DNA of 64,000 nt from a virus. The notes under the pieces were generated by a model that was not told where the DNA came from, did no database searches, and worked only from the letters and a program-made list of their open reading frames with translations. Both the position numbers and the translations under genes were made by a program. The stretch covers positions 1 through 64,000 of the IMG/VR virus record IMGVR_UViG_3300045976_000088; one strand, given 5' to 3'. Shown piece after piece: positions 1 to 64,000 of the stretch (position 1 is its first letter; the number at the start of each line of letters is the position of its first letter).

Positions 1-1
1 C

Positions 2-298
2 GGCGTCCTCATTGGTGCCGGAGGATCGCACCTGTTCTACGCGCCGCGTCTGGAGCTCGCGCGCAACCAGGTCGCGCAGCTGGGCCAGGACATCAAGGAC
101 CAGAACACAGCCATCGACAAGATGAAGTCTGATGCCGAGGAGCGCGAGCGCCAGGCGCAGGCCGCGATCGACGCCGCGCAGGCCGAGGCGCGCCGGCACC
201 AGACCCACGCGCAGCAGCTGCTATCGCGCCAGAAGCCGGCGGGGCAGGACGATTGCCAGGCAGCTGCGGACCTGATCTCTCAGGAGCTCGGAAAATGA
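2..298 (+). CDS. Rz-like inner-membrane spanin, 5' end cut by window edge
   Basis: Frame is open from base 2 to TGA at 296-298; the start lies outside the window. About 98 residues are visible. They are rich in Q, A, E and R with a long charged helix (ARNQVAQLGQDIKDQNTA), as in the periplasmic coiled coil of Rz proteins. A hydrophobic stretch at the visible N-terminus (GVLIGAGGSHLFY) would be the end of the membrane anchor. The stop overlaps the next gene by ATGA, and that gene encodes an outer-membrane lipoprotein, the classic Rz/Rz1 arrangement that disrupts the outer membrane at lysis. Holin and endolysin are expected just upstream. Confidence 0.75.
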   Translation, partial: GVLIGAGGSHLFYAPRLELARNQVAQLGQDIKDQNTAIDKMKSDAEERERQAQAAIDAAQAEARRHQTHAQQLLSRQKPAGQDDCQAAADLISQELGK

Positions 299-540
299 AA
301 CGCGCGCTGATCCTGCTCATTCTGGCGGCGCTCGCCGGCTGCAACACGATGCCGCAGCGCATCGAGGTGCCTGTGCCGGTGCAGTGCCACGTCAAGGCGC
401 CCGACAAGCCGGTGTGGGCCACTGACGCGCTGCAGACCGGCTCGGGCTTGTACGAGAAGGTGCGGGCGCTGCTGGCCGAGCGCGAGCAGCGCATCGCCTA
501 CGAGACGCAGCTGGAAGCCGCCTCGAAGGCCTGCGAGTGA
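295..540 (+). CDS. Rz1-like outer-membrane spanin lipoprotein
   Basis: 81 residues from ATG 295; a TTG at 253 would extend it but would spoil the signal peptide. The N-terminus KRALILLILAALAGC is a short lipoprotein signal with lipobox LAGC, so Cys16 would be lipidated and the protein anchored in the outer membrane. It overlaps the preceding Rz-like gene by 4 bp. Together they would form the two-component spanin that fuses inner and outer membranes in the last lysis step. It is slightly long for Rz1 and poor in proline, but lipobox and context support the call. Confidence 0.8.
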   Translation: MKRALILLILAALAGCNTMPQRIEVPVPVQCHVKAPDKPVWATDALQTGSGLYEKVRALLAEREQRIAYETQLEAASKACE

Positions 541-590
541 GGGCACCGTCGTGATGCAAGACTGCTGCTAGAAGGCGGCAGCAGCACACG

Positions 591-3500
591 ATGACGGCTC
601 TTACTCCGAATCCGGGCTGGGACAGCGTTCCCGAGCTTGAGCTGAACACGCAAGCGATTGGCGGCCCCGGCGGTGCAGCCAACACGCAAGCGCAAGCGCT
701 GCTCAATCGCACCGAGTACCTTTTCAACTTGGTAACGAACGGCACGCCGTTCTCGTTCAACGACCTGGTGACGCAGCTGGTGTCAGCCGGCTTCAATCGT
801 CCGCCGGTGGCGCACACGCAGTCGTCGTCGTCGCTGGATAGTGCTTTCACGCAAACCGGCAACCTGATTGCGGACGACTACGATCCCGACGCGGGAGACA
901 CGTTCTACCTGCAGTCCGTGATCTACAACGGCTCGGCGCTCACGCTCGGCGAGACGTTCGCCACGGCCTACGGCTCAATGTTGGTCGACACCCTCGGGTC
1001 TTGGACCTACACGCTCGGCGCCGCTGCGCGCGCGCTGCGCGCGGGCCAGGTGGTGAACGAGCTGTTCACGTACACCATCGCTGACGGCAAGGGTGGCCTG
1101 GGCACCAAGACGCTGACCGTGACGATCACCGGCACCGACAGCGTGCCCGTGGTCGAGTCGGTCAACGGCTTTGCTCCGCTGAACACCGCCATCAGCGGCA
1201 ACGTGCTGTACCGCTACGCCTTCGCCTGGGAGCCGCTGCCGCTTTACATCACGCAGTTCATCGTCGCCGGCGTGGCCGGCACGCATGCGCCTGGCGATAC
1301 GGTCACCATTCCGAGCGTCGGCACGATCACGATCGCATCGAACGGCGATTTCACGTTCACCCCGGTGACGAACTGGTTCGGCCCGGTGCCGTTGATCACC
1401 TACACGGTGAGCTATGGCGGCCCGACGGCCAACGGCTATCTCACGCTGGCGATCGACAACCTGATCAACACCGGCTTGCCGCTGGTGCTCTACACCGACT
1501 TCGTGAGCGGCCCGATCTCCGGCGGCGAAGATGGCCTCGGCGCCTACCTGTCGATCTTCGGCAAGAACTTCGGCGATGGCACCAGCCTCGGCACGAACAC
1601 CAAGGTGTTCATCGGCGGCGTCGAGGTGTCGGCCTACGTGCGGCAGGACAACGCCGTCACCTATGCGAAAAGCGGCGTGCAGCGCATCGTGGTGCGCCCC
1701 GGGCCGCTAGGTGGCGCAACACCTGGCGTGCCGATCCCGATCATCGTGCAGGTCAGCAGCGTCAACAGCAACGCCGACTGCCACTGGACGCCGAACCCTG
1801 GTCGCATCCTCTACGTTTCGCTGACGGGCAACGACAGCACCGCGGTGCCCGACGACATCAACCATCCCTGGCGCACCCTGCAGTCGCCCACCAACCGACT
1901 GGCGACGGGCGCCTACTCGATCGTGCGCGCCGGAGATCAGGTGGTGGTGCGGGGCGGCGAGTGGAACGACATCGGCTACGACACCTGCTGGATGCGCTTC
2001 CGCGACACGCCGCAGCAGGGTTATGCGCCGAATGGGACGAGCGGAACCGGCTGGATCAACATCACGTCCTACCCGGGTGAGACGGTGCACTACACGACGC
2101 CCGCCGCTTGCTCGGGCGGCATTCAGGGCGCAGGCCAAGCGTTCTCCGGCACGACAGGCGACTTCGTGGCTGTGGCGAACATCCACTTCGAGAACAGCCC
2201 GGGCGTGAATCGCGATGCGGCGCCGGTCAACGTGCAGTACAGCGGCGGCCACTGGCGTGCCGTCAACAACGAAATTGGCCCCTGGCCGGCCGGCAACAGC
2301 GCGGTCCTGAACGGCGCAGGCGTGTCGGGCGCAGGCAACCGCGTCGAGGTGCTTGGCAACCTCATCCACGACATCGACGGCACGAGCGAGCTGCAGAACC
2401 ACGGCATTTACGCCGACGCGACAGCCTATGGCTGGGAGGTGGCCTACAACTGGATCCACGACATCCGCGGCGGCTCGCTGGTGCAGTTCAATGATTCGGA
2501 CGGCACCACGGGCATCGCGCCGACGCCGGAGGGCGTGTGGCCCGGCTTCGTCAACATCCGCGTGCACCACAACTGGCTGGAGGTCTGCGCCAAGTACGGC
2601 ATCAACGTGGCCGACAGCGGGCCCACGGGCGCGGGCACCGTCGACTTCCAGGCCTGGAACAACATCATCATCGGCACGGGCCTGCCAGCGCTGCGGCTGA
2701 ACACGAACACGCCGACCGGCACCGTCGTGTATGCCTTCAACACGATCTATGACTGCGCCCGCACCGTCACGCCAGGCAACGCGATGGTGCGCAATGACGG
2801 CAACCAGGGAGCAGGCCATAGCGTTCTGCTCTACAACAACATCATCTGCTTCGGCCCCAACACGACGGCCGGCTCGACCTGGATGTCGGACACCAGCGGC
2901 CAAAGCTCGGGTTACCAGTGGCGACGCAATCTGTACTACGCTGGCACGCAGACCCCGCCGAATCCGGCCACGCTGGGCGACACGCTGGCGATCGTCGCGG
3001 ATCCGAAGTTCAACAACCCTTCGGGCGGCGACTTCTCGCTGCAGAGCTCGTCGCCGGCGGTCAATGCCGGCACGCAGCCACTGCCGACGGGCATGAACGT
3101 CTTCGACGACTACACGTCGCTGGGCACGCGCAAGCTCGGCGGCGCGCCGGACGTTGGGGCGCTGGAGTACCCGGATCCGAAGCCCTATGTGCTCGTGCCG
3201 CCGACGACGAGCGGCGGCCCGCAAGTGGGCGTCGCGAGCACGGTCAACACCGGTTCCTGGGGTAACAGCCCGACCAGCGTGACCGTGCAGTGGTCGGTGG
3301 GCGGCGCCGATGTGCCTGGCGCGACCAGCACGACCTACACGCCATCGGCCAGTGATGTGCGCCAGACTCTGCGCGTGACGGTGACGGCCACCAACGCGGC
3401 CGGCTCGACGGCATACCCGTTGACGCTGGGAACGATCGCGCAGGGCGCGGGCGGCCCGGTCAACACGGTGGCGCCGACGATCAGCGGCACAGCCTCGGTT

Positions 3501-4370
3501 GGCAGCGTGCTGACCGTCACCGACAACGGAACGTGGACAGGCAGCTACACCGGCTTCGCGTACCAATGGCAGCGCGGGGGCGCCGACATCCCGGGCGCGA
3601 CGGCAAGCACCTACACCCTCCAGAACGGCGATGCCGGTCTGAATGTCGCGTGCGAGGTCTTCGCTCTCAACAGCACCACCGGCAGCGGCGTGGCCGCCTC
3701 GAATAGCATCGGCCCGATCGCGGCCGCGGCCGCCGATCCGGTCGTGGTGCAGCACACGGGCAAGTTCGTGGCCGCTGGCAGCGACACCGTTACCCTGGCC
3801 GGTGTGACGGCGGGCAACTGGGTGCTGGCGCTGATCTACACGCAGCGTGGTGACACCGGCAACGCCACCGCGCTGACCGACAACCGCGGCAACGACCTGC
3901 TGTCGACCAGCGCGGCCTTCTACGTCGACCCCAGCCGCTTCCGCTATGCCAAGGTGCGCGATACGACAGGCGGCGACTACACGGTCTCGATCTCGATCGC
4001 TGCGGACTCTCAGGTGTTCCTGATCGAGCTCACCGGCTGCGACCTGGCGACTTTCCTCGACATCCCCGAGGTGACCTACGCAGGAGACCGCTACTCGGGC
4101 ACGCAGACCTTCAACATCGGCCCGACGACCAAGGCGAAAGACCTGCTGATTGTGCTGGCCGGCTGCGGCGGCACTTCGGCGACCACCATCATCCCCGACG
4201 GGTCGTGGACGGTGCTGGAGGCCGACCTGGTTGGCCGCTCGTCGCCGGCCTCGGTCTGGTCGCAGAAGCTGTCCAGCGTGGGTACCTTTGCCTGCAACTT
4301 CACGCAGGGCGGCACGTCGGCGCCGTACCCTGGCCCCGACGCACTGGCGCTGACGGTGCGCGGCTCCTAA
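591..4370 (+). CDS. large multidomain tail fibre or tailspike-like protein
   Basis: 1259 residues. Domains read by eye: short N-terminal virion-attachment-like part (1-65); cadherin/VCBS-like domain about 70-200 (ends LTVTITGTD); a second beta domain; IPT/TIG-like domain about 305-395 (IFGKNFGDGTSL); a long right-handed parallel beta-helix-like region about 410-860 starting RILYVSLTGNDS, as in pectate-lyase-like tailspikes; two Ig-like repeats about 870-1045, each with a P-G-A-T-(S/A)-T-T/S-Y-T signature; a C-terminal beta domain. The beta-helix suggests polysaccharide binding or cleavage, but no active site could be assigned. It follows the lysis genes and ends convergently with a minus-strand gene. 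Confidence 0.75.
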   Translation: MTALTPNPGWDSVPELELNTQAIGGPGGAANTQAQALLNRTEYLFNLVTNGTPFSFNDLVTQLVSAGFNRPPVAHTQSSSSLDSAFTQTGNLIADDYDPDAGDTFYLQSVIYNGSALTLGETFATAYGSMLVDTLGSWTYTLGAAARALRAGQVVNELFTYTIADGKGGLGTKTLTVTITGTDSVPVVESVNGFAPLNTAISGNVLYRYAFAWEPLPLYITQFIVAGVAGTHAPGDTVTIPSVGTITIASNGDFTFTPVTNWFGPVPLITYTVSYGGPTANGYLTLAIDNLINTGLPLVLYTDFVSGPISGGEDGLGAYLSIFGKNFGDGTSLGTNTKVFIGGVEVSAYVRQDNAVTYAKSGVQRIVVRPGPLGGATPGVPIPIIVQVSSVNSNADCHWTPNPGRILYVSLTGNDSTAVPDDINHPWRTLQSPTNRLATGAYSIVRAGDQVVVRGGEWNDIGYDTCWMRFRDTPQQGYAPNGTSGTGWINITSYPGETVHYTTPAACSGGIQGAGQAFSGTTGDFVAVANIHFENSPGVNRDAAPVNVQYSGGHWRAVNNEIGPWPAGNSAVLNGAGVSGAGNRVEVLGNLIHDIDGTSELQNHGIYADATAYGWEVAYNWIHDIRGGSLVQFNDSDGTTGIAPTPEGVWPGFVNIRVHHNWLEVCAKYGINVADSGPTGAGTVDFQAWNNIIIGTGLPALRLNTNTPTGTVVYAFNTIYDCARTVTPGNAMVRNDGNQGAGHSVLLYNNIICFGPNTTAGSTWMSDTSGQSSGYQWRRNLYYAGTQTPPNPATLGDTLAIVADPKFNNPSGGDFSLQSSSPAVNAGTQPLPTGMNVFDDYTSLGTRKLGGAPDVGALEYPDPKPYVLVPPTTSGGPQVGVASTVNTGSWGNSPTSVTVQWSVGGADVPGATSTTYTPSASDVRQTLRVTVTATNAAGSTAYPLTLGTIAQGAGGPVNTVAPTISGTASVGSVLTVTDNGTWTGSYTGFAYQWQRGGADIPGATASTYTLQNGDAGLNVACEVFALNSTTGSGVAASNSIGPIAAAAADPVVVQHTGKFVAAGSDTVTLAGVTAGNWVLALIYTQRGDTGNATALTDNRGNDLLSTSAAFYVDPSRFRYAKVRDTTGGDYTVSISIAADSQVFLIELTGCDLATFLDIPEVTYAGDRYSGTQTFNIGPTTKAKDLLIVLAGCGGTSATTIIPDGSWTVLEADLVGRSSPASVWSQKLSSVGTFACNFTQGGTSAPYPGPDALALTVRGS

Positions 4371-4630
4371 GCGGCGGCGCGCAGTGGCACCGGCGGCGCG
4401 CCGGCGGACAGCTGATCGTCGATCCACGCGATGCGGCGCGAGTACATATCGGCCAGCGCCTGGTTGTAGTCCGCCGAAAGCTGGTACTCGATGCGCTTGC
4501 GCTCGGCTTCGTAGCGCAGGTCTTCTAGCTCACGCTTCACCGAGATGCGCCGGAACAGGGCGTTGTAGATGGCTCGCATCAAAGGGCGTTGTAGATGGCT
4601 CGCATCAGGGGGTTGATGGGATTGGCCCAT
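4367..4630 (-). CDS. small hypothetical protein with duplicated 5' end
   Basis: 87 residues from ATG 4630, chosen because AAAGGAG lies 5-6 bases upstream. The body (ALFRRISVKRELEDLRY onwards) is a charged helix with no recognised domain. The first 18 codons contain a 25-bp tandem duplication that is read in two different frames. Its last 4 bases overlap the end of the convergent tail-fibre gene. Function unknown. Confidence 0.6.
   Translation of the reverse strand: MGQSHQPPDASHLQRPLMRAIYNALFRRISVKRELEDLRYEAERKRIEYQLSADYNQALADMYSRRIAWIDDQLSAGAPPVPLRAAA
4557..4607. repeat. 25-bp tandem direct duplication, period 26
   Basis: AGGGCGTTGTAGATGGCTCG plus CATCA occurs at 4557-4581 and again at 4583-4607 with a single base between. 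It lies in the 5' end of the minus-strand gene at 4367-4630. A period of 26 changes the reading frame between the two copies. Confidence 0.95.
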
Positions 4631-4648
4631 GGGGGTCTCCTTTCAGGT

Positions 4649-4861
4649 CTAGCGCCGCAGCAGCCACGCCGCCAGGCGCGCGAGGCGCCCCGGGCGCGGC
4701 CGGCGTGCCGGCGCGGGGTTGCGAAACGTGGCGCCCTCGCCCGGGCGCCGATCGTCCATCGGCTCCAGGTCGAGATCCTGCACCGTCAGGCTGGGCAGGT
4801 GATCGTCGGCGATGATCGTCTCCTGGATCTCGAAGTGGGCTGGATCGTAGGGCACGCTCAC
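4649..4861 (-). CDS. small hypothetical protein
   Basis: 70 residues. The start is taken as GTG at 4861, which overlaps the stop of the upstream gene by GTGA; GTG at 4864 is the alternative. The sequence begins VSVPYDPAHFEIQETIIAD and ends in an Arg/Leu-rich tail (LARLAAWLLRR) that could be an amphipathic or membrane-proximal helix. No family recognised. It is translationally coupled to the zinc-finger gene. Confidence 0.6.
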   Translation of the reverse strand: MSVPYDPAHFEIQETIIADDHLPSLTVQDLDLEPMDDRRPGEGATFRNPAPARRPRPGRLARLAAWLLRR

Positions 4862-5760
4862 CACCCCATCCGGCTGGCGCAGATCGGGCCGATGCCGCGA
4901 TCGATGCTGGTGCTGTCGGTGAGCTCGCGGCCGCAGACCGAGCACGCGCCGAAGCGCTGGCCGTAGGCGACAGCCGCCTTCTCCGGGTCCGACGCGGCCG
5001 CCACAATGCGCTGCTCCTCGTCGGGGCTGCACTCGCGCACCTTCAGGAACCTGCCGCCGATGATCTTGCCGAGGTAGGCGCCGCGGCCGTCTTCGCCGGT
5101 GCGCTCCTTCGAGGTGACGTAGATGGCGCCGGCGTTCTTGCTGCTCGCCTTGGCTGGGCTGAGCACGAACGTGTCGAGCCGCAGCTTCGGCGTGCGCACA
5201 CCCTTGGCAAGCGCGTTGGCGAAGGCCTGCTCGACCTTCTCCAGCGGAGCGGCGGCGACGGTCGGCGCCGCTGCCTCGGCCGCCTTGCGCTCCTCGGCGG
5301 CCTGCTGGCGGCGCATCTCGCGATCTAGATCGCTCGCCATGCACTTGCGTACGGCGCCCAGCTGGCCGGGCGTCAGGTTCCCCCAGCGCTGCACCGCGGC
5401 GTGCATCTGCGCAGCGAAGTCGAAGCTCTCGGCGCGGCGCAGGATCCACTCGGCCTCGGCCTCGTTGGCGGCTTTGAACTCCTCCCAGCGGCTGCCGGCC
5501 TTGCGCTCCTCGCGCTGGGCCCGCTGCTGCGCGGCCTTCAGGCGCTCGAACGGGCTGGTCTTGAACGTCAGGACGCGCGCGCCGTTGCACTTGAAGCAGA
5601 CGTTGCCGTGCGAGCTCGGGCCGAGGTACCTGCCGGTGCCGCGGCACTTCGGGCAGGGCTGGGTGTAGACGGGCGCCGCGGCCTGGGCCGCGCTCGGCGC
5701 GCGCACCGGCGCGCTTGCGAGGTCGCTTTCCATGTCGTCGAAGGCGGTCGAGGGCATCAT
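4858..5760 (-). CDS. zinc-finger protein with DnaJ-like CxxCxGxG motif and DUF6011-like C-terminus
   Basis: 300 residues from ATG 5760, with CAGGAG about 7 bases upstream. Residues about 36-60 hold CPKCRGTG...CFKCNGAR, a DnaJ-type zinc motif. The last 30 residues, CSVCGRELTD...GIGPICASRMGW, match the DUF6011-type zinc motif common in phage and plasmid proteins. The middle is an Ala/Glu-rich helix. A role in nucleic-acid or protein binding is likely but not defined. It sits just downstream of the integrase, with its own TATACT -10 box at 5785-5790 on the minus strand. Confidence 0.75.
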   Translation of the reverse strand: MMPSTAFDDMESDLASAPVRAPSAAQAAAPVYTQPCPKCRGTGRYLGPSSHGNVCFKCNGARVLTFKTSPFERLKAAQQRAQREERKAGSRWEEFKAANEAEAEWILRRAESFDFAAQMHAAVQRWGNLTPGQLGAVRKCMASDLDREMRRQQAAEERKAAEAAAPTVAAAPLEKVEQAFANALAKGVRTPKLRLDTFVLSPAKASSKNAGAIYVTSKERTGEDGRGAYLGKIIGGRFLKVRECSPDEEQRIVAAASDPEKAAVAYGQRFGACSVCGRELTDSTSIDRGIGPICASRMGW

Positions 5761-5784
5761 CGCGGTCTCCTGAAGTACAACGCC

Positions 5785-5826
5785 AGTATAACCGGATTTG
5801 ATCATGTGTGTTCGTCTAGGCGAACA
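5785..5826 (-). promoter_or_regulatory. promoter region and inverted repeat between integrase and zinc-finger gene
   Basis: Reading the minus strand: TATACT (5790-5785) is a good -10 box 25 bases before ATG 5760. Directly upstream is TGATCAAATCCGG, part of which (TCAAATCCGGT) recurs in the promoter at 16.9 kb. TGTTCG (5809-5814) and CGAACA (5821-5826) form an inverted repeat. No good -35 box is visible. Confidence 0.5.
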
Positions 5827-5828
5827 AT

Positions 5829-7019
5829 TCATGCGGCCTCCGTTTCCCTTTTCCAGCCGCCCGTGATCACGTTCGCGATCTTGGTCGCCACCTGCGCCTG
5901 CTCTGACTGCTCGCCGTGGATGTAGCGCTCGGTCGTGCTCATCTGCCGGTGGCCCAGCTGCATCGCGATCTGCTTCTGCGACAGGCCGGCGGCCCGGTGG
6001 CCGATCGAGCCGACCGTGTGGCGCAAGGTGTGCGGCGTCGAGCGTGTCGACACTCCGGCGCGCGCCGCGATCTTCTTCCAGCGCTTCCATGGCGACTTCA
6101 GCGGCTCGCCGGCCAGCCGGCCGGGGATCAGCCACTCGCGACAGGCGCCATACACCGCGTCGAGCTCGCGCACGATGTCGAGCGCAGCATCGGGCAGCGG
6201 AATCTCGCGCTGGCCGACCTTCGAGTCCGGCAGCAGCAGGGCCTTCAGGTCGAAGCTGACCCACTCGCGCCGCGCGGTGCGGATCTCGCTGTTGCGGCAG
6301 CCGGTGATCATCCACAGGCGCGCCAGGGCGGCCATGGGCAGGTCGAGCTCGCCCGCGCTGGTCAGATCGGTGCAGGCCTGGTCGACGGCGGCCGTGTCCG
6401 GCACCGACAGGATCAGGTCGCGGGTCTTCAGCCGGAACTTCTTCAGCCGGCGGCAGGGGTTGCTGTTCTGCGGCCGCCAGCCCCAGTCCTCGGCCAGGTT
6501 GAAGGCCTTGCCGAGGAGCGCCACGATCTGGTTGGCAAGGGCGGGGGTCTTCGCGAGCTCGGCCTGCAGCTTCACCACGTCGGCCTTGGTCCACTCAGCC
6601 ACCTTCTTTCCGGCGTGCTTGGGCAGCACGTGCAGCCGCCAGTTCGTCTCGTCGAGCGCCGCGCTGCGCGGCTTCTTGAACGGGATCGCGTGCTCCTTCA
6701 TGAACCGATCCCGCAGGTCTTGCGTGGTGGGCGCGCTGCGCGCTTCCTCGCGCTCGACCGCCGGGTCACGACCCTCGGCCACCGCGGTGAAGACCTTCCG
6801 GGCCAGGTCGCGGGCCTTGTCGGGCGTCATGTCGCAGGCCCGGCCGATGGTCATCTTGCGCTGGGTGTGCGAGGCGTTGCGGTACCGGACCACGTAGGTC
6901 TTGCGGCCGCTTGCCTGGACACGCAGGCCGAAGCCTGGCACCTCTGTGTCCCACCACCACTCGTCGCCCTTCTCGGGCGCCTTGGCGTTGTCGACGACGG
7001 TCTTCGTGAGCTTCGGCAT
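5829..7019 (-). CDS. int: tyrosine-type site-specific integrase, P4-like
   Basis: 396 residues from ATG 7019, with GGAG 8 bases upstream after a hairpin leader. Residues 1-85 look like the arm-DNA-binding domain (GFGLRVQASGRKTYVVRYRN). The catalytic domain has Arg about 242 (TGCRNSEIR), the HTLRH box about 330-334, the LGH box about 355-357 and the nucleophile Tyr about 366 (TERYIH). All expected residues are present, so it should be active in integrating the phage at a host att site. An intact tRNA-Leu lies 248 bp upstream of its start. Confidence 0.93.
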   Translation of the reverse strand: MPKLTKTVVDNAKAPEKGDEWWWDTEVPGFGLRVQASGRKTYVVRYRNASHTQRKMTIGRACDMTPDKARDLARKVFTAVAEGRDPAVEREEARSAPTTQDLRDRFMKEHAIPFKKPRSAALDETNWRLHVLPKHAGKKVAEWTKADVVKLQAELAKTPALANQIVALLGKAFNLAEDWGWRPQNSNPCRRLKKFRLKTRDLILSVPDTAAVDQACTDLTSAGELDLPMAALARLWMITGCRNSEIRTARREWVSFDLKALLLPDSKVGQREIPLPDAALDIVRELDAVYGACREWLIPGRLAGEPLKSPWKRWKKIAARAGVSTRSTPHTLRHTVGSIGHRAAGLSQKQIAMQLGHRQMSTTERYIHGEQSEQAQVATKIANVITGGWKRETEAA

Positions 7020-7140
7020 GCAGGATCTCCAGGGCGCGGGTCGGGCGCAAAAGCCCGGGAACCGCCGTGATGTTGGTGGATGAGGAGCGCCCCGGGCTAG
7101 ACGGCCAAGCCGTTGAAATCGTGGCACTCAGGGACGCCGG

Positions 7141-7203
7141 GTGACGTTCCGTGAACGCGAGTCTGCCAAACTCAAAATCTGCTGTCTAGATCAAATTTGA
7201 TCA
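7141..7203. promoter_or_regulatory. integrase upstream region: shared 14-bp motif and 16-bp palindromic operator-like site
   Basis: GTGACGTTCCGTGA at 7141-7154 is repeated in inverse orientation at 16845-16858, upstream of the HTH regulator. AGATC-AAATTT-GATCA at 7188-7203 holds a perfect 14-bp palindrome and belongs to a family of similar sites seen in at least six other gaps. The rest of 7020-7266 shows a small hairpin near 7098 and no gene. Confidence 0.6.
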
Positions 7204-7266
7204 AGACTTCCCTAGGTGAGACGCGGTATCTAGGGAAAAGCCCGGGCGCAGGTCGGGCGCGAGGCG

Positions 7267-7352
7267 GCCGGGGTGGCGGAACGGTAGACGCAGGGCGCTC
7301 AAAACGCCCCGTCCGCAAGGGCGTGCAGGTTCGACTCCTGTCCCCGGCACCA
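7267..7352 (+). tRNA. tRNA-Leu (anticodon CAA)
   Basis: Acceptor GCCGGGG (7267-7273) pairs perfectly with CCCCGGC (7342-7348), followed by encoded ACCA. The D-arm is GCG-GAACGGTAGA-CGC, the anticodon stem GGGCG/CGCCC with loop CTCAAAA (anticodon CAA), then a long class II variable arm, and a T-arm GCAGG-TTCGACT-CCTGT. All tRNA-Leu hallmarks are present. It is complete and lies between phage genes, so it is phage cargo rather than a host border. It could still carry the attP core. Confidence 0.95.
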
Positions 7353-7353
7353 G

Positions 7354-7950
7354 CTACAGAAGCGCTTGCTGCTTGGGTTGCGCCTCGGCCACCTTCTTCC
7401 CCGCCTGCTTGATCGTCCGATCGGGAGCGTTCACCAGCACCTGCTCCCAGGTCTCGGTAACGACCGGCTCGAAGTGATCTCGCATCGCCGCATAGGTGCG
7501 TGGCCGTACCTTGCTGAGCAGGTCCGGGTTGGTCACAAACAGCCTGAACATCTCGGCGAACCACTCGTAGTCGTTCTCGCAATACGAGGTGATCGGCTCC
7601 TCTCCCGAGGCCTTGCGCATGCCGATGCTGAAGTCGCCAAAGTACGGGCCGACGCGCTGACTGCGCTGCACGTCAACGTGGTGGCCGAGCTCGTGTTGGA
7701 TGACGCCGTAGGGAGTGCGGTCTACGGTGTAGCCGGGGTAGGACCACGATGCGCCGGCTAGGCCGATCGGAGCGCACTTCGCGAGGCACAGGTTGATCCT
7801 GCTCCTTCGATAGTAGGCACAAACACCGAACGCCCAGTCCTTGCTGGGAGCGAACTCGATGACGGGCTCCGGCACGTTGTTAGCTGCACAGAAGCGAGTC
7901 ATGAGGTCGCGCCCGAGCAGCATCAGGTCGTGTTTCGTGAGGTCGATCAT
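7354..7950 (-). CDS. HExxH zinc-metalloprotease-like protein
   Basis: 198 residues from ATG 7950. QHELGHHVDV contains the HExxH zinc-protease signature, and a downstream WFAEMFRLFV could supply the third ligand (Glu). Tyr/Trp-rich segments lie before it. Proteins of this kind are found in phages as uncharacterised peptidases. It ends one base from the tRNA-Leu, which is on the other strand. Target unknown. Confidence 0.6.
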   Translation of the reverse strand: MIDLTKHDLMLLGRDLMTRFCAANNVPEPVIEFAPSKDWAFGVCAYYRRSRINLCLAKCAPIGLAGASWSYPGYTVDRTPYGVIQHELGHHVDVQRSQRVGPYFGDFSIGMRKASGEEPITSYCENDYEWFAEMFRLFVTNPDLLSKVRPRTYAAMRDHFEPVVTETWEQVLVNAPDRTIKQAGKKVAEAQPKQQALL

Positions 7951-7952
7951 GG

Positions 7953-8162
7953 TCAGTCGTCTGCGTAGAGGCGCTTCGTCGGCTCGGGCTGCTGGTGCCG
8001 CGCAGGCCACACCTCGATAACCGGCTCGTGGTGGCCCATGGCGGGCGGCTGCAGGGGATGCAGGTCGATGCGCAGCGTGACGCCCAGCTGCTGGGCCAGG
8101 TGCACCAGCGCTTCGGCCTGGCGGCGCACGATGTTGCACTCGGCAACGCGGTCGGTGGTCAT
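7953..8162 (-). CDS. small hypothetical protein
   Basis: 69 residues. The ATG at 8162 overlaps the dUTPase stop by ATGA. The sequence contains EALVHLAQQLGVTLRIDLHP, likely a helix followed by a strand. No family recognised. It is followed by the metalloprotease-like gene after 2 bases. Confidence 0.65.
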   Translation of the reverse strand: MTTDRVAECNIVRRQAEALVHLAQQLGVTLRIDLHPLQPPAMGHHEPVIEVWPARHQQPEPTKRLYADD

Positions 8163-8722
8163 GATCCTGTGCTCCCAAAGCCGCCAGTGCCGCGCGGCGT
8201 ATCGCTGAGCTCGTCGGATTCCTCGATCACCACGTCTGGCAATTTCAGCAGCATGGCCTGCGCGATGCGATCGCCGTCTTTGACGACGAGCTCGCGATGC
8301 GTGTCTGAAGTCAGGCGCACACCCACCTCGCCTCTGTAGTCGCTGTCGATCACACCGACGCAGTTCGCCAGGCGGATGTCGTGCTTGAAGCCGTGGCCCG
8401 AGCGGCTGAAGATCAGCATCACGTGCCCCTGTGGTACCTCGAACGCGAGGCCGGTAGCGAACGTGGCCGCTTTGACGGACCCACCCATGGTGATCGGTTC
8501 GCTGCGCGGCTCACACACGCGCAGGTCGAAGCAGGCCGACCCGTCGGTGGCGCGCTCCGGGAGCCTTGCTTCGGGACGCAAGCGCTTGACGCGCAGCACA
8601 GGGCGCGGATCCGCCCATTCTTCCCCACGCTTGAACTGCGTCGTCTCCTGCAGCGCTGGATCGTCCTCACCGTTGTTTCCCGTGATGTGGCTATCGAGCT
8701 CGCCGCGTTCGCGTTGGTTCAT
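8159..8722 (-). CDS. dut: dUTP diphosphatase (trimeric dUTPase)
   Basis: 187 residues from ATG 8722, with GGAGG just upstream. All five dUTPase motifs are visible in order: ACFDLR, FSRSGHG, GVIDSDYRGEV (catalytic Asp), GDRIAQAML and the C-terminal RGTGGFGSTG. It hydrolyses dUTP to dUMP, keeping uracil out of replicating phage DNA and feeding dTMP synthesis. An N-terminal extension of about 45 residues is unusual for the family. Confidence 0.95.
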   Translation of the reverse strand: MNQRERGELDSHITGNNGEDDPALQETTQFKRGEEWADPRPVLRVKRLRPEARLPERATDGSACFDLRVCEPRSEPITMGGSVKAATFATGLAFEVPQGHVMLIFSRSGHGFKHDIRLANCVGVIDSDYRGEVGVRLTSDTHRELVVKDGDRIAQAMLLKLPDVVIEESDELSDTPRGTGGFGSTGS

Positions 8723-8962
8723 TCATTCCTCCAGGTTCGCCGGTGCGGCCGGCAGCAGTCCGAGCCGAGCTTCCTCGGCTTTGTCGCGCTTGGGCAGGGG
8801 TGCCCAAGCGATGAAAGAGTGCCCGTAGGGGCCTTGCCAGTTCCCGATCGTGGCCGTGCGGCCGACGGTCAGCAGCAGCACCTTTGCGTCGGTGCGCTTG
8901 GGCACCTCGTAGCGCCAGCCGAGGGCGTCGGCGGGCGCGGCAATGTAGGCTTGGTCGCTCAT
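8723..8962 (-). CDS. small hypothetical protein
   Basis: 79 residues from ATG 8962, which overlaps the upstream stop by ATGA. It contains GWRYEVPKRTDAKVLLLTVG and GPYGHSFIAWAPLPKR, suggesting a compact beta fold. No family recognised. Its stop abuts the dUTPase start, whose ribosome site lies inside this gene. Confidence 0.65.
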   Translation of the reverse strand: MSDQAYIAAPADALGWRYEVPKRTDAKVLLLTVGRTATIGNWQGPYGHSFIAWAPLPKRDKAEEARLGLLPAAPANLEE

Positions 8963-9234
8963 GTCGTTTGCGCGGTCTTCGCGCGCTGCAGTCGCAGCGC
9001 ATGCAAGCGCCGCAGGTCTTCGATGATCCGATCGGCCGCAGCGTTGCCGCGGTACTGCCGGATGCCATTCTTCAGCACGACGTCGCCCTTGATGCCACCG
9101 AGGACGCCGTTCACGTGCGCGCGCCTGGCCTGCGCGTTGGGGAAGTCGTCGAGGATCGAGCGGACTTCGCAATCGTGGCGCCAGGCCTCGCTGTCAGCCG
9201 GCACGTCCTCTCCGGTGAGTTCGCAGATGGGCAT
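8959..9234 (-). CDS. hypothetical protein
   Basis: 91 residues from ATG 9234. It begins MPICELTGEDVPADSEAW and has the conserved-looking stretch HVNGVLGGIKGD, seen in other phage proteins of unknown function. Coupled downstream by ATGA and upstream by a 2-base gap. Confidence 0.65.
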   Translation of the reverse strand: MPICELTGEDVPADSEAWRHDCEVRSILDDFPNAQARRAHVNGVLGGIKGDVVLKNGIRQYRGNAAADRIIEDLRRLHALRLQRAKTAQTT

Positions 9235-9236
9235 TG

Positions 9237-9440
9237 TCAGCTGCGCAGGTAGTCCCAGCAGGCCCGCCAGGACGCCCACAGGTCATTGACTCGTTTGTCG
9301 ATGTAGCGTCCCTCGCCGGGGTCTAGGATTTTTTTGCGCCTCTTGGTGAAGTCAAGACCCCAGTTGAGGATTCGCCAGTATTTCTCGAAGGCCTTCATGC
9401 AGGCCTTGAATTCTTCTTTGTCCTCGGTGGCGTGTTTCAC
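9237..9440 (-). CDS. small hypothetical protein
   Basis: 67 residues. The GTG start at 9440 overlaps the helicase stop by GTGA. Strongly basic and aromatic (FEKYWRILNWGLDFTKRRKK, WASWRACWDYL), so it is a candidate nucleic-acid or helicase partner; that role is only suggested by position. Confidence 0.65.
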   Translation of the reverse strand: MKHATEDKEEFKACMKAFEKYWRILNWGLDFTKRRKKILDPGEGRYIDKRVNDLWASWRACWDYLRS

Positions 9441-10543
9441 ATCAGCACCTTCACCCTTTCTGCCGCGCGCGTGACCGCGGTGTAGAGCCATTGGTCAGAT
9501 GTCTCGCGGAACACCATGCTCTCATCGAAGATGAGCACGTCGTCCCATTGTGAACCTTGTGCCTTATGACACGTGGCGGCCCACGCCCAATCGAACTCCT
9601 CGAAGCGCTTGCGAACGCGCCAATCCATGTTGTTCTTCGGGTCGCCTCCGAAGAACTCCAGGTGCGTATCGACCTTCAAGCCGTCGCCTAGCCCGTCGAT
9701 CGAGTCGATCACCAGCTTGATGCGCTCGGGGTGCCCGCTGACGTCCTTGGCAATCCACTGGCTTCCGTTGAGCAGGCCGACCAGCTTGTTGTTCTTCAGG
9801 CACATCAGTCGCTCGCCGACCATCGGCAGCTTGTCGGTGTAGCCCTTGAGCTCGCGGATGCGGCGGTTGAGCGTGTTGCGGGTCTTGTTCAGCCCCACCA
9901 GCACCTGGTCGGCGCCGAGCGCGTGCTGCGCGAGCTCGTCGCGCGGCACGTCGGTGCGCCGGCACACCCAGCTATCACCGTACTGACCCACGGCGAGGCC
10001 GCGACCCTCGCGGATGTCCATCGACATGCGAATGATCGGGTTGTCCTGCGCCTGCCGGTGGATCTCGTCGAGCAGGATGTCGGGAGCGCAACCGGTGAAG
10101 AACCCCTCTCCGTTGATCGGCGGCAGTTGGAACGGGTCGCCCAGCACCAACACCTTAGTGCCGAAGCTCAGCACGTCACCGCCAAGATCGGGTCCGACCA
10201 TCGACACCTCGTCGACGATCAGCAGCCGCACGCCGGACAGCGGGCCGTCGTGGTTGAGGACGAACGTCACCTCGCCGGTGTCTTCGTTCTCCTGCGGCTT
10301 GTAGCAGAGGCTGTGCAGCGTGCCCGCTCCGTCGCAGCCCTTCTTCTGCAAGACGAGCGCGGCCTTACCCGTGAAGCATCCGAACAGCGCGCCGCCGCCG
10401 ATGTCTTCATTGATCTGCTTGGCGAGCGTGGTCTTGCCTGTGCCTGCGTAGCCAAAGAGGCGGAACACCTGCTGGCTATGTGGGTCTTTGAACCACCGCG
10501 CGATCGCCTTCAGCGCCGCGTCTTGCTTGGGACTCCATTGCAT
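9437..10543 (-). CDS. SF1 DNA helicase, RecD/Dda-like
   Basis: 368 residues from ATG 10543. Walker A GYAGTGKTT at about 30-38, Walker B LLIVDEVSMV at about 110, motif III GDPFQLPP, and the C-terminal UvrD-like box with ATCHKAQGSQWD and TAVTRAAERV. This motif set marks an SF1B 5'-3' helicase like T4 Dda or RecD2, used in replication restart or recombination. It is compact, with no added nuclease domain. Confidence 0.88.
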   Translation of the reverse strand: MQWSPKQDAALKAIARWFKDPHSQQVFRLFGYAGTGKTTLAKQINEDIGGGALFGCFTGKAALVLQKKGCDGAGTLHSLCYKPQENEDTGEVTFVLNHDGPLSGVRLLIVDEVSMVGPDLGGDVLSFGTKVLVLGDPFQLPPINGEGFFTGCAPDILLDEIHRQAQDNPIIRMSMDIREGRGLAVGQYGDSWVCRRTDVPRDELAQHALGADQVLVGLNKTRNTLNRRIRELKGYTDKLPMVGERLMCLKNNKLVGLLNGSQWIAKDVSGHPERIKLVIDSIDGLGDGLKVDTHLEFFGGDPKNNMDWRVRKRFEEFDWAWAATCHKAQGSQWDDVLIFDESMVFRETSDQWLYTAVTRAAERVKVLM

Positions 10544-10559
10544 ACACTCTTTCGTTGGG

Positions 10560-11162
10560 TCACGACTTGGGGCCGTACAGCGCGGTGAAGGCCTCGACGT
10601 CTACCTGCGCGACGCGGACATGCGCGCGATCCTTCCCGCGCCAGCTAACGCTGTGCTGCAGCCCGGGCAGCGTGAATGCTGCCTCCCACTCATCGCTGTT
10701 CCAATGCGCGCCGATGCAGGGGCCTGCGTAGGCGTGGATGACAGAGATGGTCTCCGGGTACTTAGCTAGCACCATCTCGACCACGGCTACCTTGCCGGCT
10801 TCGCGCTCTCGTTCCGCAGCGAAGTCGATCGCCTGGCAACGTGCGCAGCACCATGCGCGCGTGCCGACGCACACCGGCTGCTTCTCGAAGAAGAATCCCT
10901 CGTCGTCTTGGCCTTCTTCGTTCCATTCTTCTTGAATGCGCTCGCTGCAGCCGTGGCACTCAAGCCACCAGCCCGCGTCGAGCAGTGCTTGCGCCGGCAC
11001 CGGTCCTGGCGCGTACTGGTCGAACTCCGGTGCGCGCCGGCAGGTGTCGACGGTCGACCAGTCGCCGCCGAGCTCAAGGCCGCCTTCGCGGCGCGCGGCC
11101 GCGTTGCTGTTGGCGAAGACGACGATCCCGCCCTCATCGTCCTGGACGCTGTATGCCTTCAA
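10560..11162 (-). CDS. hypothetical cysteine-containing protein
   Basis: 200 residues from TTG 11162, chosen because GGAGAG lies about 7 bases upstream. Two Cys pairs (ECHGCSE and CCARCQAID) could bind zinc. The C-terminal third (AYAGPCIGAHWNSDEWEAAF) resembles no family I know. It is the gene before the helicase in the minus operon. Confidence 0.6.
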   Translation of the reverse strand: MKAYSVQDDEGGIVVFANSNAAARREGGLELGGDWSTVDTCRRAPEFDQYAPGPVPAQALLDAGWWLECHGCSERIQEEWNEEGQDDEGFFFEKQPVCVGTRAWCCARCQAIDFAAEREREAGKVAVVEMVLAKYPETISVIHAYAGPCIGAHWNSDEWEAAFTLPGLQHSVSWRGKDRAHVRVAQVDVEAFTALYGPKS

Positions 11163-11211
11163 GGTTCTCTCCGAATCAGAAGCGGCGGGGTTGTGGCCCC
11201 GCCGCGCTCTG

Positions 11212-11415
11212 TCACTTCCGATACTCGCTCGTGCTCTCCACGGTTCGGCGGTCTTCCCAGTCGACTAGCTCGTCGAGTGGGTACAGCACGCGGCCTCCGC
11301 ACCTGGTGAACTTCGGTCCTGTGCCGAGATACCGCCAGTTTGCGAGGGTGCGGACGCTAACGCGGCCGTTCCATCGCGCTGACACCTGGTCAGGTGTCAG
11401 GTAGGTGCGATTCAG
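11212..11415 (-). CDS. small MerR/excisionase-like HTH protein with no standard start codon
   Basis: Reading back from TGA (11214-11212) gives YLTPDQVSARW, SVRTLANWRYLG, TGPKFTRCGGRVLYPL and DELVDWEDRR: the typical helix-turn-helix of phage Xis/AlpA-like proteins. The frame between stops has no ATG and no GTG or TTG before the HTH. CTG at 11415 is the only reasonable start (67 residues). A GTG lower down (about 11391) would cut into helix 1. The gene may use CTG, or have lost its start. Confidence 0.55.
   Translation of the reverse strand: MNRTYLTPDQVSARWNGRVSVRTLANWRYLGTGPKFTRCGGRVLYPLDELVDWEDRRTVESTSEYRK
11381..11398. repeat. 18-bp inverted repeat over the start of the HTH gene
   Basis: GACACCTG-GT-CAGGTGTC is a perfect inverted repeat with 8-bp arms, located inside the first codons of the HTH gene. 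It could be an operator bound by the protein itself or an mRNA hairpin limiting translation. Confidence 0.6.
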
Positions 11416-11464
11416 CCAACACCAGCCCGGCGCGAGGCCTGCTGGAAGTCAAAACATAGCAACA

Positions 11465-12550
11465 TCAGAACACGTCCTCGCTCTGACCCGCCGCCTCTGC
11501 CGATGGTGCAGCGGGCGGCGCGGGAGGCGCACTATCTTCGACCTGCTGCTGCGCGTCTTTTGCGGCGCTGCTATCGGATTCCGCCTGCTTGCTCGCGCGA
11601 GGCGCGGGCGCAGGTTTCGGTGCACTCGCCTTCGGCGCAGGAGCGGGCGCCGGTGCCGTAGCAGCATTGGCCTTCGCCTGCTGCGTGAGAGCGGCTGCCG
11701 TATTGGCGGTCGCGATCGCGTTGGGGTCGGGGATCTCGAAGTATTCCGACGGCTTCGCGCCTTCCTTCAGCGCGTTGAAGATGCCCACCAGGTCGGCGAG
11801 CTCGTCCACCGTGGTCGTGTCGAGCTTGTGGCTCAGTTTCGCCTCCAGGTGCGCGACCTGAACGCCGAAGCGGCCAAACGCCTGCACCATGTCGTTGATG
11901 CGTTGGCTGATCGGCTTGTCGTTTCCGCCCGCCAGCGTGCGCTTGCAAGCCTCCTGGCCTGCCATCACGAGGCCCTTGGGCAGCAGCGCCAGGATGCGGC
12001 CGCGCATCTGCTTGCTGGCGACGTTGGCGATGCGGTTGTCGATGTCGGCCTGGTCGCGCAGCACCTTCGGGCCGTTCTTGGTGTCGACCACGTGCTCGAC
12101 GGTCAGCTGGCGGACGGAGTGGTTGCCCTTCTCCGTGTCCCATGCGTACACCTCGATCACGCTGCGCCCCTTGTCGCGCGACAGTTCACGGTGGCCGAAC
12201 TCGAAGTTGCCGTAGCAGCGCGCCGCCTCCTCGGCGAAGCGGATCGACGGGCCGCTGCCGCGGTTCGGCACGGCGTAGAACGCCACCGCGGCGAACTCGG
12301 GGATCTTGCAGGCCTCCATGAAGTCGGCCATCGCCTGCGTCATGCTGCGCGGGAACTTGCGGGCCAGCAGCTGCTTGCCCTGGGCCTCGGCGATCGCGCG
12401 CTGCGACTCGATCTCGACGACGGCCGCATTCACGCCTGAGCCGGCCTGCTGCATGCGCTCGAAGGGATTCGCTGCAACGACGGGCGCCGCCGGCGGCAAA
12501 ACATCGACCTGTGCGTTGGCCGGATGGTTGGGGTCCATGATGTCGTTCAT
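11465..12550 (-). CDS. phage recombination-associated protein (possible RecT-like annealing function)
   Basis: 361 residues from ATG 12550, with a GAGAGAG ribosome site. The core about 40-250 includes FMEACKIPEFAAVAFYAVPN, GPSIRFAEEAARCYGNFEFG, SVIEVYAWDTEKGN, ANVASKQMRGRILALLPKG and CKRTLAGGND. This pattern recurs in phage proteins encoded near RecE-like nucleases. The C-terminal 110 residues are a low-complexity Ala/Pro/Lys tail. Annealing activity is inferred from the partner nuclease at 15887-16747 and from SSB, not from a recognised RecT motif. Confidence 0.5.
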   Translation of the reverse strand: MNDIMDPNHPANAQVDVLPPAAPVVAANPFERMQQAGSGVNAAVVEIESQRAIAEAQGKQLLARKFPRSMTQAMADFMEACKIPEFAAVAFYAVPNRGSGPSIRFAEEAARCYGNFEFGHRELSRDKGRSVIEVYAWDTEKGNHSVRQLTVEHVVDTKNGPKVLRDQADIDNRIANVASKQMRGRILALLPKGLVMAGQEACKRTLAGGNDKPISQRINDMVQAFGRFGVQVAHLEAKLSHKLDTTTVDELADLVGIFNALKEGAKPSEYFEIPDPNAIATANTAAALTQQAKANAATAPAPAPAPKASAPKPAPAPRASKQAESDSSAAKDAQQQVEDSAPPAPPAAPSAEAAGQSEDVF

Positions 12551-12579
12551 GTGCTTGGTTCTCTCTCGTGGTGGCTTGA

Positions 12580-13140
12580 TCAGTGCTGGGTGCTGGTGGA
12601 CGCCTTGTTGGCTTCCTCCATTTTCGCGAGCACATGTTCGGTGATGATCTGCAGGCCCGTCAGGTAGCTGTTCACGATGGCCTGGTTGCCGGCGACGTAC
12701 ACCAGCGCGCCAGCGGGCTGGCCGGTGGTTGCATCGACGATCGTTTGCGCAGCGCAGAGCTCGTGCGACGACGCCATGAACGACGCGATCAGTTCGAGCG
12801 GCGCCTGCATGACGTCCTTGGCGGACGGCTGCGCGACTTCGGTGCGCTCGTCGACCAGGCTGTACTCGCCGATGCTCCACTCCAGCACCGGAGGCTTGAA
12901 GGCCACCAGTCTGCCGTGCTTCTTCATCACGTCATCGACGTCCATGTTGTTGAGCAACCAGTCGCGCACCTGGTAGCCGTCATCGAACAGTTCGGTCGTG
13001 TCGACCTTGGCCTCGTCGAGCGTCTTGAACTCGTCCGGGCAGTGCATGAGGTAGTAGGCGGCGCGATCGTTGACGATGATTTCGGTGGGCAACTCGAACA
13101 CGTGCCCGCTCGGCAGAGCGAACTGGATGTAGGGCTTCAT
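12580..13140 (-). CDS. hypothetical protein
   Basis: 186 residues from ATG 13140, with CAGGAG 6 bases upstream. Acidic, with segments FALPSGHVFELPTEIIVND and LLNNMDVDDVMKKHGRLVAF; the C-terminal part has a helical stretch that may oligomerise. No family recognised. It lies between the SMC-like ATPase and the recombination protein. Confidence 0.65.
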   Translation of the reverse strand: MKPYIQFALPSGHVFELPTEIIVNDRAAYYLMHCPDEFKTLDEAKVDTTELFDDGYQVRDWLLNNMDVDDVMKKHGRLVAFKPPVLEWSIGEYSLVDERTEVAQPSAKDVMQAPLELIASFMASSHELCAAQTIVDATTGQPAGALVYVAGNQAIVNSYLTGLQIITEHVLAKMEEANKASTSTQH

Positions 13141-13162
13141 GATGCTCCTGGTTGGTGGTTGA

Positions 13163-13178
13163 TGATTATATTTGATCA
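13163..13178. promoter_or_regulatory. operator-like site TGATT-ATATTT-GATCA
   Basis: One member of the TGATC-N6-GATCA family, with one mismatch in the left half-site. It spans the stop codon of the SMC-like gene and the gap before the 12580-13140 gene, where an internal promoter would be expected. Confidence 0.5.
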
Positions 13179-14468
13179 GCCGGCCGTGGCGATCTTGAAC
13201 GGTTCATCCGTGACGCGCGTCACGAACAGCTGCAGCCCGGCGGCGGCCGCGCCCTTGCGCAGTTCATCGCGGCTGTCCTTGTCGAGCGATTCGAGACGGT
13301 CGACGCATGCGATCGCCAGGTCGCCGGCGCGCAGCTTCGCCACCTCGACGGCAATCTGAACCTGCTGCGCCGTGTTGAGCCGGTCGAGCGGCACGCCGTC
13401 GCGGAACACCTCGCCGTCTCGCACCTCCAGGCCAGGAATCGGCAGAGATTGCAGGAGCTCGCCCTTGTAGGCCTCCAGCGCCTCCAGCGCCGCCGTCTGG
13501 CGGTCGGCGTCAGCCTGAAGCGCCTCGGCTTCCTTCTCCAGCTTGGCGATGGTCTCCAGCGCACCGGCGCGCTTTGCTACCGCATCGCGGTTCGCGCGCA
13601 GTGTGGTGAGGGCGGCCGTCTTCGGCCCCGTGGTGTCGGTGTAGGTCTTCAGCGCGTTCTCGCGCGCCGCGGCGGCCCGCTGAGACTGCGTGTCGAGCCC
13701 AGCCTTCACTTCGTCGATCTGCCGCTGCGCCTCGGCGCGGATCTCGTCGATCTTCTTCTGCGCCTCGTCGCGGAGGCCGCTGAGCTTGGCGTCGATCTTC
13801 TGCAGCGTCGTGTCGCGCGCCGCGGCCGCAGCCGCAATCTCAGCCTCCAGCGACGCCTCGTCGCCTTCCACGCCGCCGGGCGCCTCGGGCATGGCCTGGC
13901 GCAGCTGGCTGATCGTGGCTTCCTTCTCCTTCACCGCGCGGTTCGTGCCGGTGCGATCGTCGTAGACCTGCTTGCGCACGGTCTCGATCACTTCCAGCGC
14001 GTGGCGCTCGGCGAGCGCTGAAGCGTCGATCCCGGTGATTTTCGTCAGGCGCTCGGGGTCCGCAGTCAGCGGCATCGCGTCGAGCAGCACGCGCACGCGC
14101 TCCTTCGGCTTGGCGAGCAGGAAATCGACTGGGTTCACCGACAGCACGTCAGCCAGGCCCTGGATCACTTCGGCCGGCTTCGCCAGAGCCTTGCCGTCCG
14201 CTCCCTTCACCGTGGTGCGCGCGCCGGCCTGGCTGACGGCCTTGCGGATTGTGGTGCCGTCATCGAGCACCAGCACCACCTCGCCGCGCTCTGCGCCCTT
14301 GCGCAGCAGCGTGGCGTCTTCGCCGACGCCGAGCGCGGCCTTGATCGCTTCCAGCACGCTGGTCTTGCCGGTGCCGTTGGTGCCGCTGATCTGCGTGTAG
14401 CCCTTGGGTGTGAGCTCAAGATCCTCGATGCCGAGGATGTTGGAGATTTGGATTTTGGAGATGCGCAT
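13176..14468 (-). CDS. SMC/RecN-like AAA ATPase
   Basis: 430 residues from ATG 14468; an ATG at 14495 would overlap the upstream gene. The N-terminus ISKIQISNILGIEDLELTPK with Walker A SGTNGTGKTSVLEAI is typical of RecF/SbcC/RecN heads. A coiled coil spans about 195-330 (Ala/Glu/Gln/Lys-rich). The C-terminal lobe has QQVQIAVEVAKLRAG (signature-like) and LAIACVDRLESLD (Walker B). A short hinge-less SMC, probably acting with the nearby nuclease in phage recombination. Confidence 0.82.
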   Translation of the reverse strand: MRISKIQISNILGIEDLELTPKGYTQISGTNGTGKTSVLEAIKAALGVGEDATLLRKGAERGEVVLVLDDGTTIRKAVSQAGARTTVKGADGKALAKPAEVIQGLADVLSVNPVDFLLAKPKERVRVLLDAMPLTADPERLTKITGIDASALAERHALEVIETVRKQVYDDRTGTNRAVKEKEATISQLRQAMPEAPGGVEGDEASLEAEIAAAAAARDTTLQKIDAKLSGLRDEAQKKIDEIRAEAQRQIDEVKAGLDTQSQRAAAARENALKTYTDTTGPKTAALTTLRANRDAVAKRAGALETIAKLEKEAEALQADADRQTAALEALEAYKGELLQSLPIPGLEVRDGEVFRDGVPLDRLNTAQQVQIAVEVAKLRAGDLAIACVDRLESLDKDSRDELRKGAAAAGLQLFVTRVTDEPFKIATAG

Positions 14469-14481
14469 GGTGTTCCAGTAG

Positions 14482-14979
14482 TTATGCCGCCGCACGGCGC
14501 AACACCGGCACCACGTGCCCGAGCTTGCTGCGCTCCAGCGCTGCGACGTTGGAGATGCCGTAGGCGACCAAGCAAATCGGTGCCCCGGAATTGAAAGGCG
14601 CCCTTGCGCCGTCGACGTAGTGGAAATGCGGCCGACCTTCGATGAACAGCACCGCGTCGGCCGCGCCCCATACGCATTCGTAGAACATCGACGTCTCGGT
14701 GCGAGCCGGAATCAGCGCGATGCCGTTTCCGTGGCCCACCATGCGGCGCAGCCAGTGCACGGCTTCGCGACCGAACGGCGGGTTGCACCACACGCGACCG
14801 ACCCAAGCCTGCGCCAGGCCGTTGTCCTCGATCGTGTAGTGCTTCGCTGCGGTCTCCCATGGACGGGCGATCGGCGCGCATGGATCGAGATCGAAGCTGC
14901 CAAGCGCTCGAAGAATCTCGGGCGGCGTCAGCCACTCGTCGTTCTTCATGCGGGCGGATTGGTGAGCGGACAGGCCCAT
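14482..14979 (-). CDS. DNA N6-adenine methyltransferase (Dam-type, phage family)
   Basis: 165 residues from ATG 14979. DEWLTPPEILRALGSFDLDPCA followed by WCNPPFGREAV: the N-P-P-F box is the catalytic motif of adenine methylases, and the family is the short phage Dam type. It would methylate adenines in phage DNA, protecting against restriction or marking DNA. Compact and lacking a clear target-recognition domain, as usual here. Confidence 0.85.
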   Translation of the reverse strand: MGLSAHQSARMKNDEWLTPPEILRALGSFDLDPCAPIARPWETAAKHYTIEDNGLAQAWVGRVWCNPPFGREAVHWLRRMVGHGNGIALIPARTETSMFYECVWGAADAVLFIEGRPHFHYVDGARAPFNSGAPICLVAYGISNVAALERSKLGHVVPVLRRAAA

Positions 14980-14983
14980 GGTG

Positions 14984-15598
14984 TTAGCGGCCGATTGCGG
15001 CCTGGATGAGTTCGTAAGCCTTCGGCGCGCTGCCCTTGCCTTCGCGCCAGAGCGGAGATTCGCGGTCCATGGCGGCGCAGATTGCCGGCCACGCATCGAC
15101 CAGGCGTGACCACTCTGGCGACAAGTCGCGCATCAAGTGGAAGCGTTCGAGCAGCATAGGGCACTGCGCCAGCAGCAGGCGGCAGCGCGCTACGTCGCTG
15201 GGGTCGTAGGGGTGCGCCTTCGCGTCCCTTTCGTTGCAGATTCGCGCGCCAGTCAGGTGCTGGAACATCGCCTCGCTGCTCATGCCGCGCTCCCCAGTGG
15301 TAAGCCATTCCACGAGTTCTGGCTGCAGGTTCGGGAAGCGCTGCTTGGTGCGCGCCACTGCTGATGGAGCGAGGAGCGACTTCAGAAGATCGAGATCGGC
15401 GCGCAGGCCGAATGCGAAGTTCGCGCCTGCCATGCTAGCCACAGTCGGATCGACGACAGCATTGCGCGGAGCCAGCTTCGTCAGCACGGTCATCGCGCTG
15501 AGCGGAACGTCGCCGAAGATCAGAATGCAGTTGTCGCGATGGAGGATGCGATACTCGGCGTAGCCGGCTCCTCCGATCAGTGTTGTCTTGTGTGCCAT
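14984..15598 (-). CDS. hypothetical protein
   Basis: 204 residues from ATG 15598. The N-terminal part (KTTLIGGAGYAEYRILHRD) looks like beta strands; the C-terminal half is helical, with ERFHLMRDLSPEWSRLVDAW. No family recognised. It lies between the Dam gene (4-base gap) and a 25-residue membrane peptide. Confidence 0.65.
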   Translation of the reverse strand: MAHKTTLIGGAGYAEYRILHRDNCILIFGDVPLSAMTVLTKLAPRNAVVDPTVASMAGANFAFGLRADLDLLKSLLAPSAVARTKQRFPNLQPELVEWLTTGERGMSSEAMFQHLTGARICNERDAKAHPYDPSDVARCRLLLAQCPMLLERFHLMRDLSPEWSRLVDAWPAICAAMDRESPLWREGKGSAPKAYELIQAAIGR

Positions 15599-15600
15599 GT

Positions 15601-15678
15601 TCAGAGGTAGAGAAAGGAAAGGATCGCCGACAGCCCAGCGAGAAAGATCAGGGTGTCGATAACGTTGCGCCGGCTCAC
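15601..15678 (-). CDS. 25-residue single-pass membrane peptide
   Basis: The GTG at 15678 overlaps the upstream stop by GTGA, and TGA is at 15603-15601. The product is basic at its start (VSRRNVID) followed by one hydrophobic segment (TLIFLAGLSAILSFLYL). Start coupling and the hydrophobic profile make it more likely a gene than chance. Function unknown. Confidence 0.5.
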   Translation of the reverse strand: MSRRNVIDTLIFLAGLSAILSFLYL

Positions 15679-15890
15679 TGCACGAACTCCGCTTCGGGCG
15701 CGACCTGTGGGCCTGCGTGCACGGTGATAAGCAGGTCGCAGCGCGACAGGCAGCCATCGTTGCGCGTGGTCATCGCATCGTGGTCGACGAGCGCCACGTC
15801 GAGCCCATCGGCCGCGTACAGGAACATGAGCTCGCGCGCGAACAACGAACGCCCGCTGCGTGGGCCACCAGTGACGCGGATGTGTTTCAC
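15675..15890 (-). CDS. small P-loop-like protein
   Basis: 71 residues. The GTG at 15890 overlaps the nuclease stop by GTGA. KHIRVTGGPRSGRSLFARE resembles a Walker A loop with Arg in place of the key Lys (GGPRSGRS), followed by a strand DVALVDHDAM that could act as Walker B. Too short for a full NTPase, so either a relic or a nucleotide-binding partner. Interpretation tentative. Confidence 0.5.
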   Translation of the reverse strand: MKHIRVTGGPRSGRSLFARELMFLYAADGLDVALVDHDAMTTRNDGCLSRCDLLITVHAGPQVAPEAEFVQ

Positions 15891-16747
15891 CGGCGCCACT
15901 CCGGCATTTCGAGCATCATCACCCCATTGCCGCCGTGGCCGGGCCAGTGCCCCGTTTGGCGCGCGCGCGCGATGCGCATGAACTGCTCGCGGGCCTGGAC
16001 GCGGCCGCGCTCGATCTGGTGCGGCTGCGCCATGTAGGGAACGATCTCGTAGGGGTAAGTCTTCTCGACGGCCAGGAACACCCACGCTTTGAACGGCTCG
16101 CCGAACGCCGTCACGAGGACGTCGTGGTACCAGCCGCATTGCCAGTCGTAGCGGTAGTTGTGCGCCGACTTGCCAAACCCGCGCTCGCTGGCGTCGTCGG
16201 TGCTCTTGACGTCGACCACCAGCGCGCTGCCCCAGTTCACTGCGTCGAGCTGGCACTTCACGAGCTCGCCGGTCTCTGGATCGATGGCGAACACCGGTTG
16301 CTCGGTGTCGCAGCCCGCGAGCAGCCCGCGCGCCACATCGTCGCGCAGCACCGCGTCGCGGATGGCGAGGGCCGTCTGGAAATCATCGTCGCTGAGGATC
16401 GTCTTGCCCTTGTTCTCGGCCTCGAACGCGGCGTACTCGGCCTTGCCGGCGTTGCTGCGGCGATCGATGCCTGGATTTGCCACGTACATCTGGCGCAGCA
16501 GGTCCGGCTGCAGCACCGCGCAGTGGATGGCGCTGCCGAGCACCTTCGCCGGCGTTTCTTTGTCGATGATGCGCTGACCCTCGGGGGCCAGGTAGCGGTG
16601 CCAGTATTTGCGCAGGCCGTTGTCGGCCACGTAGTCGAGGTGCGACTTCGATACGCCAGGCGCTGCGTGGTACTTGTCGTTGGTCATCTCGACGATGCCA
16701 AGCTGCACCACCTCGCCGGTCGCTGAATCAATGTACTCGCTGCCCAT
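15887..16747 (-). CDS. PD-(D/E)XK exonuclease, RecE/DUF3799-like
   Basis: 286 residues from ATG 16747; TTG at 16789 is possible but has no ribosome site. Hallmarks: HAAPGVSKSHLDYV, LGSAIHCAVLQPD, VKCQLDAVNWGSALVVDVKS (Asp and D-x-K of the nuclease core) and YRYDWQCGWYHDVL (QxxxY box). This is the RecE-type 5'-3' exonuclease that produces 3' single strands for annealing. It heads the minus-strand early operon, with the annealing candidate downstream. Confidence 0.85.
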   Translation of the reverse strand: MGSEYIDSATGEVVQLGIVEMTNDKYHAAPGVSKSHLDYVADNGLRKYWHRYLAPEGQRIIDKETPAKVLGSAIHCAVLQPDLLRQMYVANPGIDRRSNAGKAEYAAFEAENKGKTILSDDDFQTALAIRDAVLRDDVARGLLAGCDTEQPVFAIDPETGELVKCQLDAVNWGSALVVDVKSTDDASERGFGKSAHNYRYDWQCGWYHDVLVTAFGEPFKAWVFLAVEKTYPYEIVPYMAQPHQIERGRVQAREQFMRIARARQTGHWPGHGGNGVMMLEMPEWRR

Positions 16748-16844
16748 GTCGCGCTGCTCAAAAATGATCTGACGTGAATTGTTGATCAAAAAAGAGTAGC
16801 ACGCAAGACTACAGCCCTAATTCATCCTCCGAATGCTTCCGACG

Positions 16845-16906
16845 TCACGGAACGTCACGCCGTTTCACTGCGCTCCATTTGCGTGGTTGTTCAAATCCGG
16901 TACACT
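16845..16906 (+). promoter_or_regulatory. divergent control region with shared 14-bp motif and promoter
   Basis: The gap 16748-16942 separates the two early blocks. TCACGGAACGTCAC at 16845-16858 is the inverse of the motif at 7141-7154, and CGTCACG occurs twice within it. TTGCGT (16879-16884), a 16-base spacer and TACACT (16901-16906) form a plausible promoter for the HTH gene. TCAAATCCGGT inside the spacer recurs near 5795. TTGATCAAAAAAGAG at 16783-16797 is a half operator of the TGATC family. The arrangement fits a repressor-controlled early switch. Confidence 0.6.
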
Positions 16907-16942
16907 CTCCGCTACCTACATTTGAGCAACCAAGGACGTGAA

Positions 16943-17173
16943 ATGCCTCAACCGCCGTTTGGCAAGGTCTTCGACGAGCGCCTGAAGGCGATCGAAGCCG
17001 AAGCTGTGGCCTGCGGCCTGAACTGGACGGACATCTGCACCGAGGCAGGCGTCAGCCGTGCGACACCCGATCGCTGGAAGAAGAAGAAGCCGAACACGAT
17101 CACGTTGATCGAGAAGATCGAAAAGGTCGTGGAGAAGCGAAAGAAGCAGCTGCAGCGCAACAGCGCGCAGTAA
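16943..17173 (+). CDS. small HTH transcriptional regulator (candidate early repressor or Cro)
   Basis: 76 residues from ATG 16943, with AAGGA upstream. NWTDICTEAGVSRATPDRWKKK is a clear helix-turn-helix of Cro/CI type, followed by a basic coiled tail (KIEKVVEKRKKQLQ). It has no peptidase domain, so RecA-driven cleavage is not expected. It starts the rightward operon and faces the leftward one across a control region with repeated sites, as a lysogeny or early switch gene would. Confidence 0.75.
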   Translation: MPQPPFGKVFDERLKAIEAEAVACGLNWTDICTEAGVSRATPDRWKKKKPNTITLIEKIEKVVEKRKKQLQRNSAQ

Positions 17174-17229
17174 GCACAAACACTGTTGGGTGCGGCATCA
17201 GACGTTAGCGCCGCGCCTGGGAAGATCGC

Positions 17230-18738
17230 ATGTCGAAGATCCAGCTGCGCGACTACCAGACCACGGCGGTCGAGGAGGTGCGCCAGGCTTTCCGCGACAA
17301 AGAATGGCCGGTGCTGTTTGTGCTCCCGACCGGTGGCGGCAAGACCTACACGTTCAGCTACATCGCAGACAGCGCGGCGCGCCTGGGGCGCCAGGTCGTC
17401 ATCATCGTGCACCGGAAGGAGCTGCTGCTGCAGGCCTCTGCGTCGCTGACGAACCTCGGGATCGACCATGGGCTGATCAGCCCCGACTTCACCCCGTCGC
17501 TACACGCCAAGGTGCAGGTCGCCAGCGTCGACACGCTGTTGCTGCGCCTGAAAAAGCCGCACTTCGCCACGTGGTTCGCGAAGTGCGGGCTCGTGATCTT
17601 CGACGAGGCGCACCACGTCGTTGCGTCGAACAAGTGGGGGCGCTGCTATGAGGCCCTGAACAAGCCGCCAATGCTGGGCGTGACAGCCACACCGGTGCGC
17701 ACTGATGGCAAAGGGCTCGGTGAGCATGCCGGCGGCCTGTTCAAGCGCATGGTGCTTGGCCCGTCGGTGCCGGAGCTCATCGAACGCGGCATGCTGATTG
17801 CGCCGCAGGTCTATACCAGCCTGGAGCTGCCGGACCTGGACGGCCTGAAGACCACGCGCGAAGGCGACTACGATGCTCGCGCGCTGGCCGAGCGCGTCGA
17901 CAAGCCGCGTATTACCGGTGACGCGGTGAGCCACTACCAAAAGCTCTGCCCTGGCCGGCGCGCCATCGTGTTCTGCAGCAGCATCGAGCACGCCAAGCAC
18001 GTGCGCGACCAGTTCAACGCCGTCGGCTATCGATTCGAGCTCCTGGTCGGCGCGCCGGAGATGAGTGACGACGAGCGCACGTCGGTCAACAAGAAGCTGC
18101 GCCGCGGCGAGATCCACGGCGCGTGCACCGTCGACCTGGTGAGCGAGGGCTACGACCTGCCCGACCTGGAGGTCTGCATCATGCTGCGCCCAACGGCCAG
18201 CGAGGCGCTGTTCATCCAGCAGGTGGGTCGCATCATGCGACCAGCGGAAGGCAAGACCACGTGCTGGTTGCTTGATCACGTCGGGAATGTTGGCGCTGTA
18301 ATAGATGGCGCATTCAAGCGCAAGCACGGCCTCCCCATCGAGGAGCGTGAATGGACCCTCGACGGCAGGAAGAAAAAGAAGAAGTCAAAGAAGGACGATG
18401 AGCCGACGATCCAGCTGAAGCAGTGCCCGAAGTGCTTCATCGTTCATGAGCCGGCGCCGCAGTGCCCTGCCTGCGGCCACGAGTATCCGGCTGGCAACCG
18501 CCAGGTCGAGCAGGTCGACGGCGAGCTCCAACAGATCACACCCGAGATGGCCGCCGCGCTGTCGGCTCAGCGCAAAAAAGAGGTTCAGAAGGCGAAGACG
18601 CTGGAGGAGCTGCAGCGCATCGCCAAAGACCGCGGCTACAGCGAGAAGTGGGCAGAGATCATGTTCGCGCAGAAGCAGCGCTTGCGCGAGAAGTACCGGC
18701 GGCCCGAGCCGCCCATCGAGGTCTACATGGACCGCTAA
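17230..18738 (+). CDS. SF2 DEAH-box helicase with zinc ribbon
   Basis: 502 residues from ATG 17230 (GGAAG upstream). Walker A LPTGGGKTYT at about 31-40, DEAHH at about 123-127, VTATPVRTDG at about 150, and motif VI QQVGRIMRP at about 330. A zinc ribbon CPKC...CPAC lies at about 398-416 behind a Lys-rich linker. The RecQ/UvrB-like SF2 core would unwind or remodel DNA in replication or recombination. It precedes SSB by 15 bases. Confidence 0.9.
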   Translation: MSKIQLRDYQTTAVEEVRQAFRDKEWPVLFVLPTGGGKTYTFSYIADSAARLGRQVVIIVHRKELLLQASASLTNLGIDHGLISPDFTPSLHAKVQVASVDTLLLRLKKPHFATWFAKCGLVIFDEAHHVVASNKWGRCYEALNKPPMLGVTATPVRTDGKGLGEHAGGLFKRMVLGPSVPELIERGMLIAPQVYTSLELPDLDGLKTTREGDYDARALAERVDKPRITGDAVSHYQKLCPGRRAIVFCSSIEHAKHVRDQFNAVGYRFELLVGAPEMSDDERTSVNKKLRRGEIHGACTVDLVSEGYDLPDLEVCIMLRPTASEALFIQQVGRIMRPAEGKTTCWLLDHVGNVGAVIDGAFKRKHGLPIEEREWTLDGRKKKKKSKKDDEPTIQLKQCPKCFIVHEPAPQCPACGHEYPAGNRQVEQVDGELQQITPEMAAALSAQRKKEVQKAKTLEELQRIAKDRGYSEKWAEIMFAQKQRLREKYRRPEPPIEVYMDR

Positions 18739-18753
18739 CCCTGAAAGGCAACT

Positions 18754-19209
18754 ATGTCATCCCTGAACCAAGTGCAGATCATCGGCCGGCTCGGCAAAGA
18801 CCCCGAGGTGCGCAACATGCCGAACGGTGATCCCATCTGCACACTGAACGTCGCCACGTCCGAGAGCTGGAAGGACAAGAACACCGGCGAGAAGAAAGAG
18901 GCCACCGAGTGGCACCGCATCGTGCTGTTCGGCAAGCTCGCTGAGATTTCCGGCCAGTATCTCAAGAAGGGATCGCTGGCTTTTTTCCAGGGCAAGCTGA
19001 AGACACGCAAGTGGCAGGACCAACAAGGCCAGGACCGCTACACCACCGAGATCAACGCCGACACGATGCGCATGCTCAGCGGTAGGGATGATGCTGGCGG
19101 TGGCGGTCGTGACTCTCAGAATGCTCCAGCCCCGGCGCAGCGCGCGCCGGCCCCTGCGCCGCGGCAGCAGCAGCGTCAGGACGACTTTGATCCGGATATT
19201 CCTTTTTGA
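18754..19209 (+). CDS. ssb: single-stranded DNA-binding protein
   Basis: 151 residues. The OB fold begins [19 protein letters not shown] and contains [23 protein letters not shown] and [18 protein letters not shown], the standard bacterial SSB signature. The linker is Gly/Ala/Pro/Gln-rich and the acidic tip DDFDPDIPF is the conserved partner-binding tail. It coats single strands in phage replication and recombination. Confidence 0.97.
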
Positions 19210-19215
19210 TCCGAA

Positions 19216-19647
19216 ATGATCAAGTGCCGAACATGCTGCTGCGAGAAGGCCTCCGAGGCCTTCTACGTCAGCAACAAGACCGAGTGCAAAGAGTGCGTGA
19301 AGGCGCGCGTGCACAAGCATCGGCGCGACAACATCGAGCGTGTGCGCGCATACGACAGGGAGCGCGGCAAATCTCGCGATCGAATCTCCAGGCAGACGAT
19401 CGTGACGCGAGAGTATCGCCATCGGCACCCAACTCGGTATCGCGCCAACAACGCGCTCAACAATGCGCTACGTGACGGCAGGATCACGAAAGGGGAGTGC
19501 TGTGAGGCATGCGGCGAGCCTGAAGTCGAAGGTCACCACTACGACTACTCACGACCGCTGTCGGTGGTTTGGCTATGCCCGGCCTGTCACAAGGCGATCC
19601 ACCTAGCCTACCCCGAGGATCACTACCACAACCGCACTGGACCATGA
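19216..19647 (+). CDS. HNH-type endonuclease-like zinc protein
   Basis: 143 residues. An N-terminal zinc ribbon (CRTCCCEK...CKEC) is followed by a basic helix. The C-terminal CEACGEPEVEGHHYDYSRPL...WLCPACHKAIH has the Cys pairs, the HH and the final His of a ββα-metal HNH fold. It could nick DNA, as a homing-type enzyme or in packaging. Coupled to the next gene by ATGA. Confidence 0.75.
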   Translation: MIKCRTCCCEKASEAFYVSNKTECKECVKARVHKHRRDNIERVRAYDRERGKSRDRISRQTIVTREYRHRHPTRYRANNALNNALRDGRITKGECCEACGEPEVEGHHYDYSRPLSVVWLCPACHKAIHLAYPEDHYHNRTGP

Positions 19648-20000
19648 GCACTCCCCGCAAGCACAGCCACTACTTCCGCGACGTCAGCCACCTCAACGAG
19701 GTCGACGTCTACCGCGTGCTGAAGCTGTTCAACGTCACCGACCAGGCGCTCGGGCACGCGATCAAGAAGCTGCTGCTGCCAGGCTTGCGGGGCGCAAAGG
19801 CCGCGCTGGGCCAGACCATGGACAAGGACGTGCAGGAGGCGATCGACACGCTGCAGCGCTGGCAGGAGATGCGGCGCGAGGATGCGGCCGCGCTGCCCGT
19901 GCAGACCCAGTGCGCATGCGGCGACGTGTGCAAGGGTCCGCAGCGCGGCGAGCTCTGCGCGCGCGGCTTCACGCACACCGGCACGGTCGCGGCAGCGTGA
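19644..20000 (+). CDS. hypothetical phage protein
   Basis: 118 residues; the ATG at 19644 overlaps the HNH stop. HYFRDVSHLNEVDVYRVLKL and HAIKKLLLPGLRGAKA are a pattern seen in uncharacterised proteins of many phages. A C-terminal Cys pair (CACGDVC) may bind metal. The following VRR-NUC gene starts inside its stop. Confidence 0.65.
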   Translation: MSTPRKHSHYFRDVSHLNEVDVYRVLKLFNVTDQALGHAIKKLLLPGLRGAKAALGQTMDKDVQEAIDTLQRWQEMRREDAAALPVQTQCACGDVCKGPQRGELCARGFTHTGTVAAA

Positions 20001-20431
20001 AAGAGAGCAACGTCCTTCGGGCCTGCTGGCTCGCCGTCGCGCGCTGGACGCGCCTGTTCCGGCTGAACACCGGGCAGGCGTGGGTCGGCAAGGCTGAGCG
20101 CCTGGCGAACGGCGACGTGCTGGTGCACGGCGGCCGGCCGATCACCATCGGCCTCGGCATGCCCGACGGTAAACCGCTGGTGGGTGCGAGCGACCTGATC
20201 GGCTGGACCACCGTCGAGATCACGCCGGAGATGGTCGGTCGCAGGGTTGCGGTCTTCACCGGCATCGAGACCAAGGAAAGCGGCGGCGGTCATCAGCGGC
20301 CCGACCAGATCAACTTCGTCGACCAGCTGCGCGCCGCGGGCGGCATCGCTGGGTTTGCGCACACTCCCGCCGTGGCGCAGGCAATCGTTCACGACTGGGC
20401 TGCCGAAACTGGCGCTAGACTAGCCGTGTAA
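19997..20431 (+). CDS. VRR-NUC domain nuclease
   Basis: 144 residues from GTG 19997 (GTGA overlap). GASDLIGWTTVEITPEM, AVFTGIETKES and HQRPDQINFVDQLRAAGGIAGFA give the conserved D, the ExK and the Q-x-x-F of the VRR-NUC PD-(D/E)XK fold. These single-domain phage enzymes resolve or cut branched DNA. It is the last gene before a 319-bp gap. Confidence 0.88.
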   Translation: MKESNVLRACWLAVARWTRLFRLNTGQAWVGKAERLANGDVLVHGGRPITIGLGMPDGKPLVGASDLIGWTTVEITPEMVGRRVAVFTGIETKESGGGHQRPDQINFVDQLRAAGGIAGFAHTPAVAQAIVHDWAAETGARLAV

Positions 20432-20503
20432 ACCCTACCCGCAAACCTTGCTAGGCAGTGCACAAAAATGATGAACGCAGCGATACACTCCGTCACCTGA
20501 TCC

Positions 20504-20537
20504 CTAGAACAAAGGGCTGATTGGCCGGTTGTTCTAG
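20504..20537. repeat. inverted repeat in a 319-bp non-coding gap
   Basis: CTAGAACAA (20504-20512) and TTGTTCTAG (20529-20537) are perfect inverted arms around 16 bases. They lie in 20432-20750, which holds no supported gene. The rest of the gap is GC-rich with CCCGCGCG-type runs and no clear promoter. It may be a regulatory site for the primase operon. Confidence 0.55.
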
Positions 20538-20750
20538 CGATCGTCAGGCAAGACGAAAGCGAAGATGGCGCCTCGGTGGTCGCAACACCGGGCGCCGGTC
20601 GGATTGAGGTCATAGGTGGTTGCTGTCGTCGGGCAATCTCCTTTCAGGTTTGGCTAGGGGCGGGTGTGCAAGCACCCGAGGCGCGCCTGCCCGCGCGCCG
20701 CCCCCGACGCCGATTAGCGTCCGGGCAGGGACTTCTTGGGCAGAAGAAGA

Positions 20751-20897
20751 ATGAAGCACATTCCAGAAGCAGGCTTCGTGCCTGCTTTCACAGGCCATTT
20801 CAGGCTACACCCTGCCGAATCCAGCAAGAAATACAGAAAAGTAGTCGCTTTTTCTGCAATTAGCGCTGGGGGTGGGGTTGGACTCGCTCTCGCTTGA
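20751..20897 (+). CDS. possible 48-residue protein overlapping the primase start
   Basis: ATG 20751 follows a GAAGAAGA stretch; the product is basic, then hydrophobic at the end (VVAFSAISAGGGVGLALA). It overlaps the primase start by 26 bases, which would couple the two. Against it: AAGCAGGC/GCCTGCTT at about 20770-20790 is a strong hairpin, so the stretch could be an attenuator rather than a gene. Confidence 0.35.
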   Translation: MKHIPEAGFVPAFTGHFRLHPAESSKKYRKVVAFSAISAGGGVGLALA

Positions 20898-23745
20898 CGC
20901 CGCTCAAGAGGCGCTTCGCTCGATCCCGTGTCAGTGCAGCCGCGCCGACTGGATCAAGTACGCGCGCATCCTCTTTGATGAGTTCGGCGACGATGGGTTC
21001 GGCATTTGGGATGCCTGGTCTAAAGATCACCCTGAGTACAACGAGAAGCGCGCGCTGCAGGCGTGGAAATCCGCTGTGCGCACCGGCGGCGGTCGGCCGG
21101 CCACGATCGCCACGCTGGTCTATGACGCCAAGCGCAACGGCTGGCGGCCAACGCGCAAGCACAACGCCAAACGCGACGCCAGCGCGCAGCGCGCTCACGA
21201 GGAGGCCCGCGCGCGCCGCCGCGCCGAGCTCCAGGCGGCCGAGGCCGCCGCGCAGGCTGCCGCCGCGCTACGCGCCGCCGAGCTGTGGGCCGCGGCGACG
21301 CTCGACCCCGCAGGGCACCCCTACCTGGAGCGCAAGCGCGTCGGCGCCTACGGCATCCGGCGCGCCGCCGAGTGGGTGCGCGAGTGGGTGGACCCCGAGA
21401 CTGGCGAGGTGCACACCTGGCGCGACAAGGACGCGCTGATCATCCCGATCTGGTCCGGCCCCGGCGTGCTGGCGAGCCTGCAGGCGATCCTGCCCGCGCG
21501 CACGATCGGCCGCGCGCCGCGTGACGGCGAGAAGGACCAGCGCCGCGACAAGGACTACCTGCGCGACGGTCGCAAGCACGGCTGCTACTGCACGATCGGC
21601 CGCATCAAGCCAGACGTGACCGTGGTGATCATCTGCGAGGGCTACGCCACTGGCGCAAGCCTGCACGAGGCCACTGGCTACCCGGTGATGGTCGCGTTCG
21701 ACGCCGGCAACCTGCAGCCGGTGGCCGAGGCGCTGCGCGCGAAGCTGCCCAGCGTGCGCATCGTCATCGCATCCGACAACGACCAGTTCCACGCGCCACG
21801 TGGCGGCAAGCCGTTCAACCCGGGCGTCGAGGCTGCCACCGCGGCGGCCGAGGCCTGCAAGGGCGTGCTGGCCGTGCCGCAGTTCGAGAGCCTGGACGGC
21901 GAGCCGACCGACTTCAACGACCTGGCGCGCGAGCAGGGGGCCGACGCCGTGCGCGCGGCGGTCGAGCTCGCGCTGAACCCGCCCGCTCCCGCGTCTGCGC
22001 CGGCCCCGGACGAGGCGCCGCCATGGGAGGGTGCAGCCGAGGCTCCGTCGCAGCCCGAGGCCGCGGAAGAAGACGAGGGTGAGGACGGTATCGAGGCCGG
22101 CCCGGCGAACAACCGCGAGTTCGCGATCATGGGCTACGACCACGGCACCGTCTACGTGTTCGTGCACAAGAAGCGCCAGCTGATGGAACTCACCTCGGCG
22201 TCGATGGGCGGTGCCGGCCTGCTGCAGATCGCGTCCCTGCAGTGGTGGGAGCACAACTTCCCCAGCGACAGCGGCAAGGCCAAGTTCGACACGATGGCCG
22301 CCGCGAACTTCCTGATCCAGGTGGCGCAGGAGCGCGGGATCTTCGATCCTGACCGCGTGCGCGGGCGCGGCGCCTGGTACGACGAGGGTCGCATCGTCTA
22401 TCACCACGGCGACCACCTCACGGTCGACGGCACCTCTACCGACATCACGGCGATCAAGTCGCGCCACATCTACGAGCTCAAGCGCCCGATGCCGGGGCCG
22501 GCCGACAAGGAGCTCACCAGCGACGAGGGCGAATACCTGCTCGACGTCGCAACGAAGTTCCGCTGGCATACGCCGGGCTCTGCTGCGCTGCTGGCCGGCT
22601 GGGTCGCGCTGGCGCCGGTGTGCGGCGCGATGCCATGGCGGCCCCACGTCTGGCTGACGGCAGAGGCCGGCGGCGGCAAGTCCACCGCGCTGAACCAGTA
22701 CGTGCACTGGCTGCTGGGCGGCGTCGATGTCTTCGTCGACGGCTCGAAGTCCACCGAGCCAGGCATCCGCCAGAAGCTGCACTGCGATGCTCGCCCCGTG
22801 CTGATCGACGAGGCCGAGTCGAACGAAGAGAAGGATGCGCTGCGCATGCAGAACATCCTCGCGCTGATCCGCCAGTCGAGCACCGAGAGCGGTGCGCAGA
22901 CATACAAGGGCACCGCCGGCGGCGAGGCGCTGACGTTCCACGTGCGCAGCATGTTCTGCCTGGCCTCGATCCAGGTCGCGCTGAAGCAGAAGGCCGACAT
23001 CGACCGCATCACGGTGCTGGCGCTGCGCTCGCCCACCGAGGCCGAAAAGGCGAGCTCGGGCGAGGAGTGGCGCACGCTACGCTCGCACCTCGACAAGCTG
23101 CACGAGGATGAGACCTTGCCGGCGCGGCTCATGCGCCGATCGCTCAACCTGCTGCCGATCACCCTGCAGAACGTGCGCGTCTTCAGCGACGCGGCCGCCG
23201 ATCGCTTCGGCCGCCAGCGCGATGGCGACCAGCTGGGCACGCTGCTGGCCGGCGCCTGGTCGTTGATCAGTGCGCAGGTCGCCACGCGCGAGCAGGCGCT
23301 GGAGATGATCGACCGCTACGACTGGGAGGAGCACCGCGACCAGTCCGACAGCAACGAGGCGCACAAGGCGCTGTCCGCGCTGATGGAAGCCCACATCCGC
23401 ATCGACCGCGGCATCGAGGTGACCGTCTACGAGCTGCTGTGCGCGGCGATCGGCAAGCCGGCTGGCACCGTCGACATGAGCGCCGATGTCGCCAGCGGGT
23501 TCCTGCAGCGCTACGGCCTCAAGGTCAAGGCGAACTACCTGCTGCTGCAGAACAGCAGCATCGAGCTCAAGCGGCTGATGGGAGGCACGGGGTTCGAGGC
23601 GGACCTGCGCGGATCGCTGATGCGCGTGCCTGGCGCCTCGAAGTGGGACAACAAGGCCGAGAAGTTCAACGGTGTCGCGTCGAAGGTCGTCGCGATTCCG
23701 CTGGAGCCGATCGTGGGGCGGCTGCCGGCGGCGGTGCCGTTCTGA
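20872..23745 (+). CDS. primase-helicase (PriCT-2, Toprim and AAA helicase domains)
   Basis: 957 residues from GTG 20872 (TTG 20878 is equally possible; both follow a G-run). Residues about 15-65 match PriCT-2 (ADWIKYARILFDEFG...WDAWSK). Toprim at about 250-310: VVIICEGYATG with catalytic Glu, and VIASDNDQ with the acidic pair. An acidic linker at about 365-410 separates the helicase part, with Walker A AEAGGGKSTAL about 595 and Walker B VLIDEAESNEE about 645. It would prime and unwind DNA at the phage fork. No zinc-binding primase domain is seen. Confidence 0.87.
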   Translation: MGLDSLSLDAAQEALRSIPCQCSRADWIKYARILFDEFGDDGFGIWDAWSKDHPEYNEKRALQAWKSAVRTGGGRPATIATLVYDAKRNGWRPTRKHNAKRDASAQRAHEEARARRRAELQAAEAAAQAAAALRAAELWAAATLDPAGHPYLERKRVGAYGIRRAAEWVREWVDPETGEVHTWRDKDALIIPIWSGPGVLASLQAILPARTIGRAPRDGEKDQRRDKDYLRDGRKHGCYCTIGRIKPDVTVVIICEGYATGASLHEATGYPVMVAFDAGNLQPVAEALRAKLPSVRIVIASDNDQFHAPRGGKPFNPGVEAATAAAEACKGVLAVPQFESLDGEPTDFNDLAREQGADAVRAAVELALNPPAPASAPAPDEAPPWEGAAEAPSQPEAAEEDEGEDGIEAGPANNREFAIMGYDHGTVYVFVHKKRQLMELTSASMGGAGLLQIASLQWWEHNFPSDSGKAKFDTMAAANFLIQVAQERGIFDPDRVRGRGAWYDEGRIVYHHGDHLTVDGTSTDITAIKSRHIYELKRPMPGPADKELTSDEGEYLLDVATKFRWHTPGSAALLAGWVALAPVCGAMPWRPHVWLTAEAGGGKSTALNQYVHWLLGGVDVFVDGSKSTEPGIRQKLHCDARPVLIDEAESNEEKDALRMQNILALIRQSSTESGAQTYKGTAGGEALTFHVRSMFCLASIQVALKQKADIDRITVLALRSPTEAEKASSGEEWRTLRSHLDKLHEDETLPARLMRRSLNLLPITLQNVRVFSDAAADRFGRQRDGDQLGTLLAGAWSLISAQVATREQALEMIDRYDWEEHRDQSDSNEAHKALSALMEAHIRIDRGIEVTVYELLCAAIGKPAGTVDMSADVASGFLQRYGLKVKANYLLLQNSSIELKRLMGGTGFEADLRGSLMRVPGASKWDNKAEKFNGVASKVVAIPLEPIVGRLPAAVPF

Positions 23746-23911
23746 CGCTGGCAGGTGGACACCAATCCACCTGCTCCCACTCGTTGGAAGGCCGCACGGG
23801 CGGGAGCTCGCGCGGCGGCGGGTCGGGCGGCTGGATGTTGTGCACGACCTGGCCGCCGGCGAGCACGCTCACCGGGAACGGCCAGGGGCTGGTCAGATGG
23901 CGCTCCTGCAT
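23666..23911 (-). CDS. small proline-rich hypothetical protein, convergent overlap with primase
   Basis: 81 residues from ATG 23911, which starts 3 bases after the upstream gene's stop. The first 40 residues (LTSPWPFPVSVLAGGQVVHN) look protein-like; the last 27 codons lie antisense to the primase gene and are low-complexity. Likely real but with a chance-derived tail. Confidence 0.45.
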   Translation of the reverse strand: MQERHLTSPWPFPVSVLAGGQVVHNIQPPDPPPRELPPVRPSNEWEQVDWCPPASVRTAPPPAAAPRSAPAESRRPSTRHR

Positions 23912-23914
23912 GCC

Positions 23915-24115
23915 CTACAGCTTCGCCATCTTCTTCGGCCGCTTCGGCGGCGGAAGCACCTTGAAGTCGGACGGGATCATCCACTCGCGGCCGTGCTTCT
24001 TGGCGCCGGGGATGCGGCCGGCCTGCGCGAGCACCTGGATGCGGCGTGCCGTGATGTCGTGCAGGTCTGCCGCGGCCTGCGCGGTGATTGGTGTGGTGGG
24101 TTGCTTCTTGGGCAT
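23915..24115 (-). CDS. small HTH (MerR/excisionase-like) DNA-binding protein
   Basis: 66 residues from ATG 24115. PITAQAAADLHDITARRIQVLAQ and AGRIPGAKKHGREWMIP form the two-helix plus wing pattern of short excisionase-type regulators; the tail is Lys-rich. It could be a recombination directionality factor or a repressor. It ends the minus-strand block with the small gene downstream. Confidence 0.65.
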   Translation of the reverse strand: MPKKQPTTPITAQAAADLHDITARRIQVLAQAGRIPGAKKHGREWMIPSDFKVLPPPKRPKKMAKL

Positions 24116-24117
24116 GG

Positions 24118-24771
24118 TCAGACTGCAGCGGCCTGCTGTTCGAGCTCGGCCTTGAGATGGTTGATGAACACAGGCCAGAGGTCGCGCCAGAAGCCACGCG
24201 GCGCCAGCTTGTCGCGCGTCCTGGTGTGCTCCCACGGCTCTTGCAGGAATCTGTCGATGTCGTCGAAGTCGACGCCGCGCGGCAGACCGATGCGGCGGTG
24301 GCCGTACTCCTCGAAATCGCTGCGCACCTGCTGGAAGGCCTCGACGAAATCGCGCTCCGAGCATTCGGCCTGGCTCTCGACGTCTTCAATCGCGTCCCAC
24401 ATGGCGCGCGCCGTTTCCTTGCTCCATCCGCCGGTGCGGCGGCGATCGATGACGCGCTTGCGCATGCCTTTTACCGACCCCTCGCCGTCGAACTCCTGCA
24501 GGTCGGCGCCCATGAACTTCGTGAACACGTAGCCGAACTCGCACGTGAGCAGCCAGCGCAGGAACGGCGTTTCGAGGTGGCCCCATTGATGGGCCCAGCT
24601 GCCGAAGCTGCTGTAGATCAGGATCTCGCCGCACTCGCGTCTCTCACCAGCGCACATCGGGTCCGGCTGCGTCGTCCAGCCGCGTACCGCGATCGTGGCC
24701 CACTCCCAGTCGCTGTGGCCGCCTCGCACGCGATAGACGGTGAAACCGTCGTCTTTCGTCACGCTGGGCAT
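24118..24771 (-). CDS. hypothetical protein
   Basis: 217 residues from ATG 24771, sharing one base with the upstream stop (TGATG). Trp-rich N-terminal half (HSDWEWATIAVRGWTTQPD, GSWAHQWGHLETPFLRWLLT), acidic helical C-terminal half. The SWAHQWGHL segment recurs in other phage proteins I cannot name. Function unknown. Confidence 0.7.
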   Translation of the reverse strand: MPSVTKDDGFTVYRVRGGHSDWEWATIAVRGWTTQPDPMCAGERRECGEILIYSSFGSWAHQWGHLETPFLRWLLTCEFGYVFTKFMGADLQEFDGEGSVKGMRKRVIDRRRTGGWSKETARAMWDAIEDVESQAECSERDFVEAFQQVRSDFEEYGHRRIGLPRGVDFDDIDRFLQEPWEHTRTRDKLAPRGFWRDLWPVFINHLKAELEQQAAAV

Positions 24772-25160
24772 CACCGCACCCCCATGATCTTGCCAACTAT
24801 CTCCACGACCTGGCTTGGCGCCAGCGTGTGCGGCCGCGCGCGGCGCAGCGCATACTCCAGGCTGTCGACGTTGCCGTCTTCCATGCGGTCGAGCGCGTCG
24901 AGCGCCTTGTGGAAGGTCTCGCGGGTCTCGGGCAGCGTGGCGTTGTCGTAGCCCTGCTTCAGCAGCGCGCACGAGAACTGCCGGGGGTCGCGCTGCACCA
25001 GGTCGCGGGCGAAGGACTCCTCCCACTGCTCGAAGACCAGCGCGTGGCCAGCCTGCGGGTCGCAGCGGTAGAGGTCGAATGCTTGGCGGCGGTTGCCAGA
25101 GATGAACGCGCGCGCGGCGGTGTCGCGCAGCATCTTGGTGGCGTCGTAGGTGGAGTTCAT
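24771..25160 (-). CDS. hypothetical protein
   Basis: 129 residues; the ATG at 25160 overlaps the upstream stop by ATGA. Entirely helical in appearance (AARAFISGNRRQAFDLYRCD, ALLKQGYDNATLPETRETFH). No family recognised. Confidence 0.65.
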   Translation of the reverse strand: MNSTYDATKMLRDTAARAFISGNRRQAFDLYRCDPQAGHALVFEQWEESFARDLVQRDPRQFSCALLKQGYDNATLPETRETFHKALDALDRMEDGNVDSLEYALRRARPHTLAPSQVVEIVGKIMGVR

Positions 25161-25873
25161 GAGGCGGTCTCCTTTGCCTCGGTAGTAGCAGATGAGGCGG
25201 CAGGCTTCTGGCGCGCCTTCTCCCAGCGCTTACTCCATTGGTCGTGTGTGCCATCAAACTCGAATCTGATCGGCATCACGATCAGCATCGCGTAGGTGTG
25301 TCTACCGATCTGGTAGACGACAGGGCTATGCGACAGAGGGCCTTCGCTTGGGATCTGGAACGGCTGCATCTCCGGAGGTCTGCCCAGCCTGCGCGTGAAT
25401 GCGCTCAACACGCGCGAGACGTATAGCGGGTTCACGGCGGTCTTGTGGCCCGGCGCCAGCTTGGTGAAGTCAGGTGTCACCTTGCGCCAGTCGGGGAAGT
25501 TGCCGCCAGTGATGATGGCGTCGCTCAGCTGCAGGTGCCGAGTGCTTTTCAGACCAACCAGAGTAAGCAGCAGCGCAGGCTTGTCCTGGAAAGTGGTGAG
25601 CTCCAGCGTCGAGCCATCGGTATCGTCGCGGCTGTCGATCTTCGGCAGCATGGCGGTCAACCTCTTGTCCGGCTGGATGATCACTGGCGCGTCGCACTTG
25701 GCCTTCTCGTCGATCACCGCCATGAGTGTGTGGCCGTCGCTGCCGATGATGTACGCGCCGCCTTCCTTGCGAGGTTCGACCAGCAGGCCGCGCAGGTAGT
25801 AGCGGATGTCGTTGCTGGCCCGGCAGGTGGCGGCCAGGCGGGCGTAGCTGGCGCGGATGGTGCAGGTGGTCAT
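25157..25873 (-). CDS. possible DNA polymerase sliding-clamp-like protein
   Basis: 238 residues, coupled on both sides by ATGA. The N-terminus ASYARLAATCRASNDIRYYLRG then GGAYIIGSDGHTLMAVIDE resembles the first domain of bacterial beta clamps, including the switch from a helix to a D-G-H-x-L strand. At 238 residues it is shorter than DnaN (about 366), as expected for a reduced phage clamp. Not certain: the later domains were not matched. Confidence 0.45.
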   Translation of the reverse strand: MTTCTIRASYARLAATCRASNDIRYYLRGLLVEPRKEGGAYIIGSDGHTLMAVIDEKAKCDAPVIIQPDKRLTAMLPKIDSRDDTDGSTLELTTFQDKPALLLTLVGLKSTRHLQLSDAIITGGNFPDWRKVTPDFTKLAPGHKTAVNPLYVSRVLSAFTRRLGRPPEMQPFQIPSEGPLSHSPVVYQIGRHTYAMLIVMPIRFEFDGTHDQWSKRWEKARQKPAASSATTEAKETAS

Positions 25874-26250
25874 GATCCAAGCCCCGACAGCGCATCACCA
25901 ATGGCGCCGATCAGATCGCGCGCGGCGTTGTTGAACCCGGCGATGCTGATTCGCTGATAGCTCTCGATGGTCTGCGGCATGAGGTACTCGCGTGCGTTGA
26001 CGATCGTCAGGCCGCCGGGTCGTCGCTCGAACTTGAGGCAAACGAGGCTGCCTTGATCGGCGCGCAGCACGCGCAGATAGGCACGCCAATGCTTCGGCTT
26101 GCTGTCGCCGCCGTAGGTGTCGCGGTAGGTGAAGCACTTCCCGACCAACGCGGCAGCGCGGGCGTTTTCTTCCTTCTCCTCCAGCTTGCGCAGCTTCTTC
26201 TTCAGCGGCTCGATCTGGGCAAGCAGGGATTCCTTGGTCTGTGTGGTCAT
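25870..26250 (-). CDS. hypothetical protein with N-terminal coiled coil
   Basis: 126 residues from ATG 26250. Heptad-like LLAQIEPLKKKLRKLEEKEE, then a beta-rich part (GKCFTYRDTYGGD, WRAYLRVLRADQGSLVCLKF) that resembles an SH3-like barrel. It follows a GC hairpin leader. Function unknown. Confidence 0.65.
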   Translation of the reverse strand: MTTQTKESLLAQIEPLKKKLRKLEEKEENARAAALVGKCFTYRDTYGGDSKPKHWRAYLRVLRADQGSLVCLKFERRPGGLTIVNAREYLMPQTIESYQRISIAGFNNAARDLIGAIGDALSGLGS

Positions 26251-26288
26251 GGTGGTCTGGGGCCCGGGGCTGCCGGGCCGGTAGTTGA

Positions 26289-27881
26289 TCAGTCCCAGCG
26301 ATCCAGCTTGTAGATCGCGCGGCCAGTGGGCCCGGTGACGCGCAGCGTGATGCCCCAGCCAGTGAGGCCGCAGGCCGACGCTTCCTCGGCGCCTTCGAGC
26401 CGGCCGGCGCGCGAGAACGCTTCGATCGTCGAGCGGATGCTGTGGAGCTCGGACTTCAGCGTCTCTGGGAACAGCGCCATGGAAGCTGGGCCATTGACAT
26501 CGCGGGCCCCGTCGATGATCGCGACGATCGACTTCTCGTGGTTCGGCGAGCCGGTCTCGCTGCGCCAGAGATGCGGCTTCAGCGCGATCGCGTTCACCTT
26601 CGCCCAGCCAGGCTGCAGGTTCCACTGGCTGGCCCGCGAGCCGCCGTTGTAGACGTACCAAGCCACCGGGTTGCGCTGGTCCTCGCGATCCCACTGCAGG
26701 ATCGGCGGCGCGTCGGCGTCGACGGCCGTGGTGAGCGCGACGAAGTTTCCATGCGAAGGCACCAGCACCTCGATCGAGCGCGCTTCGGGCAGCACGGTGC
26801 GCGAGAACTTGTCCCAGGTCATCGTGGTGGGCGGCGCCTGCAGGTCGACCGGCTGCGCGGCGTCGCGCGACTTCAGGTGGCCGAACACGCCGGCCGGCTG
26901 CTCGGCCGGTGCCGGAGCGACCGGGCGCCACGCGGCCACCACGTCGTCGAGGCGCGCGAAGCGGCGCTTGAGCGCCGGCGCGATGCCCAGCTTCTCGACC
27001 ACCTTCTCGGCCTGCTCGATGTTGCCGGCGCGCGGCGCCGCCTGCGGCCGCTGGTACTGCAGCGGGTGCATCTTCGCCTTGAACTTCGCCGCCACGTCCT
27101 CGAACGGCAGGCCCGCGGCCAGGTCTTCGAGCAGCGTGCCGATCATGCTGCTGCGCGGATGGCAGAAGCCCGCCGGCGCGGTGGCGACCGACAGCCAGGT
27201 GCCGGCGTCGCGCTGCGGCCGCGACGGCGCGTTGTCGCGCGCCATCTTCAGGTTCAGCAGGAACTCGGCCACGCCCAGCACGTGCTCGCTGCGGTACAGC
27301 GCGTCGGTCTTCAGCAGGTTCACGGCTGCCTGCAGGTGCGGCACGGTGAACTCGGCCAGCGCGCGCCGCAGCGTCTCGTGTTCGTGGCGCTTGTGGGCCA
27401 TGGCCTGGCCTGCCGTCAGCAGGCGGCTCTGGTGCAACATGCTCGCCGGCGGGATCACGTGCAGGTGGTGCCAGTCGCCGGTGGTCGGCGTGCCCCACTG
27501 GCGCTCGGCGCTGTAGAAGACGCCGGTGACGGGCGCGCGCTGAACGCGCAGGTACATCGCGTCTACAGCATCGCGGTACGTCTCGGGCACCGCATCGGTG
27601 TCCACCGACCACATGGCCGGGACGGTGCGGCCGGCCTCGTCGATGGTCACCAGCGCGCCGTAGGTGTCGAAGAAGCGCCGGCAGGTGTTGCAGGTGTGGA
27701 CCTGGCGCTGCTCCGGCGGCAGGTGATCGAGATAGGTCTGGAACAGGCCGTCGACGTCGGTCTTGAACACCGGCTTGCCGGTGCCGACGTTCGCGGCGAA
27801 GGTCTCGCGCAGCGTGGCGCTGAAGTTTTCGTATTCCGCGTCATGCAACGCGGCGTCGTACTCGGGGTTGCGGGTTTGCAC
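26289..27881 (-). CDS. large hypothetical phage protein
   Basis: 530 residues from GTG 27881, with GGAG 6 bases upstream after a CCCGG hairpin. CNTCRRFFDTYGALVTID and TGDWHHLHVIPP lie in the N-terminal half; the middle has AGNIEQAEKVVEKLGIAPALKRR. The C-terminal third ends with VTGPTGRAIYKLDRWD. Conserved-looking Cys and His residues suggest metal binding. I recognise similar proteins in other large phages but no function. It is the biggest gene of the minus block. Confidence 0.7.
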   Translation of the reverse strand: MQTRNPEYDAALHDAEYENFSATLRETFAANVGTGKPVFKTDVDGLFQTYLDHLPPEQRQVHTCNTCRRFFDTYGALVTIDEAGRTVPAMWSVDTDAVPETYRDAVDAMYLRVQRAPVTGVFYSAERQWGTPTTGDWHHLHVIPPASMLHQSRLLTAGQAMAHKRHEHETLRRALAEFTVPHLQAAVNLLKTDALYRSEHVLGVAEFLLNLKMARDNAPSRPQRDAGTWLSVATAPAGFCHPRSSMIGTLLEDLAAGLPFEDVAAKFKAKMHPLQYQRPQAAPRAGNIEQAEKVVEKLGIAPALKRRFARLDDVVAAWRPVAPAPAEQPAGVFGHLKSRDAAQPVDLQAPPTTMTWDKFSRTVLPEARSIEVLVPSHGNFVALTTAVDADAPPILQWDREDQRNPVAWYVYNGGSRASQWNLQPGWAKVNAIALKPHLWRSETGSPNHEKSIVAIIDGARDVNGPASMALFPETLKSELHSIRSTIEAFSRAGRLEGAEEASACGLTGWGITLRVTGPTGRAIYKLDRWD

Positions 27882-27932
27882 AGGTTCTCCAGGTAGTTGA
27901 CGGGATGCCCGGCAGCCGGCCGGGCAGCGGGG

Positions 27933-28274
27933 TCAGAACGGCACGACCAGCGGCCGCTCGACGACGATGCCATCGGGGCGGCGCTCCCAGCTGCCGGTGC
28001 CGGGATCGAACATCAGGCCAGGGCCGCCCTGCGCGCGACGGTGGCGGCGCATGGCCTGGCGGGTGGACTGCTCGGGGTAGCGGCGGCCGGGCCGGTTGCC
28101 GTAGCGCTCCTTGCCGCGGTTGTGGCGCTTGTTCTTGCCTTTGCCGTGGTCTCCGCGTTCGGAGCCGGTGGTGTTCGGCTTGAGCATGTTCGCGGCGGCC
28201 TGCACCGCAGCTCCTCCCATCGCAATCGCTGCGCTCAGTGCGCCCATCAGGACGCTTTTGTTCGTGGTCTTCAT
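27933..28274 (-). CDS. small exported or membrane-targeted hypothetical protein
   Basis: 113 residues from ATG 28274. MKTTNKSVLMGALSAAIAMG followed by AAVQAAA looks like a signal peptide with an A-x-A site. The mature part is very basic (GKGKNKRHNRGKERYGNRPG). Such Arg/Lys-rich exported phage proteins are uncharacterised. The ribosome site is weak. Confidence 0.55.
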   Translation of the reverse strand: MKTTNKSVLMGALSAAIAMGGAAVQAAANMLKPNTTGSERGDHGKGKNKRHNRGKERYGNRPGRRYPEQSTRQAMRRHRRAQGGPGLMFDPGTGSWERRPDGIVVERPLVVPF

Positions 28275-28342
28275 GGTGTGTTGGGGTTGAAGTGGCACGA
28301 CGCCACCCGCATGCGTCGACTCGCGGCGCATGCTGGCTGGGG

Positions 28343-28612
28343 TCAGCGGCCTTCGCGCAGGTCGCGGTGCGCGATCTTGGCGCGGTACAGTGCGTGCATC
28401 CTGTCGCCGACAGCGGGGTGTGCGCTTGGCAGCGTCATGTCGTCCTCGAACGCATGGACCATCGCCGAGCTGACGCCGCTGAAGCCGCGCACGCCTTCTT
28501 CGAGGCCGCGCTGCACGCGATCCTCCAGGTTGTTCATGTCGTCCTTGGTGATCGGCGCGGCCATGGCCTCGTCGGTGATGGTCACGAGCAGGGTGAAGGT
28601 TCGGGATTGCAT
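28343..28612 (-). CDS. hypothetical protein
   Basis: 89 residues from ATG 28612, with GGAG 6 bases upstream behind a CCCGG-CTCG-CCGGG hairpin. It begins QSRTFTLLVTITDEAMAAP, a beta strand followed by helix. No family recognised. Confidence 0.6.
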   Translation of the reverse strand: MQSRTFTLLVTITDEAMAAPITKDDMNNLEDRVQRGLEEGVRGFSGVSSAMVHAFEDDMTLPSAHPAVGDRMHALYRAKIAHRDLREGR

Positions 28613-28650
28613 CAGGTCTCCAGTGGGCCCGGGCGAGCCGGGCGGGTTGG

Positions 28651-28881
28651 TCAAGGGTTGGCAGTCTCGTCGGCCAGGTGGCGCAGCTTCTCCTCGTGCC
28701 ACCTGGCGCAGGTCTCGAAATACCTCGCCTGCTGCATCAGGCGCGCACCGCTACCGATACCGGTCTCGATGGCGATGGCGCGCACTCGGCGACTCTCTCG
28801 TGCCTTTGCGCGGAAATCGCGTACCTTGCGCGCGCGCTTCACGATCTCGGCCCACTGCTGTTGGGTCCACGGCCCGCTCAT
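28651..28881 (-). CDS. small basic hypothetical protein
   Basis: 76 residues; the ATG at 28881 overlaps the upstream stop by ATGA. Arg/Lys-rich helix (VKRARKVRDFRAKARESRRV), possibly DNA-binding. No family recognised. Confidence 0.65.
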   Translation of the reverse strand: MSGPWTQQQWAEIVKRARKVRDFRAKARESRRVRAIAIETGIGSGARLMQQARYFETCARWHEEKLRHLADETANP

Positions 28882-29516
28882 GCCGCGCGCTCAAGCAGCC
28901 GCCATCTGCGCGTGCTCATCTTTCCGGTGAAGCCGCGCTCGTCTTTCCAGCCAACCATGCCGCGGTACACGCTCTGCGCAACCAGCACGCCGCGCTGGTC
29001 CTTGCGCTTGTCGCCGTTGAAGATCGGTGCCGGTCCGTCGTCGACAGGAACCTCGCGCAGCGGCTGGCCGTGCTTCTCGTTCGCCAGGCGCTCCAGGCCG
29101 TCGGCGTGCGCGCGAGCAGCGCGGGCGCGGCTCGCGCATTCGTAGGCGGCGCCTTTGATTGCGTCGGCCCGCTGGTACTCGGTTGCTTCCGCGAACGGGA
29201 TCTTCTCGTAGTCGCGCAGCTTGGCGCTGTAGTGGCCCTTGCAGAACTCGGGCTTGATGGCGCCGGCGCGGTACTGGCCGGCCCTTATGTCGAGCAGGTT
29301 CGCGTCAGCGCGGCACTCGGCAATGATTGCGTCCGCCACCTCGCGCTGCACCTGCAGCGGTTGGTAGCGGTTTCCGCTGCACACGCCCTTGAAGTACCCA
29401 CCGTGTCCGCGGCCGACCACCTCGTAGCCGTGCTTCGCCATGCGGCCGTCGATCACGGCCTGCTCGCGGCCGCAGCACTGGCAGTTGCCGCGTAGCTGCA
29501 TGCGGGCGGCGCTCAT
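28878..29516 (-). CDS. zinc-ribbon-containing hypothetical phage protein
   Basis: 212 residues from ATG 29516, which overlaps the upstream stop by ATGA. GNCQCCGREQAV, MAKHGYEVVGRGHGGYFKGVC and QPLQVQREVADAI form a block common in phage proteins of unknown function; the Cys residues likely bind zinc. The C-terminus is basic. Confidence 0.7.
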   Translation of the reverse strand: MSAARMQLRGNCQCCGREQAVIDGRMAKHGYEVVGRGHGGYFKGVCSGNRYQPLQVQREVADAIIAECRADANLLDIRAGQYRAGAIKPEFCKGHYSAKLRDYEKIPFAEATEYQRADAIKGAAYECASRARAARAHADGLERLANEKHGQPLREVPVDDGPAPIFNGDKRKDQRGVLVAQSVYRGMVGWKDERGFTGKMSTRRWRLLERAA

Positions 29517-29683
29517 GCTGCCACCCCAGCACCAGCCAGCACCGCCCGCCACTTCTCGATCAGCGCCAGCACCGCGGCCTTCTTCGCACCCACCGCGGCG
29601 GCGGCCAGGGGCACCAGGATTCGCAGCGCGCTCTCGGCGATCACCACCTCGCGGGCGGGAGCCATCACAGCAACAGCAACCAT
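29513..29683 (-). CDS. small Ala-rich hypothetical protein
   Basis: 56 residues from ATG 29683, with AAAGGAGGTG 5 bases upstream, one of the best ribosome sites in the window. Hydrophobic helix (SALRILVPLAAAAVGAKKAA) with a Lys/Trp end; it may sit at the membrane. First gene of the leftward operon from the divergent promoters. Confidence 0.65.
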   Translation of the reverse strand: MVAVAVMAPAREVVIAESALRILVPLAAAAVGAKKAAVLALIEKWRAVLAGAGVAA

Positions 29684-29854
29684 CTCACACCTCCTTTCGA
29701 CAGTTCCAATCATACGCTTGATTGTTCGCCTGTGCGCATAGTGATGATCTTTTTTGAGCATATAGACGCTGATCTTTTATGATCATTGTGTCTTTGCATT
29801 GTGCGCACAGACGAACCATTCACGTATACTTGGAACTGTTGAAAGGAGATCGAA
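29684..29854. promoter_or_regulatory. mirror-image divergent promoter pair
   Basis: The two halves are inverted near-copies. Leftward: TGCGCA, 18 bases, TATGAT (-10 at 29714-29709). Rightward: TGCGCA, 17 bases, TATACT (29825-29830). Each -10 is followed by TTGGAAC(T)GT and GAAAGGAG. Both lack a consensus -35 and carry a TGTGCGCA element in its place, suggesting an activator or phage-specific sigma recognition. Two TGATC-type operators lie between them. Confidence 0.75.
29745..29785. promoter_or_regulatory. two operator-like sites TGATC-N6-GAnCA
   Basis: TGATC-TTTTTT-GAGCA at 29745-29760 and TGATC-TTTTAT-GATCA at 29770-29785, both 16 bp, lie at the centre of the divergent promoter region, positioned to control both directions. 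Confidence 0.6.
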
Positions 29855-29944
29855 ATGAAGAAGGTCGTCGAGGTGGTGATCGAGGTCGCGCACTGGGTTC
29901 TGTGCGCGGTGGCTGGTCTTGTGGCGCCTGGCGCGGGGGAGTGA
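29855..29944 (+). CDS. 29-residue membrane peptide
   Basis: ATG 29855 has GAAAGGAG 6 bases upstream and sits under the rightward promoter. The product KKVVEVVIEVAHWVLCAVAG then LVAPGAGE is one amphipathic or transmembrane helix. The strong translation signal supports it as a gene. Function unknown. Confidence 0.6.
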   Translation: MKKVVEVVIEVAHWVLCAVAGLVAPGAGE

Positions 29945-29947
29945 GAG

Positions 29948-30085
29948 ATGGAAGCGAAGCGCGACACCGTGGTGGCTGAGTGGGTCGGCCAGGACGGCAA
30001 CAAGTGGCGCGAGCTGCGGGTGTGGGTCGGCAACGGCTTCAGGTACTTCGCGCAGCGCGAGCTGAGCCCTGGCGTTTGGGTTTGA
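29948..30085 (+). CDS. 45-residue hypothetical protein
   Basis: ATG 29948, three bases after the membrane-peptide stop. Trp-rich beta-like sequence (AEWVGQDGNKWRELRVWVG, FRYFAQREL). No family recognised. Followed by a GACCAGCC/GGCTGGTC hairpin leader. Confidence 0.55.
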   Translation: MEAKRDTVVAEWVGQDGNKWRELRVWVGNGFRYFAQRELSPGVWV

Positions 30086-30136
30086 TCGCAGCGACCAGCC
30101 CGGCGGCTGGTCAGTGTGATTGAAAGGAGAACCAAA

Positions 30137-30364
30137 ATGTCGAGCGCCTACTTTGCCCCACTGGTCACGGCTCCCATCGTCATCACCGACCCAGGTCAGT
30201 ATGTGACTCGCGGCGGCGAAGTGGTGATGGTTAACAAGGTTTCGCAGAAGAACGATTTTGGTTGCCGCGGCCAATACCAGAATGGTGTGCGGGAGCGCTG
30301 GCATCGAAGCGGGCGCATCTTTGCCGGCCAAGAGTCTATGAACGACATTGTTCGTCGCGCCTGA
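30137..30364 (+). CDS. 75-residue hypothetical protein
   Basis: ATG 30137, with GAAAGGAG 8 bases upstream. SSAYFAPLVTAPIVITDPGQ then GEVVMVNKVSQKNDFGCRGQ suggests a small beta domain. Unrecognised. Confidence 0.65.
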   Translation: MSSAYFAPLVTAPIVITDPGQYVTRGGEVVMVNKVSQKNDFGCRGQYQNGVRERWHRSGRIFAGQESMNDIVRRA

Positions 30365-30419
30365 TCCCAGCCGCTCAGCGTCGCGTGCGGCGCTGGCGAG
30401 TGTGATCAAGGAGAGTGTG

Positions 30420-30824
30420 ATGAGCGAGATGGCGCAAGCGATGCGCATGCTGCAGGGCAACTACTCGACCGCGCTGCGGCAGATCAACCACCCGACCCAC
30501 AAGGGCCGGCCGAACCCGGCGCACGGGAAGTTCCACTTTGTCGGGACCATCCCCGCGACCTGCTGGGACGAGACGCGCAACGGCGGCTTTGGTGGCGCGC
30601 GCTTCTTCGACACCGAGGACGAGGCGATCGCCGCGGCCATCGCGGGCGGCGCGACGCGGATTCAGCGCTGCGACTGCTCGTTCGTCGACGTCGATGCCTG
30701 GATCGAGGCGAAGTGCGACGAGGCTCGCGCTGAGGAGATCGAGCACGAGGCCGCGCTGGAGCTGTGGGCCGAGCGCGGAGGGTATGCGGCGGGGCTGGCA
30801 AAGCCTGGTGCGAGGAGCGCGTGA
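30420..30824 (+). CDS. hypothetical protein
   Basis: 134 residues from ATG 30420. It begins SEMAQAMRMLQGNYSTALRQ and contains GKFHFVGTIPATCWDE, TEDEAIAAAIAGGATRIQRC and a His-free acidic C-terminal helix. No family recognised. Preceded by a hairpin leader and coupled to the next gene by TGATG. Confidence 0.65.
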   Translation: MSEMAQAMRMLQGNYSTALRQINHPTHKGRPNPAHGKFHFVGTIPATCWDETRNGGFGGARFFDTEDEAIAAAIAGGATRIQRCDCSFVDVDAWIEAKCDEARAEEIEHEAALELWAERGGYAAGLAKPGARSA

Positions 30825-31081
30825 TGGCAAGCAAGCCCCAAGACCTGACCCCTGAAGCCGCGGCCGGCTACGCCACCGGCGGCGAGCGCGTGGAGAACCC
30901 GCACCTCGCCACCTCGCCGTGCTGGTATGCGTTCGAGCTTGGGCGGCAGCTGGCGGCCAATGCGTTCCCGGCGCCGATGGGCGTGCGCATGGGGCGCGGG
31001 GACTCGATCTGGTCGAACGGCGTGCGCTGGGCGATCGGGATGGCGCACCGCAATGGCGTGACGTTCGAGCGCATCGCCTGA
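30824..31081 (+). CDS. hypothetical protein
   Basis: 85 residues from ATG 30824 with GAGGAG upstream. AAGYATGGERVENPHLATSP and SPCWYAFELGRQLA resemble small phage proteins found in many genomes. Unknown function. Confidence 0.65.
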   Translation: MASKPQDLTPEAAAGYATGGERVENPHLATSPCWYAFELGRQLAANAFPAPMGVRMGRGDSIWSNGVRWAIGMAHRNGVTFERIA

Positions 31082-31130
31082 CGGCTGCAGCGGCTTGCCT
31101 TGGGGCAGGCCCGTGCAACCCGAGGAGTGA
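31082..31130 (+). repeat. start-associated leader element, copy 1
   Basis: Begins ACGGCTGCAGC directly after the stop codon, then a CTTGCC-TTGG-GGCAGG hairpin, then CGTGCAACCCGAGGAG before the next ATG. Shares both ends with the leaders at 31389 and 31930. Confidence 0.7.
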
Positions 31131-31133
31131 ATG

Positions 31134-31388
31134 ATGAACCTGAAGCACCACCCCGGCAACGTCACCGGCGACACCTACGCGCAGGCGATGTCGCTGGTGA
31201 AGATCGATGATCGGTACCTGGTGGCTGGCGTCGACCTGGTGCCGGTGCTCGGCTGCCTGGATGCGCCGGCCGAGATCAGCACCGGTCGCATGGTGCATGT
31301 CGGCGCGCAGCACACGGCTGGGTGCGGGCTGATCCCCGCGGGGGAGTTCCAGGTGCTGACGCAGCGCGATGGGTGGCGTGCCAGCTAA
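31134..31388 (+). CDS. hypothetical protein
   Basis: 84 residues; ATG 31134 is preferred over ATG 31131 because it is spaced 6 bases from GGAG. NLKHHPGNVTGDTYAQAMSL then RYLVAGVDLVPVLGCLD suggests a small beta fold. Unrecognised. Confidence 0.6.
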   Translation: MNLKHHPGNVTGDTYAQAMSLVKIDDRYLVAGVDLVPVLGCLDAPAEISTGRMVHVGAQHTAGCGLIPAGEFQVLTQRDGWRAS

Positions 31389-31447
31389 CGGCTGCAGCCG
31401 CGCAGGGCCTCGCGGGGCCCTGGCGAGTGCAACCCGATGGAGCAACG
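31389..31447 (+). repeat. start-associated leader element, copy 2
   Basis: ACGGCTGCAGC right after the stop, an AGGGCC-TCGCG-GGGCCCT hairpin, then GAGTGCAACCCGATGGAG before ATG 31448. Confidence 0.7.
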
Positions 31448-31708
31448 ATGCCCACCAACCACAACGAAACACCCCTGCAGGCGGCCGTGCGCGGCCTGGA
31501 GGAGCGCGCCGCGGCCCGCGAGCGCGCGGCCGTCGAGCTGCAGCGCCTGGCCGACGGCCGGCACGGCGCCGCCGGCATCCGCGGCCTGGTGCAGCACCAG
31601 CTGCAGCTCGGCGCCGAGCGCATGCTGGCCGAGCAGCTGGAGTTCCTGAAGCAGGCCGACGCGCTGAAGAAGCAGGCCGCTGGCGTGGCGCAGGGTCGAC
31701 TGCTCTGA
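31448..31708 (+). CDS. small helical hypothetical protein
   Basis: 86 residues from ATG 31448. Ala/Arg/Glu/Leu-rich throughout (RGLEERAAARERAAVELQRL), likely a coiled coil. Coupled to the next gene by TGATG. Confidence 0.6.
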   Translation: MPTNHNETPLQAAVRGLEERAAARERAAVELQRLADGRHGAAGIRGLVQHQLQLGAERMLAEQLEFLKQADALKKQAAGVAQGRLL

Positions 31709-31929
31709 TGGGCTACGTCAACCCTCTGCTGAAACTGCCCGCAGCGCAGAAGCTGCTGGAACTGCCGGCCGACCAGCGCGCGGTGATCGAGCAGCTGCTG
31801 CGCGAGCTCCGCGCCGATGCTGATCGTCTGGCCGAGCAGTCCTGGAAGAAGCGCAAAGGTCCGATGGCCGCGTACTGGCGAGCTGTCGCCACCTACGCTC
31901 GGCACCTGGCGCACGCGCTGAGTCGATGA
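31708..31929 (+). CDS. small hypothetical protein
   Basis: 73 residues from ATG 31708. GYVNPLLKLPAAQKLLELPA then helix EQLLRELRADADRLAEQSWK. Helical and basic at the C-terminus. Unrecognised. Confidence 0.6.
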   Translation: MGYVNPLLKLPAAQKLLELPADQRAVIEQLLRELRADADRLAEQSWKKRKGPMAAYWRAVATYARHLAHALSR

Positions 31930-31987
31930 CGGCTGCAGCCGGGCCCGTGGCGCGCTGCGGGTCCGAGTGCAACCTGATGGAGATGCT
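31930..31987 (+). repeat. start-associated leader element, copy 3
   Basis: ACGGCTGCAGC after the stop, a GGGCCCG/CGGGTCC-type hairpin, then GAGTGCAACCTGATGGAG before ATG 31988. Confidence 0.7.
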
Positions 31988-32038
31988 ATGGCAGACAAAA
32001 GAGACTGGACGCCGCGCGAGCGCGAGGCCCTGCAATGA
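31988..32038 (+). CDS. 16-residue peptide, possible leader ORF
   Basis: ATG 31988 with GGAG 6 bases upstream encodes ADKRDWTPREREALQ after Met; its TGA overlaps the next ATG (ATGA). The leader element and coupling suggest it is translated. It may only serve to bring ribosomes to the 103-residue gene downstream. Confidence 0.45.
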   Translation: MADKRDWTPREREALQ

Positions 32039-32346
32039 GCAGCATCGCAACCGAAGTGGCGCGCCGGCTGATCGAGATCGGCGCGGCACGAGAGCGCCGG
32101 GCCCGTGCGCTGGTTGAGAGTAGGCGCTGGAAGCTGGTGGGTGACGCGGATGGGTACCGTAGCGCCAGCGCCCGCGCTGAGCATTACCTGGCCGAGGCCA
32201 ACCGCCTGGAGCTCGACCTGGTGTCCTACGTCAAGGGCGCCGAGGCCGAGGCCAAGCTGGTCGGCGCGCGCTGGCTGATGGACAACCACTGGATCACGGT
32301 GGAGGACTTTAACCGCGCCAAGCAGGCGGTCGGGGGTGCGTCATGA
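32035..32346 (+). CDS. hypothetical protein
   Basis: 103 residues, coupled on both sides (ATGA). Helical (RRLIEIGAARERRARALVES, SARAEHYLAEANRLELDLVS). Unrecognised. Confidence 0.65.
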   Translation: MSSIATEVARRLIEIGAARERRARALVESRRWKLVGDADGYRSASARAEHYLAEANRLELDLVSYVKGAEAEAKLVGARWLMDNHWITVEDFNRAKQAVGGAS

Positions 32347-32792
32347 GCACTCTCGACGCGAACGCCTTCTTCGCGCAGTGGCTTCGCCTGGCGCGCGAGC
32401 TCGTATACCAGCACCCGCCGGGCAGCTATGCGCTGGTAACCGTCGATCCGTTCGCGCTGGTGAGCGTGCATTCTGGCTACTTCGATGCGCTGGAGGCCGG
32501 GCATAGGCGGTTCGGTGTGTTGGGCCCCCGCTTCTACGTGCAGCGGATCGAGTTCCGCGACGACGAGGCTACGTGGCTGGCGCAGCGCGAGGCGGCCGAG
32601 GCAGAGTATGCGAGCTGGGTGAGCGTGCCCGCGGCCAAGCGCCGGTCGCCGCGCGATCTCGCCATCGCGCGCTGCGCGAAGGAACTCGCGATGCAAGCCT
32701 GGGAGGATGGTGCGTCCGGGCGCAATCGCGTGTCGTTCGATGGCATGAACGCCTGGGTTTCCCTGCTGCTGGTCTTGCGAGGCGCGCTATGA
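32343..32792 (+). CDS. hypothetical protein
   Basis: 149 residues from ATG 32343 (ATGA overlap). ANAFFAQWLRLARELVYQHP then beta part (GSYALVTVDPFALVSVHSGY). C-terminal helix with SFDGMNAWVSLLLVL. Unrecognised. Confidence 0.65.
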   Translation: MSTLDANAFFAQWLRLARELVYQHPPGSYALVTVDPFALVSVHSGYFDALEAGHRRFGVLGPRFYVQRIEFRDDEATWLAQREAAEAEYASWVSVPAAKRRSPRDLAIARCAKELAMQAWEDGASGRNRVSFDGMNAWVSLLLVLRGAL

Positions 32793-33094
32793 GCGACACC
32801 ACCCGCGTCACGCTCGACGAGGCCTGCCGGCGCATCCGGCGCGCCCGGGCGGGCCAGCGCATCGCGCTGCGTGTGCACATCAAGGCGCCGGCGACCATGT
32901 TCCTGAACCCGAATGCTGCGCAAGATGGTCATCGGCTGCGGTTCGAGGACGAGCGGCATCTGGACGGCTTCATCTACCTTTCGCGGGAGGCCGCGGTGCG
33001 CGCGTTGCGCGACCTATACATCGACCACGCGGGCCGGCAGGTGGATGCGCTGGTGGAGCTGGTGGACCACGGGACGATCCTTTTCGTGAACTGA
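32789..33094 (+). CDS. hypothetical protein
   Basis: 101 residues; the ATG at 32789 overlaps the upstream stop. TRVTLDEACRRIRRARAGQR and RHLDGFIYLSREAAVRALRD. Unrecognised. Confidence 0.65.
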   Translation: MSDTTRVTLDEACRRIRRARAGQRIALRVHIKAPATMFLNPNAAQDGHRLRFEDERHLDGFIYLSREAAVRALRDLYIDHAGRQVDALVELVDHGTILFVN

Positions 33095-33103
33095 GATGTT
33101 AGC

Positions 33104-33307
33104 GTGCAATCACTTCAACAAACTCAATTCGGCCAGCTGCTCGGGCTGGCGGACCTGCGGCGGATCCAGGCCGCGCACGATGCCGTTGTGCTGCAGCTGC
33201 GTAGCGCCGGCGGCCGTGCTGATGATGACTGGGTGCGCAACGCCACCGCGACGTGGGACGCGCTGATCCGCGAGCTCACAGAGAAGGTTGACCCCCCGCC
33301 CGATTGA
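33104..33307 (+). CDS. small hypothetical protein
   Basis: 67 residues from GTG 33104, weak ribosome site. QSLQQTQFGQLLGLADLRRI then DWVRNATATWDALIRELTEK: a helical protein. Last gene before a strong terminator. Confidence 0.5.
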   Translation: MQSLQQTQFGQLLGLADLRRIQAAHDAVVLQLRSAGGRADDDWVRNATATWDALIRELTEKVDPPPD

Positions 33308-33354
33308 CGCCGCTTCTGGCTCGGTTCCCTCCTTCCGGCGACCAGCCGGTTTCC

Positions 33355-33378
33355 AGGCCCTTCGGGGCCTTTTTTCTT
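33355..33378 (+). terminator. rho-independent terminator
   Basis: AGGCCC-TTCG-GGGCCT followed by a T-rich tract (TTTTTCTT) ends the operon that starts at 29855. Confidence 0.85.
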
Positions 33379-33440
33379 GATCGGATCCTTCCGGTGGACC
33401 TGATCATCTCTGGTTACCGATCTGAATTCTCATTGCGTGA

Positions 33441-33536
33441 CAACAACTTAGCGGTAACCAAGCGCGGTTACCGGACTATGGTTACCGAAACCGTGGCCGG
33501 TTACCGTAACTCGGGCCGGTTTCCGCTAAGTTGTTG
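33441..33536. repeat. long inverted repeat inside the iteron region
   Basis: Arms of 19 bp, CAACAACTTAGCGGTAACC (33441-33459) and its inverse at 33518-33536, differ at one position and flank three direct GGTTACC copies. A cruciform or dimeric binding site is possible. Confidence 0.8.
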
Positions 33537-33594
33537 ATTCATAACGATTCGGCGGATTGGGAACCGGTAACCAGTTTTCCCCCACCGCTCCATC

Positions 33595-33659
33595 ATGTGT
33601 GTGTGCGTGCATGTGTGTGCGTGCGTGTGTGCGAGCGCACGCGCGTGCATGCGCACACG
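33595..33659. repeat. alternating GT/GC purine-pyrimidine tract
   Basis: About 65 bp of near-perfect alternation (ATGTGTGTGTGCGTGCATGT onward, ending GCATGCGCACACG), the kind of sequence that adopts Z-DNA under negative supercoiling. It lies between two halves of the iteron array and is followed by GAT and ACT triplet runs. Confidence 0.8.
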
Positions 33660-33908
33660 ATGATGATGAATGATTGTTGGTTACTTGGTTACTACTACTA
33701 CTAGAGCGAGCTAAGTCCGCGTCAGCAAACAAAAAAATCGGTAACCTTGATTTGGTTACCCGTGGTTCCCGTGGGTTACCGGGTAGGAGTTCACGGAAAG
33801 TCAGTGGTCACTATCGCAGTTCACGCAAATACTTCCGAAGCCTTTACACGGATCATCAAATATGAGGCAAAATGCCCCCTACCTCGTCGGGTTGGGGGAC
33901 CAGTCGCA

Positions 33909-34424
33909 ATGGTCGAGTACATGCAACTCGTGCCGGGAAAGCTGCATTTCCGGTGCGATCGTCAGCGCGCAACGCTGAGCACGGAGGCCTGCGCCGAAAT
34001 GTGGCGCCAGGCCAATCACGAGAACATCGAAAGCCGCCTGGGCTGTCGGTGCTGCCCGCTGGGTGCTGAGCACGCCGGCGAGCGCCTGGCGAGCATGAGC
34101 GCGCTGAAGGGCACGCCAACCTGCGCGCGCTGCCACCGCGGCGCCGAGCGGCTGATCCACGGCATGCACTGCGTCAGCTGCTACAACCGGCAGCGCGAGG
34201 TGATCCGCGGCAAGAACGCCAAGGGCACGGCGCCGACGCGCATCGCACCGCTGCAGCCCCGGCGCATCTGGTTCCTGGCCGGCCGGGTGCTGACCACCCT
34301 GGCAAGCCCGCTGACGATGGACACCACCGAGCTCGTGGTGGCCGCTCTGCGCGACAGCCAGGACCGGGTGCGCTTCGCGTTCAAGGCGCAGGCGCCGCGG
34401 GCGGCCCAGCTGAGCCTCTGGTGA
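33909..34424 (+). CDS. zinc-binding hypothetical phage protein
   Basis: 171 residues from ATG 33909; MQLVPGK at 33921 is an alternative start. KLHFRCDRQRATLSTEACAE, LGCRCCPLGAEHAGE and CARCHRGAERLIHGMHCVSC carry multiple Cys pairs and an HAGE motif common in phages of Burkholderiales-type hosts. Middle and C-terminal parts are basic. Possible transcription factor. First gene after the iteron region. Confidence 0.65.
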   Translation: MVEYMQLVPGKLHFRCDRQRATLSTEACAEMWRQANHENIESRLGCRCCPLGAEHAGERLASMSALKGTPTCARCHRGAERLIHGMHCVSCYNRQREVIRGKNAKGTAPTRIAPLQPRRIWFLAGRVLTTLASPLTMDTTELVVAALRDSQDRVRFAFKAQAPRAAQLSLW

Positions 34425-34428
34425 CCGG

Positions 34429-34767
34429 ATGGCTACCAGCGCCTCACCCCTGGCCGAAAAACGGCCCAGCGAGCCCGCCAGCGCCCACGGCGAGGCATCC
34501 GGCAGCTGGCGGCTCGTGCCGCACTGCTGCCGCAACTGCTTCGGCCGGATCCTGTCGCGGCCGCACGCCGGCGAGACCCTGTACCGCTGCAGCAACTGCG
34601 GCATGGAGAAGCTGAGCACGCGGCCGGAGTCGATCTGTGCGTGCGGCACGGCGCTGCGCACCGGCAAGAACGCCGGGCTGCGCTGCGTGCCAAACCCGGA
34701 GCCGCGGCCCGAGTGCCCGAGCGAGTACGTGGTCGAGGAGGCCTCGGGCGGGGCAAAAATGCCGTGA
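34429..34767 (+). CDS. zinc-ribbon hypothetical protein
   Basis: 112 residues from ATG 34429, 4 bases after the previous stop. Two CxxC ribbons (CCRNCFGRI and CSNCGMEK) and a third CAC pair. Likely DNA- or RNA-binding. Unknown role. Confidence 0.65.
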   Translation: MATSASPLAEKRPSEPASAHGEASGSWRLVPHCCRNCFGRILSRPHAGETLYRCSNCGMEKLSTRPESICACGTALRTGKNAGLRCVPNPEPRPECPSEYVVEEASGGAKMP

Positions 34768-34896
34768 GCTGATTCTTAGTCTGTTGTCTTGAGCAAGCAG
34801 ACTCCGCGCAAACGCAGTAACGGCGCGGTTTTCCGGCCTTCCGGCCATCTTCAAAAACCGCGTTCGGGCTCAAGTCGGGCGCAACTGGAGCACTTT

Positions 34897-35568
34897 GTGA
34901 GGCAATTACCCGAGTTCATCACCTTCACCGGCGTCGACGATCACACCTCGATCGGCGGCATGCTGGCGCTGTCGCGCCTGTACCCGATCGAGTGGGGTGT
35001 GCTGCTGTCGCGGTCACGCCAGGGCGTGGATACGCGCTACCCGTCTTGGCAGTTCATCAGCGGCCTGATCTCGCACCATCGCGAGCTGGCGCTGTCGGCG
35101 CACGTGTGCGGGGCCTACGCGCGCGAGGTCATGGAAGACGGCCAAATCCAGGGCGTCGACGCGGTGCTCGGGCGCTGGTTCCGGCGCGCGCAGGTCAACC
35201 ACACCGAACCGAACCATGCCTCGGTGGCGCTGTGGGCGCAGCGCGTGCGCATCCAGGCGATCGTGCAGCACCGGCATGCCGACGGCTTCACGCGCTCGCA
35301 TCCTGACGTCGCGCTGCTGTTCGATGCGAGCGGCGGCCGCGGCATCCAGCCGGAGGCCTGGCCGATCGACACCAGCGGCGTCATCAAGGGCTACGCCGGC
35401 GGCCTGAACCCCGACAACGTGGCGCACGCGGTCAACGAGATCGGCCGGACGGCCCCGTGCTACTGGCTCGACATGGAGACCGGCGTGCGCGATGAGAACG
35501 ACCGCTTCGACCTGGAGCGCTGCCGCGCGGTCTGCGAAGCGGTCTACGGGAAAAGCCTGTTCGCCTGA
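34897..35568 (+). CDS. phosphoribosylanthranilate-isomerase-like (TrpF-like) protein
   Basis: 223 residues from GTG 34897, chosen for GGAG 6 bases upstream; the frame also runs back to TTG 34789. FITFTGVDDHTSIGGMLALS and PIEWGVLLSRSRQG, then FDASGGRG and GYAGGLNPDNV match the TIM-barrel strand ends of phage TrpF-like proteins (the phosphate-binding G-G and G-L-x-P-x-N). Its role in infection is unclear. An inverted repeat CGCGGTTT/AAACCGCG precedes it. Confidence 0.7.
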   Translation: MRQLPEFITFTGVDDHTSIGGMLALSRLYPIEWGVLLSRSRQGVDTRYPSWQFISGLISHHRELALSAHVCGAYAREVMEDGQIQGVDAVLGRWFRRAQVNHTEPNHASVALWAQRVRIQAIVQHRHADGFTRSHPDVALLFDASGGRGIQPEAWPIDTSGVIKGYAGGLNPDNVAHAVNEIGRTAPCYWLDMETGVRDENDRFDLERCRAVCEAVYGKSLFA

Positions 35569-35605
35569 TCACCTGCGCGGGCACTCGTGACGCCACGATC
35601 ACTGC

Positions 35606-35959
35606 ATGGCTACATGCTGGCAGATCGTCACGAGGGCCCTGCACGAGCTTGGCGGCAGCGCCACGGCCGCGCAGGTGGAGCTGCACATCGGCGGCGCGTT
35701 CTACGCGGCGCGCGGGCTGGAAAGCGCGGCGAAGCACGGCCTCGTGAAGTGCTCCGGCAAGGGTGCTGCAGTGCCGTGGGTGCTCACGCAAAAGGGCATC
35801 GACTGGAGCGAGGGCCGGCTGACGACGGCAGAGCAGCGCCGCTATCCAGGTCGCGAGAGCCCGCAGTTCATCGGCATGCGCTTCGTTCCGACCTGGCTGT
35901 CGGCGCTGCCGCGCGGGATTCGTATCACCCAACCCGAACCGGAGGCCGCGCCGTGCTGA
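35606..35959 (+). CDS. winged-helix-like hypothetical protein
   Basis: 117 residues from ATG 35606. ATCWQIVTRALHELGGSATA then GLESAAKHGLVKCSGKGAAV looks like a winged helix, as in small phage regulators. The 35569-35605 gap has no clear promoter. Confidence 0.55.
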   Translation: MATCWQIVTRALHELGGSATAAQVELHIGGAFYAARGLESAAKHGLVKCSGKGAAVPWVLTQKGIDWSEGRLTTAEQRRYPGRESPQFIGMRFVPTWLSALPRGIRITQPEPEAAPC

Positions 35960-36078
35960 ACGCCGCTTTCCTCACCTGGTGCGCATGGTGGCACGCCTAC
36001 ACCGGCAACTTCGAGGCCGCCGCGCGCTGCGTGGCCGCAGCATGGGAGGCGCCGTGCGCTCCTGGTTCCGCAACCTGA
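35953..36078 (+). CDS. 41-residue hypothetical protein
   Basis: GTG 35953 has GGAGG upstream and overlaps the previous stop. Trp/Ala-rich (LNAAFLTWCAWWHAYTGNFE). It overlaps the next gene by 37 bases. Confidence 0.45.
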   Translation: MLNAAFLTWCAWWHAYTGNFEAAARCVAAAWEAPCAPGSAT

Positions 36079-36398
36079 TCCGTTCCTGGGTGGCCGGCCC
36101 CGAGCTGTCGGAGCTCGCACGCTGGCGCATCGCGCACGCCCACGTGCACGGAGGCCTGAGCGAGTTCCCGCAGAGCGCCGCCGCGCTGCAGTTCCTCGAC
36201 GACCTGGTGGCCGGCCGCTCGCGCTACGGCGACCTGAACGCGCTGCGCGCCCAGCTGCGCGAGCTGCAGCCGGTGACGCCGATCGCGCCCGCCGGCTACC
36301 GGCCGCCCGAGCCGCCGAGGCGCCGGCGCGAGGACTACCTGGACGGCGACAGCATCCCCTACCAGTACCTCGTCGGAGCGTGCGGCGATGAGCGCTGA
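36042..36398 (+). CDS. hypothetical protein
   Basis: 118 residues from ATG 36042; GTG 36054 is better placed behind GGAGG and would remove four residues. SWFRNLIRSWVAGPELSELA then RELQPVTPIAPAGYRPPEPP. Unrecognised. Overlaps the next gene by 11 bases. Confidence 0.6.
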   Translation: MGGAVRSWFRNLIRSWVAGPELSELARWRIAHAHVHGGLSEFPQSAAALQFLDDLVAGRSRYGDLNALRAQLRELQPVTPIAPAGYRPPEPPRRRREDYLDGDSIPYQYLVGACGDER

Positions 36399-36933
36399 TC
36401 GCGAGGATCTTGAGGCCGAACTGCTAGACGCCTACGAGGCGCCGCCGGACGGCCCGCTGCACCCCGCCACCGTCGCGCACCGCGTGATGCAGCTGGACGA
36501 GCACAAGCACCTGGTCGAGAACGAGATCCGGTTTCTGTTCCTGCTGCGCTACACGCCCGACAAGCAGGGCGGCCGCGAGGTGATCGGCCGCGTGAGCGAG
36601 CCGCAGGTGCAGGGCCGCATGCGCGAGCTGTTCGAGCACCTGATCGTCAAGGCCTACGGCTTCCTGCCCGACTACATCGTCACGATCAGCGCGGACTTCT
36701 GGCGCGAGGCGACCGACCTGCAGCGCGAGGCGCTGATGCACCACGAGCTTAGCCACGTGCAGCAGGCGCTCGACCGCGATGGCGAGCCGCGTTTCAACAC
36801 GCAGACCGGCGAGCCGATCTATTGCCTGGTGGCGCACGACATCGAGGAGTTCAACAAGACGGTCGAGCGCTACGGACTGTGGAAGGATGACGTGCGGCAG
36901 TTCGCCGAGACCTGCGCGAGGGTCGAGCGGTGA
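36388..36933 (+). CDS. putative phage metallopeptidase (HExxH)
   Basis: 181 residues from ATG 36388. MHHELSHVQQALDRDGEPRF at about 117-136 has the HExxH zinc site with a downstream acidic ligand (HDIEEFN). Family resembles the phage metallopeptidase domain with conserved FLPDYIVTISADFWRE. Substrate unknown. Coupled to the next gene by GTGA. Confidence 0.75.
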   Translation: MSADREDLEAELLDAYEAPPDGPLHPATVAHRVMQLDEHKHLVENEIRFLFLLRYTPDKQGGREVIGRVSEPQVQGRMRELFEHLIVKAYGFLPDYIVTISADFWREATDLQREALMHHELSHVQQALDRDGEPRFNTQTGEPIYCLVAHDIEEFNKTVERYGLWKDDVRQFAETCARVER

Positions 36934-37283
36934 GCACGCAGCCCGGAACCGGCCTGGCCCGCTTCGCCGAGGTGGTGGCGCTGCTGGTGAAGCAGCCTCG
37001 CACCATCACCGAGCTGTCGGAGGCGATGGGCCAGGACAAGCCGAACGATCAGCCGGCCCGCTACATCAACGCGCTGCGCGCCGAGGGCCTGCTGTACGTG
37101 AAGGAGTGGCGGCAGCAGCTCAATGGTCGCGGCAAGCCGTGGCCCGTCTACGCCTGGCAGCCCAGCGTGCTGGAGCTGCCCGACGCGCCGCGGCCGGAGT
37201 GCACGCCGCGCCCGCCGAAGGTCGGCAAGCGCGAGCTCGCGCGCCAGCGGCGCGAGGCCGCGTCATGCACGACGCCCGCCTGA
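36930..37283 (+). CDS. winged-helix DNA-binding-like protein
   Basis: 117 residues from GTG 36930. FAEVVALLVKQPRTITELSE, QPARYINALRAEGLLYVKEW and GRGKPWPVYAWQPS: helix-turn-helix plus wing, common in phage regulators. C-terminus Arg/Pro-rich. Overlaps the zinc-knuckle gene by 19 bases. Confidence 0.7.
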   Translation: MSTQPGTGLARFAEVVALLVKQPRTITELSEAMGQDKPNDQPARYINALRAEGLLYVKEWRQQLNGRGKPWPVYAWQPSVLELPDAPRPECTPRPPKVGKRELARQRREAASCTTPA

Positions 37284-37390
37284 AGTGCTGCCGCTGCGGC
37301 GGCACCGGCCACCTGTCGAAGGACTGCCGCATCCCGCTGCTGCCCGTGAAGAATTTGCCGACGCCCGCGCACAAGCCGGCGAAATCATGA
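37265..37390 (+). CDS. 41-residue CCHC zinc-knuckle protein
   Basis: ATG 37265. CCRCGGTGHLSKDC fits C-x2-C-x4-H-x4-C exactly, the retroviral-nucleocapsid-type zinc knuckle that binds single-stranded nucleic acid. The rest is Pro/Lys-rich. Short but well formed. Confidence 0.6.
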   Translation: MHDARLKCCRCGGTGHLSKDCRIPLLPVKNLPTPAHKPAKS

Positions 37391-37441
37391 TCAAATTCGA
37401 GTAACGCGCGCCGGGCGCATCCCGGCATCATTGGAGAAATC

Positions 37442-37582
37442 ATGAGCACTGGAACCGGCATCGCCATAGCTGGCGCTGCAGCATCGGCCGCGTGCGTTGC
37501 GATCTTCGCGCCGCCAGCAGTGGCGCAAATGATCTTTGCCATCCTCGTTTTCGGATTCGTTTGGTGGGTGGTGTTTTCATGA
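37442..37582 (+). CDS. 46-residue protein with two membrane segments
   Basis: ATG 37442 has TTGGAG upstream. Two hydrophobic stretches: TGIAIAGAAASAACVAIFA and MIFAILVFGFVWWVVF, with PPAVAQ between. Its TGA overlaps the next ATG. A small holin-like or membrane factor is possible; it lies far from the lysis genes. Confidence 0.6.
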   Translation: MSTGTGIAIAGAAASAACVAIFAPPAVAQMIFAILVFGFVWWVVFS

Positions 37583-38127
37583 CCCGCCGCGTTTTCCTCG
37601 ACATGGACGGTGTGGTGGTGGACTTCGAGGGCTATCTGCGCCACCTCAACGAAACCATCGCCTTCTCTGGATCGGCGCCTTTCACCGGCGACGACGTGAA
37701 GCGCAGCGCGGGCGCCTACGCCAACATGCTGCCGATCCCCGGCGCCCTCGACGGCGTGCGCTCGATCATCGGCATGGGCTTCGACGTGTGGCTCGCCACC
37801 AAGCCGCCAACCGGCATCAGCTGGGCCTACGCCGACAAGGCCGAATGGGTCTTCAAGCACCTGCCAGAGCTCAAGCGCAAGCTGATCATCACGCACGACA
37901 AGGGGATGCTTGGGAGCGAGCGCGACATCCTGGTGGACGATCGTCCGCACCGTGCGAACTGCGAGGCCTTCCGCGGCATGCTTGTGTCGTTCGGCTTCGC
38001 GTCGAGTGAGCTTGTCAAGAAGCGCTGCAGGCTCGCCACCGCTGGAGTCTGCGACTGGCAAGAGCTGCTTGCCATGCTCGGCAAAATCGCCCCGAACCGC
38101 GAGCGCAGTTCGGCGCTGGAGTTCTGA
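37579..38127 (+). CDS. 5'(3')-deoxyribonucleotidase (HAD superfamily)
   Basis: 182 residues from ATG 37579. Motif I LDMDGVVVDF (Asp8 nucleophile, Asp10), LATKPPTGISWAYADKAEW and motif III/IV ILVDDRPHRANC fit the NT5C family of phage and host deoxynucleotidases. It would dephosphorylate dNMPs and adjust nucleotide pools. Confidence 0.8.
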   Translation: MTRRVFLDMDGVVVDFEGYLRHLNETIAFSGSAPFTGDDVKRSAGAYANMLPIPGALDGVRSIIGMGFDVWLATKPPTGISWAYADKAEWVFKHLPELKRKLIITHDKGMLGSERDILVDDRPHRANCEAFRGMLVSFGFASSELVKKRCRLATAGVCDWQELLAMLGKIAPNRERSSALEF

Positions 38128-38129
38128 CC

Positions 38130-38330
38130 ATGGCACCGCTCACCGAGCGCTGGGTCGCTATCGAAGGCAGCATCTACACCGAGGCCGAGCACGAGCAGAA
38201 GACCGCGGGCGGACTCACAATCCGCGTGCGCCACGCGATCGCCTACAACGTCGGCGACGCGGCCGCCCAGCACATCGTGACGCTGCACAACTCGGCGTTG
38301 GTTCGATCATCCTTACAGGCTGCTGTGTAG
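38130..38330 (+). CDS. small hypothetical protein
   Basis: 66 residues from ATG 38130, 2 bases after the nucleotidase. APLTERWVAIEGSIYTEAEH then VRHAIAYNVGDAAAQHIVTL: beta-rich. Unrecognised. Confidence 0.55.
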   Translation: MAPLTERWVAIEGSIYTEAEHEQKTAGGLTIRVRHAIAYNVGDAAAQHIVTLHNSALVRSSLQAAV

Positions 38331-38335
38331 TGGCA

Positions 38336-38351
38336 TAATCAAATTTGATCA
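38336..38351. promoter_or_regulatory. operator-like site TAATC-AAATTT-GATCA over a -10-like box
   Basis: The site overlaps CATAAT (38334-38339), which with TTACAG 15-17 bases upstream could be a promoter for the gene at 38392. Binding there would block polymerase. Confidence 0.55.
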
Positions 38352-38391
38352 ACCGCGCGGCCCGGTCGCGCCGCATATTTGGAGAAGCACC

Positions 38392-39441
38392 TTGGAGATC
38401 AAACCCACCATTGGCCGCAAGGTCTGGTACTGGCCCACCAACGACACGTCGATGGCCGTGAGCAGTGCCGACCAGGCGCTCGACGCGACCGTGATCTACG
38501 TGCACGAAGATGGCTTCGTGAACCTGTTCATCGTCGACCACATGGGCGCGATGTACTCGCGCTACCGCGTGCCGCTGTATCAGGGCGATGTCGACAGCAG
38601 GCCGCGTGATCACTCCTGCGCCACGTGGATGCCGTACCAGCGCGAGCAGGCATCGAAGGCGTCCATCGTCACCGCCGAGGAGAAATCCGAGCTGCTGGGG
38701 GTGTTCGAGAAGCCGCGGCACACCGTCGACATTCCCGACTCCAGCGGCCGTATCGCGCGCTACATCCTCGACGACGCCGCGAGCACCGAGAGCGCGCTGA
38801 GCGCGAAGCTGGTCGAGATGGGGTGGACGCCGCCGGGCGGCATGGTGCGCAGCGATCCGGTGGATCTGAGCACTGTCGCAAACGTGGCGCTGATCCAGGA
38901 ACTGGCGCGCCGCAACATCTCGCTTACCGCCGCCGAAAAGACCTTCGCCGACCCCTGCCTCGCCAAGCGCCGCCCCGGCGAGCCGATGTTCACGCTGCTC
39001 GGCCGCGACCCGGTGGCGGCCAGCCTAGTGCGGCTGTGGGCAGCCGCGCGCGACGCCTACCTGCTCAAGCAGACCGACCCGGATCGCCTGGCGAACGCGC
39101 TGGACATCGCCGACAAGATGGAGCGCTGGAGCCGCGGGCCGTCCGACACCCGCCCACTAGGCAACGGCGTGCCGGCCGACGTGCTCGACCTGCTGCCGCT
39201 CGACATGCTGGAGCGCGCGCTGTCGAAGCGCGGGTACACCGTGCTGCCCAACGCGGCGAGGATGGCGGGCGAGATGAAAGACGGCAGCGCTCCGACCGGA
39301 GTTCCGCGGATCTCAGGCCCGTTCTACGAGCAGCTGAAGAAGCAGCTGCGCGAGGAGTTGTTTCAAATGCCTGACCTGCGGCCGGCTGGCGCAGGCGATG
39401 GCAGCACCATCCCGTGCGTCGACATCACGCTGGAACGCTGA
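38392..39441 (+). CDS. hypothetical phage protein
   Basis: 349 residues from TTG 38392, with TTGGAG 8 bases upstream behind a hairpin. The N-terminal domain (KVWYWPTNDTSMAVSSADQA, GFVNLFIVDHMGAMYSRYRV) is a small barrel seen at the start or end of several phage proteins. The middle has helices around NVALIQELARRNISLTAAEK; the C-terminus is helical, then VDITLER. No enzyme motif. Confidence 0.7.
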   Translation: MEIKPTIGRKVWYWPTNDTSMAVSSADQALDATVIYVHEDGFVNLFIVDHMGAMYSRYRVPLYQGDVDSRPRDHSCATWMPYQREQASKASIVTAEEKSELLGVFEKPRHTVDIPDSSGRIARYILDDAASTESALSAKLVEMGWTPPGGMVRSDPVDLSTVANVALIQELARRNISLTAAEKTFADPCLAKRRPGEPMFTLLGRDPVAASLVRLWAAARDAYLLKQTDPDRLANALDIADKMERWSRGPSDTRPLGNGVPADVLDLLPLDMLERALSKRGYTVLPNAARMAGEMKDGSAPTGVPRISGPFYEQLKKQLREELFQMPDLRPAGAGDGSTIPCVDITLER

Positions 39442-39443
39442 CC

Positions 39444-39794
39444 ATGGACGGCAATGAACTGGTCAAGTTTCTCGCCACCACGGTCGAGAAGCACACCCTG
39501 CAGGCCTGCAGCATCGAGCAGCTGAAGGCCGAGCTCGCGCGCCGCGGCGAGGCGCTGCCCCAGCAGATCGACCTGCGTGAGCCGCTGGCGCGGCTGTTCC
39601 AGGCCGCCGACCTGCTGAACCAGAACCTCAACAGCGGCGACTACGATGACGCGGTGCGCGAGGCCATGGCCCAGCTGCTGCCGGACATCGAGCGCGCGCT
39701 GATCCTCGACTGCGGCGACGCGGTGCGGCGCCAGGCCAAGCCGCGAGGCTGGATGGGCGACCGCAGCGGCGGCCCGCACGGCCCGCACGACTGA
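39444..39794 (+). CDS. hypothetical protein
   Basis: 116 residues from ATG 39444, 2 bases after the previous stop. Helical (NELVKFLATTVEKHTLQACS), ending in a Gly/His/Pro tail. Unrecognised. Confidence 0.6.
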   Translation: MDGNELVKFLATTVEKHTLQACSIEQLKAELARRGEALPQQIDLREPLARLFQAADLLNQNLNSGDYDDAVREAMAQLLPDIERALILDCGDAVRRQAKPRGWMGDRSGGPHGPHD

Positions 39795-39796
39795 CA

Positions 39797-39811
39797 CTTA
39801 ATCTGTCGCGC
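39797..39811. repeat. 15-bp motif shared with 44241-44255
   Basis: CTTAATCTGTCGCGC lies just after a stop codon; its exact inverse complement is at 44241-44255, also just after a stop on the other strand. A degenerate copy, CTTAGTCTGTTGTC, is at 34775-34788. Confidence 0.6.
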
Positions 39812-39901
39812 ACGGCCGGCCGGCCCTTGCGTGGCAAGCAGTTAGCGACGCCGGCCTGATCATCGGGCGCGCTTTGGGCGCGCCAGCACCTGGAGACCGC
39901 A

Positions 39902-40168
39902 ATGAAAAGCACCTTTGACCGCATCAAGAAGCTCGTCGCCGAGCAGCTGGGCCTGAGCTACGACAACCTCGACGACAACGTGAAGCCCGAGAGCAGCCTG
40001 GTCGGAGACCTGGGCGCCGACAGCCTCGATACCATCGAGATGGTCATGGCCCTTGAAGACGAGTTCGGCATCGAGATTCCCAACGAGCACGCCGAGAAGA
40101 TCAAGACCGTGCAGGACTGCCTCGACGTCGTGGAGCAGCAACTGAAGCTGCGCGGGGTGACGGCGTGA
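39902..40168 (+). CDS. acyl carrier protein
   Basis: 88 residues from ATG 39902, with CTGGAG upstream behind a GGGCGCGC hairpin. [36 protein letters not shown] and [20 protein letters not shown] match bacterial AcpP along the full length, with Ser41 of GADSLD as the phosphopantetheine site. It could carry acyl chains taken from host lipid synthesis, for example for lipidation or membrane change. No acyltransferase is seen nearby. Confidence 0.92.
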
Positions 40169-40425
40169 GCGGCGGCGAGCGCGACGACGGCGGGCCGGCG
40201 TTCCCGGTCCCCACGATAAGCGTGGCCGATCGCGAAATCACCACGCACGAGAGCACCGGCGGCATGACGCTCCGCGACTACTTCGCGGCGAAGGCGATGC
40301 AGAAGCTCATAGGCAACGTCAGCATGGAACATCTCGCCACCGGCCGCCCCTACTTCAAAGCGGACTGGGCGGCGGTCGCAGCCTATGCGATGGCCGACGC
40401 TATGCTGAAGGCGAGGTCATCATGA
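40165..40425 (+). CDS. conserved-type hypothetical phage protein
   Basis: 86 residues from GTG 40165 (GTGA overlap). [25 protein letters not shown] and [17 protein letters not shown] follow a layout very common in phages and prophages. Function unknown. Confidence 0.7.
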
Positions 40426-40637
40426 ACGCCCACGCCGCAATCAACGCGCTGCTGATCTTCCTGATGGTGCCGGGAGTCATCACGGCCTGGCACATCCTGT
40501 TCAGCATCGCCATGGCCTGCGAAGACCGCGACGGCGAGCTGATGGAGTGGTACAAGCGCGGCCCGCTACTCGGGCAGTGCCTGGTCTGGCTGCTGTGGCC
40601 GGTGTTCTTGATCTGGAGGCACAGGCGCCGTGGATAA
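40422..40637 (+). CDS. small membrane protein
   Basis: 71 residues; the ATG at 40422 overlaps the previous stop. Two hydrophobic helices (INALLIFLMVPGVITAWHIL and LLGQCLVWLLWPVFLIW) around an acidic loop, with a basic C-terminus (RHRRRG). Overlaps the next gene by 8 bases. Confidence 0.6.
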   Translation: MNAHAAINALLIFLMVPGVITAWHILFSIAMACEDRDGELMEWYKRGPLLGQCLVWLLWPVFLIWRHRRRG

Positions 40638-40977
40638 CAGCCCTTGGACCCTGATCATCGACGGCCACGAGTACCAAGGCTCGATCACCGAGCTGCAGGT
40701 GACGCTTCCGATCGTTTCCACCTACACGCCAATGACTGGCTGCTCGGCGACGCTGGAGATGAAGGCCGCCCGGTGGAACGTCAAGAACTGCCGCAAGCTG
40801 TGGCCGGGTCCGCCTGGCGGTAAGCGGGCTCGTCGCGCCAGGTTTTACGCGAGGCAGCGCAAGTTGCGTTGGCTCGCGCGGCAGGTCAGGCAGGACTTGG
40901 AGCGGTTCTATGGTCGCCCGCTCACGCCGGAGTTGCGCGACGAGGTGATCGAGCAGGTCTACCACTCGCTCCGCTGA
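40630..40977 (+). CDS. hypothetical protein
   Basis: 115 residues from GTG 40630. N-terminal beta part (DNSPWTLIIDGHEYQGSITE) and a very basic middle (GGKRARRARFYARQRKLRW) that may bind DNA. Unrecognised. Overlaps the next ATG by one base. Confidence 0.6.
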   Translation: MDNSPWTLIIDGHEYQGSITELQVTLPIVSTYTPMTGCSATLEMKAARWNVKNCRKLWPGPPGGKRARRARFYARQRKLRWLARQVRQDLERFYGRPLTPELRDEVIEQVYHSLR

Positions 40978-41414
40978 TGCTCTGCCCCATCTGCGGCCGC
41001 CCGACGCGCCTGCTGCGCACCGAGCCGCTGGAGGTGGGCGCAGTGCGCCACGTGCGCCTGTGCACGATCCCGACCGCGCTGGCGCACCCTCACGTCGAGT
41101 TCGAGACCGTTGAGGTGCTGGCCGCCACGCTGAGCGGCATGGGCGCGACCGCGTTGGCGCGCGAGCTGCACCGCGCGCGCAAGGGGCTGCGGCGCCGCGT
41201 CGAGACCGAGACCATCCGGCGAAAGACGCTGAAGCTGCTGGCCGCCGGCAAGCGCACGGCGCACGTGGCGCGCGCGGTCGGCATAACCGAGGCCCGTGTT
41301 CGTCAAATTCGAGCAGAAGCGGCCGCTGTGACGGTATCCTCCGCGCATGGTGAACCCGAACCCCAAAGCGAAACCGGACCTGAAGCACGGCAACAGCCAC
41401 CCGCTGCGCGCTGA
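40977..41414 (+). CDS. zinc-ribbon and HTH regulator-like protein
   Basis: 145 residues from ATG 40977. CPICGRPTRLLRTEPLEVGA with later Cys forms a zinc ribbon; ALARELHRARKGLRRR and VARAVGITEARVRQIRAEA form a helix-turn-helix. Likely a transcription factor, perhaps for the late genes that follow. Its end overlaps the small terminase by 68 bases. Confidence 0.65.
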   Translation: MLCPICGRPTRLLRTEPLEVGAVRHVRLCTIPTALAHPHVEFETVEVLAATLSGMGATALARELHRARKGLRRRVETETIRRKTLKLLAAGKRTAHVARAVGITEARVRQIRAEAAAVTVSSAHGEPEPQSETGPEARQQPPAAR

Positions 41415-42021
41415 AGCGATCGAGTGGATTTACAACCACCTGTTCGTCAACGGCGAGAGTGACCTGCGGCCGATCTACGAGCGATACGAGAAGGGCCAAG
41501 GAGTCGGCCACCACACGGTTTGGGGGTGGATCCGCCAGGTCAAAGCCGCGGGCCCGCGCAAGACCGACCTGAGCGCGGCCGCGGCGCGCGTCGAGGAGAT
41601 CATGGACACCGACATCGGCAAGAACCTGCCGGTGGCGCCATCGCCGCACTACGTCGCGAGCGCCGGCGAGCGCGGCATGCGCAACCTCGATATCCTCGGC
41701 TGCCTCTCGCAGGCGAAGCACGACATCGACATGCTGCGCAAGCACGCGGTCAAGATGGTGACCGATCCCGACACGGGCGAGCAGGCCGAGGGCATCAAGA
41801 ACCCGCTGCTGTTCGAGAAGCAGATTCAGCGCCGGCTGAACCTGGCCGACAGCGCGATGAAGGCCATGAGCGAGGTGTGGAACCTGCGCACGATGCAGAA
41901 CTTCTACGAGACCGTGGTCGACGAGATCGGCAAGGAATCACCGGAATGCCAGCAGCGCATTATGCGCCGCCTGGCCGCGCTGAACGCGCGCACGGGGATG
42001 ACGCTCAACGCCAGGGTCTGA
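41347..42021 (+). CDS. terminase small subunit-like protein
   Basis: 224 residues from ATG 41347. HTH-like N-terminus (EAIEWIYNHLFVNGESDLRP then VGHHTVWGWIRQ), helical middle and C-terminal. Position directly before the large terminase and the HTH support a DNA-recognising small subunit. Sequence identity to known TerS not checked. Confidence 0.6.
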   Translation: MVNPNPKAKPDLKHGNSHPLRAEAIEWIYNHLFVNGESDLRPIYERYEKGQGVGHHTVWGWIRQVKAAGPRKTDLSAAAARVEEIMDTDIGKNLPVAPSPHYVASAGERGMRNLDILGCLSQAKHDIDMLRKHAVKMVTDPDTGEQAEGIKNPLLFEKQIQRRLNLADSAMKAMSEVWNLRTMQNFYETVVDEIGKESPECQQRIMRRLAALNARTGMTLNARV

Positions 42022-42022
42022 C

Positions 42023-44095
42023 ATGGGCGGACCCACGAGCGGCCGCTGGCGCGCCAACAAGGCGAGCGTGAACGACTGGGAGTCGGGCCTGGGCGCTGCG
42101 ATCGCCGCCCTGGAGGCAAAGACCGGCTTCGTGGTGACCGAGCGCCGCAAGGTGATCGAGCCAGGCACCACGTTCCGCGAATGGGTCGAGCAGCTGGCCG
42201 CCGATGGCCTCAAGGTCGACGGCAAGCCGTTCACACTAGAGGACCGACCAGCGATGGCGTGGGTCTACGACCAGATCCCGAGCACCGAGGATGAAGCTTT
42301 CCGCCTGTGCCTGGTGATGATGAAGTGCGCGCAGGTCGGCTTCACGGTGTTCGAGATGCTGGCCGCGATCTACCTTGGTCTGCGCTTCGGGCCGGCCACC
42401 GTCGGCATGTTCCTGCCCGACATGAACCTGGCCGGCGTGAAGTCGACCGAGCGGTTCATGCCGATCGTGCGCAGCGTGCCAGAGGTGCACAGCCTGATGA
42501 CACAAGACGCGGCCGACGGCTCTGGCCGCAAGGTAGGCGAGGGCAACGTCAACCGCCGGCGCATCGATCAGGCGCTGTTCATCTTCAGCTGGACCAGCGG
42601 CAAGGCCACCACCGAGTCGATCCCGATGGACGTGCTGTCCTTCGACGAGGTGCAGGAGATGACGCTGGAGCAGATCGAAAAGACGTACGAGCGCTTGAGC
42701 GCGTCGTCGATCCGCTTCATGCAGATGGGCAGCACTGCCAACTGGCCCGACCTGGACATCCACTGGTGGTACAAGAAGGGCAGCCAGCACCGCTTCTACA
42801 CGCGCTGCACGACATGCGGCAGCGAGAAGCCGCTGGATGACTACTTCCCGGAGTGCATCAAGTACGACCCCGAGCGCCGCGCGCACCGCTACGTTTGCCC
42901 AAGCGGCCATTGGATCGACGACACGCAGCAAGGTGAGTGGCGCGCCGACAACCCGGAAGCCGACCCGCCGATCGACACCACGATCCCGAAGAAGGACCGG
43001 CCGCGGCGCATCCGCTCGCTGCACTTCCCGCAGTTCCTCTCGCCGACGATCAGCGCCGGCGAAATCCTCGACGCCTACAACACGGCCGAGGACATGAAGA
43101 ACTTCTACAACCGGAAGCTCGGCAAGCCCTACCTCGATCCGTCGCAGATTCCGGTGACCATGGAGCACTGCCGCGCCGCCGAAGCCGCCGGCATCGCGCT
43201 GGGGCTGCAGTGGAAGCAGCGAGCGCGCGGCACATTCATGGGCATCGACCAGATGGGCCGCTACAACGTGGTGGTGATCAAGGAACGGCTGCCCGATGGG
43301 CGCCAGGCGACGATCCACGTCGAGGAGGTCTACAGCAAGGAGCCGTTCAAGCGCTGCGACGAGCTCATGGAGCAGTACGGCGTGCAGTGCTGCGTGCTGG
43401 AGCAGAACCCGAACTACAACGACGCGCACAACTTCGCCAACCGCCACCCTGGCAAGGTCTTCCTGTGCAACAGCTTCGGCGAGGTGAAAGAGGGCATGAT
43501 CGTGTGGGGCGACGCGCCGAAGCTCGACGCCAGCGACCGCCGCACCAGCGACGAGGCGCGCGACCGCTACACGCTGCGCATGGACCAGTACAAGTGCATG
43601 CAGGTCTCGATGATGCGCATCGTCAAAGGCCTATGCCTGTTCCCCGACAGCAAGGCGCTGGTGCAGGAGGTGATGCACGAGGGCCGCATGCAGCTGATGC
43701 CGGTTCTGCCGCGCGCCTGGTACCACTTCACGAAGACCGCCCTGGTGGCCGAGCTCGACGAGGAGAAGGGCACCAACAAGTACAAGCGCTGCGTGCGCAA
43801 GGTCGGCATAGATCCGCACTTCAGCTACGCCAACATGCTCTGCGACGTGGCCTGGGCACGCGCGCACGGCACCAGCACTTTCATCCTGCCGGGAGACGAT
43901 GTGATCGAGAAAGACGCGATGCTGAAGAACCCGATCATCCCCGAGCAGCTGAAGCAGCTGGTGCGGCAGGAGATCCCCGCGGGCGACGTGTGCGGGCGCT
44001 GCAGCGCGCGCGACCCCGAAACCGGCCGGTGCGATGAACGCGGCTTCCTGGTGAAGCCCGAGCAGCCTGGGTGCGTGCTATTCGTGGCGTCGTGA
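42023..44095 (+). CDS. terminase large subunit, GpA-type
   Basis: 690 residues from ATG 42023. GRWRANKASVNDWE, MMKCAQVGFTVFEMLAAI (ATPase P-loop region), VLSFDEVQEM (Walker B), RFYTRCTTCGSEK (zinc-like) and MGIDQMGRY / VEEVYSKEPFKRCDEL in the nuclease part fit the lambda GpA family that cuts and pumps DNA into proheads. A Cys-rich C-terminus (CGRCSARDPETGRC) follows. Confidence 0.9.
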   Translation: MGGPTSGRWRANKASVNDWESGLGAAIAALEAKTGFVVTERRKVIEPGTTFREWVEQLAADGLKVDGKPFTLEDRPAMAWVYDQIPSTEDEAFRLCLVMMKCAQVGFTVFEMLAAIYLGLRFGPATVGMFLPDMNLAGVKSTERFMPIVRSVPEVHSLMTQDAADGSGRKVGEGNVNRRRIDQALFIFSWTSGKATTESIPMDVLSFDEVQEMTLEQIEKTYERLSASSIRFMQMGSTANWPDLDIHWWYKKGSQHRFYTRCTTCGSEKPLDDYFPECIKYDPERRAHRYVCPSGHWIDDTQQGEWRADNPEADPPIDTTIPKKDRPRRIRSLHFPQFLSPTISAGEILDAYNTAEDMKNFYNRKLGKPYLDPSQIPVTMEHCRAAEAAGIALGLQWKQRARGTFMGIDQMGRYNVVVIKERLPDGRQATIHVEEVYSKEPFKRCDELMEQYGVQCCVLEQNPNYNDAHNFANRHPGKVFLCNSFGEVKEGMIVWGDAPKLDASDRRTSDEARDRYTLRMDQYKCMQVSMMRIVKGLCLFPDSKALVQEVMHEGRMQLMPVLPRAWYHFTKTALVAELDEEKGTNKYKRCVRKVGIDPHFSYANMLCDVAWARAHGTSTFILPGDDVIEKDAMLKNPIIPEQLKQLVRQEIPAGDVCGRCSARDPETGRCDERGFLVKPEQPGCVLFVAS

Positions 44096-44193
44096 CGTGA
44101 CGATGAAGGCTCTTGGACGGAAAGCCTAGACCAACCTCACCAGCCAGGAGATCGACGATGAAACGCTGACGCGCCCAACCCGCGCCCGACGAG

Positions 44194-44235
44194 TAGCCCC
44201 GGCATCGCAACTGCGCGCCGGGGCTACGCTTTTTT
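44194..44235 (+). terminator. rho-independent terminator after terminase
   Basis: TAGCCCCGGC and GCCGGGGCTA form a 10-bp stem, followed by CGCTTTTTT. It closes the terminase operon. Confidence 0.85.
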
Positions 44236-44240
44236 GAGCG

Positions 44241-44255
44241 GCGCGACAGATTAAG
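44241..44255. repeat. 15-bp motif, inverse copy of 39797-39811
   Basis: GCGCGACAGATTAAG is the exact inverse complement of the site at 39797. It sits between the terminator and the stop of the minus-strand gene at 44258. Confidence 0.6.
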
Positions 44256-44257
44256 GA

Positions 44258-44491
44258 TCAGGCAGGCGCAGGCTCCGGCAGTTCGTAGCGGCCGCTGTCG
44301 CGCGGGAACAGGTGCACCAGCACCCAGTCGCTCGGCTTGCGCGACGGGTCATGCAGGTCGGCGTCATACACGACCCAGCGACCTGGCGGTATTCGGTAGA
44401 GCTCGGCCAGGCGCGACGCGCCGATGTGGTGGTATTGGCCGTCGTGCTGCGATCGCACGCAGCCCGGGTGAAGGACGTACATCGTTTCCAT
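44258..44491 (-). CDS. small conserved-type hypothetical protein
   Basis: 77 residues from ATG 44491, with GGGGCAG upstream. YVLHPGCVRSQHDGQYHHIG then RLAELYRIPPGRWVVYDADL: this pattern, with a His-rich turn and an L-A-E-L-Y helix, occurs in many phage proteins of unknown function. It is a single minus-strand gene between late plus-strand units. Confidence 0.65.
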   Translation of the reverse strand: METMYVLHPGCVRSQHDGQYHHIGASRLAELYRIPPGRWVVYDADLHDPSRKPSDWVLVHLFPRDSGRYELPEPAPA

Positions 44492-44625
44492 AGCTGCCCC
44501 TATGACGTGGGTGATTGTCTCACCCGGCCGCTGAACGCTACCCGCCCGGGTTAGGGGGAAGACGTAACAGCGGGCGCAGCGCGAGGTCGTGAGCGAAGAC
44601 TGGCTGCTCTAACCGGAGCAGTACC

Positions 44626-45816
44626 ATGTCCACCTTGCCCGCCCGCCCGCGCGTCGCCGCGCTCGACTACAGCCGCGACCTGTCACCCGCCCGCCAGGCG
44701 TTTCTCTCGCGCTTCCCGTTCGTCGTGCTGAGCTTCCTGCAGGCGCAGCTGAGCGCCGCGGCGCTGCCTGCCACGCTGGCGTTCCTGCAGGCACTGCGCA
44801 ACGCCGGCACGCAGGTGGCGCAGTACACGATCCTCAACGAGTTCAAAGACCCGCAGACCACCAGCGACGAGACCTACTCGTGGTGGCAGCAGTTGAACGC
44901 CAACGCCTGGTGGGCACTGAACGCCGGCGCCAAGGTGCAGTGGACGACCGCATTCGGAAACTTCGAGGCCAACCCGACGCGCGAGACGCAGCCCGACGCG
45001 CAGGGCCGCCATGTGCCGCAGGCGCGCGCCGAATGGGACTGGTCGAACCGCCTGCAGTACCTGGCGCCGCTGGTGGGCTACGTGTTCTGCGACAACACGA
45101 TGTTCCAGCCGCGAGTGACCGCCGACTACAACTGCGACGGCACGAGCGAGACGCCGGCCCAGGCCGCGCAGGCATTCCGCACGGGCTACGCCGAGTTCTT
45201 CGCGGCGCTGCAGGCGCGCGGCTTCAAGGTGATGGGCAACAGCGACTGCGACACCTCGGCTGCCGGCGGCTACGGCTGCAGCCTGTCGAAGCCTGAGCTC
45301 AAGGGTGTCGCGCAAGGTGCGTTCCTGGAAGGCGTCGCCGGCAAGAGCTACAGCCTGGAGGGGTTCGCCGGCGTGGCCGCGGTGCTGAAGTACATCCGCA
45401 GCGCGATCAACGCGACGCAGCCAGGCAGCCCGGTGCTGGTGAACGTCTACGCCGACCTGCCGACCAGCGTGCAGCTGGCGCGCTACGGCCTGTGCATCTC
45501 GATGCTGGAGGATGGGCTGTACTGCCTGAACGCGGCCAGCAACCAGGCGCCGCTCTGGCTCGACGAGTACGACCAGCCGATCGGCGATCCAACCGACGGG
45601 CCGCAGAGCGCGCCGACGCTGAGTGGTTGCTTCGTTCGCCGCTACAGCAACGGCATGGTGCTGGTGAACCCGACCAGTGCCGCGATCACGGTCGACCTGA
45701 CTGGGCAGGGCCTGCGGCGTTTCTCAGGTTCGCAGGATCCGGTGGTGAACAACGGCCAGGCCGTCAGCCAGGTGACCTTGCAGCCGAAGGACGGCGTGCT
45801 GCTGCTGAAGCTCTAA
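44626..45816 (+). CDS. putative glycoside hydrolase-like virion protein (GHL15-type TIM barrel)
   Basis: 396 residues from ATG 44626, with CCGGAG upstream. RFPFVVLSFLQAQLSAAALP, AQYTILNEFKD, VGYVFCDNTMFQP, FKVMGNSDCDT and VLVNVYADLPT look like successive strand ends of a putative TIM barrel with acidic residues (CDN, EFKD) that could be catalytic. The last 70 residues are a small beta domain. It could degrade capsule or peptidoglycan; the family call is by pattern only. Confidence 0.55.
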   Translation: MSTLPARPRVAALDYSRDLSPARQAFLSRFPFVVLSFLQAQLSAAALPATLAFLQALRNAGTQVAQYTILNEFKDPQTTSDETYSWWQQLNANAWWALNAGAKVQWTTAFGNFEANPTRETQPDAQGRHVPQARAEWDWSNRLQYLAPLVGYVFCDNTMFQPRVTADYNCDGTSETPAQAAQAFRTGYAEFFAALQARGFKVMGNSDCDTSAAGGYGCSLSKPELKGVAQGAFLEGVAGKSYSLEGFAGVAAVLKYIRSAINATQPGSPVLVNVYADLPTSVQLARYGLCISMLEDGLYCLNAASNQAPLWLDEYDQPIGDPTDGPQSAPTLSGCFVRRYSNGMVLVNPTSAAITVDLTGQGLRRFSGSQDPVVNNGQAVSQVTLQPKDGVLLLKL

Positions 45817-46253
45817 GCGGCCGCGTCGGCGCAGTCGTCGTTGGCCGCGCCGCGGCGCTTCTTGCCGCGGTCGCTGCGCACTTTCGGTGCCTTGCGCTGG
45901 TTCACCACGCGCGCCAGGTCGAACACGCTCGCGACGCGCTTGCGCTTGACGCGGTTCTTCAGCGTGCGGCGCCGGTTGTACTGGCTGCTGGTGAGCGGAG
46001 GCGGCTTCGGCTCGTCGGGCCCGGTGCCGAGGCAGTAGACGGCGCGCGGATAGAACAGCGCCGTCCCGTTGAGGTCGCTGCGCTCGTAGCTGCAGATGCG
46101 CACCTTCTGGTTCTTCTGCGTGCGCAGCCGGTTGAGCGTGCAGGTGATTTGCCGGATATCTGATCCTTCGACGCCGGCCAGGAGCTCGCGCGCTGTGAGC
46201 GGGCCGTCGGCCAGCATGGCGAGGATCTTCGCAGTGACGACGCGCTTGGTCAT
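45813..46253 (-). CDS. winged-helix-like DNA-binding protein
   Basis: 146 residues from ATG 46253. VVTAKILAMLADGPLTAREL and GVEGSDIRQITCTLNRLRTQ form a winged helix; the C-terminal half is strongly basic (RRRTLKNRVKRKRVASVFDL). Overlaps the convergent gene end by 4 bases and the upstream stop by ATGA. Confidence 0.65.
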   Translation of the reverse strand: MTKRVVTAKILAMLADGPLTARELLAGVEGSDIRQITCTLNRLRTQKNQKVRICSYERSDLNGTALFYPRAVYCLGTGPDEPKPPPLTSSQYNRRRTLKNRVKRKRVASVFDLARVVNQRKAPKVRSDRGKKRRGAANDDCADAAA

Positions 46254-46822
46254 GTGGTCGAGTGCGAGGGCGAGATCGCGGCGCGAGCCTTGCGCAACGC
46301 TGATGCCGCCGCCTGGATTGTTTCTCGCTCGTCGCGCCTCAGCTTCGGGTGATCGCTGATGCCATCAAGTTCGGCCAGCAGCGCGTCGCTGATAACCACC
46401 GCTGGCGCTGCTGCCGACAGCCCTGCCACGCTGGCGGTGGCGGATGTATCGGCTCTGGGGCAAGTCGCAAGCAGATCGCAATTCCAACCCAGCGCCTCTG
46501 CCCTGGCGAATGCGTGCCTAGCGTCGCCCTCGTCGTTGTAGATCGCAACGCCGCGATCACGGTCCCAAAACCAGATGACCCACTTGCGCTGCTGCTCGTT
46601 AGCAGGCCCCGGCGTGCACCATGCGCCAACGCCAGTTTGTGCTGGTTCGAGCGGCGGAAGTTGCGTGGCCCCCTCGCGGACTTCCGCCACCACCTCCAGC
46701 GCCTGCTCGGGCTGGGGGGCGCCTCGCGTTTCACGCTGCCATGAGTCAGGCGAATGCGGGCACGGGCGAAGATCACGACGGGTGCAGTACGGGCAGCGCC
46801 AGGGCGCTTCACGGTTTGTCAT
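46250..46822 (-). CDS. zinc-containing hypothetical protein
   Basis: 190 residues from ATG 46822. CPYCTRRDLRPCPHS at the N-terminus is a zinc-ribbon candidate; the middle RKWVIWFWDRDRGVAIYNDE is a small beta unit. The C-terminus is helical. No family recognised. Confidence 0.6.
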   Translation of the reverse strand: MTNREAPWRCPYCTRRDLRPCPHSPDSWQRETRGAPQPEQALEVVAEVREGATQLPPLEPAQTGVGAWCTPGPANEQQRKWVIWFWDRDRGVAIYNDEGDARHAFARAEALGWNCDLLATCPRADTSATASVAGLSAAAPAVVISDALLAELDGISDHPKLRRDERETIQAAASALRKARAAISPSHSTT

Positions 46823-48201
46823 GCTGATTGCTCCTTGGCGGCAGCAGCGAGGGCGGCCGCGTACCCGGCGCGGATGAAGTCATAGGCCGCGGCTCCCCGC
46901 TTCTCGTGCATGGTCTTGGTCATAATCTCGTCGCACTGCTCATCCGTCAGTCCCTGCGCCACTGGCTGTGATGCGACGACGGGAGCGGCGATGGATCGAC
47001 GGATGGCTTGCAGCGCTAGCCGGTCGTTGCTCAAGCCGAGAATCTTGATGGTCTCCCACAAGCGCTTCGCTTCCAGCTCCACCGTCTCTGCTGCCCCCTG
47101 CACGGGAGCGAGGTTGCATCGGATGAACTCTGCGACTTGTGGAGCGATCAAAACCGGCTCGCGTCCTTCAGCCGCTTCGATGCGATCTGCGCAGTCGAGT
47201 AAGTAGTCTGCTGTTGGCTTCGGGACGGGCACCAGCACGAACCCATCTGCCGCCACCGGCTCGGCCTGCGCGGGGGTAGTGGTGGGCGTCGTCAGGTATG
47301 CGGCCAGGGCCTTCTCGGCATCGTGGATGACACGGTATCCATGCGTCCCGTCGTCCTGCGCGTTGACCAGCTTGCCGAGGTGGCCGGGATCGCGGCTCGG
47401 CACGGCATCACAGATCGCGCTGGCGAGGTGCAGGGCGTTCATCACTTGCCACAGCAGCGCCACCGGCTCGGCCTGCGGGGTGGCGTCATTGACCATCGGG
47501 CCGTCCCATCCCGGCTCACGTCGCGCAGCCGGTGCAGGGGACGCCACGGGAGGGCGGACGGCGAGGGATGCCGCGCTCTTAAGCCACGCATTCACTGCGC
47601 GCCGGGCAATGTTGGTCATGTTCCCCCGGTAAGCGCGAGCCGCCTCGATGCTGGACAGCTCGTTGTAGCTCGGGTCACGCATGGCCGCGTGGACGGCAGC
47701 CGCAGCGTGATTAAGGGCCGCAGGGTAGTCATCGGCCGCCACCGGCTCGGCCTGCGGCTGCCTGTCGGGATCGTCGCGTTCGCCGGCAATCCAGTCGATC
47801 GCCTTTGCGAGCGCCGCGCCGACGGTGGTGTGATGCGTGTCGGCTTCTAGCCTCGCATCCTCCAACTCATCAAGCAAATCGGCACGCGCCGCTTCCTCGC
47901 ACGGGTGAGGCTCGGCCTGCGGCTTCCCAAGCGGCGGCTTCCACTGCTCCCCCTCGTGGTACGTGTAGCCCAGGCCCTGCAGCGTCTTGACGGCAGCGTC
48001 GCGCGCGGCTCGGCTTGGATTCTCGGACTGCAGCTGTGCGGAGATCGCTTCACGCGCATACTCCTGCACGCACATCTGCAGCGCCGCCGCGATGTCCTGG
48101 CGCCCCATTACGCTCGGGTGCGCAGCACTCCATTCGTTCACAAGGCTCCAAAATTTCTTCTGAAGGGATGGCAGTGGCGCGATATTGGTGTTCTCAGCCA
48201 C
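46819..48201 (-). CDS. hypothetical protein with repeated QAEPVA linkers (Ea22-like pattern)
   Basis: 460 residues from GTG 48201. Segments PQAEPHPC, PQAEPVAADD, PQAEPVALL, AQAEPVAADG and a degenerate QPVAQG link helical modules. GFVLVPVPKPTADYLLDCAD resembles the V-L-V-P-x-x-P-T motif of Ea22-like phage proteins. Repeated linkers and modules suggest growth by internal duplication or shuffling. Function unknown. Confidence 0.65.
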   Translation of the reverse strand: MAENTNIAPLPSLQKKFWSLVNEWSAAHPSVMGRQDIAAALQMCVQEYAREAISAQLQSENPSRAARDAAVKTLQGLGYTYHEGEQWKPPLGKPQAEPHPCEEAARADLLDELEDARLEADTHHTTVGAALAKAIDWIAGERDDPDRQPQAEPVAADDYPAALNHAAAAVHAAMRDPSYNELSSIEAARAYRGNMTNIARRAVNAWLKSAASLAVRPPVASPAPAARREPGWDGPMVNDATPQAEPVALLWQVMNALHLASAICDAVPSRDPGHLGKLVNAQDDGTHGYRVIHDAEKALAAYLTTPTTTPAQAEPVAADGFVLVPVPKPTADYLLDCADRIEAAEGREPVLIAPQVAEFIRCNLAPVQGAAETVELEAKRLWETIKILGLSNDRLALQAIRRSIAAPVVASQPVAQGLTDEQCDEIMTKTMHEKRGAAAYDFIRAGYAAALAAAAKEQSA

Positions 48202-48433
48202 GACCCACCCCCATCCCGCAGTCGCACCGCCCAGGCCGCCGGCCCTGCTGGCAGCCGCCGCCGGCACAGCCGTTGTTCGTCGGGGCGTACTTCACCAGCA
48301 GCCGCAGCAGGCCGCAGGCGGCGATCGCGAGGGTGAAGTAGCTGCTGATGCCGAGCACCAGGCAGAGCACCAGCGGAATCAGAATGACGCCTGCGGCGAC
48401 GATGATCCGGTCGGGGTGAACGGGTGATTTCAC
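48194..48433 (-). CDS. small membrane protein with Cys-rich tail
   Basis: 79 residues from GTG 48433, with TTGGAG 6-9 bases upstream. Two hydrophobic helices (IIVAAGVILIPLVLCLVLGI and YFTLAIAACGLLRLLV) then a Gly/Cys-rich end (GCAGGGCQQGRRPGRCDC). First gene of the minus operon; overlaps the next start by 8 bases. Confidence 0.6.
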   Translation of the reverse strand: MKSPVHPDRIIVAAGVILIPLVLCLVLGISSYFTLAIAACGLLRLLVKYAPTNNGCAGGGCQQGRRPGRCDCGMGVGRG

Positions 48434-48476
48434 AGACTCTCCAATGGGTTGCGGGGTGGTCGAATTGTACGCCAGC

Positions 48477-48492
48477 TAATCAAAAAAGATCA
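48477..48492. promoter_or_regulatory. operator-like site TAATC-AAAAAA-GATCA
   Basis: Lies in the 106-bp divergent gap between the minus operon (start 48433) and the portal gene (start 48540); a member of the TGATC-N6-GATCA family. Confidence 0.55.
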
Positions 48493-48539
48493 AATCAGCG
48501 CCCGCGCTGCTCCGGCTGTCGTGACGACACCATGGCGAC

Positions 48540-50297
48540 ATGGACAATGCCGCCTCCGTTGCCTTCAATCCAGACGCGCCTGCCGACGAGCGCCGCGACG
48601 CCAAAGCGGAGCTGCAGAAGGCGCATGCCCCAACGTCATCCGACATCGCCAAGAACGTCGGTAACCTGGCGCCCCTGATCGACTTCATCCGGCATCAGGC
48701 CGAGGAACAGGAGTTCCAGAAGTCGCTCACCAAGCAAAACGTGATCCCATTCCCGTCGCTGGCGGTCAAAAACCGCAAGCCCGGCATGCAGTCGGTCACG
48801 CTCGACGACATGCTGGTGACGGTGCAAGGAGACTGGTACGAGCGCCCTGGCTCGATGCCGTTCGACTCTCTGCGCATGATGGTGCGCGAGACACCGGTGC
48901 TTGGCGCCGTGATCATGCAGCGCATCCGCCAGGTGCAACGCTTCTGCCGTCCGCAGGAGAACGGCAAGGGCTACGGCTTCAAGATCGCGCTGAAGGACAA
49001 GACGGCGCACACCGGCCCCGAGGAGGAGCAGTCCATCGCGCTGCTGCAGGACTTCTTCAGCAACTGCGGCTGGGAGAAGAACCCGCGCGCGCGCCGGCGC
49101 CTGAAGCGCGACGACTTCACGTCGTTCATGGGCAAGCTGGTGCGGGAGTCGCTGACCCTGGACTCGATGCCGATCGAGACGGAGTTCAAGCGCGATCGCA
49201 GCCAGGGCATCGACGGCATGTATGCGGTCGACGGCGCGACGGTGCGGCTGTGCACTGAGCTCGGCTATGAGGGCGACGACGAGATTTACGCCCTGCAGGT
49301 GGTGCAGGGCCAGGTGCGAGCGGTCTACACCTATGACGATCTGATCTACGTCCCACGCAACCCGCTGGCGGACGTGAACGCCGGCGGCTACGGCCTGAGC
49401 GAGACCGAGTTGCTGGTGCGTACGGTGACGGGCTTCCTGAACGCCTTCACCTACAACACCAAGTTCTTCGACTCGAATCAGATCCCGAAGGGCCTGCTGC
49501 ACCTGTCTGGCAACTACGACGACAACGACATCACCGCGTTCAAGCGCTTCTGGAACGCGATGGTCAAGGGCATCAACAATGCCTGGTCGCTGCCGGTGAT
49601 GGTATCGAAGGACCAGGAGTCGAAGGCCACGTTCGAGAACTTCGGTGTCGAGGTCAACGAGATCATGTTCGCGAAGTGGATGGTGTTCCTCGTGAGCATC
49701 ATCTGCGCGATCTACGGTATCGCACCCGAGGAGATCAACTTCGAGAGCTTCACGGCCGGCACGAGCTCGCTGAGCGGCGACGACACCGAGGAGAAGCTGG
49801 TCTCGTCGAAGGACAAGGGCCTGCGGCCGCTGTTGAGCTACTTCGAGAACCTGTTCACCGACTACGTGGTCTCGGAGTACGGCGACAAGTACGTGTTCCG
49901 CTGGACCGGCCTCGACGAGGAGGATCCGAAGTCGGCAGCCGAGCGCCAGAAGCTGTCGATGACGTGGAACGAGATGCGTGCACTCGACGACCTGCCGAAG
50001 ATCCCTGGCAAGGTCGGCGACGCGCCGCTCAACCCCGCCCTGCTCGGCGCCTGGCAGCAAGAGAACATGCCGCAGGAGACCGACTTCGGCCAGCCCGGGC
50101 AGCAGCAGCCGCCAGGCGACGACGAGGGTGCGTCAGCCGAGGGCCAGGACTTTGGCAACCCGGGCGACGAGAACGACACCGGCGCCGACTTCGGCCAGGC
50201 CGGCGGCGACGACAGCCAGGGCGGCGGCGACGAGCCTGCCGACAGCGCCACGATGGCGAAGGCCTTCGGCCTGCCGGTGTTCAAAATCGAGCCGTGA
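48540..50297 (+). CDS. portal protein
   Basis: 585 residues from ATG 48540. VRETPVLGAVIMQRIRQVQR, KLVRESLTLDSMPIETEFKR, VDGATVRLC, YTYDDLIYVPRNP, SQIPKG-like SNQIPKGLLHLSG and GIAPEEINFES are the usual portal landmarks (head-tail connector, DNA entry channel). The C-terminal 90 residues are Gln/Gly/Asp-rich low complexity. It is followed directly by the zeta-like gene (TGATG). Confidence 0.9.
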   Translation: MDNAASVAFNPDAPADERRDAKAELQKAHAPTSSDIAKNVGNLAPLIDFIRHQAEEQEFQKSLTKQNVIPFPSLAVKNRKPGMQSVTLDDMLVTVQGDWYERPGSMPFDSLRMMVRETPVLGAVIMQRIRQVQRFCRPQENGKGYGFKIALKDKTAHTGPEEEQSIALLQDFFSNCGWEKNPRARRRLKRDDFTSFMGKLVRESLTLDSMPIETEFKRDRSQGIDGMYAVDGATVRLCTELGYEGDDEIYALQVVQGQVRAVYTYDDLIYVPRNPLADVNAGGYGLSETELLVRTVTGFLNAFTYNTKFFDSNQIPKGLLHLSGNYDDNDITAFKRFWNAMVKGINNAWSLPVMVSKDQESKATFENFGVEVNEIMFAKWMVFLVSIICAIYGIAPEEINFESFTAGTSSLSGDDTEEKLVSSKDKGLRPLLSYFENLFTDYVVSEYGDKYVFRWTGLDEEDPKSAAERQKLSMTWNEMRALDDLPKIPGKVGDAPLNPALLGAWQQENMPQETDFGQPGQQQPPGDDEGASAEGQDFGNPGDENDTGADFGQAGGDDSQGGGDEPADSATMAKAFGLPVFKIEP

Positions 50298-51892
50298 TGA
50301 AGCCACAGCAGCAGAAGCAGCAGCCCGAGAAGGAGCCCAAGGACGTCGCCGTCGGCGACGAGCTCTACGTGCATCACGGCGGCCAGCCGCACACGTGCCG
50401 CGTGGTCGCGCACGGCCGCCACGGCGTCACGGGCGAGATCGAGGGCAAGCACCACAAGTTCACCTGGGACCGGGTGCTCGGGCACAAGAAGCGCGCGAAG
50501 CTGCGCTACCGCATCACCGACCAGGGCGAGGACGGCATGATCCTGGAGGATCACGCCGGCAACCGCCGCTACCTGGCGACCCCCAACGAGGCAAAAGAGG
50601 ATCCCTACGTGGCGAAGGCACTCGACCCGCGGCGCCCGGTGCTGCTGCTCAAGGCTGGCGAACCGAAAGGGCCGACGCGCCCGGGGTTGACCGAAAAGCA
50701 CCTGACCGACAAGCGCGGCGTGCAGACCACGCGCTACGTGCGCACACAGAAGGACCAGCCGAAGCAGCGCCAGCGCGCCGCCAGCGATGCCGAGGCTGGC
50801 GCCGCGCACGGCTACGGCACACACAACCTGAGCGCCGGCGACACCGTGCACTTCGCCGCCGGCGACTTCCAGGGCAGCGGCGTCATCGTCGGCGAGCCCG
50901 GCGCCGACGGCGCGCACGTCAAGGACGCCAGTGGCCGCGTGCACCAGGTGAGGTGGGCCGAGATCACCGGCCACGAGCCGCGCGAGGGCGAGAAGCCGAC
51001 CGTGCAGCACGGTGTGCGCGGCGAGCAGAAGCCGATCCCAGCGGACCAGTTCAAGGCGGGCGACTACGCGGCGCAGCACAACGACCCCAACGTGACGCCC
51101 GAGGCGATCCTGTCGCAGTTCCCGCCCGACACAGCCGAGAAGATCCAGGCGGTGCAGGAGCGTCTGAAGTCAGTCGAAGAAACGATCGAGCGGCACAAGC
51201 AAGGCGACGACTACGACGAGAAGCGCAAGGCGCTGCACGTGAAAATCTACGATCACTTCCTCTCGCCGGAGAAGGTGATCGCGGCGACGCCGCCCGAGGG
51301 TCAGAAGCCAACGCTGACGCTGCTGGGTGGCCGCGGCGGCTCGGGCAAGAGCTCGTTCAAGGGCAAGGTCTACGACGAGGCGCATGCGATCGTCATCGAC
51401 CCGGACGAGATCAAGGGCATGCTGCCCGAGTACGAGGGATGGAACGCCCACCAGGTGCACTCAGAGTCGAGCGACATCACCGACGAGATCATCAAGATGG
51501 CCCGCGACTTCGGCTGCAACGTGGTGCTCGATGCCACGATGAAGACCGCCAAGAGCACACTCAAGAAGCTCGACGAGTTCAAAGGCGCCGGCTACCGTGT
51601 CGAGGCCCACTACATGCACCTGCCGCGGCAGGAAGCAGCCAAGCGCGCCGTGCAGCGCTTCCTTGGCAAGACGCAGCGCTACGTGCCGGTCGACGTCGTG
51701 CTGGGCAACACCGAGAACGAGAAGACGTTCGATCAGGTGCGCGAGCACGCCGACCGCTGGTCGTTCCGGGACAACAACGTGCAGCAGGGCCAGGAGCCGA
51801 TCTTGATCAGCCAGGGCGGCAAGGATCACGAGGAGCAGCCATTGAAGAAGTCCCTCGGAGCAACTATCCTCTTGGTATGGAAAATGCCATGA
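50297..51892 (+). CDS. zeta-toxin-like kinase with long N-terminal region
   Basis: 531 residues from ATG 50297. The C-terminal part holds LTLLGGRGGSGKSSFKGK (P-loop, about 340-355), VIDPDEIKGMLPEYEGWNAH, VHSESSDITDEI, NVVLDATMKT and YMHLPRQEAAKRAVQRFLGK, the zeta family layout (kinases of UDP-N-acetylglucosamine). The first 330 residues are basic, with KHLTDKRGVQTTRYVRT, seen in phage head-module proteins, plus a KOW-like beta segment. Being in the head operon, it may be virion-packaged. No epsilon-type antitoxin gene is visible beside it. Confidence 0.8.
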   Translation: MKPQQQKQQPEKEPKDVAVGDELYVHHGGQPHTCRVVAHGRHGVTGEIEGKHHKFTWDRVLGHKKRAKLRYRITDQGEDGMILEDHAGNRRYLATPNEAKEDPYVAKALDPRRPVLLLKAGEPKGPTRPGLTEKHLTDKRGVQTTRYVRTQKDQPKQRQRAASDAEAGAAHGYGTHNLSAGDTVHFAAGDFQGSGVIVGEPGADGAHVKDASGRVHQVRWAEITGHEPREGEKPTVQHGVRGEQKPIPADQFKAGDYAAQHNDPNVTPEAILSQFPPDTAEKIQAVQERLKSVEETIERHKQGDDYDEKRKALHVKIYDHFLSPEKVIAATPPEGQKPTLTLLGGRGGSGKSSFKGKVYDEAHAIVIDPDEIKGMLPEYEGWNAHQVHSESSDITDEIIKMARDFGCNVVLDATMKTAKSTLKKLDEFKGAGYRVEAHYMHLPRQEAAKRAVQRFLGKTQRYVPVDVVLGNTENEKTFDQVREHADRWSFRDNNVQQGQEPILISQGGKDHEEQPLKKSLGATILLVWKMP

Positions 51893-52062
51893 TCCCAACC
51901 CCCGAGCAGCGCCCGGACCTGTACGACGGCTACGACTGCCAGGACGTCAAACCGCTGTCGCCGGAGTACCGGAAGACGGCACTCTCGCCGACCCTGCAGA
52001 AGATGTTGGCAGAGCGCCAGAAGGCAAAGCAGCCCGCGAAGCCGGAAGACAAATCCGAGTAA
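51889..52062 (+). CDS. small hypothetical protein
   Basis: 57 residues from ATG 51889 (ATGA overlap with the zeta-like stop); ATG 51877 is in frame. IPTPEQRPDLYDGYDCQDVK then SPTLQKMLAERQKAKQPAKP. Acidic to basic; too unlike known epsilon antitoxins to call it one. Confidence 0.6.
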   Translation: MIPTPEQRPDLYDGYDCQDVKPLSPEYRKTALSPTLQKMLAERQKAKQPAKPEDKSE

Positions 52063-52079
52063 TTCGCATGGGGATTGCT

Positions 52080-52095
52080 TGATCAAATCTGATCA
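52080..52095. promoter_or_regulatory. operator-like site TGATC-AAATCT-GATCA upstream of tRNA-Met
   Basis: 16-bp site with both half-sites intact, 27 bases before the tRNA. It could control the tRNA and the RNA region that follows. Confidence 0.6.
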
Positions 52096-52121
52096 TCAGC
52101 CCCACAATCGACCCCATCGAC

Positions 52122-52198
52122 AGCGGTGTAGCTCAGCCAGGTAGAGCAGCGGGTTCATACCCCGCGGGTCGCAGGATCGAAGCCTGCCACCGCAACCA
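52122..52198 (+). tRNA. tRNA-Met (CAT) with initiator-like features
   Basis: 77 nt with encoded CCA. Acceptor AGCGGTG pairs with CACCGCA except at 1:72, which is A-A, unpaired as in initiator tRNAs. The anticodon stem GCGGG/CCCGC has three consecutive G-C pairs next to loop TTCATAC, another initiator trait. The D-stem GCTC/GAGC has C11:G24, an elongator trait. The T-loop is ATCGAAG, with A at position 54 instead of T. Confidence 0.9.
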
Positions 52199-52223
52199 GA
52201 TTCCTTCACCACACGGAGATCAC

Positions 52224-52406
52224 GTGAGCACCTTCACCCCCAAGCTCAACAAGCAGGTCAAGTACCGCACGCAGCGCGGCAACACGGGCACCGGCAAGAT
52301 CAAGGAAATCCCGCCGGCGGGCGTGAACGGCCAGTTCATCCACGTGGTGGACTCCACCTCCAAGAAGCTGCTGAAGCTGCGTCCGGCGCAGCTGAGCGCG
52401 GCCTGA
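52224..52406 (+). CDS. small hypothetical protein
   Basis: 60 residues from GTG 52224 with CGGAG upstream. STFTPKLNKQVKYRTQRGNT then FIHVVDSTSKKLLKLRPAQL: a small basic SH3-like barrel. Lies between the tRNA and the structured non-coding region. Confidence 0.6.
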   Translation: MSTFTPKLNKQVKYRTQRGNTGTGKIKEIPPAGVNGQFIHVVDSTSKKLLKLRPAQLSAA

Positions 52407-52684
52407 GCAAGAACGCAAGCGCCCGAGAAGGGCAGACGCTGAAGCGGCCGCGCGAAGTGAGCGGCGCCGGTTCGCAACCGGCATGAGAGCGCGAGGGGCT
52501 GGGCCTGACAATCCAGCCTAACCTCAGTGTGGCAAGACACGGCCGCGAGCGACGGCGCCACTCTGTAAACCCCGTCAGGGGGAAAGTGTCTAGGCCAACG
52601 CAGGCCGCGGGCGTCACCCACCGGCTGCGGAAACCGTGAACCTGGTGCACGAGCGGTGAGACCCCGCGCCGGAGACGTAACCGG

Positions 52685-52801
52685 CACCCTCACGCATGCG
52701 GATTGGCGTGGCCGTAAGTCGGGAATTGGAAGACCGACCTTGAAAGCATAGGTGCGCCTTGCGGGTTCGAGCCCCGTCGCCAGTCCGCAGTCGTGAGGGT
52801 G
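52685..52801 (+). other. tRNA-like fold held in a 22-bp stem
   Basis: 52685-52694 plus 52697-52708 pair with 52778-52789 plus 52792-52801 (10 and 12 bp, with a CA/GT internal loop). Inside are a canonical T-arm GCGGG-TTCGAGC-CCCGT (52761-52777), a D-arm-like GTCGG-GAATTGGAAGA-CCGAC and ACCT-TGAAAGCAT-AGGT as anticodon arm with a 9-base loop. No CCA follows and the stem is far too long for processing, so this is not an ordinary tRNA. Confidence 0.6.
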
Positions 52802-52865
52802 GAAGTTAAGCGGAAGCGCTGCCGCATGGTGATCTGTGTTCGCCGCGTCCTGGCTCGCGACCAGG

Positions 52866-52962
52866 CACCCTCAGCCTTCACGCATGCGCCTGGATAGGGG
52901 CCGTACCCCCGAAGTCTGTACGGGGCCTCCCTTGCCGGGAGCTGGGCGCAGTCGTGAGGGTG
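52866..52962 (+). repeat. second unit with the same stem
   Basis: CACCCT (52866), a 7-base insertion, then CACG-CA-TGCGCC pair with GGCGCA-GT-CGTG-AGGGTG (52945-52962). The interior has CCGTAC/GTACGG and CTCCC-TTGCC-GGGAG hairpins in place of the tRNA-like fold. Confidence 0.6.
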
Positions 52963-53119
52963 GAGCGCACCACGGGTTGGCGCCGTGGTAGTCCTGTTTC
53001 ATGGGCTTACATCTCAACTCCTCCTTTCTTGTTGACGCTGCCGCATGCGAGGCGCGCCACCCTCAACCATGATCAAAAATCGTGACGCTACTCTGTGCGT
53101 CTCAACCCTTGGAGATCCC

Positions 53120-53356
53120 ATGTCCATCACCTCCGTTGTCGACGCCATCAAGGCAAAGGCCGAAGCCGATCTGTCCGTGTTCAAGGCCGAGCTCGTCGGC
53201 TTCGAGCACCACGTCGAATCGATCTTCAGCCTGGGCGTGAAGTACGCCGCCGAACACCTCGGCTTCAGCGCCGCCGAAGCGCAGGCCCAGCCCGAGCAGA
53301 CCGCCGCCGCGCCGCAGGCCACCGAAGGCGCCGCCACCGAAGCCTCGGCGAGCTGA
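53120..53356 (+). CDS. small hypothetical protein (possible virion component)
   Basis: 78 residues from ATG 53120, with TTGGAG 6 bases upstream. SITSVVDAIKAKAEADLSVF then FSLGVKYAAEHLGF and an Ala/Gln/Thr-rich tail. Helical. A possible scaffold or decoration factor by position only. Confidence 0.6.
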   Translation: MSITSVVDAIKAKAEADLSVFKAELVGFEHHVESIFSLGVKYAAEHLGFSAAEAQAQPEQTAAAPQATEGAATEASAS

Positions 53357-53375
53357 TCGCCAACAGGGAGGAGAT

Positions 53376-53762
53376 GTGTTCTCCGACCACCACGCGCTCG
53401 AACGCATCGAGCACATCGTCACCACCATCGAAAGGATGGAACGCTTCATCATGACCGCTCTCGAAGACCTGCAAGCATCGACCGCCGCCCTCGTGCAGAA
53501 AGTCGGCGCACTCGAAACCCTCACGAACTCGCTGAAGTCGCAGCTGGACACCCTGGCGAACGCCGGCGGTGCCACGCCCGACCAGCTGAACGCGCTGAAG
53601 GCGCAGATCGACGCGGCCGCGCAGGGCGTGGACGCCACGATCGCCGCCGACTCGCCGGCCGCGCCCGCGCCGGCCCCGGCCCCCGCTCCCGCGCCGGCCC
53701 CGGCGCCGGCCGACCAAGCTCCCGCCGCCGGCGCCGGCCAGGCCGCCACACCCGCGGCCTGA
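53376..53762 (+). CDS. coiled-coil hypothetical protein with Ala-Pro tail
   Basis: 128 residues from GTG 53376 behind AGGGAGGAG. Heptads ALEDLQASTAALVQKVGALE and LKSQLDTLA; then an (AP)n run of about 30 residues. Such tails act as flexible spacers. Likely a small structural or scaffold-like protein. A terminator follows. Confidence 0.65.
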   Translation: MFSDHHALERIEHIVTTIERMERFIMTALEDLQASTAALVQKVGALETLTNSLKSQLDTLANAGGATPDQLNALKAQIDAAAQGVDATIAADSPAAPAPAPAPAPAPAPAPADQAPAAGAGQAATPAA

Positions 53763-53778
53763 TTGCGTGTTCGCAGAG

Positions 53779-53804
53779 TCCGGGCCTTCGGGCCCGGGCT
53801 TTCT
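53779..53804 (+). terminator. rho-independent terminator
   Basis: CCGGGCC-TTCG-GGCCCGG followed by GCTTTCT. Confidence 0.75.
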
Positions 53805-54238
53805 GATCAGCGCCAGCACGCTGACATTGATCAGAGAGCTCACCGCAACCGCGGCTTGGCCCCGCGGGTGATTTGCGTGCATGCACGCACACGGCACACA
53901 ACGCTGCCTCATGCGAGTGCGGTGGGTTCTCGACTGGTAGCACCTTCACAGAAGCGGCGTCAGGGTCTGGATGGGTACGGCGCTGCACCTGCATGCCAGG
54001 CCCGCTTCTGTGAGGGTGAATGCGCAGGCTGATGCGCGAATCGTGAGAGCAAGATCCCTTCCGGTATAGCCTCGTAGGAGGTGTCGTTAGCGGTGCGGTA
54101 GGGCTCACTGGCCCGCTCGTAAGAGCCTACCAGTGGGGATGTAAAACGAGGCGTCACTACACGCCTATTGCCTCAAAGCCGGAGATCAGCACCGGCCGCC
54201 CTCAACTCAAAAATGAGTCGTGATGCCCCAATCGGGGC
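53805..54238 (+). ncRNA. second candidate structured non-coding RNA region
   Basis: No gene. Visible structures: TCTGATCA (53802)/TGATCAGA (53827); palindrome GCGTGCATGCACGC (53875-53888); a 17-bp stem 53941-53957/54002-54018 with one G-T pair and the same CACCyTCAC/GTGAGGGTG sequence as the first region; interleaved GGTAGG(G)CTC (54097)/GAGCCTACC (54123) and CACTGG (54106)/CCAGTG (54130), a pseudoknot or switch; GAGGCGT/ACGCCT. Possible promoter not found. Confidence 0.45.
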
Positions 54239-54934
54239 ATGGAACTCCTCAAGCACTTCGACCGCAACACCGCGGGCCGCGACCTGATCGTCGGCGACGT
54301 CCATGGTTGCTTCACCAAGCTGCAGGCCGCGCTCGACGCGCTGAAATTCGACCCCGCGCGCGATCGCCTGTTCTCCGTCGGTGACCTGGTGGACCGCGGC
54401 CAGGAATCCGACGACGCCACCGAGTGGCTGGCGAAGCCATGGTTCCACGCGGTGCGCGGCAATCACGAGCAGATGGCGATCGACTTCGCGGCCGGCTTCG
54501 GCGACCCGCGCCTCTACATGATGAACGGCGGCGCCTGGTTCATCGGCCACCCGAAGTCGCACCAGCAGTGGATGGCCGACCAGTTCGCCGCGCTGCCGAT
54601 CGCGATCGAGGTCGAAACCGAGCACGGCCTGGTCGGCATCGTGCACGCCGAGTGCCCGACGATCCGCTGGCAAGACCTGCGCGATGCGCTGACGGGCCCG
54701 GCATCCGACGGCTTCCAGCAGCTGTGCATGTGGTCGCGCGACCGTATCACGGGCGAGCTCGTCGATCACACCGAGGGCGTCAGCGCGGTGATCGTCGGCC
54801 ACACGCCGGTAGAGCGCTGGATCACGCTGGGGAACACGATCTACATCGACAGCGGCGCGTGGCTGCCTCCGCACCGCGGGGATCGTCCGTTCACCATCCT
54901 CGACGCCGCCACGCTGCGCCCTGCGCAGTCGTGA
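54239..54934 (+). CDS. PPP-family serine/threonine phosphatase, lambda NinI-like
   Basis: 231 residues from ATG 54239. DLIVGDVHGCFTKL (about 15-28), LFSVGDLVDRGQES and VRGNHEQMAID are the three metal-binding motifs of the phosphoprotein phosphatase family; VGHTPVERW and IDSGAW follow. Length equals that of lambda phosphatase (221). The start codon lies in the 3' arm of an ATGCCCC-AATC-GGGGCAT hairpin. Confidence 0.92.
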   Translation: MELLKHFDRNTAGRDLIVGDVHGCFTKLQAALDALKFDPARDRLFSVGDLVDRGQESDDATEWLAKPWFHAVRGNHEQMAIDFAAGFGDPRLYMMNGGAWFIGHPKSHQQWMADQFAALPIAIEVETEHGLVGIVHAECPTIRWQDLRDALTGPASDGFQQLCMWSRDRITGELVDHTEGVSAVIVGHTPVERWITLGNTIYIDSGAWLPPHRGDRPFTILDAATLRPAQS

Positions 54935-55144
54935 TTGCACACTCACACTGCCTGCAAAGGCGTCCGCAAGGGCGACGATGGCCGGGTGCTTCCCCCCTAG
55001 CTGTGCGTGGGGGCGTGGGTTTCTCAACGGCAGCAGCAGATCACGGCGACCCACTCCGTGGGGCCCCTCCACGCTGGGGATCTGCCGGCATTGCGCGGCC
55101 CGGGGCGACTCGGGCCGCCGTGTCGTGACTGCATTCTTGCGGGC
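54935..55144 (+). other. structured non-coding spacer
   Basis: 210 bases without a supported gene. Hairpins: CCCCC/GGGGG near 54997-55018, CCCAC-TCC-GTGGG, CGTGG/CCACG inside a GCAGATC/GATCTGC stem, and CGGCCC/GGGCCG just before the MuF gene. The extent of pairing is above what adjacent gene gaps show. Confidence 0.4.
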
Positions 55145-56296
55145 ATGTCCTTGTTCGTCGACCTGATCGAGCTCAGCGAGCCGCGCACCAACGCGGCGCT
55201 GGAGTTCATGTGCAAGGCGTCGCACGACGATGACGACGCGGTGTGGCTGCCGATGGATTCCCCGTTCATCCGGCGCCTCGTCGAGCTGTTCACCCAGCGC
55301 GGCCTGATGCGCCTCGATGCGTTCCGCGTCGACCTGCAGGCCTGGGCCGAAGGTCAGCGCCACCGCGAGCACCCCGAGCGGCCCGCGCGCCCCGATGGCG
55401 CCATGGAGCGCTGGACGTCGGCCGAACTCGCGCTGGTGAAGCTGTACCTGGAGGCCGTGCCGCCGGCGCAGTACACGCTCGACGACTGGATGATGCTCAC
55501 CGAGTACCTGTTCCAGCGCTACCTGCCGGCCGACGACATGCGCACCGAGGCCGAATGGTTAGCCACCAAGGCGACGCTGATGGGTCGCGTGCAGGCCAAC
55601 ATGGAGAAGATCGGCACGCGCCAGGCCGACGCGGTGATCGCCGCGCTGCCAGCCACCGTGCACGCGGCCGAAACCGCCTTCGACCTGACGCCGCGGCAGC
55701 GCGCTACGCTCGACTTCGCGCGCGTGCGCGCCGCTGAGAACGTGCGCGCGCTGACCGAGGACGTGCGCCACAAGATGCGCACGCTGATCGCGCAGCACGC
55801 CGAGCGACAGATGCTCAAGGTGCCTGGCACGCCGGGCACCGCGCTGCAGACCGAGCTCGTCGATGCGTTCGCCGCGCTCAACCGCGACTGGCGCCGCGTC
55901 GCGGTGACGGAGGCGGCCGAGGCCTCGAACCAGGGCTTCATCGGCACGCTCAAGCCTGGAGCGCGCGTCAAGCGCGTCGAGCAGTACAAGGGCGTGTGCG
56001 CGTGGTGCGCAAAGATCAACGGCCGCATCCTGGAGGTCGTCGACCCGTCGGCGCCGGACAAGGACGGCGAGACCCAGGTATGGGTCGGCAAGACGAACAT
56101 CGGCCGCTCCGCGGCGCCGCGCAAGCGCGTTGGCGACCTGCTGGTCGAGCGCGAGCCGCACGAGCGCTACTGGATAGCCGCCGGCACGCAGCACCCTCAC
56201 TGCCGCGGGCGATGGATCCCCGTGGCCGATGCCCAGCCGGGGGACGATCCGGCGTTCGCGGAGTGGCTGAGCCAGCTCCTGGAGAAGAAACCTTGA
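55145..56296 (+). CDS. MuF-like head morphogenesis or minor capsid protein
   Basis: 383 residues from ATG 55145; the ribosome site is weak. The C-terminal third has [20 protein letters not shown] and [18 protein letters not shown], the Cys/His pattern of the MuF/SPP1 gp7 domain. The N-terminal two-thirds are helical. It is placed after portal in the same operon order as in other phages and would sit at the portal vertex. Confidence 0.8.
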
Positions 56297-56904
56297 ACCA
56301 ACTGAGCTGGCCCGAGCGCCCGACCTGCCACGACAAGGACTGGCAAGCCCAGCGCTTCGGCCAACAGACCTGGCGCGCTGCCGGCGAGCGACTGCACCCC
56401 GAGAACGATCACGTTCCCGCGTTCCGCACCTGCAGCTACTGCGGCTCGATGCACCCCGAGGATCTGCTGAACGCGCTGCGCGCCGGCGCCAAGGCGGGCG
56501 GCTCCGACTGGAAGTACGGCTGGCCGCACAAGTTCTACATCGACGGCATCCCCAACAGCCAGGCCGGCAACCTGGTGACGCGCATGTCCATGTCGAGCTG
56601 CGGAGAAGTGCCGACGGACGAGGAGAACGCTTCACTGCAGGACTGGGCGAAGCGGTACAACGGCGTGGCCGAGTGGTCGCCGCCGAAGGATGGTCGCTGC
56701 CGCGGCGTGGTGCGCGTGCCCGACGGCCAGACCACGCACGGCAAGTGGTACAACCAGCACCTGTTCGACCTGGACGAGGCCTCGTTCAACGAGCTCGCGT
56801 CCCTGCTGGAGCAGCACACCGGCATCAAGTTCACCCGAGAGGTGGATGCCGACGGCAAGGTGAACATCGCCTACCAGGCGCCGCGTCACGGCTATCAGCG
56901 CTGA
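56293..56904 (+). CDS. hypothetical protein of the head module
   Basis: 203 residues from TTG 56293 (TTGA overlap, GGAG upstream). [20 protein letters not shown] (CxxC), [13 protein letters not shown] and [21 protein letters not shown] similar Cys pair plus W-P-H-K-F pattern is seen in proteins of other phages. Unknown role. Confidence 0.65.
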
Positions 56905-56906
56905 TC

Positions 56907-57596
56907 ATGCCGCTCCTCGAAGGCTCCAGCGACGACGTGATTTCGGCGAACATCGCCGAGCTGATCCGCGCCGGCCACCCGCGCGACCAGGCTGTGGCGA
57001 TCGCCTACAAGAAGGCCGGCCGCGCGCGCGAGGAGCAGCCCCTGGCAAAGGCCGTGCTGTTGGTCAAGGCTTCGGTGCTGTCGGCCGCGGCCCGGCGCGC
57101 CTGGTCGGAGCCTACCGAGGCGCAGGCGAAGGCCGGCAACTACGCCAAGCCGCGCGTGCAGTGGCATGGCCTGGAGATCGCCATCGAGAACCCGGCCGGC
57201 AGCACGCGCCGAGGCAAGAAGCCGGACGGCACCGAGTGGGCGACGAAGATGCGCAACGACTACGGCTACGTGTGCCGCAGCGAAGGCGTCGACGGAGACG
57301 AGGTGGACGTGTTTCTCGGGCCCGAGCTCGACAGCGCGCCGACGGTCTACGTCGTGCACCAGCGCAAGGTCGGCGACTGGAAGGCCTACGACGAGGACAA
57401 GTGCATGCTCGGCTTTCCCAGCGAGGAGGCCGCGCGCGATGCGTTCCTGGCGAACTACGATGATCCGCGCTTCCTCGGCCCAATCACAGCCATGCCGGTC
57501 GATGAGTTCATCGCCAAGGTGCGGGCCACGCGCGAGCGGCCGGCGATGATCAAGGCGCTGTTCGTCCTGTTCAGAACACCCATTCGCGCAGGGTGA
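56907..57596 (+). CDS. InPase-domain polyvalent-type protein
   Basis: 229 residues from ATG 56907. N-terminus [20 protein letters not shown] with [12 protein letters not shown] is the short element common in phage head operons. The rest, starting [20 protein letters not shown] and including [25 protein letters not shown] and [15 protein letters not shown], matches the inorganic-pyrophosphatase-like domain of polyvalent proteins. Such domains are injected with phage DNA in some systems. The AraC-type gene overlaps its 3' end on the other strand. Confidence 0.8.
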
Positions 57597-57955
57597 AGAC
57601 AGAGCGCCAAAACCAGCGCGACGTGCATCGATCGTAATAATCGCCGGCGCCTTTCAGCCGGGGTAATTCCGTGGTGGCGTTTGCATACGGTTGTGTAGTG
57701 GCTTTGATTTGCAAAGCCACATTCGTATGCTATTTCTGAAAGTGATTTATCACGATCGACTAGCAAATCGTCTGCAGCCTGTAGCCGATACTCTGTTAAA
57801 AATTGCATTGGCGTTGAGCCGATTGCAACCTTGAATCTACGAGAAAAATGATGGTCACTCATTCCTGCTGCCCTTGCCATTTCAGATAATGTGATTTTTC
57901 GCCCGTAGTTTTTGGCGATGAACCCGAATACCCTTTCAATCTGCGATGCGCGCAT
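57455..57955 (-). CDS. AraC-type transcriptional regulator (moron)
   Basis: 166 residues from ATG 57955. [20 protein letters not shown] and [20 protein letters not shown] then [13 protein letters not shown] are the two HTH motifs of the AraC/XylS DNA-binding domain; no ligand-binding domain is present. Base composition at 57640-57990 is clearly AT-richer than the flanks. The last about 50 codons are antisense to the InPase gene and not family-like, so the original 3' end was lost. It is likely expressed in the lysogen. Confidence 0.8.
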
Positions 57956-58061
57956 GGCTGCACTGCATATCTGTTGGGACGTTATTTAACGGGTAAAGTC
58001 GACGAGGGTTCCGTGCATCGTGACGTCATGATCGGGTTGACATCTTCAGGGCCTGGTCAGG

Positions 58062-61000
58062 ATGATCATCTTCCTCAAAAAATCGCAGTTCGCGCTGTTC
58101 GACGCTCCTGTGCACGTGGCGCCCCACGTGCGCAAGGATGGCGTGGTCGTCGCCGCCCACACGCGGATCCAGAAGGTGCGGCCGAAGGCGCCGGCGCCCC
58201 AGCAGCGCACCCTGTTTGGCGACGAGCAGGAGAAGCAGAAGCGCTCGAAGCTGGACGCCTGGATCGCCAAGCATGGTGGCTTGCGCGCGATCGCCAGCAT
58301 CCTGGCAACCGTCACCGAGGGCCAGCAGCAGCACCTGTTCGATCTGATGGCGAAGCTGGGCGGCAAGACGCCGGCCGAGATCGCTTCGATGTTCGATGGC
58401 CTGGCCGAGAAGGCGCCGGAGAAGGGCGAGACACCGGACCTGTTCGCGCAGCCGGCGGCCACGGAGAAGCCGGCCGAGGCGCCTGCGCCGGAGCCGAAGA
58501 AGAAGCGCGCGCCGCGCAAGGCGAAAGAGACCGAAGCCGACACCCGACAGTCAGAGGTGGCGTCCGCGATTCGGGCAGCAGTCGGCTCCTCCTCGCCGCT
58601 CGGTCGGCCGTTCCCGATCACCGTGTCATTTGGCGGTCGCGAGCAGCGGTTCATGGCGCGCATCGACGCGCTAGCGCGCGGGAAAAACAAGGGCGCCATC
58701 CACCTCATGCAGGTCGTGCAGGGACGCATCGTCAAGGGTGATGAGGTTGGGCCGATTGCGCGCTACTTCGTGCTGACGGGAAAGGACGAGCTCAAAGACG
58801 ACAAGCAACTGCCGCACCGCGTCAGCGACGAGGAAAAGGCGAAGTTTGACCAGGCATTCCAGGCTGCACAGCCCGAGCCAGCCCCGGTTCCAGCACCAGC
58901 CCCGCACGACCGCGACGCTCCGTTCGGCGTAGCCGCCGGCATCACCAAGGCCGCGCGCCGCGAGATCAACGCCGAGGTCGCGCGCCTGGTGGCCGAGGGC
59001 CAGGTCGACAAAGACCTGTTCCGCCAGTACAGCGGCAACGGTGGCTGCGGCGACAGCCTGAACGAGTATTACACCGACCCCGACGTGGCGCGCGCGATGT
59101 GGGACGTTCTGGCGCGCCTGGGCGCCGAGCACGGTACAGCGCTTGAGCCGAGCTGCGGCACTGGCGTGTTCCTGCACACCGCGCCGGCCGGCTTCCGCGT
59201 CACCGGCGTCGAGCTCGACCCGACCAGCGCGGCGGTCGCGCTGGCGCTGCACGGCGACCGGCACGAGATCAACACCGCGAGCCTGGAGCGCTTCGCGACG
59301 ACCGACGATCGCCAGTTCGACGTGGTGATCGGCAACCCGCCCTACGGCCCGCGCGGCTTCCTCGCGAAGGATGACAAGGTGGGCATGACGACCGCCGAGG
59401 CCTACTTCTGCGACACCGCGCTCGACAAGTGCAAGCCGGGCGGCCTCGTCGCGCTGGTGGTACCCACCGGCATCATGGACAGCAGCCGCAACCGCAGCCT
59501 GCGCGAGCAGCTGCTGGTGAAGGGCCAGTTCCTCGGGGCGCTGCGCATGCCGAACACCGCGTTCGAGCACTCGCACACCGAGGTGACAACCGATGTCGTC
59601 TTCCTGCGCAAGCGCCCCGACGACGTGGTAGGCGCGCTGCAGACCGTACCGCAGGAGAAGTTGCAGCAGCTGGGCGTGTGGGACGATGATTTCCTGGCTG
59701 GTACCTACTTCACCGAGGGCCGCGGCGCCGGCAACGTGCTGGGCACGCTGGAGGCCGGCTGGCGCGCGAAGGCCGGCATCGGCAACGACATCACAGTGAC
59801 CGGATCGATGGCCGGCGTCCCCGAAGCCATCCGCGAGTTCGCGCCGCATCCCGAGAGCGTTGGCGTGGCCGACCTGACGGTGCCGCAGATCCTGGAGGCG
59901 TTGCCAGAGGGCGCGATGCGCGACGCGGCGCTGTCTGCATCGTTCCGGCGCCCCTACACCAACACCGCCAAGATCGGCGACACCAAGACGGTCGATGGCG
60001 TCACCTACGTGCTGCAGGGCAACCCGCCGCGCTGGCACCGGGTGGACGAGTTCATGGCGACGACAGCGGTGGCCGACGCCGCGCCGCTGGCGGCTCGCAT
60101 CGAGGCGGCCATGGACGGCGGCGACCGTGAGGGCCTGGCCGAGGCCGTGCGCGCCTACGTCGAGCAGCACGGCATCCCGGCCGACAACCCCGAGCTGATG
60201 ACCGCGGCCAGCGTCGACAAGACGCTGTTCCGCCTGGTGGGGGCCGTGAACCGCAAGGGCGAGCTGTCCGATGCCGTGCTCGGCCGCGCGCCGCGCAAGA
60301 TCGAAGGCAGCTTCGAGACGCAGGCCGAGGCGCTGGCTCTCGACGAGAAGCGCAGCTTCACAGCCGACGAGCTCGCCGAGCGTGTTGGACGCGACGTGGA
60401 CTCGGTGGTCGACCAGCTGACCGCTGACGCACGCTACGCCTACCTGGGCGATGGCCGCTGGACCACCATGTCGGCCTACCTGACCGGCGAGCTCTGGCCC
60501 AAGCTGGACGCCGCGCGCGCCGCGTTGGCGGCCGGCGCCGGCGAACTGCAGGGAAAGCTGGAGCAGCAGGCCAAGCGCCTGGAGGAGACGATTGCGCCGC
60601 GCGCGCTCGATGAGGTCGATTTTCAGATCAACAGCGCGTTTCTGCCGCTGCACGTGCTGGAGGCGTTCTTCAACTGGCGCCAGTTCGACGGCCCCGAGGC
60701 GAACGAGTGGACGCGCAAGCAGCCGCCGATCTCGATCAAGTTCGGAGATGGCGTCTACACGATCGAGGGCGGCCTGTCCTGGAGCACCAGCAAGCTGCTG
60801 GACAAGTACCTCAACCGATCCGGCGTCAAGAAGGACGAGAAGCCGGAAATCGACAGCCTGAACGAGGAGTTCAAGAGCTGGCTGTGCGGCAGCCAGTACC
60901 GCGATGCGGTCGAGGAGCTTTACAACCGGAAGTTCCGCGGCTACGTCGGCGAGGACTACAGCGACGCTCCGATCGACGTGCCGGGCCTGACCACCGACCG

Positions 61001-64000
61001 CGACGTGCGCAAATGGCGCTGGTCGAGCCTGCGGCGCTCCCTTGCGACCGGCAAGGGCATCGTGGCCGACGACGTGGGCCTTGGCAAGACGCTGGGCGGC
61101 CTGCTGCTCGCTCGCATGGCGAAGATCGACGGGCGCGCCAAGAAGCCGATCATCGTCGTGCCAAAGTCGGTACTCGCCAACTGGTACAGCGAGACGCAGA
61201 CCTGGTTCCCGAGCTCGCGCGTGCTCACCATCGGCGCCAACTTCAGCGAAGGCAAAGACGGCGAGCTCGTCGGGCGCGACGACGATCCGATCGAGCGCAA
61301 GCGCAAGTACCACGACCTGACGCAGAACGATTACGACTTCGTGATCATCAGCGAGCCGGCGTTCGAGGAGGTCGACCTTAACCCCGAGCTCAAAGAGGGG
61401 TACTACAGCGACGATTTTTGGGTGCAGCGCGGCGACAAGCTGGGCAACGCCGGCGACAAGCGACGCAAGCGCATCAAGGAGCAGTACGAGCAGTCCATCG
61501 CCTCGCGCGAGTTCCAGGACCGCACCGACGCGATCTACTTCGACCAGCTGGGCGTCGACATGCTGCTGGCCGACGAGATGCACCACCAGAAGAACCTCTA
61601 CGCCGCCAAGGCGCGCTTCGGCGAGCAACCGAAGTTCCTCGGCGGCCAGGGCCTGTCGAACCGCGCGCTCGACTTCAACCTCAAGACGCGCTGGGTGCGC
61701 GAGCAGAACGATGGCAAGGGCGTCTACGGCCTGACGGCCACGCCGACCAAGAACAGCCCGCTCGAAATCTACTCGATGCTGTCGCACGTAGCGCCCGAAG
61801 CATTCGAGAAGATCGGCGTGCGCAACAGCGAGGAGTTCCTGGACCGCTTCTGCGAGTTCACGAACGACAAGGTTCTGTCGACCAGCGGCGACATCGAGGA
61901 TGCGCTGGTGGTGTCGGGCTTCAAGAACCTGACCGAGCTGCGCGAGATCATGGCGCGCTTCATCGACCGCCGCACCGCGGAAATGGTCGGGCTTGAGCTG
62001 CCTAAGCGCGACGACAAGCTGCACCTGGTGGGCATGACACCCAAGCAGGAGGAGGTCTACGCCAGCCTGCGCGAGCTCGCGGCCGAGGCCAAGGAGAAGG
62101 ACTCCACGGGCGACGCGCACATCTTCTCCGTGATGGACAAGATGAACAAGGCGGCGCTCGACCTGGCGCTGCTCGGCGCCGAGCATGCCGGCGCGCGCAG
62201 CCCGAAGTACGACGCGATCGCCACGCAGGTGAAGGCGGGCCTGAAGGATGGCGCGCAGATCGTCTTCAGCGAGTACATCGACTCGCACGACCGGTTGGTG
62301 GCCGCGCTGGTCGACGCCGGCGTGCCGCGGAACCGCATCGGTGTGATCAACGCGAAGGTGGCGAGCAGCGCCGTGAAGCGCCAGAACATCGCCGAGGCGC
62401 TGAACAACGGCAAGCTCGACGTGGTGATCGGCAATGCGACGATGGCCGAAGGCCTCAACATGCAGAAGCGCACCACCGACATCCACCACGCCGACGTGCC
62501 GTGGGAACCGGCGACGCTGCAGCAGCGCAACGGACGGGGCCTGCGTCAGGGCAACTACAACGAGGCCGTTCGCATCCACACCTACCTGTCCAAGGGCAGC
62601 TTCGACGGCTACCGGTACCAGGCCGTGCGCGCTAAGAAGGACTGGCAAGACCTGCTATGGAACGGCGGAGATCGCGTCGAGAACCTGGCGCGCGAGGGCC
62701 AGTTCAGCCGCGAAGACCTGAACATCATGCTGGCGGCCGACCCCGAGGCAGCGCGCGCCGCCTACGAGAAGGACAAGTCCGCGGCGCAGCAGCGCTATGA
62801 CGCCGGCCAGCGCCAGGCCGCGAACGAGCAGTTCGTGCGCTTCCAGGATATGACGCGCAGCTACGGCGCGCTGAAGAACAAGAACACCGCGAGCGCGACG
62901 CGGCTGCGCCAGAAGCTGGAGAGCGCGAAGACGGCGCTGTTCAACAACAAGTATTTCACCCACAAGCCGGCGCTCGACAGCGCGACCGACGTGCTGATCG
63001 AGCCGAGCAGTGGCACCGCGCTGCACGCTGGCGTCGGCCTCGACTACGGCAAGGAAGGCCGGTTCGTCGTGTCGGGCGTCAACGCGCGCGCAGGCACCGT
63101 GACGATGCGGCGCTACGCCGAGGTGAGTGGTGGCAGCGCGGTGACGGTGCCGCTGAGCGAACTGGCTTCTGGCATCAAGCCGTTCGCGGTCGACAAGGAC
63201 GCCGAGGCGGCCGAGGTGCGCGTCAAGCTGGAGAGTGCAGCAGCCGAGAAGCTGAACAGCTTGAAGTCCTGGGACGATGTGAAAACCATGCCATCTTCGG
63301 TGCTGGAGGCGAACCACGACCTGATTCAGCGACAGATCAAGGAAGGCGCCAAGAGCTACAAATTCAGCATGCCTTACGGCTCGGTTCCCATGGTCGACAA
63401 GCAGACCGGTGAGCTCAAGATGGTTGAGAGCTACGAGCACACCAAGCTGCACGACACGCACGACTACTTGCTGCCGACCGAGGCGGCTAAGGAGAAGGCA
63501 ATCCAAGCGTGGATGCAGGCCCGGCGAGAGGCCGAGGTCGGCAGCGAGTACGTGCACACTGGCAAGGGACGCAGCCAGAAGTCGACCCGCATGACGGCGC
63601 GCACCTACAAGGGTGCCAGGTACGACGCGCGCACGCGCAATCCATTCACCGGTCTGCTGGGCGAGCTTGGCGGCAAGTCGTCCACCTACGGCGTCGACGG
63701 GCCGCTGGTGAAGGAGGCAAAGCGCCGCCTTGAAGTTGAGCAGCTGCATCGAATCAAGCACGCCGGCAGCCTGGAGGGCATCGTCGACGCTCTCGTGCCG
63801 CTTGCGAAGCTGGAAGGCAGCGAGAGCAGCATGGTCGCGCGCTACCCGGAAAAGGCGCTGGCATCGGCCTGGGCGCGCGCGCGCCATCTCGGGCTGCTCG
63901 ACAAGCCGATGCCGCGCGGCAAGCACGGACACTACGCCGTCGGCCAGGCGACCGCATACGGCGCGCCGGAGCGCAGTGCTCACAACGCGCTGGTGCAGCT
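58062..64000 (+). CDS. giant DarB-like polyvalent protein: adenine methylase and SNF2-type helicase, cut by window end
   Basis: At least 1979 residues from ATG 58062 (in-frame stop at 58038); no stop before the window end. N-terminus IIFLKKSQFALFDAPVHVAP is polyvalent-type. Methylase motif I EPSCGTGVFL about 362, NPPYGP about 424. Helicase: VADDVGLGKTLG about 1000, LLADEMHHQKN about 1170, LTATPTKNSP about 1225, QQRNGRGLRQGN about 1488. P1 DarB has this layout and protects injected DNA from restriction. Its weak start signal and head-module position agree with a virion-packaged protein. Confidence 0.85.
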   Translation, partial: MIIFLKKSQFALFDAPVHVAPHVRKDGVVVAAHTRIQKVRPKAPAPQQRTLFGDEQEKQKRSKLDAWIAKHGGLRAIASILATVTEGQQQHLFDLMAKLGGKTPAEIASMFDGLAEKAPEKGETPDLFAQPAATEKPAEAPAPEPKKKRAPRKAKETEADTRQSEVASAIRAAVGSSSPLGRPFPITVSFGGREQRFMARIDALARGKNKGAIHLMQVVQGRIVKGDEVGPIARYFVLTGKDELKDDKQLPHRVSDEEKAKFDQAFQAAQPEPAPVPAPAPHDRDAPFGVAAGITKAARREINAEVARLVAEGQVDKDLFRQYSGNGGCGDSLNEYYTDPDVARAMWDVLARLGAEHGTALEPSCGTGVFLHTAPAGFRVTGVELDPTSAAVALALHGDRHEINTASLERFATTDDRQFDVVIGNPPYGPRGFLAKDDKVGMTTAEAYFCDTALDKCKPGGLVALVVPTGIMDSSRNRSLREQLLVKGQFLGALRMPNTAFEHSHTEVTTDVVFLRKRPDDVVGALQTVPQEKLQQLGVWDDDFLAGTYFTEGRGAGNVLGTLEAGWRAKAGIGNDITVTGSMAGVPEAIREFAPHPESVGVADLTVPQILEALPEGAMRDAALSASFRRPYTNTAKIGDTKTVDGVTYVLQGNPPRWHRVDEFMATTAVADAAPLAARIEAAMDGGDREGLAEAVRAYVEQHGIPADNPELMTAASVDKTLFRLVGAVNRKGELSDAVLGRAPRKIEGSFETQAEALALDEKRSFTADELAERVGRDVDSVVDQLTADARYAYLGDGRWTTMSAYLTGELWPKLDAARAALAAGAGELQGKLEQQAKRLEETIAPRALDEVDFQINSAFLPLHVLEAFFNWRQFDGPEANEWTRKQPPISIKFGDGVYTIEGGLSWSTSKLLDKYLNRSGVKKDEKPEIDSLNEEFKSWLCGSQYRDAVEELYNRKFRGYVGEDYSDAPIDVPGLTTDRDVRKWRWSSLRRSLATGKGIVADDVGLGKTLGGLLLARMAKIDGRAKKPIIVVPKSVLANWYSETQTWFPSSRVLTIGANFSEGKDGELVGRDDDPIERKRKYHDLTQNDYDFVIISEPAFEEVDLNPELKEGYYSDDFWVQRGDKLGNAGDKRRKRIKEQYEQSIASREFQDRTDAIYFDQLGVDMLLADEMHHQKNLYAAKARFGEQPKFLGGQGLSNRALDFNLKTRWVREQNDGKGVYGLTATPTKNSPLEIYSMLSHVAPEAFEKIGVRNSEEFLDRFCEFTNDKVLSTSGDIEDALVVSGFKNLTELREIMARFIDRRTAEMVGLELPKRDDKLHLVGMTPKQEEVYASLRELAAEAKEKDSTGDAHIFSVMDKMNKAALDLALLGAEHAGARSPKYDAIATQVKAGLKDGAQIVFSEYIDSHDRLVAALVDAGVPRNRIGVINAKVASSAVKRQNIAEALNNGKLDVVIGNATMAEGLNMQKRTTDIHHADVPWEPATLQQRNGRGLRQGNYNEAVRIHTYLSKGSFDGYRYQAVRAKKDWQDLLWNGGDRVENLAREGQFSREDLNIMLAADPEAARAAYEKDKSAAQQRYDAGQRQAANEQFVRFQDMTRSYGALKNKNTASATRLRQKLESAKTALFNNKYFTHKPALDSATDVLIEPSSGTALHAGVGLDYGKEGRFVVSGVNARAGTVTMRRYAEVSGGSAVTVPLSELASGIKPFAVDKDAEAAEVRVKLESAAAEKLNSLKSWDDVKTMPSSVLEANHDLIQRQIKEGAKSYKFSMPYGSVPMVDKQTGELKMVESYEHTKLHDTHDYLLPTEAAKEKAIQAWMQARREAEVGSEYVHTGKGRSQKSTRMTARTYKGARYDARTRNPFTGLLGELGGKSSTYGVDGPLVKEAKRRLEVEQLHRIKHAGSLEGIVDALVPLAKLEGSESSMVARYPEKALASAWARARHLGLLDKPMPRGKHGHYAVGQATAYGAPERSAHNALVQ

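Follow-up and report, generated by a model that had tools for sequence, protein, structure and literature searches.

The gaps between several small genes of a rightward phage operon end alike and enclose different hairpins, which raises the question of what kind of element they hold and whether it belongs to the gene that begins behind it or to the gene that ends before it. The window, the entire 64,000-nucleotide stretch of DNA analysed here, is part of a 97.6-kb viral record and encodes a terminase large subunit (phrog_675), a primase, a helicase, an integrase and two tRNAs. By terminase, its nearest cultured relatives are the Pseudomonas phages Jeremy and Dolphis (67%), with the Bordetella phage PHB04 more distant. 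A divergent control region (29684..29854), whose gene layout is kept in the viral contigs G001, G002 and G003, lies upstream of the leader-bearing operon, which adjoins its right side. The sole promoter-like match between 29600 and 33500 is located at 29754-29783, outside the leaders. A PHROG match was obtained for one of the ten operon genes tested, and this PHROG is without known function. Two further features of the region are its DNA at 31706-31919, which is approximately 72% identical to hypothetical genes of many conjugative plasmids (Acidovorax pJS42, Xanthomonas, Delftia and Cupriavidus), and some 0.7 kb without a confident gene at 33308-33998. The latter is rich in GGTTACC/GGTAACC repeats and also has a GT-rich repeat and, at 33355, a hairpin resembling a terminator; it is kept in G003 and is possibly a replication origin or control region.

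Five gaps between small genes at 30083-31987 fold alike, with the upstream stop codon followed in order by an outer helix, a 2x2 internal loop, an inner hairpin, GGAG and ATG. The outer helix comprises about eight pairs, usually with one mismatch, and the internal loop places GC opposite AG (CG in copy C) within CAGC...AGTG. The inner hairpin has 8-13 pairs across all members and 8 or 11 pairs capped by a loop of four bases in the window leaders, where the start codon lies 5-11 nt beyond the Shine-Dalgarno sequence GGAG. A sequence-only reading of this DNA had reported three gaps with common ends and a different hairpin in each. These are the gaps at 31082-31130, 31389-31447 and 31930-31987, which carry (T)ACGGCTGCAGC at the stop and, in front of the start, GTGCAACCyGA(w)GGAG. 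Both observations are borne out, but the set is larger, as the gaps at 30086-30136 and 30365-30419 belong to it with another outer helix (TGATCNCA...TGTGATY). The shared sequence originally noticed therefore corresponds to the loop and the helix below it, and the differing hairpin to the inner helix. A repeated structured leader beside the gene starts is supported.

Leaders A and B, both on the plus strand as are the other three, use the outer helix TGATCNCA/TGTGATY. Leader A (30083..30129) consists of a TGA stop, the outer helix GATCGCA/TGTGATT, the GC/AG loop, an 8-bp inner hairpin and AAGGAG, precedes a 75-aa gene at 30137 and has a folding energy of -24.8 kcal/mol. It scores 54.9 bits (E about 1e-14) with R1, a model built from 12 members, including leader A. 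Leader B (30362..30413), outside the training set, has the outer helix TGATCCCA/TGTGATCA, an inner stem of 3+8 bp with one bulge and AAGGAG, and stands before a 134-aa gene at 30420 (R1 35.8 bits, E 1.6e-8). The three gaps originally noticed contain leaders C, D and E, with the common outer helix CGGCTGCA/TGCAACC. Leader C (31079..31127; R1 50.8 bits, in the training set) shows TGA, the outer helix CGGCTGCA/TGCAACCC, an 8-bp inner hairpin and GAGGAG before an 85-aa gene at 31131 (or 31134), and is kept in G002 and G003 ahead of a homologous gene. The same outer helix recurs in leader D (31386..31442), where it accompanies TAA, an inner stem of 3+8 bp with a bulge and TGGAG before an 86-aa gene at 31448 (R1 27.5 bits, E 7.6e-6, outside the training set), and in leader E (31927..31982), with TGA, an 11-bp inner hairpin and TGGAG (R1 18.2 bits, likewise outside the training set). 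Leader E precedes a 16-aa ORF and is also found in G003, there ahead of an intact gene. The ORF itself (31988-32038; MADKRDWTPREREALQ) is a deletion remnant of a gene of approximately 125 aa that is intact in G003. A weak sixth copy is located on the minus strand in the leftward operon (28298..28345), beginning at the TGA of gene 28612-28343. It has the outer helix GACCCCA/TGGCGTC, starts at an in-frame stop and scores 14.4 bits with R1; its counterpart in G003 scores 16.4 bits with the model R2.

In the whole 97.6-kb record, the two-ended pattern CGGCTGCAGC-N12-42-GTGCAACC occurs three times on the plus strand, never on the minus strand and never as a reversed control. Each end alone, with two or three mismatches allowed, was not enriched over shuffles in scans of the window. 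The signal is both ends paired at the right place and not either end alone. Among 2.9 million viral contigs, this pattern was present in G001, G002 and G003 only, besides its own contig, twice in each and between genes. Scans with patterns of the second outer helix located the same fold at the loci L018, L020, L022, L030, L077 and L091 and in a group around L062-L076. Copies that no pattern had asked for were found by R1, namely a second copy in L022 and new outer helices in the L062 group (TAAGCACA/TGCGCTTG and TGACCACA/TGCGGTCG), and leaders B, D and E were recovered by it despite their absence from training. The element is encoded in 24 viral contigs including its own, several of them near-identical; the 23 further contigs are uncultivated and carry several outer-helix sequences. 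With a descriptor that ignores the sequence of the outer helix, 57 matches were obtained in 854 kb compared with 3-6 in shuffles, which is a consistency check only, as these loci had been picked for containing the element. The invariance of CAGC and AGTG is likewise partly one of ascertainment, since both were built into several search patterns; in the window alone, with no pattern used, CAGC and AGTG or CGTG accompany both outer helices. Neither R1 nor R2 detected a significant copy in 13 complete cultured phages, the closest terminase relatives included, and BLAST comparisons of single leaders with cultured phages and plasmids produced nothing convincing.

Several matches were set aside. Three planctomycete matches from a pattern scan of bacterial genomes are attributable to chance, two being in apparent coding sequence and none leader-like. 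The relaxed-pattern matches L019, L021, L023-L029, L031, L053-L061, L078-L090 and L092-L094, whose folds are unlike the element, are also chance matches, and L066 (in G021) was excluded despite its model score as its minimum-energy fold is without the inner hairpin. In the isolate prophages at L032 (6973), L033, L034 and L035 (8244), a stop codon is immediately followed by a CGGCTGCAGC...GTGCAACCGACGAGGAG leader that has a similar outer helix, a different loop and a score below the model threshold; these leaders are possible relatives of the element. A second repeated leader, GGTGTATCCAGGCGACCGyAACTGCTTGG, occurs in L062, L071 and L074 behind a AATGCCCGGCGTGC hairpin and ahead of other genes.

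Pairing was evaluated in an alignment of 25 distinct members, with long stems trimmed in the middle. Paired cells amount to 91.8%, as compared with 29-41% in slid controls, every one of which fails, and sliding the partners by one base reduces pairing to 30-35%. Double-sided changes are found in 13 of the 16 pairs, with 84 cells changed on both sides (26.3 in shuffles) and a covariation score of 0.609 (0.186 in shuffles), and the covariation in the untrimmed 12-member set agrees. Both the pairing and the GC/AG loop are kept across several outer helices, among them TGATC/GATCA, TAAGC/GCTTG, TGACC/GGTCG, TAATTACA/TGTGATTA and CGGCTGCA/TGCAACC. The fourth of these is that of L091, where TAA replaces TGA and the 3' arm compensates for the change, while in the inner helix the sequence varies and the pairing stays. 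On the coding strand, 40 G.U cells were counted versus 16 C.A cells, as expected of RNA from that strand. The antisense folds are also fairly stable (mean -21.7 kcal/mol versus -23.4 kcal/mol for the sense strand).

The sequence-only reading described the leaders as start-associated, which places the anchor at the wrong end. In 32 of 33 cases the element starts at an in-frame stop codon, at a distance of 0 nt; for one of these, only 21 codons of the ORF fall within the available stretch. In the sole exception (G1d), the element begins a few bases downstream of the true stop. The spacing to the Shine-Dalgarno sequence is variable (-1 to 35 nt): in most copies this sequence lies 0-9 nt behind the outer helix, and in the L062 group 29-35 nt, with a second hairpin intervening. 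A Shine-Dalgarno sequence and an ORF follow the element in all 31 cases tested; given the constant distance to the stop and the variable distance to the Shine-Dalgarno sequence, it is the stop and not the start that forms the fixed point. Better exposure of the Shine-Dalgarno sequence as a function is unsupported, its predicted accessibility at the leaders being no better than at the other starts of the phage (0.44 versus 0.42).

Five other starts (7019, 27881, 28612, 37442 and 39902) had been grouped with the leaders on account of a GC hairpin and TGGAGA, and none of them has the shared ends. TGGAGA is indeed enriched, occurring at nine of 93 predicted starts where 0.33 would be expected, but it is one of the usual forms of the Shine-Dalgarno sequence. 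Clean local hairpins precede 27881, 28612 and 37442 and none precedes 7019, while the hairpin visible before 39902 is not part of the minimum-energy fold of that gap. The gene starting there (39902-40168) looks from its product (motif GADSLDTIE) to encode an acyl carrier protein and is found in G000-G003. On the minus strand, gaps of the leftward operon at 26250-28650 contain a simple hairpin of the GCCCGG type and, behind it, CTGGAGA; G001-G003 have similar hairpins in the corresponding positions, and phage PHB04 has comparable ones. These simple GC hairpins, which stand before several of the five starts and are without the shared ends, form a separate and simpler class.

Comparison of the window with G003 reveals a clean 286-nt indel comprising the gene 30137-30364 and one leader, with its junction inside the arm AGTGTGAT shared by two leaders; G003 represents the side lacking both, and the hybrid leader at the junction still folds. 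One gene has thus been lost or gained exactly at a leader arm. In G001, a D-type hairpin precedes an unrelated gene, and the homologue of the leader D gene has a C-type hairpin there. Identical inner hairpins are shared by L018 and L077 and by L030 and L091. Possible signs of modular gene shuffling are this one clean indel and the reassorted pairs of leaders and genes.

The same fold, written in different letters, recurs in unrelated uncultivated phages, and the leaders therefore appear to be an undescribed punctuation of multi-gene messages. The fold, its covariation, the stop anchoring, the spread over phages of differing gene content and one gene loss or gain at a leader arm are all shown here. 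Beyond this we infer that the leaders act as RNA in vivo, that they process or insulate the message and that a host factor takes part. We would put at about even the chances that they are cis-acting structured RNAs of a polycistronic early mRNA which most likely serve as its punctuation, are recognised by a host factor and recombine between their shared arms. Each copy would start where one small gene ends, at its stop codon, fold, and leave the Shine-Dalgarno sequence of the next gene outside the fold. A host factor, for which RNase III is the first candidate, would cleave or bind the helix of roughly two turns after departure of the terminating ribosome, so that every small gene may be expressed and protected independently of its neighbours. 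As all copies share arms, homologous recombination between them could add, remove or swap units of a gene plus its leader. No promoter and no plus-strand terminator call falls within the leaders. Of the phage protein families, none occurs in every one of the 11 records compared (the maximum is six, with partial genome coverage), which favours a host factor over a phage-encoded partner. Against this reading count that RNase III usually needs no fixed internal loop, that the outer helix would be melted by a ribosome positioned on the stop codon, that the antisense folds are nearly as stable, that the Shine-Dalgarno sequence is predicted to be no more accessible than at other starts, and that the invariance of CAGC and AGTG is in part one of ascertainment. 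Possible, though more speculative, is that an undescribed RNA family in otherwise unrelated phages reads out translation termination, with the stop in the helix and the loop recognised by a host RNA-binding protein or nuclease, yielding single-gene units and exchangeable cassettes.

The main rival is a translational role, in which the CAGC/AGTG loop is bound by a phage or host protein, or the terminating ribosome is brought to the next Shine-Dalgarno sequence, so that neighbouring genes are coupled or jointly repressed. The exact anchoring at the stop, a loop conserved inside an otherwise variable stem and the closeness of the Shine-Dalgarno sequence in most copies would all suit such an operator, which we nonetheless consider somewhat unlikely, as in the L062 group the Shine-Dalgarno sequence is remote and behind a second hairpin, the fold does not sequester it, and the carriers compared have no protein family in common. 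The leaders could instead be mainly recombination joints, kept because their common ends allow small genes to be exchanged between phages by homologous recombination, and contribute little to expression. The 286-nt indel, the reassorted C- and D-type hairpins and the inner hairpins identical between loci speak for this, but recombination alone needs identical sequence, whereas here the letters change and the pairing is kept, making it improbable as the main function. A still more specialised joint, the attC-like single-strand recombination site of a cassette array, likewise has conserved ends flanking a variable hairpin between small genes. It is barely credible here, however, with the AAC/GTT R boxes absent from the TGATC-, TAAGC- and TGACC-type copies, the observed indel explained by homologous sequence in AGTGTGAT, and an integrase (7019-5829) whose matches are ordinary families of phage integrases.

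Inverted repeats, several per genome and near gene boundaries, are also what operator sites in the DNA, stoperator- or ESAS-like and bound by a dimeric protein, would look like, and ESAS have been so explained by their discoverers (PMC3203893). Such sites are a quite improbable explanation for the leaders, given that the inner repeat keeps only its pairing and no conserved sequence, that G.U exceed C.A cells on the coding strand, and that every copy is intergenic and in the orientation of transcription. GC-rich hairpins directly behind stops, often UGA, might alternatively be intrinsic terminators, attenuators or read-through signals. This is very unlikely, since none of the leaders has a T tract or a terminator call, three members have TAA, and the distance to the next start keeps no constant frame; on the terminator scan and stop-codon analysis, termination, read-through and Sec insertion were rejected as functions.

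If the leaders do punctuate the message as RNA, a polycistronic early mRNA would become a series of independently controlled single-gene units and exchangeable gene cassettes. Phage early regions are rich in small unknown genes, whose one-by-one expression and exchange are poorly understood, and a covarying fold tied to the stop provides a searchable mark for small-gene cassettes across phages of differing gene content. The leader also offers a defined RNA against which host partners can be tested, as well as a portable part for use between cistrons, and it makes a translational, processing or recombination role of phage intergenic repeats testable using a single reporter.

Among known systems, the sequence-only reading likened the leaders to the start-associated sequences (SAS) and ESAS of cluster K mycobacteriophages. 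The SAS is a constant 13-bp sequence, GGGATAGGAGCCC, located at most a few bases from the start codon, and ESAS are 17-bp imperfect inverted repeats of conserved sequence with a 4-13 bp spacer, for which Pope et al. (2011; PMC3203893) found little support for RNA pairing and favoured DNA-binding proteins. The likeness lies in repeats between the stop and start of small non-structural phage genes, with inverted-repeat ends and a variable spacer (PMC3203893; PMC12699233). Nevertheless, the leaders are not SAS/ESAS: the 13-bp SAS is absent from all leader sequences listed, the leaders are anchored at the stop codon and have no common sequence, their arms comprise 8 outer and 8-13 inner pairs, the latter without conserved sequence yet paired, and covariation strongly supports the RNA pairing that was judged unsupported for ESAS (PMC3203893). 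According to PMC4503421, the PeSLs of T4-type phages (Arbiol et al. 2010; Comeau et al. 2014) are also intergenic stem-loops between small early genes and appear to mediate gene shuffling, but they combine an early promoter with a terminator stem-loop, whereas the leaders have neither and instead a ribosome-binding site; the leaders are not PeSLs in the sense of that description. With the candidate structured RNAs in Rfam 15 they share the character of short cis-acting RNAs with covariation, and they match no family there even at permissive thresholds. In the early region of phage T7, RNase III sites between cistrons form irregular hairpins of about two turns with an internal loop. By description, these resemble the leaders, which are irregular hairpins of similar length (8 pairs, the 2x2 loop and 8-13 pairs) upstream of the next ribosome-binding site; the leaders differ in that the outer helix contains or abuts the stop codon and that the loop is a fixed GC/AG 2x2.
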